This document shows positions 1 through 39,322 of a stretch of DNA of 39,322 nucleotides, one piece after another. Position 1 is the stretch's first letter; every line of letters starts with the position of its first letter. The stretch lies in NCBI GenBank assembly GCA_017542345.1, contig JAFXXI010000020.1, positions 1 to 39,322 on the forward strand. Direction: 5' to 3'. A program made the translations under genes and the position numbers. Source of the stretch: Bacteroidales bacterium (GTDB lineage: Bacteria > Bacteroidota > Bacteroidia > Bacteroidales > P3). The notes below the pieces were generated by a model, which did not search any database, was not told the DNA's origin, and saw nothing but the letters and a program-made list of their open reading frames with translations.

Positions 1-1
1 C

Positions 2-1582
2 GACACGACGGTCATCACCGTGGAGCGCAACCCTGACGGCTCCATCGTTATCCTCACTCCCAAGCCCGAAGGGAAGCTGATACCCGGCTACTGCCAGACG
101 GTGACCAGCGCCGACTATGCCGCCGACAGTATCACGGTGACAGCCTACTATGACGACAGTGCCTACTACTACCGTACGGGCTTCTCGCGCAGCGACCTCG
201 AATGGAAACACGACGGCAACCGCTATACCACCTCTGTCAACAGCAACACCCTTGTCTTCGAAATGGATGAAAAGGTCCCTGTCAACGTCAACCCCATGCC
301 CTATTATGGCCTGAACAAAGGTGTGCTGCGCTCCTTCTCCCGCAACGGCCAGCTGCGGTTGAAGCTAGCGAAGGCCGAGAAAGTGAGACATACCTTATGG
401 GAGACTTCTCGCATCTGGCCTACCCGCCGCGTCACTCCTCGCGAGCTTGACCGAATCATGAAGGAGCGCCTGGTGGTCACCACCCGCGTCTTCGACCATG
501 CACAAATCCATTGGGGTGCGGAAAATGCCCACATCGAAGGCAGCATCTGGAAAGTGCCCTTCGACTCGGTGCTGCACTTCGCAGGCGGCACCGTGGTGCT
601 GAAGCGCGTCAGGCTGCCCCAGCTGCCGTCCCACTATCAGCATTTCGTCGAGCTTCACCAGCAGAGCAACGGCGACGCCTACGACCGCACAGGGTCGGTG
701 TTCGTCATGCCGATGTCAAGTGGTGCCGCGCTGCAGGGTTTCTTCCGCGGCATCAACGAGCACCCCGACTCGCTGCCCGTCTTCACCGGACGCGACGGCC
801 AGCGCTATCAGGGTATGATGGCGACAGACGAATACATGCCTGCAACGGAATGGGTACGCTTCTTCACCCCCTTCGGCGTGGGCCACTTCAACGACCGCAT
901 GGCCGGCTACGGCATCGACTGGCGCGACGAGACCTATTACCGACAGGAGATTAGCGATGTGTACTTCGGTGGCGACGTCATCGTCGGCGCCTGGATCGGC
1001 AACTACGACGGCGGCGGACACCTGCTGACGATGGACATCAAGTCATACCCCAACAGCTACACAGATCCGGAATTCGAGGTGGAAGGGCCTGCCGATGCCG
1101 AGGTCCTGCCCCTGTTCAACACCTGCAACGTTCTCGAGATGGCCGGACAGAACTACGGCAAGCTCTTCGCCACCGACTCGCTGACGGTGACCTTCACCAT
1201 CCCGCAGGATGCGACGAGCGCCCGCCTGCGCTACATCAGCACCGGCCACGGCGGCTGGGGCGAGGGCGACGAGTTCGTGCCCAAGCAGAACACCATCCTC
1301 ATCGACGGCAAGCCCGCCTTCACCCACACCCCCTGGCGGCAGGACTGCGGCTGCTACCGCGACCTCAACCCCGTCAGCGGCAACTTCTGGAACGGCCTCA
1401 GCAGCTCCGACTTCTCGCGCTCCGGCTGGTGCCCCGGCACGGCCACGCAGCCTGTCTACTTCGACCTCTCGCCCTGGGCCGACGGCCGCGAGCACACCCT
1501 CACCGTGGCCATCCCGCAGGGCAAGCCTGTCGAGGGCATGTTCAGCCACTGGGCCGTCAGCGGAACCTTAATTATTGAATAA
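2..1582 (+). CDS. PNGase F-type peptide-N-glycosidase (5' end outside window)
   Basis: The reading frame is open from base 2, so the true start and any signal peptide lie upstream; 526 residues are visible. The family cleaves N-linked glycans from asparagine on glycoproteins, and is secreted or surface-bound. The C-terminal part (about bases 1170-1580) carries the PNGase F C-terminal signature: an LRYISTGHGGWG strand, a CGC-containing loop and the GWCPG motif, followed by beta strands ending the protein. The segment before it (GIDWRDETYYRQEISDVYF onward) matches the PNGase F N-terminal jelly roll; an Asp in WRDE may correspond to the catalytic Asp of that family, which is tentative. The long extra N-terminal part resembles the larger type II enzymes of Bacteroidota. 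There is no T9SS tail at its end. The next gene starts 17 bases later, so the two are probably co-transcribed. Confidence 0.85.
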   Translation, partial: DTTVITVERNPDGSIVILTPKPEGKLIPGYCQTVTSADYAADSITVTAYYDDSAYYYRTGFSRSDLEWKHDGNRYTTSVNSNTLVFEMDEKVPVNVNPMPYYGLNKGVLRSFSRNGQLRLKLAKAEKVRHTLWETSRIWPTRRVTPRELDRIMKERLVVTTRVFDHAQIHWGAENAHIEGSIWKVPFDSVLHFAGGTVVLKRVRLPQLPSHYQHFVELHQQSNGDAYDRTGSVFVMPMSSGAALQGFFRGINEHPDSLPVFTGRDGQRYQGMMATDEYMPATEWVRFFTPFGVGHFNDRMAGYGIDWRDETYYRQEISDVYFGGDVIVGAWIGNYDGGGHLLTMDIKSYPNSYTDPEFEVEGPADAEVLPLFNTCNVLEMAGQNYGKLFATDSLTVTFTIPQDATSARLRYISTGHGGWGEGDEFVPKQNTILIDGKPAFTHTPWRQDCGCYRDLNPVSGNFWNGLSSSDFSRSGWCPGTATQPVYFDLSPWADGREHTLTVAIPQGKPVEGMFSHWAVSGTLIIE

Positions 1583-1599
1583 TAAAACCTCTATAATCC

Positions 1600-2817
1600 A
1601 TGAAAAAGACTTCTATCCTTTGCATCTTGGTCATTGCTTTTGCATTGACCTCCAACAGTCAGCAGTATCAGTTACTTAACCCAGGCTTTGAACAATGGGA
1701 CGGCAACAATACATCGGAGCCCACCCACTGGAACACATTCTCCTCCAGCGACGGTTCCTATGCATCTCTCGCCTCTTCCAATCATCACTACCGCCGCGCC
1801 GGCGGACGGCCCGGCACCTCTGGAAGTTATTACCTTACCGTATATACTACATCCATCTTTGGCATCAAGGCCAACGGCAATATGACCACCGGCTGTGTTC
1901 ATGCCGGAGCCATGTCGGCCACCAGTTCCGAGAACTACAACTATACCAAACGCAGCAGCAGCGAACACAGCCAACCATTCACAGCCACGCCCGACTCAAT
2001 GTATGTCTGGGTAAGTTTCTACGCCGCCGATGCGAGTTCGGTAGCTCAAGTAAGTGTCACCATCCACGGCAACAATGACTTTCGCACACCTAACGATGAA
2101 AGCAATGCCACACTCTATAAAGGCAAAGCATTGGCATATGTGACACGCACCACCTCCTCGGCCACACAGTCCAACTGGCAACTGCAGAAAGTGCCCTTCA
2201 CCTATACCGGTTCTTCCAGCGCCAACTACATCCTGGTCAACATCTCGTCAAACATCATTCCTGGAGGTGGTGCCGCTAACGATTCTATCTCCATCGATGA
2301 CATTCAGTTCATCTACAGCGCATGGCTCAACAGTCTTAAGGTAGACAATACACCTATAGCCGGCTTTAGCAAGGGTCGTTTCAACTACAGCGTCGCCGTG
2401 ACCGATACCGCAGCACTCTCCACTGCCACCGTGCAAGCCGTCACAGAGGTCTCCGACGCCCATGTAAACACCGAGCGCACCCGTATCGATGACAGCACCG
2501 CCATGGTCACCGTTACCGTCACCGCCGAGGACGGCGTCACAGTCAAAACCTATCACGTCACTTTGACAGTATCGCCCAATGGCGGTACTTCAGGCATCGA
2601 TAACGCACAGCCTGCGTTGACGAAAGCTTTTCCCAACCCCACCACTGGCATCCTCAATGTCAAAGCCGAAGGCATGGTCCGCATCTGCGACCTTCAAGGA
2701 CGCACCCTCCTCAGCTTCACATGCCACGAAAGCGCCACAATAGACATCAGCCACTTGCCAAACGGCATCTATCTCCTCTCAACAGAAGAGAAAACCGTCC
2801 GCATTATAAAGCAATAA
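1600..2817 (+). CDS. Secreted PCMD-like protein with T9SS type A sorting domain
   Basis: This 405-residue protein starts with a signal peptide (MKKTSILCILVIAFALT). Residues about 25-240 hold a jelly-roll-like domain opening with NPGFEQWD and closing with DSISIDDIQFIY, the pattern of the putative carbohydrate metabolism domain (PCMD) and related carbohydrate-binding modules. A beta-sandwich of about 90 residues follows (LNSLKVDNTPIAGFS to YHVTLTV). The last 75 residues are a T9SS sorting domain: AFPNPTTGILNVK, then ICDLQGRTLL, then LPNGIYLLS and a basic VRIIKQ end. The protein is therefore likely exported to the cell surface or medium. Position directly behind the PNGase suggests a role in glycoprotein or glycan binding, which is inference. 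Base composition is less GC-rich than its neighbours. The 3' end faces the glucan synthase gene 16 bases away. Confidence 0.75.
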   Translation: MKKTSILCILVIAFALTSNSQQYQLLNPGFEQWDGNNTSEPTHWNTFSSSDGSYASLASSNHHYRRAGGRPGTSGSYYLTVYTTSIFGIKANGNMTTGCVHAGAMSATSSENYNYTKRSSSEHSQPFTATPDSMYVWVSFYAADASSVAQVSVTIHGNNDFRTPNDESNATLYKGKALAYVTRTTSSATQSNWQLQKVPFTYTGSSSANYILVNISSNIIPGGGAANDSISIDDIQFIYSAWLNSLKVDNTPIAGFSKGRFNYSVAVTDTAALSTATVQAVTEVSDAHVNTERTRIDDSTAMVTVTVTAEDGVTVKTYHVTLTVSPNGGTSGIDNAQPALTKAFPNPTTGILNVKAEGMVRICDLQGRTLLSFTCHESATIDISHLPNGIYLLSTEEKTVRIIKQ

Positions 2818-2833
2818 CTTTACCTCGGTATAG

Positions 2834-5800
2834 TCAACACACTATTACCTCATGCTCCAGACCATCATCTACAAGGGTGATGGTTTGTTTGCTATATTCA
2901 GCCGCTTCCCCTGTATCATTGCGCCGGTAGCGGATAACATAAGTGGCTGTGCCGTATCGATAGCGGAGTGTGAATGACGGCCATTCGGTAGGCACCCGTG
3001 GGTCGATCGTAAGCTGTTCACCCTGTTTGCGAAAACCAAGAATGTTCTCAATACCGGTCTTATAGGCCCATGAAGCAGAACCCGTGTACCACGTCCATCC
3101 CCCACGTCCCGGATGCTGTGGATTGCTATATATATCGGCGGCGATACAATAGGGTTCCACTTTGTACTTGAGCACATCTGCAAGGGTCTGTGTGCGATGG
3201 ATGGGGTTGATGAGCGAATAGAGGAAATAGGCCATATCGTAACGGCCCTCCTTGAGTTGCGCCATGATGTACCACATGGCTCCATGCGTGTACTGGCCTC
3301 CATTCTCACGCACACCGACAGGGTAGTTCATAATGTATCCCGGCGAAGGTTGTGAATTCTGGAACGCCGGCGTGAGCAGCTGGATAATCTCGTGCTCACG
3401 GTTGACGAGGCGATTATCAGTCTCGCGCATGACACTCACCTTCTGTGCAGGCGTAGCCACGTCGGTAAGGATGCTCCAAGCCTGACTGATAAGGTCTATC
3501 TGGCATTCTGTATTGTTACGGCTTCCCATGGGGTCACCATTGTCGTAATAAGCACGGAGGAACCACGCCCCATCCCATGCGTTTTGCTGTATAGACTCAA
3601 CCAGTCTCTTCCGGAAAGCCGTCAGCTCTTCGCAATACGTCAAGTCGGCATCAGGCATCATTTGGGTGAGTTCTTCCATCTTCGGCAACAAGTCGGCCAG
3701 GAAGAAGGCCACCCATACACTTTCACCTTGTCCCTCAACACCAACGGTGGACATTCCATCGTTCCAGTCTCCACATCCCATCAACGGCAGACCGTGGACA
3801 CCCACACGCGACATTGAGCGATTCATCGAACGTCTCAAATGCTCATACAGCGTAGCATGCTCGTTGCCTGCCTCGTAACTTATTCCGCGTTCAGCCTCGC
3901 CCTGTCCCAGCTGGTCACCGACACAGAAAGGTACCTGTTCCGAGAGAATGGCGACATCGCCCGTGACATGGATGTACTGATAAGTCACAAAGACCAACCA
4001 CAGGTAGTCGTCGCTGAATGTAGTGCGTGCTCCGAGATGCATATTCTCATGCCACCAGTGCAGCACGTCACCTTCTGCGAACTGATGCGCAGCATGGTCA
4101 AGTATCTGTCGGCGCGCATAGGCAGGGTCACTGTAAAGCACCGACATCACATCCTGCAGCTGATCGCGGAAGCCTGTCGCGCCACCCACCTGGTAGAAGC
4201 CCGCACGGGCAAAGAGGCGCGAAGAATAGACCTGGTAGAGGTACCACCTATTGAGCATGTAGTTGAGCGAGCGATCAGGCGTCTCCACTTGTATCTGCGA
4301 GAGTTTCTCGTCCCAGTATTTGACCACCCGGTCGAATTCGGTATAGATAGCGGGGATTGTCGGACGGTCAAGATTGTCGGACACACTAATCACAAAGGCA
4401 ACCTCCTTCTCGCCGCCGGCAGGCAGGTCGACAACAAGGCCGAGTCGCTTGCGGTTGGGGTAATTTAGGCTGACATCGGTAAGTGGTTCCGTGGCTGTAA
4501 GCCGAACCACCTGGTCGTGATAAATGGGGTGATAGACATTGCGGACCAGCAAGGAGTTGCTCTGTTCGTTCCATTCGGAGAACAGATATCGGGCCGTTTG
4601 TTCCTCGCACATGCCGAGGACAAGCTTGTAGACCATGTCAAGCTGCACCTCAAGCGGTGCGGCTGTCTTGTTCTCAACCTTTATCTGGTAGTATTTCTCT
4701 GGTTTATCGCAAGCCACGAAGAGACGTACCGCCACCTTCATATCCTCATATTCGGCATCGAAGGCTGACCAACCCTGACCATGTCGGGCTGTGGCAGGCA
4801 CAAACTGTTTCTTGTTTATCAGCAGCATCTCGCTGGCATTGTCGCGCACGATATCGTTGCTCCAGCCGGTGAGTTTGAACTGCTGCGCATTATGGGCAAA
4901 AGTAAAGCCCGCCATGGTACTGCTGACGATACAGCCAAAGTGCTGTTCGTTTGCAATCACGTTGACCCACGGCATGGGGGTATTGGTGTTGGTCACAACA
5001 TAGTCGCGGCCACCCTGGTCGAACCCGCCGTACTGATTGTAGAACTCCAAATCACTCCACACGCGGAACTCTTTCTTGGGCTTCAGCACCGGATATTCTA
5101 TCTTATCCTGATAGTGCTGATTCACCTCTTCTAGCCGACGCAGCTGCTGGGCGATAGTGACTCCTTCGGCGGTAGTGAACGACAGACGTGCCACCGTGTG
5201 CAACAATATGCGCTCCGCCTCGCTGACATCCTTCCCGTCCAGCACATACACCTTTCCTGCATCAGAGTGCGACGCCCACAGGTGTTCGGTATTGGCCATA
5301 TTGCGGATGAAATGTACCACCCCTTCCCTGTCTCGTTCGGGGGCGTCGTTGATGAACACCAAGTCGAGCCGCAGGCCATGCACCTTGTAATACTCGAACG
5401 CACGCAACATCTCCTTGGCATAACCCGAACGCTCCATCGAATCCACCTCCATCAGCAGGATGGCCAAGTCGCCGCTGATGCCGAATCGCCACAGTCCACT
5501 CTGGGAAAGCGTATTCTTGGCCAACACGGCATTGCGGTCATTGCCGAGGGTGGCAGTTTGCGCCATATACTTGGCAATGTCGTTGTAGAGGCGCATCTGG
5601 CTGCCTTTGAGGAGCGACATGCTGGTGCGCATATTGTTGAACACCGAGGCGGTCTTGAAAGCATGTTCCACATCCACGGAACTCTGATACTGCTCCGTGA
5701 GTTGCAACAAATGCTCTTTGGCCTTGGAGAAACCTGTAAGGGCAAATGCCTCCACGCTCTTACCCGCAGCAATATGCAGTCGCCTGCGCATACTCATCAC

Positions 5801-8800
5801 CGGGTCCAGCGTGGTGCCCACCGTCCCCGTCAACGTGCGGTGGCTTTCGATGATATCGGCATGACGCAAACTGCCTCCACGACCCAAAAACTTGAGGCGC
5901 GAAGTCTCGTACTCGACAAGTCCCATCCAGTCAGACTTGTCAGACGAGTCCGACAACCACAACTTGTGCAACATATAATGGCGGGAGCCGCTACTGCCCG
6001 GACGGCTGAAGAGCAACGCCTCATGGTCGGCATCATACTCCGAGAGTATCTTCATGCCGTTGAACACGCGGTGGCTCTCATCCTCGGCAGCCGATGCCAA
6101 CACCACCTCACCATAGGTCGTCAGTTCCAAGTCAACAGCCTTCCCACTATTGTTGGTGAAGGTAAAGCGGCGTATTTCGGCACTGCGGTCCTTGAGCACA
6201 GTGACCTCTGTTTTGGTCTCCACCCCTTCATCAACACGCAGATAGCTTATCTTGTCGCTGGCGAAGCTGACATGGTAGCTCTCCGGCATCACATCCAGCG
6301 GGGAGTAAGTATTGCACCACAGCTTGTCAGAGCCCAAGTTACGGACATAGAGGTATATGCCGTAGTGGTCGGAAGTTATCTTGCGGTAACGGTTAAGCAT
6401 GATGTTGCGGAAGCGGGAGAATCCGCTGCCGCGGTCGTTCATCAACACCGTATATTGGCCATTGCTGATGACACCCAACTCCGGCACATTGGCGATAGTA
6501 TCGAAATCACGGGCATCACTCTCGGTCTGCACCTTGCTATAACGGTAGCGCTTATACTGCGTCACCTTGAGGTCGATATAAGGCTTCACCTGTGCTTTCT
6601 CCTTCAGCAGTGTCTCCATACTCTTCATGGCAGGTTCTTGCATGAAGTAGCGCTGCAGGCAGTGGTCTCCCAGATAGTTGGCCAGCGAAGCAAGTATCAT
6701 ACCCTGGTGGTGGGCATAGTGGGCCTTGACAGATACATGGTCCTCTTCGTCGTAACTCTCGTAGAAGCCATAGTCATCATACATCCCCAGCTCTTTGAAG
6801 CGACGTATGTTCTCATACACGGCACGGTCGTCCACGCCGATGGTCATCAACGAGCTATAGGGCGAAATAACAATGCGGTCGGGTGTGGTGTTCTGGAACT
6901 TGAGATACGGCACCCCAAAAGCATGGTACTTATAGTTCTGAGCGTCGTCGAGCTCGTTGTAGGCTGTCTCTGATATGCCCCAAGGCATGCCTTTGGCGGT
7001 GTTCTTTATGAAAGCTCGCTGTGCACGGATAGCGAAACTGTAGGTCTCGTCCATCAGCGTGTGCTTGTAGGTGGGCAGGAAAATGAGCGGCATGAAGTAC
7101 TCGAACAGCGTACCGTACCACGATGCCACGCCCTTGTAGCCCTTGTATTGCACCAACGTCTTGTCCAGACAGAACCAGTGCTTGTAAGGGGCATCGCCTT
7201 GAGCGATGGTGAGGAACGACGTCAGACGCGCCTCGCTGGCGAAGTTGTTGTAGTGGTAGGGCAGTAAGGTGTAGTTGCTTGTATCATAGCCGATGCTGAA
7301 CACATCCAACTCCGGATTATACAACTTCATGAAGTCGGTCTGGTCAATCAAGCGCTGCACCTTCTCCAACACTCCTTGTACTTCTTGAACTCCTTGAACT
7401 CCCATAAGAAAACCCTTGACCACATACAGGCAGGCCACAAAGTTACCCGAGTCGCAAGTGCTAATGAAGAAGTTGGGTAATGCCTTGAGAGTACTGATGC
7501 TGTACCAGTTGTAGAGGTGTCCGTTCCACTTCTCCAGGCGGCCGACAGTGTCAATGATATGTTCGATGCGGTCCACGGCCTCTTTCTGGGTGATGAAGTC
7601 GAGTTCGGCGGCACTGACCACAGCGGTGAGCGAGAATCCGATATTGGTGGGCGACGTCTTGTAGTCGGTCTTGCTCTCGCGGTTCAGCTGGTAGTTGTCC
7701 GGAATCAGCCAGTTGTTCTCCTCGGTAATCAAGGTGTCGAAGAAACTCCAGGTGTGCTGTGCCAGTCGTCGCACCTCGTCGGTTTCCTTGGCGTTGAGGC
7801 TGCGCTTGTCTTGCGGGAATTTCTTGCCCAACCAGTACATCAGCAATGGCGCGCCGCACCACGTCGCCGCGCAGAAGCCGATTCCTATCCAGCCTATCAA
7901 ACTCGCATGGCCCATTAGGCCCATCGCCACCAGCACAGCACTGGCCACATAGTTGAACCAGAATTTGCACATATAGTCGCCCAGCGTACCCTTGGTGCTC
8001 TTGGCGGCCTCGTCGCTGGTAATCCACGCCAGCAGGTCGCGGTGCGAGAACCACATGCGGTAGCAGGCACGAACGGCGGCATCGGTGTACATCCACGCCT
8101 CTTTCGGAAGCAGGGAGAACTGCACCAGCGAACGGTAGAAAATGACCTTGAAGCCGCGCATTAGAGTCATATAGTAGCGATAGCGCTTGCCGAAGCGCGG
8201 CATCGAGGTAATCTGGCCGATGATGAAGAACACAATGGGGCTGGCTACAGCCAGCAGTGCCACCACCACAAACCAAAAACCACTGATCACTGACCATTGT
8301 CCACTGACCACTGAAAGCCCATATCCCACAAATATCATCACCATCAGCGCCAGACTCAGCATCGAACGGCGCAGGTTATCAAATATCTTCCAGCGGCCGA
8401 TGGTGTTCACCTGGTTCTTCACCTTCTCGCCCTTTTCGTTGCGCACAGTGTCCTTCAGCCAACCGATAATCTGCCAGTCGCCGCGTGTCCAGCGGTGGTG
8501 GCGCTTGGCGTCGTCGATATAGTTGCTGGGATTGTCGTCGAAGAGTTCCAGGTCGTTGATGAGGCCGCAGCGGATGTGGCAGCCTTCGATAAGGTCGTGA
8601 CTCAGGATGAGGTTCTCCGGGAAGGTGCCCTTCAGAACCTGCTGGAACACGCGCAAGTCGTAGATACCCTTGCCACAGAACGAACCTTCGTTGAAGATGT
8701 CTTGATAGAGTTCGAAGCTGGCGGTAGTATAGACATCCAGTCCGCCCAATCCGGCAAAAAGTTGCGCGTAGCGGCTCTTATTGGTCACCTCCACGTCGAC

Positions 8801-10468
8801 ATTGACCCTCGGCTGCATGATGCCATAGCCACGGTCCACACGGCGGCCGTCGGCCGAGAGTTGGGCGCGGTTCAACGGGTGCGCCATCGCGCCGATGAGC
8901 TTCTGGGCCGAATAAAGCACCAGTTCGGTATCGGTGTCCAGCGTGATGATAAATTGTATTGGACTTCCATCTCGTCCATTAGCCCTATGAACACCATTCA
9001 GCCACTCCGATATCGTCTCGCAGCGGAAACGCTTGGATTTGTCCTCCTCACTGGTCTGTCCCAGCACAAGGTCGTTGAAGTGAAGGATAGCGCCGCGTTT
9101 GCGCTCGTGGCCTAGCCAGGTTTGTTCTCCATTGCTCCAGGCACGCTTGCGGTACACAAAGTTGAATATCGGAGCACCATATTTTTCGTTTAGCTCCTTC
9201 ACCTTCTCCAGTCCAGCCTGCACCACCTCGTCGTCCCAAGGTGCATCGGCCTCTTTGTATGCAGCCGCATCGCCCACAAGAGTGTAGTAGAGGTTCTGCG
9301 GACGGCTCTCCATGCGTTTCCCCTCGCTGGCGCGGTTGATATTGGACAGATAATAGACCTCCAACTGCTCCAGCAGTTCCACCGTCTTGGCTCGGTTCTT
9401 CAAGATGGTGGGCATGATGACCATCGTGGCGTACTCCTCGGGGATAAGGCCGTCTTTGAACTTGATTTTGAAGGTACCCATGGGCTTGTGCAACTTACCC
9501 AGCAGCCAGTTGAAGAGGTCTATCACCACCTGACTCATCGGGACCCACAGCAGCACTGTCAGCACGCCAAACAGCACCCATTTCAGCCTACTCAAACTAC
9601 CAAACCCATTCACACCATAGCTGAACAGCGCCGCCAGCAGCAACGCTGCCAATACCACAATCCAGATATAGCCGTGGGCACGGGCGTTCCACCGCTTCGG
9701 CGGGAACAGCTGCCAGCCCACATGCTCGTTACTTGCATCTGCCTTCGCCACAAGCTCTTTCACCAAGTCGTATTCCGTTGTCCGGCCCGACCGGCGCGTC
9801 AGACGGACAATCTTCGCGCGGTAGTCGTCCTTGGTCTTGTCGTACATCTGGTCATACATGCCCGCCTTCTCGCCCTTCAGCGCTTTCTCCGAGAAGCTGA
9901 CGGCGTCGATCAACTCCGCCATCGGCAACTTGGTCATCTTCTTCAGCGAGTTGAAGATATTCATCATCTGCAGGTTCTGCCGCGCCGCCTCGTTCAGCCG
10001 CTCCATGTCGGCCTGGCTCTTGTCGGTAGGCAGATAATGGTATGCCTTCGCCTCGCGCAACTCGGTGCAGAGCGCAGCCAATTCGCTGATAAGTATCGTC
10101 TTCAGTAACGGCAGCAGGGCACACACCTCGGGATAAGTCAAATAGTCCTTCTGACTCACCTGCACCTGGCTCAAATAGCGGAAAAGCAGTGACTTGTCGA
10201 TGTGGTAGTGGCACTTGCGCAGATAACCTTGCAACAGTTTCCACAGCACCTCGACGCGCTTCCTCTCCACTCTTCCCTTGCCGGTTTCCACCCCTTTCAA
10301 CTCCACCTTCAGCACCTTCTCCTGCTCGCTGATCATGTAGTAGTTGTCCAGCACCCACTCATTGGTGCTGCCCACCAGCCGCTGGCTCTTGGTCTCCTCC
10401 ACCAGCAGCATGTAGTATTGCGTTATCGTCTTGACGCTCTCTTTGAATATCTTGTAAGTGCTTCTCAT
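2834..10468 (-). CDS. Cyclic beta-1,2-glucan synthase-like GT84/GH94 protein
   Basis: The protein has 2544 residues, near the size of rhizobial NdvB/Brucella Cgs (about 2800). Known family members polymerise glucose from UDP-glucose into beta-1,2-glucan, cyclise it, and trim length by a phosphorylase domain. Visible in order: cytoplasmic N-terminal region; two membrane segments near residues 270-320; GT84 transferase with LDTDTEL (about 513) and RHHRWTRGDWQ (about 658); more membrane segments at about 700-900; glycoamylase-like domain (about 990-1270, NYTLLPYHYNNFASEA); two beta-sandwich regions; and a C-terminal GH94 catalytic domain with GCGDWNDGM (about 2234) and a WTWYTGSASW segment. The frame runs further upstream to a TTG at 10501, but that lies inside the -7 box; the ATG at 10468 has an AAAGGA-type ribosome site before it and is preferred. 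It carries in-frame short repeats at 7374-7400 and 8265-8313. Product linkage and cyclisation are not proven. Confidence 0.88.
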   Translation of the reverse strand: MRSTYKIFKESVKTITQYYMLLVEETKSQRLVGSTNEWVLDNYYMISEQEKVLKVELKGVETGKGRVERKRVEVLWKLLQGYLRKCHYHIDKSLLFRYLSQVQVSQKDYLTYPEVCALLPLLKTILISELAALCTELREAKAYHYLPTDKSQADMERLNEAARQNLQMMNIFNSLKKMTKLPMAELIDAVSFSEKALKGEKAGMYDQMYDKTKDDYRAKIVRLTRRSGRTTEYDLVKELVAKADASNEHVGWQLFPPKRWNARAHGYIWIVVLAALLLAALFSYGVNGFGSLSRLKWVLFGVLTVLLWVPMSQVVIDLFNWLLGKLHKPMGTFKIKFKDGLIPEEYATMVIMPTILKNRAKTVELLEQLEVYYLSNINRASEGKRMESRPQNLYYTLVGDAAAYKEADAPWDDEVVQAGLEKVKELNEKYGAPIFNFVYRKRAWSNGEQTWLGHERKRGAILHFNDLVLGQTSEEDKSKRFRCETISEWLNGVHRANGRDGSPIQFIITLDTDTELVLYSAQKLIGAMAHPLNRAQLSADGRRVDRGYGIMQPRVNVDVEVTNKSRYAQLFAGLGGLDVYTTASFELYQDIFNEGSFCGKGIYDLRVFQQVLKGTFPENLILSHDLIEGCHIRCGLINDLELFDDNPSNYIDDAKRHHRWTRGDWQIIGWLKDTVRNEKGEKVKNQVNTIGRWKIFDNLRRSMLSLALMVMIFVGYGLSVVSGQWSVISGFWFVVVALLAVASPIVFFIIGQITSMPRFGKRYRYYMTLMRGFKVIFYRSLVQFSLLPKEAWMYTDAAVRACYRMWFSHRDLLAWITSDEAAKSTKGTLGDYMCKFWFNYVASAVLVAMGLMGHASLIGWIGIGFCAATWCGAPLLMYWLGKKFPQDKRSLNAKETDEVRRLAQHTWSFFDTLITEENNWLIPDNYQLNRESKTDYKTSPTNIGFSLTAVVSAAELDFITQKEAVDRIEHIIDTVGRLEKWNGHLYNWYSISTLKALPNFFISTCDSGNFVACLYVVKGFLMGVQGVQEVQGVLEKVQRLIDQTDFMKLYNPELDVFSIGYDTSNYTLLPYHYNNFASEARLTSFLTIAQGDAPYKHWFCLDKTLVQYKGYKGVASWYGTLFEYFMPLIFLPTYKHTLMDETYSFAIRAQRAFIKNTAKGMPWGISETAYNELDDAQNYKYHAFGVPYLKFQNTTPDRIVISPYSSLMTIGVDDRAVYENIRRFKELGMYDDYGFYESYDEEDHVSVKAHYAHHQGMILASLANYLGDHCLQRYFMQEPAMKSMETLLKEKAQVKPYIDLKVTQYKRYRYSKVQTESDARDFDTIANVPELGVISNGQYTVLMNDRGSGFSRFRNIMLNRYRKITSDHYGIYLYVRNLGSDKLWCNTYSPLDVMPESYHVSFASDKISYLRVDEGVETKTEVTVLKDRSAEIRRFTFTNNSGKAVDLELTTYGEVVLASAAEDESHRVFNGMKILSEYDADHEALLFSRPGSSGSRHYMLHKLWLSDSSDKSDWMGLVEYETSRLKFLGRGGSLRHADIIESHRTLTGTVGTTLDPVMSMRRRLHIAAGKSVEAFALTGFSKAKEHLLQLTEQYQSSVDVEHAFKTASVFNNMRTSMSLLKGSQMRLYNDIAKYMAQTATLGNDRNAVLAKNTLSQSGLWRFGISGDLAILLMEVDSMERSGYAKEMLRAFEYYKVHGLRLDLVFINDAPERDREGVVHFIRNMANTEHLWASHSDAGKVYVLDGKDVSEAERILLHTVARLSFTTAEGVTIAQQLRRLEEVNQHYQDKIEYPVLKPKKEFRVWSDLEFYNQYGGFDQGGRDYVVTNTNTPMPWVNVIANEQHFGCIVSSTMAGFTFAHNAQQFKLTGWSNDIVRDNASEMLLINKKQFVPATARHGQGWSAFDAEYEDMKVAVRLFVACDKPEKYYQIKVENKTAAPLEVQLDMVYKLVLGMCEEQTARYLFSEWNEQSNSLLVRNVYHPIYHDQVVRLTATEPLTDVSLNYPNRKRLGLVVDLPAGGEKEVAFVISVSDNLDRPTIPAIYTEFDRVVKYWDEKLSQIQVETPDRSLNYMLNRWYLYQVYSSRLFARAGFYQVGGATGFRDQLQDVMSVLYSDPAYARRQILDHAAHQFAEGDVLHWWHENMHLGARTTFSDDYLWLVFVTYQYIHVTGDVAILSEQVPFCVGDQLGQGEAERGISYEAGNEHATLYEHLRRSMNRSMSRVGVHGLPLMGCGDWNDGMSTVGVEGQGESVWVAFFLADLLPKMEELTQMMPDADLTYCEELTAFRKRLVESIQQNAWDGAWFLRAYYDNGDPMGSRNNTECQIDLISQAWSILTDVATPAQKVSVMRETDNRLVNREHEIIQLLTPAFQNSQPSPGYIMNYPVGVRENGGQYTHGAMWYIMAQLKEGRYDMAYFLYSLINPIHRTQTLADVLKYKVEPYCIAADIYSNPQHPGRGGWTWYTGSASWAYKTGIENILGFRKQGEQLTIDPRVPTEWPSFTLRYRYGTATYVIRYRRNDTGEAAEYSKQTITLVDDGLEHEVIVC
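7374..7400 (-). repeat. In-frame 9-base tandem repeat inside the glucan synthase gene
   Basis: Three consecutive 9-base units (plus strand CCTTGTACT, TCTTGAACT, CCTTGAACT) encode the short periodic peptide GVQEVQGVQ in a poorly constrained stretch just before the conserved glycoamylase-like core. Unit length is a multiple of three, so copy changes keep the frame. Confidence 0.6.
8265..8313 (-). repeat. In-frame 7-base tandem repeat inside a membrane segment of the glucan synthase
   Basis: Seven consecutive degenerate 7-base units occur, the clearest being (plus strand) ACCACTG, ATCACTG, ACCATTG, TCCACTG, ACCACTG; on the coding strand these are variants of CAGTGGT. They encode the membrane-segment stretch SVVSGQWSVISGFWFVV. 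Seven units of seven are 49 bases, and three units equal one 21-base in-frame step. The repeat resembles intergenic heptamer repeats rather than ordinary coding sequence. Confidence 0.75.
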
Positions 10469-10498
10469 AGCATCCTTTTTGCGATTGGAATAATTTTG

Positions 10499-10506
10499 CA
10501 AAATTA
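10499..10506 (-). promoter_or_regulatory. Bacteroidota -7 promoter element for the glucan synthase gene
   Basis: On the minus strand the bases read TAATTTTG, matching TAnnTTTG exactly, about 30 bases before the chosen ATG at 10468. No convincing -33 TTTG lies 19-21 bases upstream; only a CTG at 19 bases is seen. Confidence 0.6.
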
Positions 10507-10618
10507 CAAAAAATAATCCACATGACAGGAAAAAAAAGCCGGTTTCAATCCGTTTCAGTATCGTCCGTCATCCAGGAGCATTATAACAAACTATCCCTCA
10601 GCATTCTGTCCGTCATTT

Positions 10619-10725
10619 CAACGGTACTTCAACGGTCGTTCTACGCTCGTTTTACGGTAAAAAACCGTAGAACGACCGTAGAACGACCGTAGAACGAGCG
10701 GAGGGGAACCAGAGGGGAAGGCCAG
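10619..10725. repeat. 11-base-periodic dyad element between the glucan synthase and FMN-protein genes
   Basis: The left arm is built of 11-base units CAACGGTACTT, CAACGGTCGTT, CTACGCTCGTT; the right arm of AACGACCGTAG twice, AACGAGCGGAG, GGGAACCAGAG and GGGAAGGCCAG. Bases 10633-10658 pair with 10664-10689 across a five-A loop; 24 of 26 positions are exact complements and a further one is a possible G-U pair. The element fills the divergent intergenic region just upstream of the -7 box at 10757. It lacks the position and T-tract expected of a terminator. Similar architecture recurs at 25664-25787 and 35561-35657. Confidence 0.85.
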
Positions 10726-10756
10726 AAAAATGAGTGCCGATATTTCGATTTTTTTG

Positions 10757-10764
10757 TATATTTG
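10757..10764 (+). promoter_or_regulatory. Bacteroidota -7 promoter element for the FMN-protein gene and lepA
   Basis: TATATTTG matches TAnnTTTG, 33 bases before the ATG at 10798. The same wording, TTTTGTATATTTGCAA, precedes holB. It overlaps the TTG at 10762 where the reading frame first opens, which argues against that earlier start. No clear -33 element is visible. Confidence 0.65.
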
Positions 10765-10797
10765 CAACGTAAAAACAACATGACAAGAACAACGAAT

Positions 10798-11325
10798 ATG
10801 AAGAAAATCATCGCTTTAGCACTCATCTCACTCTTTGCAACGGGCGTAGTTTCCGCCCAGCACTGCGGCAACTGTCCGCACCACCGCCAACAACAGGCCC
10901 GTCAGCAGAGCTGCCAGCCGCAAGTCAACGCCGACGGCATCGACATGGCGATAGTGAAAGCCTTCCCCGAGGTGAAGAGTGTCAAGAAAGCGGAGAAATG
11001 GACCGAGGTGTACAACGCCCAGAGCAAGCTGCTGGGCTACGCCGTCTATAGCAAGCCCGCCAGCGACGGCATCAAGGGCTATGCCGGGGAGACTCCCGTA
11101 CTTATCGCCCTCAATTCCAAGCAGGTAATCACCGGCGTCTACCTGCTGGCCAACAGCGAGACGCCCAAGTTTGCCCAGCATATGCAGGAGACCGGCTTCT
11201 ATAACAACTGGAACGGACTCACCGTCAAGAAAGCCAAGAAGAAACAGGTGGACACCGTGAGCGGAGCCACCTTCACCAGCCGCGCCGTCATCCAGAGCGT
11301 GCAGGCCGCCCTGAACACCCTATAA
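10798..11325 (+). CDS. Secreted FMN-binding domain protein
   Basis: This 175-residue protein begins with a signal peptide (MKKIIALALISLFATGVVSA) and then a short Cys/His-rich stretch, HCGNCPHH (about 22-29). The rest is an FMN-binding domain of the RnfG/NosR type, with VDTVSGATFTS at about 151-161; in this family the Thr of SGAT (here Thr158) is linked to FMN by ApbE through a phosphoester bond. It is therefore likely a periplasmic or surface flavoprotein that relays electrons. The CxxC near the mature N-terminus could bind metal or heme, or form a disulfide; a CxxCH heme motif is absent because Pro follows the second Cys. The ATG at 10798 is chosen because earlier codons overlap the promoter. 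LepA follows after 3 bases, so they share a transcript. Confidence 0.8.
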   Translation: MKKIIALALISLFATGVVSAQHCGNCPHHRQQQARQQSCQPQVNADGIDMAIVKAFPEVKSVKKAEKWTEVYNAQSKLLGYAVYSKPASDGIKGYAGETPVLIALNSKQVITGVYLLANSETPKFAQHMQETGFYNNWNGLTVKKAKKKQVDTVSGATFTSRAVIQSVQAALNTL

Positions 11326-11328
11326 CCG

Positions 11329-13140
11329 ATGAAGAACATTCGAAATTTCTGCATCATCGCCCATATCGACCACGGCAAAAGCACGTTGGCCGACCGGTTG
11401 CTTGAGGTGACCAACACCGTGAGCCAGCGCGACATGCAGGATCAGGTGCTCGACGACATGGAGCTGGAGAAGGAGCGTGGCATCACCATCAAGAGCCACG
11501 CCATCCAGATGAATTACCGCGTCCCCGCGGAGGGGAATCCGGCTTACGCAGGCCAGAATTTTGTCCTGAACCTTATCGATACGCCGGGGCATGTGGACTT
11601 CAGCTACGAGGTAAGCCGTGCCATCGCCGCCTGCGAGGGTGCGCTGCTGGTGGTCGACGCCACACAGGGCATTCAGGCACAGACGATAAGCAACCTCTAT
11701 CTAGCACTAGAGAACGACTTGGAAATCATCCCCGTGATGAACAAGATTGACCTCGACAGCGCCATGCCCGAGGAGGTGGCCGACGAGATTGTGGACCTGC
11801 TGGGCTGCAAGCATGAGGAGATTCTGCGCTGCTCAGCCAAGACGGGCATGGGCGTGCCGGAGATATTGAATGCTATCGTTGACCGCATTCCCGCCCCGAA
11901 GGGCGACCCCGACGCACCGCTGCAGGCGCTGGTGTTCGACTCAGTGTTCAACCCCTTCCGCGGCATCATCAGCTACTTCCGCATCATGAACGGCACCCTG
12001 AAGACGGGCGACCATGTGAAGTTCTACTCAACCGGCAAAGAATACGATGCCGACGAGGTGGGCGTGCTACGCCTGAATATGGAGCCTTGCAAAGAGCTGA
12101 GTGCCGGCAATGTGGGATATATCATCAGCGGCATCAAGACCTCGAAGGAGGTGCGCGTGGGCGACACCATCACCCATGTCAATGCCCCCTGCGAAAAACC
12201 CATCGAGGGCTTCGAGGCCGTCAAACCGATGGTCTTCGCGGGCGTCTATCCCGTGGACACGGACGACTACGAAGAGTTGCGCGCCAGCATCGAGAAGCTG
12301 CAACTGAACGACGCCAGCCTCACCTTCGAGCCCGAGAGCTCGCTAGCACTGGGCTTCGGCTTCCGCTGCGGATTCCTCGGACTGCTGCACATGGAGATTG
12401 TGCAGGAACGTCTGACCCGCGAGTTCAACATGGACGTCATCACCACGGTGCCCAATGTGCAGTACAAGGTGAAGCTGACCAACGGGCAAGAGATAGATGT
12501 CTACAACCCCTCGGGCATGCCCGAGCCGAACAATATCGCCGAGGTGTATGAGCCATACATCCACGCGCAGATTATCACCAAGGCAGACTTCATCGGGCCG
12601 GTCATCAAACTGTGCATGGACAAGCGCGGCATTTTGAAGAACCAGAACTACCTGACCACTGACCGCATCGAGATAACTTTCGACCTGCCGCTGGGCGAGG
12701 TGGTGTTCGACTTCTACGACAAGCTGAAGAGCATATCGAAGGGCTATGCTTCGTTCGACTACTACATCAACGGCTACCAGCCGTCGAAGCTGGTGAAGTT
12801 GGAGATACTGCTCAACGGCGACCCTGTGGACGCCCTCAGCACCCTTACATACGTCGACAACGCCTATCCCATCGGCCGCAAGATGTGCGAGAAGCTGAAA
12901 GACCTCATCCCGCGCCAACAGTTCGATGTGGCCATCCAAGCCGCCATCGGAAGCAAGATTATCGCCCGCGAGACGGTGCGGCAAGTGCGCAAGGATGTGA
13001 CAGCCAAGTGCTACGGCGGCGATATCACGCGTAAGCGCAAGCTGCTCGAAAAGCAGAAAGAAGGCAAGAAACGTATGCGCCAGGTGGGTAACGTGGAGGT
13101 ACCACAGAGCGCCTTCCTCGCCGTACTCAAACTGGATTAA
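11329..13140 (+). CDS. lepA: Elongation factor 4 (LepA), translational GTPase
   Basis: The protein has 603 residues, the usual family length. It binds ribosomes and hydrolyses GTP; its role is in translation under stress or in ribosome assembly. The G1 loop is AHIDHGKST (residues 11-19), the switch II motif is DTPGHVDF, and NKIDL is the G4 motif. Domains II, III and V follow, and the LepA-specific C-terminal region ends with [21 protein letters not shown], the conserved basic segment. It starts 3 bases behind the FMN-protein gene and is probably read from the promoter at 10757. There is no truncation or frameshift. Confidence 0.97.
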
Positions 13141-13170
13141 ACGGCAATCAACGAAAAAAACGATAGACCC

Positions 13171-13809
13171 ATGAAAAAAACAATCACCCTCTGCGTGGCC
13201 CTCGTTGCCACTCTCATATTCGGAGGCAAGACCTTCGGTCAGAGCTATGAGCTGTATTTCAACGATTCGACCAGTACCGCTTTGAACAATGGCGACACCG
13301 TGGAGTACACTCCCCAGAGTTGGGAGCGCCAGATTCACCTGGCACAGATCAACTTCTTCGTGAAGAACCTGACTGACGACGACCTGCTGACCGACCAGGT
13401 GGTCACCGTCATGAATGGCCCCTCCGACATGGAGATTGGCCTCTGCGCCGGCGGAAACTGCCCGATTCCGCCCGCCCTGCCCCCGGCCTATACTGTGGAG
13501 GCACACAGGATACATCCTGACCCCATCACGTTAAAGGTACACCTGGAGGACAGCTACAGCGGCTCCGCCATCATCAAACTCACCGTGGGTGTTTCGCCCC
13601 GCATCAACCCGAGTGTCACTGCCTTCCTGAAGATAAACTTCGGCACTGCCGGCATCGAGAATGCCCAGCGTCAAGAGGTGAAGGTGTACCCGAACCCGAC
13701 ACGCGGCAAGGTAACCGTGGGCGAGAAGGAATACGACCTGAGCCAGCAGCCCGCCGGCATCTACATGGTGCCCTGCGAGAACGGCACCGCCCGCATCATC
13801 AAGCTTTAA
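13171..13809 (+). CDS. Small secreted protein of unknown function with T9SS sorting domain
   Basis: This 212-residue protein has a signal peptide (MKKTITLCVALVATLIFGGKTFG). The middle (about 25-160) is a single beta-rich domain of about 135 residues with a CAGGNCPIPP loop that may form a disulfide. I do not recognise its family. The end is a short T9SS type A sorting domain: EVKVYPNPTRGKVTV, LSQQPAGIYMV, then ARIIKL. The protein is likely delivered to the surface. It lies 30 bases behind lepA, and its last 11 bases overlap the 3' end of the convergent flippase gene. Confidence 0.75.
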   Translation: MKKTITLCVALVATLIFGGKTFGQSYELYFNDSTSTALNNGDTVEYTPQSWERQIHLAQINFFVKNLTDDDLLTDQVVTVMNGPSDMEIGLCAGGNCPIPPALPPAYTVEAHRIHPDPITLKVHLEDSYSGSAIIKLTVGVSPRINPSVTAFLKINFGTAGIENAQRQEVKVYPNPTRGKVTVGEKEYDLSQQPAGIYMVPCENGTARIIKL

Positions 13810-15055
13810 GCTTCCGGTCGTAGCGGGCTACCTGCCAAAGGTACCACACTAAAAGCGAGAGACAGATGAGTGCCGACGCCGCCGAGAAGAGGCGTATGGC
13901 TAGGAGGAAACTGCCCATGGCAATGCCCGCTACGATGGCGCCTACACGGAGCGCCAGCTGCACGAGATAGAAGACGAACTCGGTGCGCTGAGTGGAGAAG
14001 ACATTGGCTACAAACATCAAGGAATTGGCCGTGAGGGTGAGCCACACCCACGGCAATAGCGCCTGCACATAGACGCCGCAGCCCTGCCAACGGCTACCAA
14101 AACCAAAGGAGAAAAGAGATTCAGCGAGGAACCATGCAGCCACACAGAGCGGTAAGGCCACGGCGTTGACGATGGCCACGAAACGCGTGGTCAGCGGAAG
14201 CAACGGCTTGCTGTCGCGCACCGCCTCGGCTCCACGGGCATAGAGCACCCGCTCGAAGGCCGAGCAAAGCAGCAGCACAGGTTGACGGGAAAAGGTAAGA
14301 GCAAGGCCGAAGAGACCCACCTCAGCACGGTCGAAATAGATGGCAAGCCAGAGGAAGGGCAGGTTGGCCGAGAAGGTGTTGACGAAGTCCTTGGTGGCCA
14401 CATAGCGCGGGAAATTGCGATGTGTGGCAGCCGCGGCACGGCGTTCGTCAGCATCCGTGGAAGGCAACTGGAGCTGCCGCAAGCCCAGTCGGTAGTTGAC
14501 ATTGGAAGCCGCCTGGCCTAGTACCGTGCCCACAGGCAATCCAGCCGGCGTCATGCCGAGCCAGCCGAGGAGCATCTTCAACAGGGCTCCCGCACCGGCA
14601 TTGACATTCTCGGAAAGGGCTATCTGCGTATAGCGGTGGAAGCGGTTGTAGAGGAAACTATAGATGCGGGAGGTGCCGCAGAAAAAGACCATGGGGGGGA
14701 TGAGCAGCACCATCCAGCCCAACTGGGCGAAACTGCCCGGCAGGGTACCCGTCAGCCAAAGAACCAGCGCCACGGTGAGCAAAGCCAGCGAAACGAGCGT
14801 ATTGAGACGCAGCGCGAAGCGGGCCACGGCCGCCGCCTGACGGTCGTCGGAGGCCACTACCACCGCCAGCTCGTACTTGCATGTAGAGAGGATGATGAGC
14901 ACCTCGATATAGGAATAGAAGATATTGAAAAGACCGTAGTCATCAGGCGAATAGATGCGGGTCAGCACAAAGTAGGCCGCCAGCGCGATAATCTGTGCCA
15001 GCACATTGCCGCCCGTCAAGGTAAGGGCCTCTTTCAGTATGCCGTTCCGTTTCAT
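13799..15055 (-). CDS. Wzx-like polysaccharide flippase (MOP superfamily)
   Basis: The 418-residue protein is almost wholly hydrophobic, with about 12 membrane segments. The N-terminus (EALTLTGGNVLAQIIALAAYFVLTRIYSP followed by DYGLFNIFYS) is the typical opening of the polysaccharide biosynthesis/oligosaccharide flippase family. These proteins move lipid-linked sugar repeats across the inner membrane. Its start ATG overlaps the stop of the VWA gene by four bases (ATGA), so translation is probably coupled. The same operon carries an O-antigen ligase/polymerase-like gene, which fits a role in surface glycan assembly. No glycosyltransferases lie next to it. Confidence 0.8.
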   Translation of the reverse strand: MKRNGILKEALTLTGGNVLAQIIALAAYFVLTRIYSPDDYGLFNIFYSYIEVLIILSTCKYELAVVVASDDRQAAAVARFALRLNTLVSLALLTVALVLWLTGTLPGSFAQLGWMVLLIPPMVFFCGTSRIYSFLYNRFHRYTQIALSENVNAGAGALLKMLLGWLGMTPAGLPVGTVLGQAASNVNYRLGLRQLQLPSTDADERRAAAATHRNFPRYVATKDFVNTFSANLPFLWLAIYFDRAEVGLFGLALTFSRQPVLLLCSAFERVLYARGAEAVRDSKPLLPLTTRFVAIVNAVALPLCVAAWFLAESLFSFGFGSRWQGCGVYVQALLPWVWLTLTANSLMFVANVFSTQRTEFVFYLVQLALRVGAIVAGIAMGSFLLAIRLFSAASALICLSLLVWYLWQVARYDRKLKA

Positions 15056-17028
15056 AGTTCGCCGTGATATTTACGCAATACCCACTCGGCCGCCAAGAAC
15101 AGCACAATTAACGCCAGCACCCAGCCCATCCGAAGCAGTTCGGCATAGCGGGTATGCGTGTGGATGGTGGGCTTGAGCGTCGAAAGTTGGGATTCGAGGG
15201 TTGAGAGTTGAGCAGGATAATACATTTCGCCGCCAGTGGTGGCACTAATGGTACGCAGCAGGTTATGGTCGGCCACAAGGCGTCGCTGCTCGAGATTGAG
15301 GGCTTCGACTGCAAAACTGCCCTCAGCGGTGAGGCCGTCGGGGGTGACAGCGGTATAGCGATAAAGGCCCTGTGGGAGCACAGGGAGTACCAACCGATAG
15401 CCTGTGCCATCACGGAGGAAGGCGTAGTCGGCCTTGACAGAATCACCCGTCAGGCGAAGCGACACCTCGGAGGCGTTGGTAAGTTCGTATGCCTCGTTGT
15501 AGAGCTGTGCACGGAGCACCGGAGGCTCGCCTTCGGCATAGCTGCGCTCCGCCTCAACCTGCAGTCGGTCGCGCTGGTGCTGCATGGCAGTGAAGCCTAC
15601 CAACTGCGACACCAAGCGGTCAAAACGGTCGTGGGAGCCCTGCGAAGCATAGTCAGCCAAACGCCAGCGCCATAGGCCCTCGCCCCAAATAAAGGCTCGT
15701 CTGTACTCGCCTTGCGCCGAGGCGGCAACAAGGGGCTGACGAGTGTCGATAGCACCCAGACGGGCGGTGAAGAGCGTCTGCACATCGTCGGAGAGACGTG
15801 CCTCGCCGAACGGGGCCGTCAACGGCGGCATGTGCACAATAGCATCAGCATCGGCGGCATCGAGAGAAAAGAGCGAGAAGGACTCCTGCCAAAGAGCTGT
15901 CACCTCGCTGCCCTTGTTCACCTTGGAGACTATCTCAAGGCCGGAATGCAAAGCGTTGAACCGTGGCAGGTCAGTCTGGAGTCCGATGACATAGAGGCAC
16001 GGAAGGCCCGCGGCGAACGAGATGTCGGGGCAATCTCTGGAGGGAAGGTTGTGAAGCACAGCCATGCTATAGCCCTCGTTGTTCCATTTCTTTAAGTCGG
16101 AGGTAAGGAATACGGAGACCTCGTAGTTGGGATTGCTCTCGATGGCCCGTTTGAGGGCGGCGATGTCGGGGTGCGGTGCACGGGCAAAGAGCGCCACCTT
16201 GCGGCGGGTATCTATCACATCGACGTAGAACGAGAGGTGGTTGTTAGCCTCCGTCAACTCGCCGTCGACAGGTGCAAGATTCACCGTGAAGCGTTGCAGC
16301 CCCGGCTCGTCGGCCGACAAGGTGAAAGTAAGGATTTCGCTGAAATTGTCGGAAGAATAGGTGACTTGCTGGGAGAATAGACGCCGTCCGGAGGCATCAC
16401 TGACGGCAAGTGTGGACTGATGGCCGCGCAGAAGGTCGACATTGACCGTCACCTCTACAGGGAAACGATTGCCCAGCATGGCGATACGATTGACGTTCAA
16501 GCCAGCCAGGGCAGCATCACGGCGCGGCGTGGTATCGCCGAGGGCGACAGTGTAGACGGGTGCAGTAAGCCGCTCGGCGACGGTAGCGGGATTGCTGCCG
16601 CGGTTGTATATGCCATCGGTGGCAAGCACCACAGCATCAACATCGTCGTGTGCATGGCGGAGCAGCGCTTCAGAGATGTCGGTGGCATCCTTACCACCGA
16701 ACGTCTCACGGCTGACACGGAAGTGCTTCCCCAAATCCACAGCCAGGCCATCCATCGAAAAGGATGAATCAGGACTGTTGACCAATGAGGAGGAGACGTC
16801 CTGCAACAGGAGCAGATGCGGCTGCTGGCGTTCATGTCGCGTCTGCTTCGCCACCGGCGCCAGCAACAGGAAGGCGATGGCCGACACGGCGAGGAAGCGC
16901 AGGCCTGCTAACAGCCACCGCATCGCACCGCGGAACGGACGCCGTCCGACGAAATAGAGCACCGCGGCATAGAGCGCCCCCAGCAGGAGGCAGCAAAGGG
17001 CAAGGTACCACGGATAGTCTATTATCAT
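15052..17028 (-). CDS. Membrane-anchored von Willebrand factor A-like protein
   Basis: The protein has 658 residues. Two N-terminal membrane segments lie at about 7-28 and 38-58, and one C-terminal at about 630-652. Between them, a VWA-like domain begins with DVSSS (residues 77-81), which keeps the DxSxS metal-site motif, and continues with a VVLATDGIYNRGSNP strand. The middle is beta-rich (LNVNRIAMLGNRFPVEVTV onward), followed by a Rossmann-like stretch and a further beta domain. The layout resembles BatA-like and other membrane VWA proteins of Bacteroidota, but I cannot name a specific family. Substrate and partners are unknown. An in-frame 7-base repeat at 15173-15214 encodes AQLSTLESQLSTLK before the last membrane segment. 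Spacing to the M16 gene is 18 bases; it overlaps the flippase by four. Confidence 0.65.
   Translation of the reverse strand: MIIDYPWYLALCCLLLGALYAAVLYFVGRRPFRGAMRWLLAGLRFLAVSAIAFLLLAPVAKQTRHERQQPHLLLLQDVSSSLVNSPDSSFSMDGLAVDLGKHFRVSRETFGGKDATDISEALLRHAHDDVDAVVLATDGIYNRGSNPATVAERLTAPVYTVALGDTTPRRDAALAGLNVNRIAMLGNRFPVEVTVNVDLLRGHQSTLAVSDASGRRLFSQQVTYSSDNFSEILTFTLSADEPGLQRFTVNLAPVDGELTEANNHLSFYVDVIDTRRKVALFARAPHPDIAALKRAIESNPNYEVSVFLTSDLKKWNNEGYSMAVLHNLPSRDCPDISFAAGLPCLYVIGLQTDLPRFNALHSGLEIVSKVNKGSEVTALWQESFSLFSLDAADADAIVHMPPLTAPFGEARLSDDVQTLFTARLGAIDTRQPLVAASAQGEYRRAFIWGEGLWRWRLADYASQGSHDRFDRLVSQLVGFTAMQHQRDRLQVEAERSYAEGEPPVLRAQLYNEAYELTNASEVSLRLTGDSVKADYAFLRDGTGYRLVLPVLPQGLYRYTAVTPDGLTAEGSFAVEALNLEQRRLVADHNLLRTISATTGGEMYYPAQLSTLESQLSTLKPTIHTHTRYAELLRMGWVLALIVLFLAAEWVLRKYHGEL
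15173..15214 (-). repeat. In-frame 7-base tandem repeat in the VWA gene
   Basis: Six consecutive 7-base units on the plus strand are TTGAGCG, TCGAAAG, TTGGGAT, TCGAGGG, TTGAGAG and TTGAGCA. Six units are 42 bases, so the frame is kept; they encode the periodic peptide LSTLESQLSTLK. It lies in the linker before the C-terminal membrane segment, where extra residues are likely tolerated. Confidence 0.8.
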
Positions 17029-17046
17029 CGTTCAGCGATTATAGGG

Positions 17047-18267
17047 TTAATTGCCATAGACAAGGGTGCTGAATTTGTCGCTGCCGAAGCGGTCGGCGGC
17101 CACACGCTGCAAGTCGGCGGGTGTAAGCCGCATAATGTCGGCATTCATCTCCTCAAGAGTGTCGACACGGTCGAAGTTGAGGTATGCCTTGCCGATGCTC
17201 TGCATCTCATTGCTGCCGTTGTCGTTATTGATGGCCATCTGACCGATGAACTGGCGCTGTGCCTGGCGCAATTGACGCTCTGACAGCTGTTCCCCGGCAA
17301 TACGGGAGAGCTCGTCAACAATCATACGACGGGCCTTCTCCTGGGCGTCCATATCCACTCCGGCGTAGATATAGAACAATCCCGTATCAGAGAAAGGAAC
17401 ATACTGTGACTCGATGTTGTAGCAGAAACCGTATCGCTCACGGATAGCCACATTGAGGCGCGAATTCATGGCAGGACCGCCCAAGATGTTGTTGAGCAGG
17501 GTGAAGGCTGTCTTGTCGGTATGGTAGATATCCGGAGCCTCGCATCCAATGAGCAGATGGGCCTGGTGGGTACGTCGGTGAATATGGCGCTCGAAAGACC
17601 TGAAGACCGGCTTTTGGCTACGGTCGATGGCAGTAGGATGGCTTTCGTAACCGCCAAAATATCTCTCACACATCCGCACCAGCCGCTTGAAGTCGACATC
17701 GCCAACCACACTGATCACCATACGCGAGGGGGCATAGTTGGTAGCCATCTGGAGGCGCAGGCGTTCGGGAGTGAAGTGGCGCACATTGCGCTTGCTGCCC
17801 AAAATGTTGTGTGAAAGAGGGTGTCCCTCATAGGCCAACTCCTCATACTGGTCATAGATAAGCTCCGACGGCGAATCGCTGTAGCTGTTGATTTCCTCAA
17901 TCACCACCTCCTTTTCGCGCTCAATCTCCGCCTCGGGAAACGAAGAGTGAAACAGGACGTCGGCGAAGAGCTCAAGGCAACGGCCGAGATGCTCGGCCAG
18001 CGAGGTGGCATAGACGCAAGTCTCCTCCTTGGTGGTGAATGCATTGAGCTCCCCTCCCACCCCGTCGATGCGGTTCAGAATGTGGTAAGCTTTGCGATGC
18101 TCGGTGCCTTTGAAGAGAGAGTGTTCAATGAAGTGAGCCATTCCTTCGTCGGCGCCCGACTCGTCGCGGGAGCCCACATTGATGTAGACGCCCGAGTAAA
18201 TCACACGTGACGGTGTATGACTCAAGATTATCTTTATGCCGTTGGGCAGTGTGTGGTATTTGTACAT
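17047..18267 (-). CDS. M16 family zinc metallopeptidase (insulinase/processing-peptidase type)
   Basis: The protein has 406 residues from MYKYHTLPNG. The inverted zinc motif HFIEH (residues 45-49) carries the two His ligands and the catalytic Glu; the third Glu ligand is likely in the EKEVVIEEINSYSDSPSE helix. The second half-domain (ERHIHRRTHQAHLLIG and GPAMNSRLNVAIRERYG) is typical of bacterial M16B peptidases, which cut short peptides or signal fragments. The frame is open 34 codons upstream, but that extension is His/Arg-rich and unlike the family, so the ATG at 18267 is chosen. This start overlaps the end of the upstream ligase-like gene by 34 bases in another frame. No signal peptide is seen. 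Confidence 0.9.
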   Translation of the reverse strand: MYKYHTLPNGIKIILSHTPSRVIYSGVYINVGSRDESGADEGMAHFIEHSLFKGTEHRKAYHILNRIDGVGGELNAFTTKEETCVYATSLAEHLGRCLELFADVLFHSSFPEAEIEREKEVVIEEINSYSDSPSELIYDQYEELAYEGHPLSHNILGSKRNVRHFTPERLRLQMATNYAPSRMVISVVGDVDFKRLVRMCERYFGGYESHPTAIDRSQKPVFRSFERHIHRRTHQAHLLIGCEAPDIYHTDKTAFTLLNNILGGPAMNSRLNVAIRERYGFCYNIESQYVPFSDTGLFYIYAGVDMDAQEKARRMIVDELSRIAGEQLSERQLRQAQRQFIGQMAINNDNGSNEMQSIGKAYLNFDRVDTLEEMNADIMRLTPADLQRVAADRFGSDKFSTLVYGN

Positions 18268-19775
18268 GTGTTGTCTCTGTATGCAAGGAAGTATGTGCAG
18301 AATAGTATGCCTGCTAGGGTGTCGAGGGTGTCTTCTGTGAACATGGAGATGACTATGGTGAGTAACCATGCCACCAGCAGGGGCGACTGACGCCGCAATG
18401 CGGGGCAGGCTCGTCCAAAGGCCACCATCACGAGGGCGAAGCCAACGATGCCGAGGGCGACCAACAGACCGAGATACTGGTTATGGCTGCTCATCCTGCG
18501 GCCCACCAGCTCGCTGTCATTGTCCACCAACCATTGCTGCAAGGCATCCACCGCGTCGCCCGTCCCCACACCAAACCACATATTGTCGCGCACCACAGTG
18601 GCAGAAGCGTGCCACATCTCCATCCGCTGCAGCATAGTGAATCCCGACACCGCACGCGTATGTCTGTAGAACTCGCGTTCCAGCATCAGCGTATAGACCA
18701 TCTTGCGCACGGGATTTCCGCTCTCATAGATAGGGTTTGCCACCCCACGCTCGACAGCTTCCAACTGGGCGCCCGATAACGCAGCCACCCCAGTGCTGTC
18801 CTTCGTCAATCCCAAAGCATTGAGGTATCGTATCAGCGTCGACTCCACGCTATAGCCATTCTCCGTCAGGCTGTCGTAGTCAATCCTGCTGCGCAGGTTC
18901 CACTCGGCTCGCAATTCCTGCTTGCACACATAGTTGTTCACATAGTTCCCGTTCTCTATCAGGCCATCCTGCGCATGGATATATGGGCGTCCGTTGTCGG
19001 TACAGGGACGCAGCGGTTCGGTGGCCATCGGTACCATGTGATAGTACCGGTGCACTTCGATGCCCACCGCCAGCGCAGCACCGCCCACCAGCAGCACCCA
19101 CAAAACAATGAGCGGCCAGCGGCGGTAGTACGTCAGCAGCATCGCCAGCGACACCAGCGACAGCACTACAAATGCCGTATACGAACGTATCAGTAGTAGG
19201 AAAGCAAGCATCCATACCGTCAGTACCACCGCCAGTACATGCTGCCGTCCACGGCCACTCCACGGTTTTCCGAGCATCTCACCGAAGGCAATGTATATCA
19301 GCATGCAGCAGCTGAGCGCAAAACGTATGTGTGAGATATAGGGCACTATGTCGCGGTAGGGCAAACCCGGGATAGTCATCCAGCGCACTAGCCCGATGAG
19401 CGACACCATCGTCACCGCCAACGCATAGACAAACAGCGTCATACGCCGCGCCGTACCTGTCACCGGACGGGTAGTGAGCACCACCAGCGGCACACATAGC
19501 AGCGGCAACTTGACCTGAAGCACCGACCAGCCGGCCGGTTGGTTGGATGTCCACAGCATACCGACGAGCAGTAGCAGGTATAGTGCTACGAAAGCTTGCA
19601 GCAGGCGACTTTCCTTGGCCATCTGCCACTTCTCACGCCAGCGGCCTTCCAGCAGCCAGTTGGCGCCCATCAGCACCCACACCAGGTTCGAGGCCCACAC
19701 AGATGTCACCATCGTGCCTCCCAGCAGCGCCAGCAGCACGATGTAGATAGTCCTGTGTACTTTCGCGGAGAACAT
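18234..19775 (-). CDS. O-antigen ligase/polymerase-like membrane protein
   Basis: The 513-residue protein has about 10-12 membrane segments, with a large extra-cytoplasmic loop of roughly 200 residues (VGIEVHRYYH to DNMWFGVGTGD). The loop ends in MSSHNQYLGLLVALGIVGFA, the signature around the conserved His of the Wzy/WaaL/PglL superfamily. Such proteins polymerise or transfer lipid-linked glycans in the periplasm. Ligase and polymerase cannot be told apart by reading. It begins 3 bases after the S41 protease stop. A Wzx-like flippase two genes further down the run supports a glycan-assembly role. Confidence 0.8.
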   Translation of the reverse strand: MFSAKVHRTIYIVLLALLGGTMVTSVWASNLVWVLMGANWLLEGRWREKWQMAKESRLLQAFVALYLLLLVGMLWTSNQPAGWSVLQVKLPLLCVPLVVLTTRPVTGTARRMTLFVYALAVTMVSLIGLVRWMTIPGLPYRDIVPYISHIRFALSCCMLIYIAFGEMLGKPWSGRGRQHVLAVVLTVWMLAFLLLIRSYTAFVVLSLVSLAMLLTYYRRWPLIVLWVLLVGGAALAVGIEVHRYYHMVPMATEPLRPCTDNGRPYIHAQDGLIENGNYVNNYVCKQELRAEWNLRSRIDYDSLTENGYSVESTLIRYLNALGLTKDSTGVAALSGAQLEAVERGVANPIYESGNPVRKMVYTLMLEREFYRHTRAVSGFTMLQRMEMWHASATVVRDNMWFGVGTGDAVDALQQWLVDNDSELVGRRMSSHNQYLGLLVALGIVGFALVMVAFGRACPALRRQSPLLVAWLLTIVISMFTEDTLDTLAGILFCTYFLAYRDNTCTNTTHCPTA

Positions 19776-19778
19776 GCC

Positions 19779-21395
19779 CTATTTCTTTCCCAATTCCTTG
19801 ACAGCCTGCAGCACCACCTTGTCGCTCTTCAGCGCCCCCTGTATGCGGCCCTCGTCGTAGTAGTAGCGGTTCAAAATCTCTGACTTGAGCATCTCGCACA
19901 CCTCCTCGCGGTGCTTCTGGAGATCGCCCTCTTTCTCTTTCTCCAATGCTGCCTCCATATCCTTCAGCTGTTCCGCGATGGCACCGTCGTATTTCTCCTC
20001 TTTCGCCACCTCGCGCAATTCTTTGATGACACGCTCTGTCACTGTCGAGTAGCTGAGATTCTTCTCCTTCAGGTAGCGGCAGAAGTCGGCATACATTTCG
20101 TCGCTTATCTCAAACTCGTCGGCCGGGACAATCTCCTTGTGGCTGCGGTAGTAGTCGGTGGCATAGTCAAACACCAGGAACTTCTGCGCCAGCGCCACGC
20201 CGAGATTCGACATATACTCCGGCTCCACCTCCACATCGGGCTCTATGCCGAAGCCGTCGTACACCGTGCGGCCGCCCTTGGTCTTGAAGGCCGTCTTCAG
20301 CGAGTCGGGCACCTTCACAGCGCGCCCGTTCTCGTCGCGATGACTGTAGTCGATAGCCTGTATGCAGCGCCCCGAGGGGATGTAGTATTTGCTCACGGTC
20401 ACCTTCATCTGGCTGTTATAGGCCATCGGCAGTATGTTCTGCACCAATCCCTTGCCATAGCTGCGCTGTCCAACAATGACGGCTCGATCAAGGTCCTGCA
20501 GACTGCCGCTGACAATCTCGCTGGCCGAAGCCGAGTTGTTGTCTATCAGCACCGCCACCGGTATCTCCGTGTCCTCGGGAGCCATGCGTGTGTAGCTCTT
20601 GATGTTCTTGCTGGCCACCTTGCCTTTGGTCTCCACCACCAGCGTGCCACGCGGCACCCAGATATTCACAATATCCACAGCCTCGTTCATCAAGCCGCCG
20701 CCGTTGCCGCGCAAGTCGAGCACCACGCCCTTCATGCCGGGCTTCTCTTTCTTCAGCGCCACAAAAGCCTCGCGCACATGCTTGGCGGCGTCAGTGGTAA
20801 ATTCGTCGAGCTTGATGTAGCCGTAGTCGCCCTGCACATAACCATAATATGGCACATTGGGCAGCTTTATCTCGCGGCGCTTCAGGGTGACGTCGAACTC
20901 CTTGCCGGCACGCTCCACCGTCAGTGTCACATCGGTGCCCGCTTGTCCGCGCATGGCGCTGCTCACATCAGGCGTCTTCTTCCCCTTGGTGCTCTGGCCG
21001 TCCACCGCCACAATGCGGTCGCCCGCCTTCAGGCCCGCCTCGGCGGCAGGGAGTCCCTTGTAGGGGTCGCTGATATAGATGGAATCACCGCGCTGCATGA
21101 TGAGCGCGCCCACGCCGCCATACTGTCCCAGCAGTTGCAGCTTCACATCTTCCATCTGGCTCTCGGGGAAGTAATTCGTATAGGGGTCGAGCGAGGCCAA
21201 CATGGCATCGATAGCCACCTTGATGGTCTTGCCCGGATCCACATCGTCGACATAATTCAGGTTGAGGTTCTTGTATACCGCCGAGAATATCTCCAGATTC
21301 TTGGCAATCTCAAAGCCGCGGTCCTCCTGCGCCCGCGCCGTGGGTGCACACAACAACAACGTGGCCGCCAATATAAAAAAAGTCACCTTCTTCAT
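19779..21395 (-). CDS. S41 family C-terminal processing protease (CtpA type)
   Basis: The protein has 538 residues with a signal peptide (MKKVTFFILAATLLLCAPTARA). A PDZ domain (about 85-170, GLPAAEAGLKAGDRIVAVDG) feeds the S41 catalytic core. The serine/lysine dyad is visible: NNSASASEIV with Ser290 and YGKGLVQ with Lys315, spaced as in Prc/CtpA. The C-terminal 190 residues are helical and charged and may regulate activity. These periplasmic proteases cleave misfolded proteins or murein hydrolases at their C-termini. It is the first gene of the run down to the flippase; a terminator of the upstream gene lies 58 bases before its start. Confidence 0.93.
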   Translation of the reverse strand: MKKVTFFILAATLLLCAPTARAQEDRGFEIAKNLEIFSAVYKNLNLNYVDDVDPGKTIKVAIDAMLASLDPYTNYFPESQMEDVKLQLLGQYGGVGALIMQRGDSIYISDPYKGLPAAEAGLKAGDRIVAVDGQSTKGKKTPDVSSAMRGQAGTDVTLTVERAGKEFDVTLKRREIKLPNVPYYGYVQGDYGYIKLDEFTTDAAKHVREAFVALKKEKPGMKGVVLDLRGNGGGLMNEAVDIVNIWVPRGTLVVETKGKVASKNIKSYTRMAPEDTEIPVAVLIDNNSASASEIVSGSLQDLDRAVIVGQRSYGKGLVQNILPMAYNSQMKVTVSKYYIPSGRCIQAIDYSHRDENGRAVKVPDSLKTAFKTKGGRTVYDGFGIEPDVEVEPEYMSNLGVALAQKFLVFDYATDYYRSHKEIVPADEFEISDEMYADFCRYLKEKNLSYSTVTERVIKELREVAKEEKYDGAIAEQLKDMEAALEKEKEGDLQKHREEVCEMLKSEILNRYYYDEGRIQGALKSDKVVLQAVKELGKK

Positions 21396-21452
21396 TTGTC
21401 GAGTAATTTTTTCATTTAACGTCTTTCGACGAAAAATATTGTGTGTGGAAGC

Positions 21453-21486
21453 AAAAAGTCGGCTCGCATCATGGAGCGAGCCGACT
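21453..21486 (-). terminator. Intrinsic terminator behind the lipoprotein gene
   Basis: Bases 21457-21467 and 21476-21486 form a perfect 11-base stem (AGTCGGCTCGC with its complement) around an 8-base loop. Read on the minus strand, the stem is followed by TTTTTGC, the expected U-tract. It ends transcription of the lipoprotein gene and separates it from the S41 protease gene. Confidence 0.85.
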
Positions 21487-21511
21487 GTGCATTCTGTGTT
21501 AAAAAAGGCAA

Positions 21512-22048
21512 TTAGCTGTTTCGGTGATATTGTGGCACGATGAACGGGTCGGGAAACTCCTCCCCCTCCGTATATATCAGGTCTCCGTCGCCATAGTTAT
21601 TGACACTGAACCTGGTGCTGTCACCATTCTCCCAATACAGCATTCCTGAGCCATACTGCGAATCACCACCGTTGTAAATATAGGTAAAGACCTTGACGGT
21701 ATCTGGCTCATGACGTATCAACGTGTTTCCGTCAACATTGTAACGGTCGGTCTTAAGCACACGTTTCCCGGTATTGTCGGTCTCGAAAAACAACGTGGCG
21801 GCGCATTTCATGCGATAGGCCTCTACTTCGCTCACATAGCCAAAATATGTATAATTTAATGTCCAGCTGGTGCCATACATTCTTCCGTGTTGTACCACGG
21901 GTGCCGGGGTCGGTGTTGGGGTTGTTCCGCCATCGGCAGGAGTTGTGGTAGTGTTATCGCCATCTTTGCCGCAGGACATAACAATGAGCATTGCAGCAGC
22001 CATAAAGAACAGCATCGTCAGTTTTTTGGTTTGTTTGTTCATCTTCAT
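21512..22048 (-). CDS. Small lipoprotein of unknown function
   Basis: The 178-residue protein has a lipoprotein signal peptide with the lipobox IVMSC, so Cys is lipidated near residue 26. A Thr/Pro-rich linker (TTTTPADGGTTPTPTPAP) follows and likely spans the space next to the membrane. The rest is a beta-rich domain rich in Tyr and Asp (WTLNYTYFGYVSEVEAY to FIVPQYHRNS) that may be a small lipocalin-like or beta-sandwich fold. I do not recognise the family. Start choice is between the first Met and the third residue (MKM); it does not change the product. An intrinsic terminator follows directly. Confidence 0.7.
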   Translation of the reverse strand: MKMNKQTKKLTMLFFMAAAMLIVMSCGKDGDNTTTTPADGGTTPTPTPAPVVQHGRMYGTSWTLNYTYFGYVSEVEAYRMKCAATLFFETDNTGKRVLKTDRYNVDGNTLIRHEPDTVKVFTYIYNGGDSQYGSGMLYWENGDSTRFSVNNYGDGDLIYTEGEEFPDPFIVPQYHRNS

Positions 22049-22109
22049 TAAGTTTTAATTGTTTTTTTTATGCAGTACCAACAAGAGGGGGTGAAATATG
22101 CACATAAAA

Positions 22110-22263
22110 AAGCGTGGTACTCATTTTGTCTTCATTGGTTTTCTGAGGTCTTGGACTACCTATTTCTCCCAATTACGACATACAAGCCCACGCTTGAAAG
22201 CGAGAACATCGCCGCAACCTTCTGGGAGAAATCGCTGAAAAGTGTCCAAGTTTTCAGAAAACC
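22110..22263 (+). other. Nested inverted-repeat element, possible structured RNA
   Basis: The gap 22049-22400 holds no convincing gene but a clear fold. Bases 22137-22156 pair with 22244-22263 (17 of 20 exact). Inside, 22162-22171 pair perfectly with 22223-22232 (ATTTCTCCCA), and a small hairpin (CGCT-TGAA-AGCG) sits at the top at 22191-22202. Two mismatches in the outer stem become G-U pairs only in the plus-strand transcript, which favours that strand. A second pairing, 22110-22117 (AAGCGTGG) with 22188-22195, is mutually exclusive with the nested fold and could act as a switch. The long bulged rod resembles 6S-like RNAs, but no clear promoter or terminator is seen. The region is AT-rich. 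A mobile-element remnant is an alternative. Confidence 0.4.
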
Positions 22264-22400
22264 AGATAAGCTACTTCGCTATTTTCTATTCTTTGATGTG
22301 CATATTGAAACTATGCATTGTGCTTCATAGGCATTCAGTTTTGTTAATAACCCTATTTCATAATATTATTTTACTTGCTCACACTTCTTTCCACATATCA

Positions 22401-24659
22401 TCATATCTCTATCATCTTCTTCTCGAAGCCGGTGAGGGTCAGTTCGTCGGGGCTGACGAACCACAGCAGGTCGTTGTGCTGGAAGATGGTATGGCGGTCA
22501 GGGTTGACGATGCGGCGGCCGTCGCGCTCGATGGCTATCACCATGGCATGGTGTTTGGTCGCCAGAGCCGAGGTGCCGATAGGCAGGCCGCACAGCGGGC
22601 CGCCGGCCTCGACATGGTAGCGATACATGTGCATCTCGTGGTCCGAGTGGTCATGCACCAGCATGTCGGCCTCTTTGTCGATGTCGCCCCGGATGGCCGA
22701 CACCTGCTCCTCGGTGCCAATCACCGTCAGCACGTCGGCCGGCATCATTATCTCGTTCTTCGACGGCATGTCGATAATCTTCTCGCCGCGCTCGATGGTG
22801 ACGATATTGGCCCCGTAGCGCTCCCTGATCTCTGCCTGCGCAAGGGTCTTGCCGGCCAGAGGCGACGCGGCGGTCATCCGCAGACGCTCCATGGCAAACT
22901 CGTTCTCCATGCCCGCCGGGATGTGGAACGAAGCCTGCGCCTGCCGCGAGTTGAAGTTCTTGTTGAAGCTCTCCTCGATGCGGCTGTAGAATCCATCGGC
23001 CCTCCGCGAGAAAAGCACAACGGCCATCACAATAATCACTATCACCAACAGGAAGCCCACGGCCAGGTTCACATAGCCCGCCACCACGATACCCACCGTG
23101 AACAGTGCCACGACATAACGCAGCACCAGTATCGGTATCACCACCGCCTGGCTGAAGCGGTAGGTCTCGAACATCTCCTTGATGCGTTTCCGGCTCACGT
23201 TTTTCACCGTCACAGCCCATAGGAAGGGCGACATAATCACCAGCGTTCCGGCCAGTCCTATCAGGCGGCTCCATATCTGCGGTATCTCCAGCCGTCCAAA
23301 CAGCCCGTCGAGGAAGCTGCGCAGCAGCCCCAGCGACAGCAGCGACACCGCCGCCAGAATAACGCCGTAGATCAGAATGTTGGTCAATTGTTTGCGGACA
23401 AACAACCTGATGGACGTGCGGTTGTCGTCGGCGCTGTGGGCATGCTCGCTGTACTCTTCGATGTGTTTTTTCAGTTTGGCGGGCAACTTAGGTTCCACCC
23501 AGTTGTAGAACGGCGTAGCACCCTTGATCATATAGGGCGTAACAAAGGTGGTCAGTATCGACACCGACACGATAATCGGGTACAGGTTCTCGTCGATGAC
23601 GCCGTAGCTCAAGCCGAGGCCCGCGATGATGAACGAGAACTCACCTATTTGGCAGAAGCAGAATCCGCTCTGCACTGCCGTCTTCAGCGGCTTGCCGCTG
23701 AGCAGCACGCCCGTCGTGGCCGCCGTGCTCTTGAAGAGGATGATGCAGGCAGCGATGACCAGCACTGTCAGCCAGTGCTGTCCCAGCACAGCGGGCTGAA
23801 TCAACATACCCACCGACACGAAGAACACCGCGCTGAAGAGGTTTTTCAAGGGCGTGATGAGGCGATGGATGACGTCGGCCTCGATGGTCTCGGCCAGGAT
23901 GGCGCCCATGACGAAGGCACCCAGTGCCGTGGAGAAGCCCGCCTTGGCGGCCAGCACCACCATACCGAAGCACAGGCCCACAGCCACCAGCAGTAGCGTC
24001 TCCTCGGTCATATACTTGCGCATCCACCGCAGGAATGTCGGTATCAGATAGATGCCGAATACAAACCACACTATCAGGAAGAACACCAGCTTCACCATGC
24101 TCATCGCCAGCTGGCCGCCGTCGAAGGTCTTGCTCACCGAAACGGTGCTCAACACCACCAACAGCAACACCGCGATGATATCCTCCACCACCAGCACCGC
24201 CGTCACCGTCGAGGTGAACTTCTGCTGCTTCAGCTTCAGGTCATCGAAGCTCTTGATGATGATGGCCGTCGACGAAATGCTCATCATGCAGCCCAGGAAG
24301 ATGCAGTCCATACTCTTGAAACCCAACAGGTGTCCCACCGAGTTGCCTATGAGGAACATGATGAACAGCTCCGTCAGCGCCGTGATGGCACCCGTGCCAC
24401 CCACCTTCTTCAGCTTCTTGATGCTGAACTCAAGGCCCAAAGCGAACATCAGGAAAACGATGCCGATGTCGCTCCACACATGCACGTTGGTGGGGTCGGT
24501 GATGACGGGGAACCACTCGAAGTAGGGACCTATGAAGAAACCCGCCAGGATGTATCCCAGCACCAGCGGCTGTTTGAGCCATTTAAAAATAACGGTGATG
24601 ACGCCGGCGGTGACCAATATCAGCGCCAGGTCCATAAATATCGCAGGTAAGCTTTCCAT
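22401..24659 (-). CDS. Kef/CPA2-type cation:proton antiporter with two TrkA-C domains
   Basis: The protein has 752 residues. Residues 1-400 form the CPA2 exchanger domain with about 12-13 membrane segments; GYILAGFFIGPYFEWFP, FMFALGLEFSIKKL and VEDIIAVLLLVV are typical. About 440-550 add further membrane segments not present in short Kef proteins. The C-terminus carries two TrkA-C (RCK_C) regulatory domains (MTAASPLAGKTLAQAEIRER and VEAGGPLCGLPIGTSAL), each able to bind small ligands. There is no TrkA-N nucleotide-binding domain. It exchanges K+ or Na+ for H+ across the inner membrane. It starts 9 bases after the lipid-kinase gene and is probably co-transcribed. Confidence 0.9.
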   Translation of the reverse strand: MESLPAIFMDLALILVTAGVITVIFKWLKQPLVLGYILAGFFIGPYFEWFPVITDPTNVHVWSDIGIVFLMFALGLEFSIKKLKKVGGTGAITALTELFIMFLIGNSVGHLLGFKSMDCIFLGCMMSISSTAIIIKSFDDLKLKQQKFTSTVTAVLVVEDIIAVLLLVVLSTVSVSKTFDGGQLAMSMVKLVFFLIVWFVFGIYLIPTFLRWMRKYMTEETLLLVAVGLCFGMVVLAAKAGFSTALGAFVMGAILAETIEADVIHRLITPLKNLFSAVFFVSVGMLIQPAVLGQHWLTVLVIAACIILFKSTAATTGVLLSGKPLKTAVQSGFCFCQIGEFSFIIAGLGLSYGVIDENLYPIIVSVSILTTFVTPYMIKGATPFYNWVEPKLPAKLKKHIEEYSEHAHSADDNRTSIRLFVRKQLTNILIYGVILAAVSLLSLGLLRSFLDGLFGRLEIPQIWSRLIGLAGTLVIMSPFLWAVTVKNVSRKRIKEMFETYRFSQAVVIPILVLRYVVALFTVGIVVAGYVNLAVGFLLVIVIIVMAVVLFSRRADGFYSRIEESFNKNFNSRQAQASFHIPAGMENEFAMERLRMTAASPLAGKTLAQAEIRERYGANIVTIERGEKIIDMPSKNEIMMPADVLTVIGTEEQVSAIRGDIDKEADMLVHDHSDHEMHMYRYHVEAGGPLCGLPIGTSALATKHHAMVIAIERDGRRIVNPDRHTIFQHNDLLWFVSPDELTLTGFEKKMIEI

Positions 24660-24668
24660 CGTCAGAGT

Positions 24669-25580
24669 TTAGTGTTTAGCAGGTATTACAAAGTTGATTG
24701 CTTTCGGCAGGCATTCCACGTCGAAGCGGTTGCCGAGCACAATCTCGCCGTCGGTGGCCACATAGGAGTCGCACATGGGGTCAATCACGATATGGCGTCC
24801 GCGACGGTAAAGCACCAGCTGGCGCAACTCCTCGCGGTCAAGCAACTCGCCGTTCTTGTAGTATTTTATCAGCCGTGCAAAACGCGCTATCGACATAGGC
24901 TTCACGGCCATCACCTCCAGCAGCCCGTCGTCATTCTTGGCCCGTGGGGCGCAATGGTAACCGCCGCCGGCATACTGGCCGTTGGCCACCGAGAGCAGCA
25001 ACGCCTCGCCGTCGAACCATACCTCGTCGTCCACCGTCACGCGGCAGCGGTTGTGGCGCCCCGTAGCCAGACTGGCCACGATACCGGACGTATAGGCCAT
25101 GCGACCGCCAACGACGGGTATCCTGCGCACCTCGGCCATGGTGTGGCACACCGCAGCCTCGAAGCCGTAGTTCAGCGTGTTGACGCAGTAGCGGTCGCCC
25201 ACACGCATCACATCCACCGGCACCGCCGTCCCCTCCGCCAAAGAGGACAAATCCCTGAAATCGGCCCCCTGCCAGTAGCGCACAAAGTCATCGCCGCTGC
25301 CGCAAGGGTAGCACGCCACCTCCACACACCCCGCTTCACTCTTCACACTCAACACTCCGCTGACCACCTCGTTCAGGGTACCGTCGCCACCGCAGGCGTA
25401 GAAACGCAGTGCCTCGCCCTCATATCGGCCGCAACAGTCTGCCACATAGCGCGTAGCATCGCGCGACGCCGTCGTGCGATACACCTCGCAATCCTTTACC
25501 AACCGTTTCGCGGCCGCCTCAATTTCGCCACTCCTGTCCTTCCCTCCGGCACACGGGTTCACTACAAAAATATGCCTCAT
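24669..25580 (-). CDS. Diacylglycerol kinase-like lipid kinase (DAGK catalytic domain)
   Basis: The 303-residue protein opens with MRHIFVVNPCAGG and carries the nucleotide-binding GGDGT motif (residues 64-68), both hallmarks of the DAGK/sphingosine-kinase/YegS family, which phosphorylate diacylglycerol or related lipids on the cytoplasmic face of the membrane. The second lobe has NTLNYGFEAAVCH and the GGYHCAPRAKNDDGLLEV segment. The frame extends 11 codons upstream, but MRHIFVVNP matches the family start and is chosen. The lipid substrate is unknown. A 7-base repeat at 25334-25361 encodes VLSVKSEAG in a loop after GGDGT. It is divergent from holB, with an 11-base-periodic element between. Confidence 0.88.
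   Translation of the reverse strand: MRHIFVVNPCAGGKDRSGEIEAAAKRLVKDCEVYRTTASRDATRYVADCCGRYEGEALRFYACGGDGTLNEVVSGVLSVKSEAGCVEVACYPCGSGDDFVRYWQGADFRDLSSLAEGTAVPVDVMRVGDRYCVNTLNYGFEAAVCHTMAEVRRIPVVGGRMAYTSGIVASLATGRHNRCRVTVDDEVWFDGEALLLSVANGQYAGGGYHCAPRAKNDDGLLEVMAVKPMSIARFARLIKYYKNGELLDREELRQLVLYRRGRHIVIDPMCDSYVATDGEIVLGNRFDVECLPKAINFVIPAKH
25334..25361 (-). repeat. In-frame 7-base repeat in the lipid-kinase gene
   Basis: Four degenerate 7-base units on the plus strand are CTTCACT, CTTCACA, CTCAACA and CTCCGCT. They encode part of SGVLSVKSEAG in a loop downstream of the GGDGT motif. Composition differs from the flanking codons and resembles intergenic heptamer repeats. Confidence 0.55.
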
Positions 25581-25663
25581 GCAGATAGTTTTCTTAAATT
25601 TTGATAACGACACAGCCGCCTTTTTATTGTATGCTCCCCCGTTTTTTTGTCGTCATCACCCCC

Positions 25664-25787
25664 TCCGGGCACCCCCTTCCGCTCCGGTTCCCCTCCGGTC
25701 CCCCTCCGGTCCCGCTCCGCTCCCCCTCCTATCAAATTGGTCGAAAATGGCCAGAGGATGCGGAGGGGGTTGGGAGGGGATGGTGAC
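25664..25787. repeat. 11-base-periodic GC-rich element between the lipid kinase and holB genes
   Basis: The left part is a run of 11-base units: CCTTCCGCTCC, GGTTCCCCTCC, GGTCCCCCTCC, GGTCCCGCTCC, GCTCCCCCTCC (25675-25729). The right part (25760-25787) is rich in GGAGGGGG and imperfectly complements the left edge (25652-25682). It lies wholly between two divergent genes. The unit text in minus-strand form (GGAGGGGAACC, GGAGCGGAAGG) resembles the right end of the element at 10619-10725. Confidence 0.8.
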
Positions 25788-25811
25788 AAAATAGGCAACC
25801 GGACACTTTTT

Positions 25812-25843
25812 TTGCGCTATATATGAATTATTTTGTATATTTG
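25812..25843 (+). promoter_or_regulatory. Bacteroidota promoter for the holB operon
   Basis: A TTG inside a T-run at 25812-25814 serves as the -33 element; after a 21-base spacer comes TATATTTG (25836-25843), an exact TAnnTTTG -7. The ATG of holB is 20 bases further on. This places the frame's earlier TTG (25833) within the promoter and rules it out as a start. Confidence 0.75.
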
Positions 25844-25862
25844 CAAGTTAAACCCGACATGG

Positions 25863-26909
25863 ATGCAGTTTAAAGACATTGTAGGACAACGAGATGTAAT
25901 AAACCGGCTGACCGAAATCATCGACAGCGGGCGTGTGAGCCACGCCCAACTGGTGCTCGGTCCGACCGACGGCGGCAGCCTCCAGCTGGCGCTGGCCTAC
26001 CTGCAATATCTGGGCTGCGAACACCGTGTGCACTTCGACGGGGACGACCTGCGGGCTGACTCGTGCGGCGAATGTCCGCACTGCAAGAAGATGGCCTCGC
26101 TGATGCACCCCGACCTGCATTTCGTGTTCCCCAACGCCGCCACGGCGAAGGTTGACAAAAACTACTGGAGCGGCGACTTCATGGCCGAGTTCCGAGAGTT
26201 CCTGTTGGAGCACAAGGCGTTGGGCACGCTGGATGAGTGGTACGCCCATCTGGGGGTGGAAAACAAGCAGGGCATGATACGCGAGCTCGACGCGGCCCAT
26301 ATCGTGGGCGACCTCGGGCTGAAGAGCTACGAGGGGGGGTGGAAGATGATGGTCATCTGGATGCCCGAGAAGATGAACGCCGCCGCCGCCAACGAACTGC
26401 TGAAGACCCTCGAAGAGCCTACGCCGCAGACCCTGCTGATGCTGGTGGGCGAAAGCGACGAACGCCTGCTACCGACCATCCGCAGCCGTGTGCAGACGGT
26501 GAGGCTGAAAGCGGAGAGCGCAGGGCGCAGCGGAGAGAACCAAGCAGAGTTTGCGGGGCTGCTGGTGGAGTGGCTGCGGATGCTCTTCAAACTGAAGATG
26601 CGTGAACTGGCTGACGAGGTGGAGAAACTGGCCGCCATGGGACGCGAGCAGCAGAAGCAGTTCCTCGGCTATACGCTGGAGGTGATGCGCGACTGCTTCC
26701 TGAAAAACACCGCCGGCCTGCCGTGCAACATCGGGTCGGGCGACGAGAAATTCGACGCCATGTTCCCTAACATGGTGACGACAAACAACATTGAACTGAT
26801 AAACAGTGCGCTGAACGAGGCGCTGTTCGCCGTCGAGCGCAACGCCAACGCCAAGATAGCCCTGATGCAGCTGTCGTTCAGCATGAGCAAGGCACTGAAG
26901 AAAAGATAA
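25863..26909 (+). CDS. holB: DNA polymerase III delta-prime subunit-like protein (HolB)
   Basis: The protein has 348 residues from MQFKDIVGQRDVINRL. It is an AAA+ clamp-loader subunit that helps load the sliding clamp during replication. The N-terminal SHAQLVLGP and YLQYLGCE segments align with the delta-prime/DnaX family. The P-loop is degenerate (GPTDGGSL, no Lys), as expected for the non-ATPase delta-prime. A zinc-module-like stretch holds CGECPHCKK. NAAAANELLKTLEEPTPQTLLMLV and the following IRSRVQTVRL mark the sensor and SRC-like region. The next gene, ricT, follows after 8 bases; holB next to a PSP1/YaaT gene is also a Gram-positive arrangement. Confidence 0.9.
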   Translation: MQFKDIVGQRDVINRLTEIIDSGRVSHAQLVLGPTDGGSLQLALAYLQYLGCEHRVHFDGDDLRADSCGECPHCKKMASLMHPDLHFVFPNAATAKVDKNYWSGDFMAEFREFLLEHKALGTLDEWYAHLGVENKQGMIRELDAAHIVGDLGLKSYEGGWKMMVIWMPEKMNAAAANELLKTLEEPTPQTLLMLVGESDERLLPTIRSRVQTVRLKAESAGRSGENQAEFAGLLVEWLRMLFKLKMRELADEVEKLAAMGREQQKQFLGYTLEVMRDCFLKNTAGLPCNIGSGDEKFDAMFPNMVTTNNIELINSALNEALFAVERNANAKIALMQLSFSMSKALKKR

Positions 26910-26917
26910 ACGAGAAC

Positions 26918-28531
26918 ATGGAAGAACCCAAGAACATAGAACCCGAGAAAGAGAATCTGCCGGCAACCGCCCTTCCCGACGACGTGGAAGAGGTGGCAAG
27001 TGCCGAAGACATAGCGGCATTCATGCGCGAGCGCCGCAAAGCCCGTGAGGAGAAGAAACAACCCATGGAGCGGGAGAACCCCGAGGTGGAGGAGTATCAT
27101 AGTGAGGAGAACCAACTGGACCCCTACCTCGACCCCGACCCCGAGATACCTTGGGTGAAATACACCGAGCCCGCCTTCCTCTCGCGCGGATGCAGACATT
27201 GCCCGAAGAGTTATGTGCCCGTGGGCCAGTGCGAGCGGCAGAGCTGTTCGAAAGTCACCTCGACCAACTGGCTGGCCGGCATCCGCCAGCCCACCATGCG
27301 ACCGTTCGACTGTGTGGAGGTGCGTTTCAAAAACAACCACAAGGACTTCTACCGCCTGCCCGACGGGCTGGAGGTAACGGAGGGCGACATTGTGGCCGTT
27401 GAAGGACAACCCGGTCACGACGTAGGCATCGTGTGCCTGACGGGCGAGTTGTGCCGCCTACAGATGCGCAAGCACCGCATCAATCCCGAGTCGGAGAACA
27501 TCAAGAAACTATTCCGCCGCGCCAAAGACACCGACATCGAACGGTGGGACTTCTCCATCCGCGAAGAGCACAACGCCCTGATCAAGACCCGCAAGATAGT
27601 GGGCGACCTCGGGCTGGACATGAAGGTGAACGACGTGGAGATACAGGGTGACCACTCGAAGGCCATCTTCTACTACACCGCCGACGAGCGCGTGGACTTC
27701 CGCGAGCTCATCAAGGTGCTGGCCGACGAGTTCCATCTGCGCATCGAGATGAAGCAGATAGGTGTGCGTCAGGAGGCTGGCAAAGTGGGCGGATTGGGCA
27801 CCTGCGGCCGCGAACTGTGCTGCGCCACCTGGCTGACCACATTCAAAAGCGTAACCACCAGCGCTGCCAAGATGCAGCAAATCATGCCCAATCCGCAGAA
27901 ACTGGCAGGCCAGTGCGGGAAGCTGAAGTGCTGTCTGAATTTCGAATACGAGGTATATGCCGACGCCATGAAGAAGTTTCCGCCGGCGGGCCATGCCTTG
28001 CGTTTCCAGAAGGGACTGGCACTCTACAAGAAGACCGACGTCTTCCGCGGCATCATGTGGTATGCCTACGAGGGCGAGAACGAACTGATTGCCGTGAAGG
28101 CCGAAGACGTGAAGGCCATCATGGAGATGAACCGCAACCAGCAGTACCCCGAGAAACTGGAAGACTACCAGGTGGAACTGATGTCGACTTCGGCATTGGC
28201 ATCGGAGGGCAACAGCGAGGAGATTGAGCGCGAGATAGAACGTCTGAGCGAAGGCGGCAACGGCGTTGTCGGTCAGGAACAGGAACGTCCGCAACGCGAA
28301 CAGCGCGGAGAGCGGCGCGAACGCGTCGACCGCGGAGACCGTCAGCAGCGGGGTGAGCGCCGCGACCGCGACCGTCATGCCCGCGACGAACGCCACAATA
28401 CCCAGAAGATACGCCAACAGAACCAGCAAAAATCAGAGAACAACTCCCGCGAACGCAAAGGGGGGAAGCCCAACCAAGGCGAGAACCGCGAACGCCGTAG
28501 CGGCGGGAACAGAGACCGCAGAAGCCAATGA
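26918..28531 (+). CDS. ricT: PSP1/YaaT (RicT)-family protein with N-terminal Cys cluster and Arg-rich tail
   Basis: The protein has 537 residues. The core, about 125-380, is the PSP1 domain, with GGLGTCGRELCCATWL and GQCGKLKCCLNFEYE, the two Cys-rich motifs that bind iron-sulfur in RicT of Bacillus. In Bacillus the Ric complex affects RNA processing and development; the role in Bacteroidota is not established. Before the core, Cys 92, 95, 105 and 110 (GCRHCPKSYVPVGQCERQSC) form a possible extra metal site. The last 100 residues are low-complexity and rich in Arg, Glu and Gln (about 440-537), likely disordered and possibly RNA-binding. The stop overlaps the gldH start by four bases (ATGA). Confidence 0.88.
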   Translation: MEEPKNIEPEKENLPATALPDDVEEVASAEDIAAFMRERRKAREEKKQPMERENPEVEEYHSEENQLDPYLDPDPEIPWVKYTEPAFLSRGCRHCPKSYVPVGQCERQSCSKVTSTNWLAGIRQPTMRPFDCVEVRFKNNHKDFYRLPDGLEVTEGDIVAVEGQPGHDVGIVCLTGELCRLQMRKHRINPESENIKKLFRRAKDTDIERWDFSIREEHNALIKTRKIVGDLGLDMKVNDVEIQGDHSKAIFYYTADERVDFRELIKVLADEFHLRIEMKQIGVRQEAGKVGGLGTCGRELCCATWLTTFKSVTTSAAKMQQIMPNPQKLAGQCGKLKCCLNFEYEVYADAMKKFPPAGHALRFQKGLALYKKTDVFRGIMWYAYEGENELIAVKAEDVKAIMEMNRNQQYPEKLEDYQVELMSTSALASEGNSEEIEREIERLSEGGNGVVGQEQERPQREQRGERRERVDRGDRQQRGERRDRDRHARDERHNTQKIRQQNQQKSENNSRERKGGKPNQGENRERRSGGNRDRRSQ

Positions 28532-29004
28532 AGCAACTGATGACAATACTGGCTGCAGCCTTGATGCTGACAGCATTCTCTGCCTGCGACGGCAGCGTGT
28601 ACTACGACCGGCAGCAGAACGTGAACGAGTACGGCTGGCTGCCCACCGACAGCGTGTGCTTCGACGTCGAGGCCACCGACACCGTCACTCCCTACAACTT
28701 CCTCATAGAGGTGCGCAATAGCGTCAGCTACCCCTATAGCAACACCTTCCTCTTCATTCGCACCACCTTCCCCGATGGCAGCTATGCCCAGGACACCATG
28801 GAGTATCCGTTGGCGGACCCCACTGGGAAATGGTACGGTAAGCGAGCGGGCCGCTATGTTGACACACGCTATTACTTCAAGCGCAACGCACGCTTCCCGA
28901 TGGAGGGCGTCTACCACTTCGCCGTCACCAACGGGATGCGCGACAGCGCCATCGCCGGCCTGAAGGACGTCGGCTTCCGCGTGGAATTCTGCAACCTGAA
29001 ATAA
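28528..29004 (+). CDS. gldH: GldH-family lipoprotein
   Basis: The 158-residue protein has a lipoprotein signal (MKQLMTILAAALMLTAFSAC) with lipidation at Cys20. The mature part is beta-rich and opens with DGSVYYDRQQNVNEYGWLPTDSVCFDV, the GldH pattern. GldH is required for gliding in Flavobacterium but is also found in non-gliding Bacteroidota. Its place between ricT and a class A PBP gene is the common arrangement in this phylum. It overlaps ricT by four bases, so translation is probably coupled. Motility of this organism cannot be inferred from this gene alone. Confidence 0.85.
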   Translation: MKQLMTILAAALMLTAFSACDGSVYYDRQQNVNEYGWLPTDSVCFDVEATDTVTPYNFLIEVRNSVSYPYSNTFLFIRTTFPDGSYAQDTMEYPLADPTGKWYGKRAGRYVDTRYYFKRNARFPMEGVYHFAVTNGMRDSAIAGLKDVGFRVEFCNLK

Positions 29005-29012
29005 CCAACGAT

Positions 29013-31256
29013 ATGGCCAATAGCAAACAAGAAAAACCCAAATATATCAAAGTCATTTGGTGGGTATTCGGAGGACTGTGGGCCTTCATATTCCTCTTCT
29101 TCACCCTCCTCTCGCTGGGATGGCTGGGCTTCATGCCCTCGTTCGAGGAGCTGGAGAATCCCCGCAGCCTGCAAGCCTCCGAGGTGCTGGCCGACGATGG
29201 CGAGGTGCTGGGTTTCATCGGCCTGGAGAACCGCTCCAATGTCACCTACGACCAGATTTCGCCCAATCTCATCAATGCCCTCATCGCCACCGAGGACGTG
29301 CGCTTCTACAATCACTCGGGCATCGACTCCCGTAGTCTCTTCCGCGTGCTCTTCAAGACCGTCATAGGCCGCCACGGTTCGTCGGGCGGCGGTAGCACCA
29401 TCACACAGCAGCTGGCCAAGAACCTCTTCCCGCGCGGACACCGCAGCAAGATTGGCGTGGTGTTTGTTAAGTTCAAGGAGTGGGTAGTGGCCGTCAAGCT
29501 GGAGCACAACTATTCCAAGCAGGAGATACTGGCCATGTACTTCAACACGGTGGACTTCGGCAGCAACGCCTTCGGTATCAAGACGGCCTCCAAGACATTC
29601 TTCGACAAGACCCCCGCCGAGCTGGACGTGGACGAGGCCGCCGTGCTGGTGGGCCTGCTCAAGGCACCTACCACCTACAGTCCTGTGCTGCATCCCGACC
29701 GCGCGCTGGAGCGCCGCAACACCGTGCTGTACCAGATGAACCGCTACAACTACCTGAGCGACGAGGAATACGAGCAGTACAAAGCCAAACCGATAGACAT
29801 GAGCAACTACTCGCCGCAGAGCCACAACGACGGACTGGCCACCTACCTGCGCGAGTACCTGCGCGGCTACATGAAGGAGTGGTGTAGCCACCACCGCAAA
29901 CCCAACGGGGAACACTACGACGTGCACCGCGACGGACTGAAGATCTACACCACCATCAACACCCGGATGCAGCGCTATGCCGAGCAAGCCGTGCGCGAGC
30001 ACTTCAGCAAGGAAATCCAGCCCGCTTTCGATCGCGAGTTGAAGAGCCGCAAGGGCAATCCCTTCTGCGACATCAGCAAGGACCAGCAGGAGAAATTCCT
30101 CACCATGGCCATGAAGAACAGCGACCGCTACCGCAACCTCAAGGCCGAGGGCTTGAGCCAGAAGGAAATCCGTGCCGCATTCAACCAGAAGACCTCTATG
30201 CGTGTCTTCAGTTGGCGCGGCAATATCGACACCGTCATGTCGCCGTGGGACTCGCTGATTTACTGCAAACGATTCCTCAACGCCGGCTTGATGTCGGTCG
30301 AACCCGGCACGGGCCACGTCAAAGCCTATGTCGGCGGCATCAACTACCGCTTCTTCAAGTATGACAATGTGCAGAGTCACCGTCAGGTAGGCTCCACCTT
30401 CAAGCCTTTCGTCTACACCATGGCCCTGCAGGATCTCGGCATGTTCCCCTGCACGGAGGTGCCCAATTCGCAGGTGTGCTTCGAGGTGTGGAACAAGCCC
30501 GACTGGTGTCCCAAGAACTTGACCCACGAGCGTGAGGACGAGATGGTGACCCTCAAATGGGCGCTGGCCCACTCGGTCAACTGGGTGTCGGCCTACCTCA
30601 TGAAACAGGGGTCGCCCGAGCAGGTGATTGATATCGCCCGCAAGATGGGCGTGCGCAGCCCCATCGATGCCGTGCCTGCCATCGCCGTTGGTACACCCGA
30701 AATCACCGTCTACGAGATGGCCGGAGCTATGGCTACCTTCGCCAACAAGGGCGAGTATGTGGAACCCATCTTCGTCACCCGCATCGAGGACAGCAAGGGT
30801 ATGGTCATCGAGCGCTTCACACCGCAGCGCAACGAAGCCCTCGATGAGAAGACCGCCTACATGATGATTGAACTGATGAAAGGTGTGGTGCAAAGTGGCA
30901 CCGGCGTGCGCCTCAACTACAAGTACCACCTCGACAAATACTCTACCGCCATCGCAGGCAAGACGGGCACCACCCAGAACAACTCCGACTGCTGGTTTGT
31001 GGGCATCACGCCCAAACTGGCCACCGCCGTATGGACAGGCGGCGAACTGCGCTCCATCCACTTCCGCAACATGACCTTTGGACAGGGTGCCGCCATGGCA
31101 CTGCCCATCTTTGGCTACTACATGGAGAAAATCTACAAGGACAAAGACCTTAACTTCTTCCGCGGCGATTTCGACCGTCCCTCCGTACCCATCGAGATGG
31201 ACTGCTCCAACTTCCAGCATGAGATTGAAAATGAAGGCTTCGACTGGGACTTCTAA
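29013..31256 (+). CDS. Class A penicillin-binding protein (PBP1A type)
   Basis: The 747-residue protein is bifunctional: a glycosyltransferase and a transpeptidase that build peptidoglycan in the periplasm. One N-terminal membrane anchor lies at about 10-37. The GT51 domain shows EDVRFYNHSGID (Glu catalytic) and GGSTITQQLAKNLF. The transpeptidase domain shows STFK (about 460), AHSVN and KTGTTQNN (about 650), the three active-site motifs in order, so both activities look intact. It follows gldH by 8 bases and precedes rlmN by 10. It is the likely ponA/mrcA counterpart. Confidence 0.95.
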   Translation: MANSKQEKPKYIKVIWWVFGGLWAFIFLFFTLLSLGWLGFMPSFEELENPRSLQASEVLADDGEVLGFIGLENRSNVTYDQISPNLINALIATEDVRFYNHSGIDSRSLFRVLFKTVIGRHGSSGGGSTITQQLAKNLFPRGHRSKIGVVFVKFKEWVVAVKLEHNYSKQEILAMYFNTVDFGSNAFGIKTASKTFFDKTPAELDVDEAAVLVGLLKAPTTYSPVLHPDRALERRNTVLYQMNRYNYLSDEEYEQYKAKPIDMSNYSPQSHNDGLATYLREYLRGYMKEWCSHHRKPNGEHYDVHRDGLKIYTTINTRMQRYAEQAVREHFSKEIQPAFDRELKSRKGNPFCDISKDQQEKFLTMAMKNSDRYRNLKAEGLSQKEIRAAFNQKTSMRVFSWRGNIDTVMSPWDSLIYCKRFLNAGLMSVEPGTGHVKAYVGGINYRFFKYDNVQSHRQVGSTFKPFVYTMALQDLGMFPCTEVPNSQVCFEVWNKPDWCPKNLTHEREDEMVTLKWALAHSVNWVSAYLMKQGSPEQVIDIARKMGVRSPIDAVPAIAVGTPEITVYEMAGAMATFANKGEYVEPIFVTRIEDSKGMVIERFTPQRNEALDEKTAYMMIELMKGVVQSGTGVRLNYKYHLDKYSTAIAGKTGTTQNNSDCWFVGITPKLATAVWTGGELRSIHFRNMTFGQGAAMALPIFGYYMEKIYKDKDLNFFRGDFDRPSVPIEMDCSNFQHEIENEGFDWDF

Positions 31257-31266
31257 CCTTCTGGGG

Positions 31267-32244
31267 ATGACCTTGGCGCAGCTCCAGGAGCTGTGCGCCG
31301 GACTCGGTTTCCCTCGCTTCACCGCCAAGCAGATATGCGACTGGCTCTACCGCAAGCGTGTGGACAGCATCGACGCTATGACCAATCTCTCCCTCGCCCA
31401 ACGTGCCCGCCTCAACGAGATAGCTTATATCGGCCGCGAGACGCCTGTGCGCTGCCAATGCTCGACCGACGGCACAAAGAAGTATCTCTTCGAACCTGGC
31501 ATCGAGGCGGTCTTTATCCCCGACGACGACCGTGCCACCCTCTGCGTCTCCTGCCAGCGAGGCTGCAAGATGGGATGCCGCTTCTGCGTCACCGGCCAGC
31601 AGGGCTTCCACGGCCACCTCTCCGCAGGCGACATCCTCAACCAATTGTTTTCTATCCCGGAATTCGACCAGCTGACCAACGTTGTCTTCATGGGCATGGG
31701 CGAGCCGATGGACAACCTCGACGCCGTGCTCGACGCCTGCTCTGTGCTCACCTCCGACTGGGGTCTTGGCTGGAGTCCCAAGCGCATCACCGTCAGCACC
31801 GTGGGCATTATCCCTGGTCTCAAACGCTTCCTCGACGAAAGCCAATGCCACCTCGCCGTCAGCCTGCACAACGCCGTGCCCCAGGAACGCTTGCTGATGA
31901 TGCCCGTGCAGAAGGCATTCCCCCTGAGTGAAGTGCTTGCACTGCTAAGAAAATACGACTGGAGCGGCCAGCGCCGCCTCTCGTTCGAATACACCATGTT
32001 CCGCGGCATCAACGACGACCTGGCGCATGCACAGAAACTAGTCGACACCCTGAATGGGCTCGACTGCCGCGTCAACCTTATCCGTTTCCACGAATCGCCC
32101 GAGGCTCCCTACAAGACCTCCATGCCCTCGACCATCCTGGCGTTCCAGAACTATCTGAACGGGCATGGCGTCATCTGCACCCTCCGCGCCTCACGCGGAC
32201 AGGACATCGACGCCGCTTGCGGCCTCCTCGCAGGCAAAAACTAA
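31267..32244 (+). CDS. rlmN: Dual-specificity rRNA/tRNA adenine-C2 methyltransferase RlmN
   Basis: The protein has 325 residues. It is a radical-SAM enzyme that methylates A2503 of 23S rRNA and A37 of some tRNAs. The radical-SAM cluster CxxxCxxC is Cys100, Cys104 and Cys107 (CKMGCRFC). The two other mechanistic cysteines are present: Cys93 in TLCVSCQRGC and Cys318 in SRGQDIDAACG. GMGEPMDN is the SAM-binding motif. The frame is open well upstream within the PBP gene, but the ATG at 31267 fits the family start. Its stop overlaps the convergent barrel gene by four bases. Confidence 0.95.
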   Translation: MTLAQLQELCAGLGFPRFTAKQICDWLYRKRVDSIDAMTNLSLAQRARLNEIAYIGRETPVRCQCSTDGTKKYLFEPGIEAVFIPDDDRATLCVSCQRGCKMGCRFCVTGQQGFHGHLSAGDILNQLFSIPEFDQLTNVVFMGMGEPMDNLDAVLDACSVLTSDWGLGWSPKRITVSTVGIIPGLKRFLDESQCHLAVSLHNAVPQERLLMMPVQKAFPLSEVLALLRKYDWSGQRRLSFEYTMFRGINDDLAHAQKLVDTLNGLDCRVNLIRFHESPEAPYKTSMPSTILAFQNYLNGHGVICTLRASRGQDIDAACGLLAGKN

Positions 32245-32819
32245 TCCTCGTCCATAAGGGCGCCGAGGTTGAAACTCAAGCCCCCATAGGCAGCGTGCGT
32301 GGTATAGACGCCATAAATGCTCACCCACTTGACAGGCGAGATGACCAATCCGCCGCCGAAATGCCAGTAGTGACGCGCCGGCCCTTGCTTGACATAGTCG
32401 TGGTACATCTGGCCGCTGTTCTCGTTCACCTCGACGTTGACGGTGGAGAAGTCGGTATAGCCGGAGGTGACGTGAGTGTGGCCAATGATAGGCATTATGC
32501 GTAGCCACGGCAGGACGGGAATCTGGTAGCCAAGGCTGATAGAGGTGGCCGTCGAATCAGGCACCATGGCGGCAATCCCCACGTTGACATGGTTGTCATA
32601 CTTGTACATGGGGCCGGCTGTAACAATGTCAAGATAGACACCCCAAGCGCTGAGATTCGCACCGAAACCGAAATCGTGGAACTGTGTACCTAGCCCGGCA
32701 ACGCCCAGGTTGATGCCAATCTCATATCGATGTACGTTGTTTCTGAAATCAAACCACTGTGCGTTGGCACTCATGGCAACAGCCATCATGGCTGCAAGAA
32801 TGAATACAGTCTTTTTCAT
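32241..32819 (-). CDS. Small outer-membrane beta-barrel-like protein of unknown function
   Basis: The 192-residue protein has a signal peptide (MKKTVFILAAMMAVAMSANA). The rest alternates hydrophobic and polar residues with many Gly and aromatics (YEIGINLGVAGLGTQFHDFGFGANLSAWGVYLDI to YGGLSFNLGAL), as expected for an 8-strand outer-membrane barrel or similar. I do not recognise a family. It starts 18 bases behind the dipeptidase stop, with no terminator between, so it is probably the last gene of the PqqD operon. Its 3' end overlaps rlmN by four bases. Confidence 0.65.
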   Translation of the reverse strand: MKKTVFILAAMMAVAMSANAQWFDFRNNVHRYEIGINLGVAGLGTQFHDFGFGANLSAWGVYLDIVTAGPMYKYDNHVNVGIAAMVPDSTATSISLGYQIPVLPWLRIMPIIGHTHVTSGYTDFSTVNVEVNENSGQMYHDYVKQGPARHYWHFGGGLVISPVKWVSIYGVYTTHAAYGGLSFNLGALMDED

Positions 32820-32837
32820 AGTGTTATAGTATTAAAA

Positions 32838-33593
32838 TTACAATTCACGGACAGGGAACTCGAAGTAGGTGTCGGGATAGGGTTCGTCCTTCAGGGTGAA
32901 ATGCCACCACTCGCAGTCGTAAGGCTTGAAGCCATGACGCAGCATGGCCTCACGGAGTAGCATACGGTGGGCGAACTGGTCGGCGGTGAGCGTATCATTG
33001 GGACGATAAATGCCCGTCTCGGGGTCGCCGCCGCAGTCGGGATGGCTCTCCTTGCCAAACCAGTCAAAGGTGCCGCCCATGTCCAACTCCTTCTCGGTGC
33101 ACATATCAAACAGGGTGAGGTCCACCGTCGATCCACGCGAATGGCCGCTACGCGTGGCGATATACTCCTTGATGAAAAGGCTGTCCTTCATCTCTTTGGG
33201 ATAGAAGTACTGCTTCATCAGCGTGTCATCGAGGTCTTTACCCCAGCGCACGAAATGGTCTACGCCCATCTGCGGCCGGTAGGCGTCATAGATTTTCAGA
33301 CGGTAGCCCTTCGCCTTGACGTCGTCACTCACAGCACGCAGGGCCTCGGCGGCTTCGCGGGTGAGCAGCGCCGTAGGCTGTTCGTAGCCGGCGATGCGAG
33401 CGCCCACGAAGTTGTAGGTGCCGAAGTAGCGCACCTCCAGTATCGCGTCGGGCACCACGTCGGTGATGTTCACGAATCCGGCGGACCCGTCGTCCGGTCC
33501 TTGCGTTTTCTTCTCGCTGCACGCCGTTAGGGTGCCCAGTGCCACGGTCGCCGTCAGCACCGCTGCCATCATAATCTTTTTCATTGCTATCAT
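32838..33593 (-). CDS. VanX/DdpX-type D-Ala-D-Ala dipeptidase, lipoprotein
   Basis: The protein has 251 residues from MIAMKKIMM. A lipobox, LGTLTAC, makes it a likely lipoprotein in the periplasm or on the outer membrane. The M15D zinc motifs are SGHSRGSTVDLTL (zinc His near 150, Asp near 157) and EWWHF (catalytic Glu and zinc His near 228-231). Arg in YDAYRPQMGV matches the family. The enzymes split D-Ala-D-Ala; a peptidoglycan-recycling or resistance role cannot be told apart by sequence. The ATG at 33593 overlaps the stop of the VanZ fusion gene (ATGA), which supports it; a start at 33584 (MKKIMM) is also possible. The frame extends far upstream, but only as the antisense of other frames. 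Confidence 0.9.
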   Translation of the reverse strand: MIAMKKIMMAAVLTATVALGTLTACSEKKTQGPDDGSAGFVNITDVVPDAILEVRYFGTYNFVGARIAGYEQPTALLTREAAEALRAVSDDVKAKGYRLKIYDAYRPQMGVDHFVRWGKDLDDTLMKQYFYPKEMKDSLFIKEYIATRSGHSRGSTVDLTLFDMCTEKELDMGGTFDWFGKESHPDCGGDPETGIYRPNDTLTADQFAHRMLLREAMLRHGFKPYDCEWWHFTLKDEPYPDTYFEFPVREL

Positions 33594-34384
33594 TGTTTTA
33601 TGTTTGTCCATTTCCCATGCTTTGCCCACAATATGGCCACCCAACCCAGGCTCACGCCCAGGAAGTTGGCCACCAAGTCGTTCACATCGAAGCCGCGATA
33701 AGGCAGCAGCCACTGCCCGCCTTCGGTCAGCAACCCCGCCGCCACCGCCGTAAGCCACACCGCCCATTTCCATCCGTGGGCGCCGCCACTCCCTTTCTTC
33801 CCGAACAGGTCCATCAGGAACAGCGTGCAGGGCAGGAATACCGAGGCGTGGAGCAGGTGGTCGGCTCGGAGGCCGAGGATGTAGTTGTCGAGCGGTATGC
33901 CTAATCCATTCAGCGGCGCCCACATCAGGAACGCCAGCCCCGCGAAGTACCACGGCCGCAACTGCTTCCGGCCCCTGCGCCCAAGCCAACGGGCCACCCA
34001 GTTCTTCCTCCGCTTCCGCCGCAGCGCGCGTCGGCTGGCACATTGCCAGGCCTTGCCGTCGGTCCCGCCGAGGCGTTCCACCTCGACCAGCACCGCCAGC
34101 ACATCCTCACGGCTCGCCGTCTCCTTGCTGTAGCAGTTGTCGCCCTGCAGGATGTAGCGGTCGCCGTCGACGGCCACCACGCGGTGCAGCAGGTGCTTCC
34201 CCTCACAGCGGAACAGCACCACGTCGCCCACATTCGGAGCCTCCGCCACAGGTGCCAGCGTCAGCGTGTCGCCTTCGCGCAGGGACGTCAGCATGCTGAT
34301 GCCCTTGAGCGTCAGCTTCACGCGGCGCCCTTCCCGCAGCTGCTCCTCGACGGCAGCGAAAAAAATGCTGTTCTCCGCAATCAT
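33590..34384 (-). CDS. Signal peptidase (S26, His-type)-VanZ fusion protein
   Basis: The 264-residue protein joins two domains. Residues 20-105 form an S24/S26 peptidase fold: GISML with Ser30, then GDVVLF, LHRVVAVDGD with His67, and QGDN with Asp82. His in place of the usual bacterial Lys matches the Sec11/SipW (eukaryotic and archaeal) signal-peptidase type. A basic linker follows (about 115-140, RRALRRKRRKNW). Residues 140-260 are VanZ-like, with four membrane segments (LNGLGIPLDNYI, ADHLLHASVFLP, FDVNDLVANFLGV). VanZ is linked to teicoplanin resistance, but its function is unclear. The start overlaps the kinase-like gene by four bases and the stop overlaps the dipeptidase start. Confidence 0.75.
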   Translation of the reverse strand: MIAENSIFFAAVEEQLREGRRVKLTLKGISMLTSLREGDTLTLAPVAEAPNVGDVVLFRCEGKHLLHRVVAVDGDRYILQGDNCYSKETASREDVLAVLVEVERLGGTDGKAWQCASRRALRRKRRKNWVARWLGRRGRKQLRPWYFAGLAFLMWAPLNGLGIPLDNYILGLRADHLLHASVFLPCTLFLMDLFGKKGSGGAHGWKWAVWLTAVAAGLLTEGGQWLLPYRGFDVNDLVANFLGVSLGWVAILWAKHGKWTNIKQ

Positions 34385-35241
34385 CTTTCAGCGTTGTATA
34401 TGGTGTCGTGACTCATGCGCGCCGCCGCCGCGTCGGGCAGGCAACCCATGCGGTAGACAGGCACACGCTCCAGCACGTTCGAGACGTATGCCACCAGCTT
34501 GTCCAGGCAGCGCTCCTCACGCGCCAGACAAGGTGGACATGAAGGCTGCACAGCGGTGAACGCCTCGACCACGCCCAGCCGCCGGATGCTGTTCTCCGGA
34601 CGCTGCTCCAGGCGCAGCAGGGCCGCCACCGGACGGCATTCTGTATGGTAGCAGGGCGTCTTGCCGCTCCACGGCGAGCCGTACACCACTGCCCCACCCT
34701 CTTCGACCGCTAGCAGCGGACTGTCGTCGTTGAGCAAGCAGGTATTCTCTATATTTTCCAGCCACAAGCGTGTGTGGGTGCTCTTGCCTGTGCCGCTCTC
34801 GCCGAGGCACATCACGGCCCGACCGTCGCACACCACCGTCGACGAATGCACCGGTAGCACTCCGCGCCACAGCCCCAGCATCGACCATGCCGTCCAAAGC
34901 GTGAAACGCAGCACCGACGCATCAACTATGTGACTGCACCGCACCTCGTCGGGCTTCCGTCCGTCGAAGCGCAGCCATCCAAAACCTTCATATTGATACC
35001 AGTATACGCCCTCGGCGTCGACACCGAAACGACAGACAGAGCCGCCGTCGGCAATATCGAAGCTGTGCAGCGTGCGGCACTCGGGCATCGTCAGGTCGGC
35101 GTCGAGCGTCAGCGTAGCATTAGAATGTCCGCCGCGCACGGCGAACACCTCCATGCCCGGCAGCGACAAGGCCATACGCACCCCTTCGGCGCCGGTCAGA
35201 CGCACCTCCATACCGCCTATACCAAGCAATGCCTCAGCCAT
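34381..35241 (-). CDS. HPr kinase-like protein (HprK-related)
   Basis: The 286-residue protein has an HPr-kinase C-terminal-like fold. The P-loop is GESGTGKS (residues 147-154), preceded by VLPVHSSTVV with a conserved-looking His132. LLNDD (169-173) and GSPWSGKTPCY (188-198) match the HprK lobe. The N-terminal 110 residues are beta-rich and not the HprK regulatory domain. The HprK family uses ATP to phosphorylate Ser/Thr residues; HprK-related proteins also occur next to PqqD-like genes and lasso peptide genes. The substrate is unknown. It overlaps the PqqD gene by eight bases and the next gene by four. Confidence 0.75.
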   Translation of the reverse strand: MAEALLGIGGMEVRLTGAEGVRMALSLPGMEVFAVRGGHSNATLTLDADLTMPECRTLHSFDIADGGSVCRFGVDAEGVYWYQYEGFGWLRFDGRKPDEVRCSHIVDASVLRFTLWTAWSMLGLWRGVLPVHSSTVVCDGRAVMCLGESGTGKSTHTRLWLENIENTCLLNDDSPLLAVEEGGAVVYGSPWSGKTPCYHTECRPVAALLRLEQRPENSIRRLGVVEAFTAVQPSCPPCLAREERCLDKLVAYVSNVLERVPVYRMGCLPDAAAARMSHDTIYNAER

Positions 35242-35506
35242 TTACAATCAGTCCTTCCTTCGTCATGCTCTTCACCCACTCGGTAGCGTCGTGCATCGCC
35301 GTGTCGGCATCCACATCATACCGCTCCGTCAGCTTCGCAGCCACATCGTCCACACTGAACTCACGCTCCCTCAACTCATTGTACAGCCAAAGGGCGGTCT
35401 CGTTGAGCGCTACCACCTTGGTCATGTCGGCCAGCGTGCCATCCTGCATGATGACAATGTGCTCGCCCGCCACATCGCGGATTTTTTTTCTTCTGTCTAT
35501 TCTCAT
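35234..35506 (-). CDS. PqqD-family (RiPP recognition element-like) protein
   Basis: The 90-residue protein starts MRIDRRKKIRDVAGEHIVIM. It shows the PqqD-like winged-helix pattern: two beta strands, a NETALWLYNELREREFSVDDVAAKLTERY helix pair, and EWVKSMTKEGLIV at the end. Such domains bind leader peptides in ribosomally made, modified peptides, and also serve as chaperones in the HPr-kinase-related systems. The frame is open four codons upstream; MRIDRRKK is the more usual start. It is the first gene of the operon. A weak -7-like TATATTGA lies at 35515-35522 on the minus strand. Confidence 0.75.
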   Translation of the reverse strand: MRIDRRKKIRDVAGEHIVIMQDGTLADMTKVVALNETALWLYNELREREFSVDDVAAKLTERYDVDADTAMHDATEWVKSMTKEGLIVNG

Positions 35507-35560
35507 AACTGGTGTCAATATAACGCTTCGACAGCCGAATTATTGCCCCCGCCGCCACAA

Positions 35561-35657
35561 AAACCACCTACCATCTACCTATCATCTCCTTCCCCGGAAG
35601 GGGTTGGTTTGGCGATGGTATGACAATGGTACGGTTTTGATACGGTGATGATAGGGA
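35561..35657. repeat. 11-base-periodic dyad element between the PqqD and UDG-like genes
   Basis: The right arm reads in 11-base units: GTTGGTTTGGC, GATGGTATGAC, AATGGTACGGT, TTTGATACGGT, GATGATAGGGA (35603-35657). The left arm, on the minus strand, reads GATGATAGGTA and GATGGTAGGTG (35571-35592 region). The arms meet at CCTTCCCCGGAAGG. The element fills most of the 350-base gap 35507-35858; the rest (35660-35820) shows nothing I can name beyond the promoter. Confidence 0.75.
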
Positions 35658-35808
35658 TTAAACGCTGACTATCAAGCCATTGCATTACCCTTCAGCACTT
35701 TTCTCAACTTACACGTTTTCAAACGGTTGTATTTTTAGCGAAATGGACATTTCAACCCCTTTGGCGAGGGCGTCGGGAGGGGTATCCGTATTAAATTATG
35801 TTAAACGC

Positions 35809-35839
35809 TTGCGAACCGCGTTTTTTGTGTGTAACTTTG
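35809..35839 (+). promoter_or_regulatory. Bacteroidota promoter for the UDG-like gene
   Basis: TTG (35809-35811), then a 20-base spacer, then TAACTTTG (35832-35839), an exact TAnnTTTG. The ATG at 35859 lies 20 bases after the -7 box. Confidence 0.65.
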
Positions 35840-35858
35840 CAAAAAAAATATCACAGCC

Positions 35859-36629
35859 ATGGATTACCACAAGAAAGAGGAGCAATTGTTCGAACGCTGG
35901 GCCCAGCGCGCCCGCAAACTGCACGAAAGTGACGAGATTACGAAAGACGGGCTGCTGTACCGCGGCGAGATGTGGTTCGACGGCTTCAACCAGGTATGCC
36001 GGCCGGCCGACGAAGAGCAACTATGGGCCGATGCGGGAATGCGCATCCTAGTGATGACCAAGGAGTTGGACGAAGACGACGGATGGGACATCCGCGCCGA
36101 GAGCGGCCGCGTGCCATCGCCGCGCCTCACCAACCGCACGGCGCAGCGCTTCTTCCCCAACATGGAGTTGTGGATCTACGGCCTGATGAACATCCCCGAC
36201 CGCAAGGCCATGCCCTTCTGCCGTGCCGACAACGCCACCCGCTTGCAAAGCTTCTACGAGAACGCGCCCATTGCACGCATGGTGTGCAAGAAGCAGCCCG
36301 ATGCCAAAGCTGCCAGCAACGCCGTGATGCAGAAGTATATGGAGAACTATGCCGACCTGCTGGCGGAACAAATCGCCATGTATCGGGCCGACATCATACT
36401 CTGTCTCGGCGGACAGGGCATCATGGTGAAATTCATACAGAAACACCTCCTGAAAGACCTTCAGCAGGTCAACGAGTCATGCTACTACTCAGACGAGGCC
36501 AATGTGTTGGTGGTCAAACAATACCATCCATGCTACAGCGTCTACGGACGCAAGGAGATGTACACCGGCATGATTCACGACTATCAGGCCTTCCTGGATG
36601 CCACTCCGCAGTTCCCCGCCCAGCGGTAG
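35859..36629 (+). CDS. Protein of unknown function, possible uracil-DNA-glycosylase fold
   Basis: The 256-residue protein is soluble, with no signal peptide. Its C-terminal half has features recalling the uracil-DNA-glycosylase superfamily: a buried strand DIILCLGGQGIMVKFI and a later VVKQYHPCYSVYG, similar in order to the G- and HP-containing motifs of that fold. The N-terminal half has MRILVMTKELDEDDGWDIR, a possible equivalent of motif A, though without a clear catalytic residue. I cannot name the family. The gene is single, with its own promoter, and ends one base before the convergent TIGR04076 gene. Confidence 0.55.
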   Translation: MDYHKKEEQLFERWAQRARKLHESDEITKDGLLYRGEMWFDGFNQVCRPADEEQLWADAGMRILVMTKELDEDDGWDIRAESGRVPSPRLTNRTAQRFFPNMELWIYGLMNIPDRKAMPFCRADNATRLQSFYENAPIARMVCKKQPDAKAASNAVMQKYMENYADLLAEQIAMYRADIILCLGGQGIMVKFIQKHLLKDLQQVNESCYYSDEANVLVVKQYHPCYSVYGRKEMYTGMIHDYQAFLDATPQFPAQR

Positions 36630-36630
36630 G

Positions 36631-36933
36631 CTACTGGCGCTCAAGCAGGAAGCTGACCGGTCGGAAGCCGTCGTTGCAGCTGATCATGGCGCTATAGGGG
36701 TTGCGCATCCAGCCGTCATAGAAATTGCCCTCGCCGCGAGCCAACGCTTCGACAAAGGAATGCATTGATTCCCACGCACTCTCACACATTCCCTCGGGTC
36801 TCTTCCCGTCGCGGGAGAGCCAGGTTTGCCCTTCCCGTACGTCGCAGGCGTGCTCGATGGGGTTCTCGTAGAGCGATTGCAGGTCCTTGTAGTCAGCCTT
36901 GCGGATGGCCGTTATTTTCACGTCGTACATCAT
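36631..36933 (-). CDS. TIGR04076 family protein
   Basis: The 100-residue soluble protein matches the TIGR04076 pattern: MMYDVKITAIRKA at the start, then CDVREGQTW, CESAWESM and ISCNDGFRPVSF, each with a conserved Cys. Function of the family is unknown; the three Cys could bind a metal, which is inference. The ATG at 36933 (or the next, 36930) is taken because earlier codons overlap a -7 box at 36949-36956. This leaves a very short 5' leader. The gene is divergent from the DUF1846 gene and convergent with its other neighbour. Confidence 0.75.
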   Translation of the reverse strand: MMYDVKITAIRKADYKDLQSLYENPIEHACDVREGQTWLSRDGKRPEGMCESAWESMHSFVEALARGEGNFYDGWMRNPYSAMISCNDGFRPVSFLLERQ

Positions 36934-36948
36934 CCTTGTTTTAGGTTG

Positions 36949-36956
36949 CAAAGATA
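36949..36956 (-). promoter_or_regulatory. -7 promoter element for the TIGR04076 gene
   Basis: On the minus strand the bases read TATCTTTG, an exact TAnnTTTG, about 15 bases before the ATG. A -33 element is not clear. Confidence 0.55.
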
Positions 36957-36984
36957 CGCTTTTTTAGGAGAATAGAAACATTTT

Positions 36985-37015
36985 TTTGCCAGTATCGAAA
37001 ATCTTCGTATTTTTG
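36985..37015 (+). promoter_or_regulatory. Bacteroidota promoter for the DUF1846 gene
   Basis: TTTG (36985-36988), a 19-base spacer and TATTTTTG (37008-37015) form a good -33/-7 pair. The ATG at 37062 lies 46 bases after the -7 box. Confidence 0.75.
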
Positions 37016-37061
37016 CATCCCGTATTTTTCATTTCTAACATACATATATTATTTATCATTT

Positions 37062-38525
37062 ATGAAATACGGGTTTGACAACGAAAAGTATCTGCGGATA
37101 CAATCCGAACACATCAAAGAGCGCATCAGCAAGTTCGGAAACAAACTTTACCTAGAATTTGGCGGTAAACTGTTCGACGACTACCACGCCAGTCGTGTGC
37201 TGCCCGGCTTCCAACCCGACAGCAAGTTGAAAATGCTGACCCAGCTGAAGGACGATGCCGAAATCGTCATCGTCATCAGCGCCGTCGACATCGAGAAGAA
37301 CAAGAAGCGCGGCGACCTCGGCATCACCTACGACGAGGACGTGCTGCGCCTGCGCGAGGTCTTCACCGAGCGTGGTTTCCTGGTCTCAGGTGTCGTCATC
37401 ACCCACTATAGCGGCCAAGCCAGCGCCACCGCCTACCACGAGCGCCTCGAGCGCATGGGCATCAAGGCCTACTATCATTATATGATCGAGGGCTACCCCA
37501 CCAACGTCGAGCTCATCTGCTCGGACGGTGGCTTCGGAAAGAACGACTATGTCGAAACCACGCGTCCGCTGGTGGTCGTCACCGCCCCCGGCCCCGGCAG
37601 CGGCAAGATGGCCGTCTGCCTCAGCCAGCTCTACAACGAGAACCGTCGCGGCGTGAAGGCCGGCTACGCCAAATTCGAGACCTTCCCCATCTGGAGCATC
37701 CCGCTGAAGCACCCCGTCAACATCGCCTACGAGGCCGCCACCGCCGACCTCAACGACGTCAACATGATCGACCCCTTCCACCTCGAAGCCTACGGCAAGA
37801 CCGCCGTCAACTACAACCGCGACATCGAGATATTCCCCGTGCTCAACGCCATCTTCGACGGCATCTACGGCGAGAACCCCTATAAGTCGCCCACCGACAT
37901 GGGGGTCAACATGGCCGGCTTCTGCATCTGCGACGACGACGTCTGCTGCCAGGCATCCAAAGACGAGATCATCCGCCGCTACTATACCGCCCTCTGCGAC
38001 TACGCTAACGGTAAAGCTACCGACAGCGAGATCAACAAGATAGCCCTACTCATGAAGCAGGCCAAGATCTCCACCGACGACCGCCGCACCACCGTGGCCG
38101 CCAAGGAGCGCCGCGACCGCGAGGGTGTGCCCTCCGCCGCCATCGAGCTGCCCGACGGCACCATCATCACCGCCACCACCAGCGACCTGCTCGGTGCCTG
38201 CGCCGCCCTGCTGCTCAACGCCCTCAAGCACCTGGCCGGCATCGACCACAGCGTCAAGCTTATCTCGCAGAAGATGATAGAGCCCATCCAGCACACCAAG
38301 GTCAACATGCTGCACGGCAGCAATCCGCGCCTCCACACCGACGAGGTGCTCGTCACCCTCTCCATTCTCAGCCTCCTCGACGACAACTGCCGCCGCGCCC
38401 TCGACTGCCTCCCCCTCCTCGACGGCTGCCAGATGCACACCACCGTCATGACCAGCGAAGTGGACCGCAAAATCTTCAAGAAACTCGGCGTCGGCCTCAC
38501 CTCCGAGCCCGTCCGCAAGGACTAA
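37062..38525 (+). CDS. DUF1846 family protein
   Basis: The 487-residue protein matches DUF1846 over its whole length: MKYGFDNEKYLRIQSEHIKERI, FGGKLFDDYHASRVLPGF, then TAPGPGSGKMAVCLSQLY and a long alpha/beta body. GPGSGK resembles a P-loop, but whether it binds nucleotide is not known. Structures of the family exist, but its function is not established. It is cytoplasmic, with no signal peptide. It is a single gene with its own promoter and terminator. Its codon use is strongly biased to GC-ending codons (many GCC, ATC, GAC), as in highly expressed genes of this organism. Confidence 0.85.
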   Translation: MKYGFDNEKYLRIQSEHIKERISKFGNKLYLEFGGKLFDDYHASRVLPGFQPDSKLKMLTQLKDDAEIVIVISAVDIEKNKKRGDLGITYDEDVLRLREVFTERGFLVSGVVITHYSGQASATAYHERLERMGIKAYYHYMIEGYPTNVELICSDGGFGKNDYVETTRPLVVVTAPGPGSGKMAVCLSQLYNENRRGVKAGYAKFETFPIWSIPLKHPVNIAYEAATADLNDVNMIDPFHLEAYGKTAVNYNRDIEIFPVLNAIFDGIYGENPYKSPTDMGVNMAGFCICDDDVCCQASKDEIIRRYYTALCDYANGKATDSEINKIALLMKQAKISTDDRRTTVAAKERRDREGVPSAAIELPDGTIITATTSDLLGACAALLLNALKHLAGIDHSVKLISQKMIEPIQHTKVNMLHGSNPRLHTDEVLVTLSILSLLDDNCRRALDCLPLLDGCQMHTTVMTSEVDRKIFKKLGVGLTSEPVRKD

Positions 38526-38547
38526 CCCAATAATGACGTCTTAAACA

Positions 38548-38582
38548 GAACCGCCACCATGCCGGGTGGCGGTTCTTTGTTT
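38548..38582 (+). terminator. Intrinsic terminator behind the DUF1846 gene
   Basis: GAACCGCCACC (38548-38558) pairs perfectly with 38565-38575 around a 6-base loop, followed by TTTGTTT. The rest of the gap to 38803 holds no gene; a small hairpin GCCGCA-AATC-TGCGGC lies near 38750, of unknown meaning. Confidence 0.9.
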
Positions 38583-38803
38583 CGCAGTGGCACAATAGAA
38601 AGCGAGAAATTGCGTTTAAGTGGCGTAAGAAAAACGGTATATGATTTGCAGTGCTCATAACTCGCTGATTTTTACCCCCACCCCACGAATTGCACAAGTA
38701 ATCGTCGGGAGGATTTCCTTTTTGTTTTTAATTCATTTGCCTCTCTCTGCCGCAAATCTGCGGCGGGGCTGGATTGGTTTGTAATTTCTAAAATAAATTG
38801 AAT

Positions 38804-39322
38804 ATGAAGAAACTCTTTTTGCTCGGCGCGATGGTGTGTAGCTTCTTTCTTGGCACAGTAGCACATGGCCAAGATGTGAATACCTGCAAACCGATAGCTG
38901 AGCGCATATTGACTGCCGCACAAAACCATACTCCTGATGGCATTGACGAATTGTTGGCTTCTGAATTCCATTATAACAACGTCAAACAGCCGACGGCTGC
39001 TAAAGTGCTGAAGCAAATTATTGCCCAAATGCCCGCCATGACGAGTTGGGAACTGGCCGGCACCGAACAGGACAGCATAGGGCTGACGCTGCGTTACATC
39101 ATAACGAAGCCCGACAGCACCACCTCGGAGGCAACAATCCTTTTCACGGCTGACAACATGGTTCTCGAGGCCAATTTACTATCGAGTAATGTCTCGCTTC
39201 TAAAAGCCAACCCCACGGCCAAGGTACAACCAGAAGTGAAAATGGTGCGCATCCCCGTGCATCGCTATGGCGGGCTACCCATTGTGACCGTCATCATCGA
39301 CGGCCAGCCGTGCAATATGTTC
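38804..39322 (+). CDS. Secreted aspartyl protease-like protein (3' end outside window)
   Basis: The frame runs from ATG 38804 to the window end, giving 173 residues. A signal peptide (MKKLFLLGAMVCSFFLGTVAHG) is present. The region about 25-145 is helical and beta-rich with no known motif. The last visible part, VRIPVHRYGGLPIVTVIIDG followed by QPCNMF, matches the stretch just before the D-T/S-G active site in retropepsin-like aspartyl proteases of Bacteroidota. The catalytic motif itself falls past the window edge, so the call rests on the flanking strand. Composition is less GC-rich than the DUF1846 gene. Confidence 0.6.
   Translation, partial: MKKLFLLGAMVCSFFLGTVAHGQDVNTCKPIAERILTAAQNHTPDGIDELLASEFHYNNVKQPTAAKVLKQIIAQMPAMTSWELAGTEQDSIGLTLRYIITKPDSTTSEATILFTADNMVLEANLLSSNVSLLKANPTAKVQPEVKMVRIPVHRYGGLPIVTVIIDGQPCNMF

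Follow-up and report, generated by a model that had tools for sequence, protein, structure and literature searches.

A predicted LPP-type enzyme cassette in Bacteroidales and a dispersed family of candidate precursor peptides

The stretch of DNA analysed here (the window, 39,322 nucleotides from a Bacteroidales genome) probably carries the enzyme set for a Bacteroidota form of an LPP-type RiPP, a reading to which we assign a probability of roughly 0.7 and in which the biochemical steps, topology, export and product function are all what we infer from sequence. LPPs are the linear polyphosphorylated peptides of the lppA-K-B-S-D-N cluster of Paenibacillus alginolyticus, and the part of the defining paper available to us (Nat Commun, May 2026; PMC13381572) describes them as restricted to Bacillota, with most, not all, matches of its peptidase network falling there, and reports that the RRE, the kinase and the SpI-like peptidase were each demonstrated to act. 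The word start “bacteroid” is absent from the main text of that paper. The genes concerned lie on the minus strand of the window, where all five of the following ORFs were re-found:

35234..35506, minus strand: PqqD-family RRE (LppB/B1-like; PF05402, E 2.6e-13)
34381..35241, minus strand: HprK-like Ser kinase (LppK-like; by motifs and weak NCBIfam matches)
33590..34384, minus strand: signal peptidase-VanZ fusion, predicted leader peptidase (by Pfam)
32838..33593, minus strand: VanX-like D-Ala-D-Ala dipeptidase lipoprotein (Peptidase_M15, E 1.4e-35; PDB 1r44, E 7e-39)
32241..32819, minus strand: small exported beta-barrel-like protein (OMP_b-brl, E 0.0076, below cut-off)

The PqqD and HprK-like genes overlap by 8 nt, the HprK-like and signal peptidase-VanZ genes by 4 nt and the signal peptidase-VanZ and VanX-like genes by 4 nt, with an 18-nt gap between the VanX-like and barrel genes, so the tight junctions on which the preliminary description built a five-gene operon are real. 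For the VanX-like gene a second ATG nine bases in is an equally plausible start.

Only the first three genes (PqqD, HprK-like and the Ser-His signal peptidase-VanZ) are conserved together, and their linkage is more than chance. They cluster in Bacteroidales: among 114 non-duplicate loci picked by the kinase (4 duplicate loci having been dropped beforehand), the peptidase was found on the same strand within the stretch in 110 and PqqD in 73, which bears out the earlier suggestion that PqqD and HprK-like proteins are partners. The five-gene order was found, among these 114 loci, in this genome only, and the five-gene operon was rejected as a conserved unit since the positions of the VanX-like and barrel genes are not conserved. 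VanX homologues occur in 33 of the 37 genus genomes (30 by strong matches; those of G006, G017 and G032 are partial matches only, E 1e-7 to 1e-10), and within the 114 cassette stretches they occur only in the window, in L060 (opposite strand, 2.4 kb from the cassette) and in L031 (2.1-2.4 kb upstream), plus a weak match of 92 residues in L062. The barrel gene is present in 14 of the 37 genus genomes; apart from the window, the cassette stretches contain it only in L041, on the opposite strand at 1.3 kb. The VanX-like and barrel genes are local neighbours, outside the conserved cassette.

It could be argued that the five genes form a coherent envelope operon, in which PqqD and HprK regulate a membrane protease and a VanX-like protein directed at peptidoglycan or a surface protein, and the tight junctions in this genome, the good M15 family match and the presence of VanX less than 2.5 kb from the cassette in L060 and L031 would fit this. 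We consider it very improbable, as the VanX-like and barrel genes lie on contigs separate from the cassette in most genus genomes and are inconsistently oriented when near, and, of the 18 signal peptidase-VanZ loci with a convergent rlmN gene in the stretch, 12 show the two genes overlapping by 65-92 nt, so that nothing lies between them. Nothing in the analysis pointed to peptidoglycan as the target. Scattering of the genes among relatives, which the preliminary description named as the observation that would tell against its operon, has already largely refuted it, being found for the VanX-like and barrel genes and not for PqqD, HprK-like and the peptidase. The VanX-like protein shares the M15 family with VanX (PDB 1r44) but is a lipoprotein by its signal sequence and scores 183.8 bits, where the VanX cut-off is 320. 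It and the VanZ domain are the only van-operon-like parts of the window, and no VanH or VanA family of the glycopeptide-resistance set vanH-vanA-vanX was found among nine window proteins scanned.

In the HprK-like protein H132, GESGTGKST (147-155) and DD (172-173), which we take to be catalytic residues after HprK/P, are invariant in two alignments, one of 10 and one of 27 sequences. The protein reaches the cut-off of no Pfam or NCBIfam family, and its weak NCBIfam matches, to two other HprK-like families, are far below cut-off (SynChlorMet ScmC, TIGR04249, E 1.9e-4, 20.9 bits against a cut-off of 125; HPr-rel-A, HprK_rel_A, TIGR04352, E 0.053, 12.6 bits against 200), so membership in either was rejected by score. 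The fusion protein matches Peptidase_S24/S26 over residues 1-100 approximately (E 8e-6 and 6e-5) and VanZ at 181-253 (Pfam, E 1.4e-8), and all 54 of 54 VanZ matches fall inside the peptidase ORF. Ser30 is invariant in 113/113 and His67 in 112/112 of the sequences with letters there, confirming the earlier assignment to the His type, while the alignment column of the LppS catalytic Asp holds Asp in 63 of 115 rows, that of the window protein among them. Like SipW/archaeal-type signal peptidase I it has the Ser-His pair in an S26-like domain, but no membrane segment was found before its catalytic domain (ahead of residue 176 no hydrophobic 19-mer passed the threshold). A strongly basic linker at 97-150 (16 K+R against 3 D+E) suggests that the catalytic domain faces the cytoplasm. 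Asn35 and Asp73 of the PqqD protein are invariant in 77 of 77 homologues and were placed, by motif and spacing, as the likely counterparts of N33 and D70 of LppB, which have a YxxP-binding role according to the available part of PMC13381572.

Nothing inside the window qualified as a precursor, the peptide profile (A3) giving nothing better than E 0.49 there, in agreement with the earlier remark that none is visible in the operon. A peptide family was found elsewhere, with a leader of Y-x-x-P-x-[ILV]…E-x-G-F-A-x-S followed by a variable, acidic, Lys/Arg-poor tail, and its linkage to the cassette supports the earlier proposal of a peptide as a possible target. The fetched loci held 88 non-redundant peptide genes. 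One lies 13-39 nt upstream of HprK in each of three other Bacteroidales (L062, L183 and L191), and in Bacteroides sp. 519 (L144) and Dysgonomonas sp. ZJ279 (L160) a peptide gene heads a run on one strand in the order peptide, lipoprotein, PqqD, NTP transferase, ABC, HprK, peptidase. With a profile built from peptides of cassette-bearing genomes, copies were found at E 1e-4 in 34 of the 37 genus genomes, up to 21 per genome and dispersed, and a Markov null gave 0 matches at E<1 compared to 53 in the real sequences. The small ORFs themselves matched no family above cut-off (seven scanned with Pfam, three with NCBIfam). The window's own genome has one peptide (G000:C26:64729-64944), which is unlinked to the cassette and ends 22 nt before the gene of a 1088-amino acid protein with a T9SS sorting tail.

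In 67 of 68 leaders (masked-letter leaders and those over 80% alike having been left out) the Tyr and the Ser are 19 residues apart; with Ser as core position 3, Tyr falls at -17 and [ILV] falls at -12. The Ser position of A-x-S is Ser or Thr in 67/67 peptides, while the Ala position is Ala in 40/67 and another residue, most often Gln and Glu, in 27/67. Signal peptidases cleave after A-x-A/S, and our first idea was that A-x-S is itself the cut site, the signal-peptidase domain cleaving after the Ser and the kinase targeting Ser or Thr further down the tail. Small residues at what would be positions -3 and -1 suit this, as does the Ser or Thr that remains in 64/67 tails, but the 27 peptides with another residue at the Ala position do not, and the idea was demoted to an unlikely alternative because of LppA, the one LPP precursor studied, whose core starts A-Q-S with the cut falling before it and S3 phosphorylated (PMC13381572, available part). 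The lasso precursor BsfA, with YxxPxL at -17 to -12 and a phosphorylated Ser3 (PMC10368454 and PMC7533575, as far as available), shares the Tyr/Leu spacing and the Ser3 of the Bacteroidales leaders and also speaks against a cut after the Ser. In the same sources, replacing Tyr, Pro and Leu of the BsfA motif with Ala did not affect phosphorylation, and cleavage fell only when all three were changed together, so the YxxP motif need not be essential.

A large lipoprotein gene directly follows 57 of 87 peptide genes (the 88 less one cut by a locus end), compared to 4% of ordinary genes. Among the proteins downstream of peptides, 15 of 20 had no Pfam family above cut-off and three tries gave no PDB sequence match; the label “fimbrillin-like” for some of them comes from PF13149 in L189 and otherwise from inspection by eye. 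Such small ORFs, mostly immediately upstream of large genes and mostly unlinked to the cassette, might act as attenuators, regulatory leader peptides for the genes after them, and have nothing to do with the enzymes. This is hard to reconcile with conservation of the amino acids while third codon positions are free (pairwise leader identity of 0.57, 0.67 and 0.33 at codon positions 1, 2 and 3; one 27-residue leader, from L062, was omitted from this count and from profile A3), with peptide genes that directly adjoin HprK (three genomes) or the whole cassette (two genomes), with YxxP and Ala-x-Ser motifs that fit the enzymes, or with the co-occurrence of peptide and kinase, and we regard it as most unlikely.

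Among 197 genomes of the order, 4 of the 10 with a strong kinase match had the peptide, compared to 2 of the other 186, the window's own genome being excluded (P = 5e-5, or 0.009 without the two genomes whose peptides helped to build the profile; the strong-kinase limit of E 1e-50 was set after the matches were seen). With any kinase match at E 1e-3, and with the own and profile genomes excluded, the difference was not significant (3/57 against 1/137, P = 0.077). In six of the ten strong-kinase genomes (own excluded) no peptide was found at E 1e-4. For five of these six, the fetched loci hold kinase, peptidase, PqqD and NTP-transferase homologues, with an exporter homologue in four of the five and the fifth ending at a contig end, suggesting that their substrate may differ. 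G029 has the cassette and no peptide, while peptides with no kinase match were found in G592 and in G006 and G034, the last two being genomes 72% and 68% complete.

The Bacteroidales set has much of what describes an LPP cluster: a discrete PqqD-type RRE (by family and residues), an HprK-like kinase (by motif), an archaeal/SipW-type signal peptidase (by its Ser and His, with the Asp variable), and a precursor with a YxxPx[V] leader, a conserved Ser, an A-x-S core start and a variable C-terminus, the YxxP-binding residues, peptidase Ser/His and spacing all agreeing between the two. It differs in being from Bacteroidales and not Bacillota, in the VanZ fusion of the peptidase, in precursors that are genome-dispersed and paired with lipoprotein genes, and in the HQxIxFET leader section, which is missing here, the Bacteroidales consensus at that place being xxEVxExxVExGF. 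The MsbA-like exporter and NTP transferase of LPP clusters occur in many other Bacteroidales loci, but neither is in the cassette of the window, whose lineage has no adjoining copy. Phosphorylated lasso peptides (Bsf and paeninodin types) likewise combine a PqqD-like B1 with an HprK-like kinase, but use B2 where a signal-peptidase-type protease is found here, and a Pfam scan of nine window proteins showed no macrolactam cyclase or B2 peptidase. A review of leader proteases (PMC10885120) uses none of the terms signal peptidase, S26 or S24 in its main text. The set might be a remnant of lasso-peptide tailoring that now modifies something other than YxxP peptides, given that each of the three enzyme types has relatives in lasso or LPP systems and that L067 has a lasso B2 and a cyclase-like protein beside distant HprK and PqqD. 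We think this highly doubtful, since the catalytic and binding residues are preserved and not decaying, the peptide family follows the cassette, and the neighbouring genes that were read showed no cyclase or B2.

An exporter (cluster c2) lies within seven genes in 49 of 63 non-VanZ loci compared to 1 of 51 VanZ loci, and the NTP transferase (cluster c14) was found in 12 of the 114. No exporter ortholog was found in the genus, where none of the ABC proteins checked resembled it: matches to one cassette ABC protein were 23-39% identical, and an ABC protein of about 550 amino acids that recurs in many genus genomes scored 193-258 bits against the cassette-ABC profile (12 copies tested), below the 320 and 335 bits of two further ABC proteins from the window's genome. 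By eye, this protein adjoins a recF-like gene in L288 and L295. NTP-transferase homologues occur in 29 of the 37 genus genomes, and the only such neighbourhood examined in detail (L305) resembled a polysaccharide locus.

In the LPP-type reading, the PqqD protein would bind the Y-x-x-P-x-[ILV] part of leaders encoded elsewhere in the genome, one PqqD presenting many dispersed precursors, the HprK-like kinase would phosphorylate the near-invariant Ser as third core residue (A1-x2-S3), and the Ser-His domain would cut the leader off between G-F and A-x-S. The fused VanZ domain may anchor the peptidase at the inner membrane face, filling the membrane or export place held by the ABC transporter in related cassettes. 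The products would be acidic, Lys/Arg/Cys-poor peptides made alongside the large exported proteins of the next gene. More tentatively, and as a possibility that we would not put at even odds, a single membrane-anchored RRE-kinase-peptidase complex, with VanZ having taken over from an ABC exporter as membrane partner, could mature phosphopeptides dispersed genome-wide, each with its own surface-protein neighbour of fimbrillin, LRR or T9SS type, and these peptides might be cell-surface cofactors, ligands or signals and not stand-alone antibiotics.

If the LPP-type reading is true, signal-peptidase-type RiPP processing reaches beyond Bacillota, a VanZ domain gains a function that can be tested, and a group of small ORFs, none of whose scanned members matched a family above cut-off, is accounted for. 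The peptide family would supply many natural sequence variants for the study of LPP-type peptides, whose biological role the available part of the defining paper (PMC13381572) states to be unknown, and up to 21 precursors per genome, paired with lipoprotein genes, would provide LPPs with a definite role that can be tested in gut and rumen Bacteroidales.

The five open reading frames lie where the preliminary description placed them, with junctions of 8-, 4- and 4-nt overlaps and then an 18-nt gap. They encode a PqqD domain, an HprK-like protein identified by motif, a fusion of a Peptidase_S24/S26-like domain with VanZ, a lipoprotein dipeptidase of the M15 family, close to VanX, and a small beta-barrel-like protein with a weak Pfam match. 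The source assembly is a partial genome (1,257,704 bases, 69.67% complete), and the top named kinase matches were Bacteroidales MAGs, several from the rumen or reticulum of sheep and goat.

The kinase was matched in 37 of 61 genomes searched (the window's own and 60 relatives; 2 of the 37 weakly), and kinase-matching loci plus 80 from named genomes gave 114 loci once duplicates were removed. A same-strand peptidase was found in 110 of these 114 fetched stretches and a same-strand PqqD in 73, several loci ending at contig ends. The scattering in related genomes that the preliminary description named as refuting was seen for VanX and the barrel, which were rarely in cassette stretches, but not for kinase, peptidase and PqqD. 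Natural fusions of peptidase domain to ABC transporter (L066, L282) and of kinase to peptidase (L065, L165) suggest that the cassette parts work together. The HprK-like genes of L059, L064 and L129, with no peptidase or PqqD detected within the fetched stretch, are solo paralogues. VanZ was peptidase-fused in all 54 VanZ matches and present in 51 of the 114 loci, from the window's genus and from MAGs titled only Bacteroidales or Bacteroidetes. An ABC transporter cluster, c2, was at most 7 genes away from the kinase in 49 of 63 loci without VanZ compared to 1 of 51 with it (L123, where c2 is on the opposite strand), an exclusion which is not a count of independent events because the VanZ loci may form a single clade.

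VanX homologues were present in 33 of 37 genus genomes (3 as partial matches only) and barrel homologues in 14, but few of the fetched cassette stretches contain either: besides the window, L060 and L031 alone showed VanX, with a single weak match in L062, and L041 alone showed the barrel. A convergent rlmN gene lay within the stretch in 18 of 51 fusion-gene loci, overlapping the fusion gene by 65-92 nt in 12 of the 18, separated from it by 5 nt in one, and by 388-1242 nt in 4, where other or antisense ORFs intervene. In the window 1345 nt separate the two genes and VanX and barrel occupy the space; the simplest reading is that they are a local insertion. VanX-like and barrel genes also lie 63 nt (G025:C125) and about 870 nt (G033:C50) apart, neither on a cassette contig, and from this proximity the pair may be a unit in its own right.

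A small-ORF scan around cassettes yielded one candidate precursor family, at 13 loci, with a leader of the form Y-x-[AST]-P-x-[ILV]...V-E-x-G-F-A-x-S and then a variable tail. In L062, L183 and L191 the peptide gene precedes the kinase gene by 39, 22 and 13 nt, respectively; PqqD was the next gene after it in L178, and L144 and L160 hold a one-strand run of peptide, lipoprotein, PqqD, NTP transferase, ABC transporter, kinase and peptidase. Profiles built from 13 leaders (A2) and then 67 (A3) detected copies in 34 of the 37 genomes of the genus (maximum 21, in G021), most of them unlinked to the cassette as judged by contig and position. The preliminary description had seen no precursor in the operon and proposed that the substrate may be encoded elsewhere; in agreement, the profile search found no peptide in the window and one candidate precursor elsewhere in its genome (G000:C26:64729-64944, E 4e-8). 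After a spacer of 22 nt this gene is followed by one for a 1088-aa protein that carries fn3 domains and a Por_Secre_tail sorting domain.

Mean pairwise identity at codon positions 1/2/3 was 0.57/0.67/0.33 (67 leaders), which fits a selected protein, and a Markov-resampled control gave 0 matches at E<1 versus 53 in the real loci. The tail past the conserved Ser has 8-67 residues and abundant Gly, Asp, Glu, Ser and Asn, with 0.8% Lys, 1.5% Arg and 0.1% Cys. Of 88 non-redundant peptide genes, 87 were assessable for a next gene (same strand, <=300 nt), and this fitted a strict lipoprotein pattern in 57 of 87, whereas among ordinary genes of comparable loci the figure was 38 of 948 (p 8e-46, which overstates the independent evidence because many of the 87 are paralogues). 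Another 9 had a next gene (5 lipoprotein-like by eye, 3 HprK, 1 neither) and 21 had no qualifying one called, a few of which (L251, L254, L271) reflect the gene picker favouring an antisense or overlong ORF. Fifteen of 20 downstream proteins scanned had no Pfam family above cut-off; those above it were Mfa_like_1, fimbrillin-like (L189), DUF285/LRR (L201, L255, L267) and fn3 with Por_Secre_tail (L271), and L261 had a Fib_succ_major match below cut-off.

Four peptide genes stand in tandem, about 1.9 kb apart, in L251 (G021:C58:90000-106000), with a large lipoprotein ORF 12-67 nt after three and an antisense ORF picked for that slot at the fourth. In L300 (G021:C49:1-14000), off cassette, a peptide (4433-4567) and an NTP-transferase homologue (5749-6840) lie ~1.2 kb apart on opposite strands. 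A Bacteroides oleiciplenus genome (L246, L249) has a second YxxP small-peptide class, with E-G-V-I-A-x-S and a D-L-E-D-x-I-N-D-I-L tail, also immediately preceding lipoprotein genes and possibly forming a wider superfamily with the main family.

Co-occurrence was counted in 197 genomes of the order (completeness >=80% requested; the window's own included despite its 69.67%), with a peptide limit of E 1e-4 and a strong kinase match taken as E 1e-50 or better, a limit chosen once the list had been seen. Strong kinase matches occurred in 11 and the peptide in 7. Excluding the window's own genome, the peptide was in 4 of 10 strong-kinase genomes versus 2 of 186 others (p 5e-5); excluding also the two profile-source genomes, in 2 of 8 versus 2 of 186 (p 0.009), or, counting any kinase match, 3 of 57 versus 1 of 137 (p 0.077). 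Within the genus it was in 32 of 33 kinase-positive and 2 of 4 kinase-negative genomes (p 0.026), those two being 72% and 68% complete. As exceptions, G474 has the peptide with a divergent kinase adjoining a peptidase-ABC fusion, and G592 has the peptide with no kinase match in the genome search. Counting against the peptide as cassette substrate, none was found in G607, G512, G491, G541 and G604, despite kinase, peptidase, PqqD and NTP transferase together (with the ABC gene in four; the G607 locus stops at a contig end), nor in G520, which has kinase and peptidase only.

Candidate catalytic and binding residues are conserved: kinase His132, Walker A Lys153 and Asp pair 172-173 in 27/27, peptidase Ser30 in 113/113 and His67 in 112/112; the position aligned with the Asp of LppS, the SpI-like peptidase of the linear polyphosphorylated peptide (LPP) system of Paenibacillus alginolyticus, varies. 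The linker that joins the peptidase domain to the first membrane span, placed by eye, is basic, with 16 Lys/Arg versus 3 Asp/Glu. Basic stretches stay on the cytoplasmic side under the positive-inside rule, and on that basis the catalytic domain of the peptidase-VanZ protein is predicted to face the cytoplasm. PqqD Asp73 and Asn35, invariant in 77/77 homologues, probably correspond, as placed by motif, to D70 and N33 of LppB, which in the crystal structure hold the Tyr and Pro of YxxP, according to the LPP source (PMC13381572). The same paper states that Tyr and Pro changes in LppA lowered RRE binding and that LppS cleaved in vitro only with LppB present.

Tyr and Ser are 19 residues apart in 67 of 68 leaders; if Ser is taken as core residue 3, Tyr falls at -17 and the aliphatic position at -12, identical to the numbering in BsfA, a phosphorylated lasso precursor. 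In the lasso sources (PMC10368454, PMC7533575), the phosphorylated residue identified in BsfA is Ser3, and Ala for Tyr, Pro and Leu did not stop phosphorylation, leader removal being reduced by the triple change only, a result that makes it harder to argue that YxxP is indispensable. The LppA core starts AQS with phosphates on S3, as given in the LPP source (PMC13381572), and A-Q-S stands at the core-start place in 6 of 68 Bacteroidales leaders. A lasso-type set is found in L067 (G043:C15), with HprK-like, sulfotransferase-like (by eye), PqqD and lasso B2 (E 1.9e-17) proteins and one that resembles a cyclase but scores under the cut-off of that family.

The Bacteroidales system has in common with LPP the RRE, the kinase, the SpI-like peptidase and the plan of the precursor, and exporter and NTP transferase also occur in other Bacteroidales loci. 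It differs in its phylum, in the fusion of VanZ to the peptidase, in a cassette that in the window's lineage is without exporter and NTP transferase, and in candidate precursors that are dispersed and paired with lipoprotein genes. LPPs are stated in their source paper to be restricted to Bacillota (PMC13381572). From its genes, the Bacteroidales system is predicted to work like LPP.
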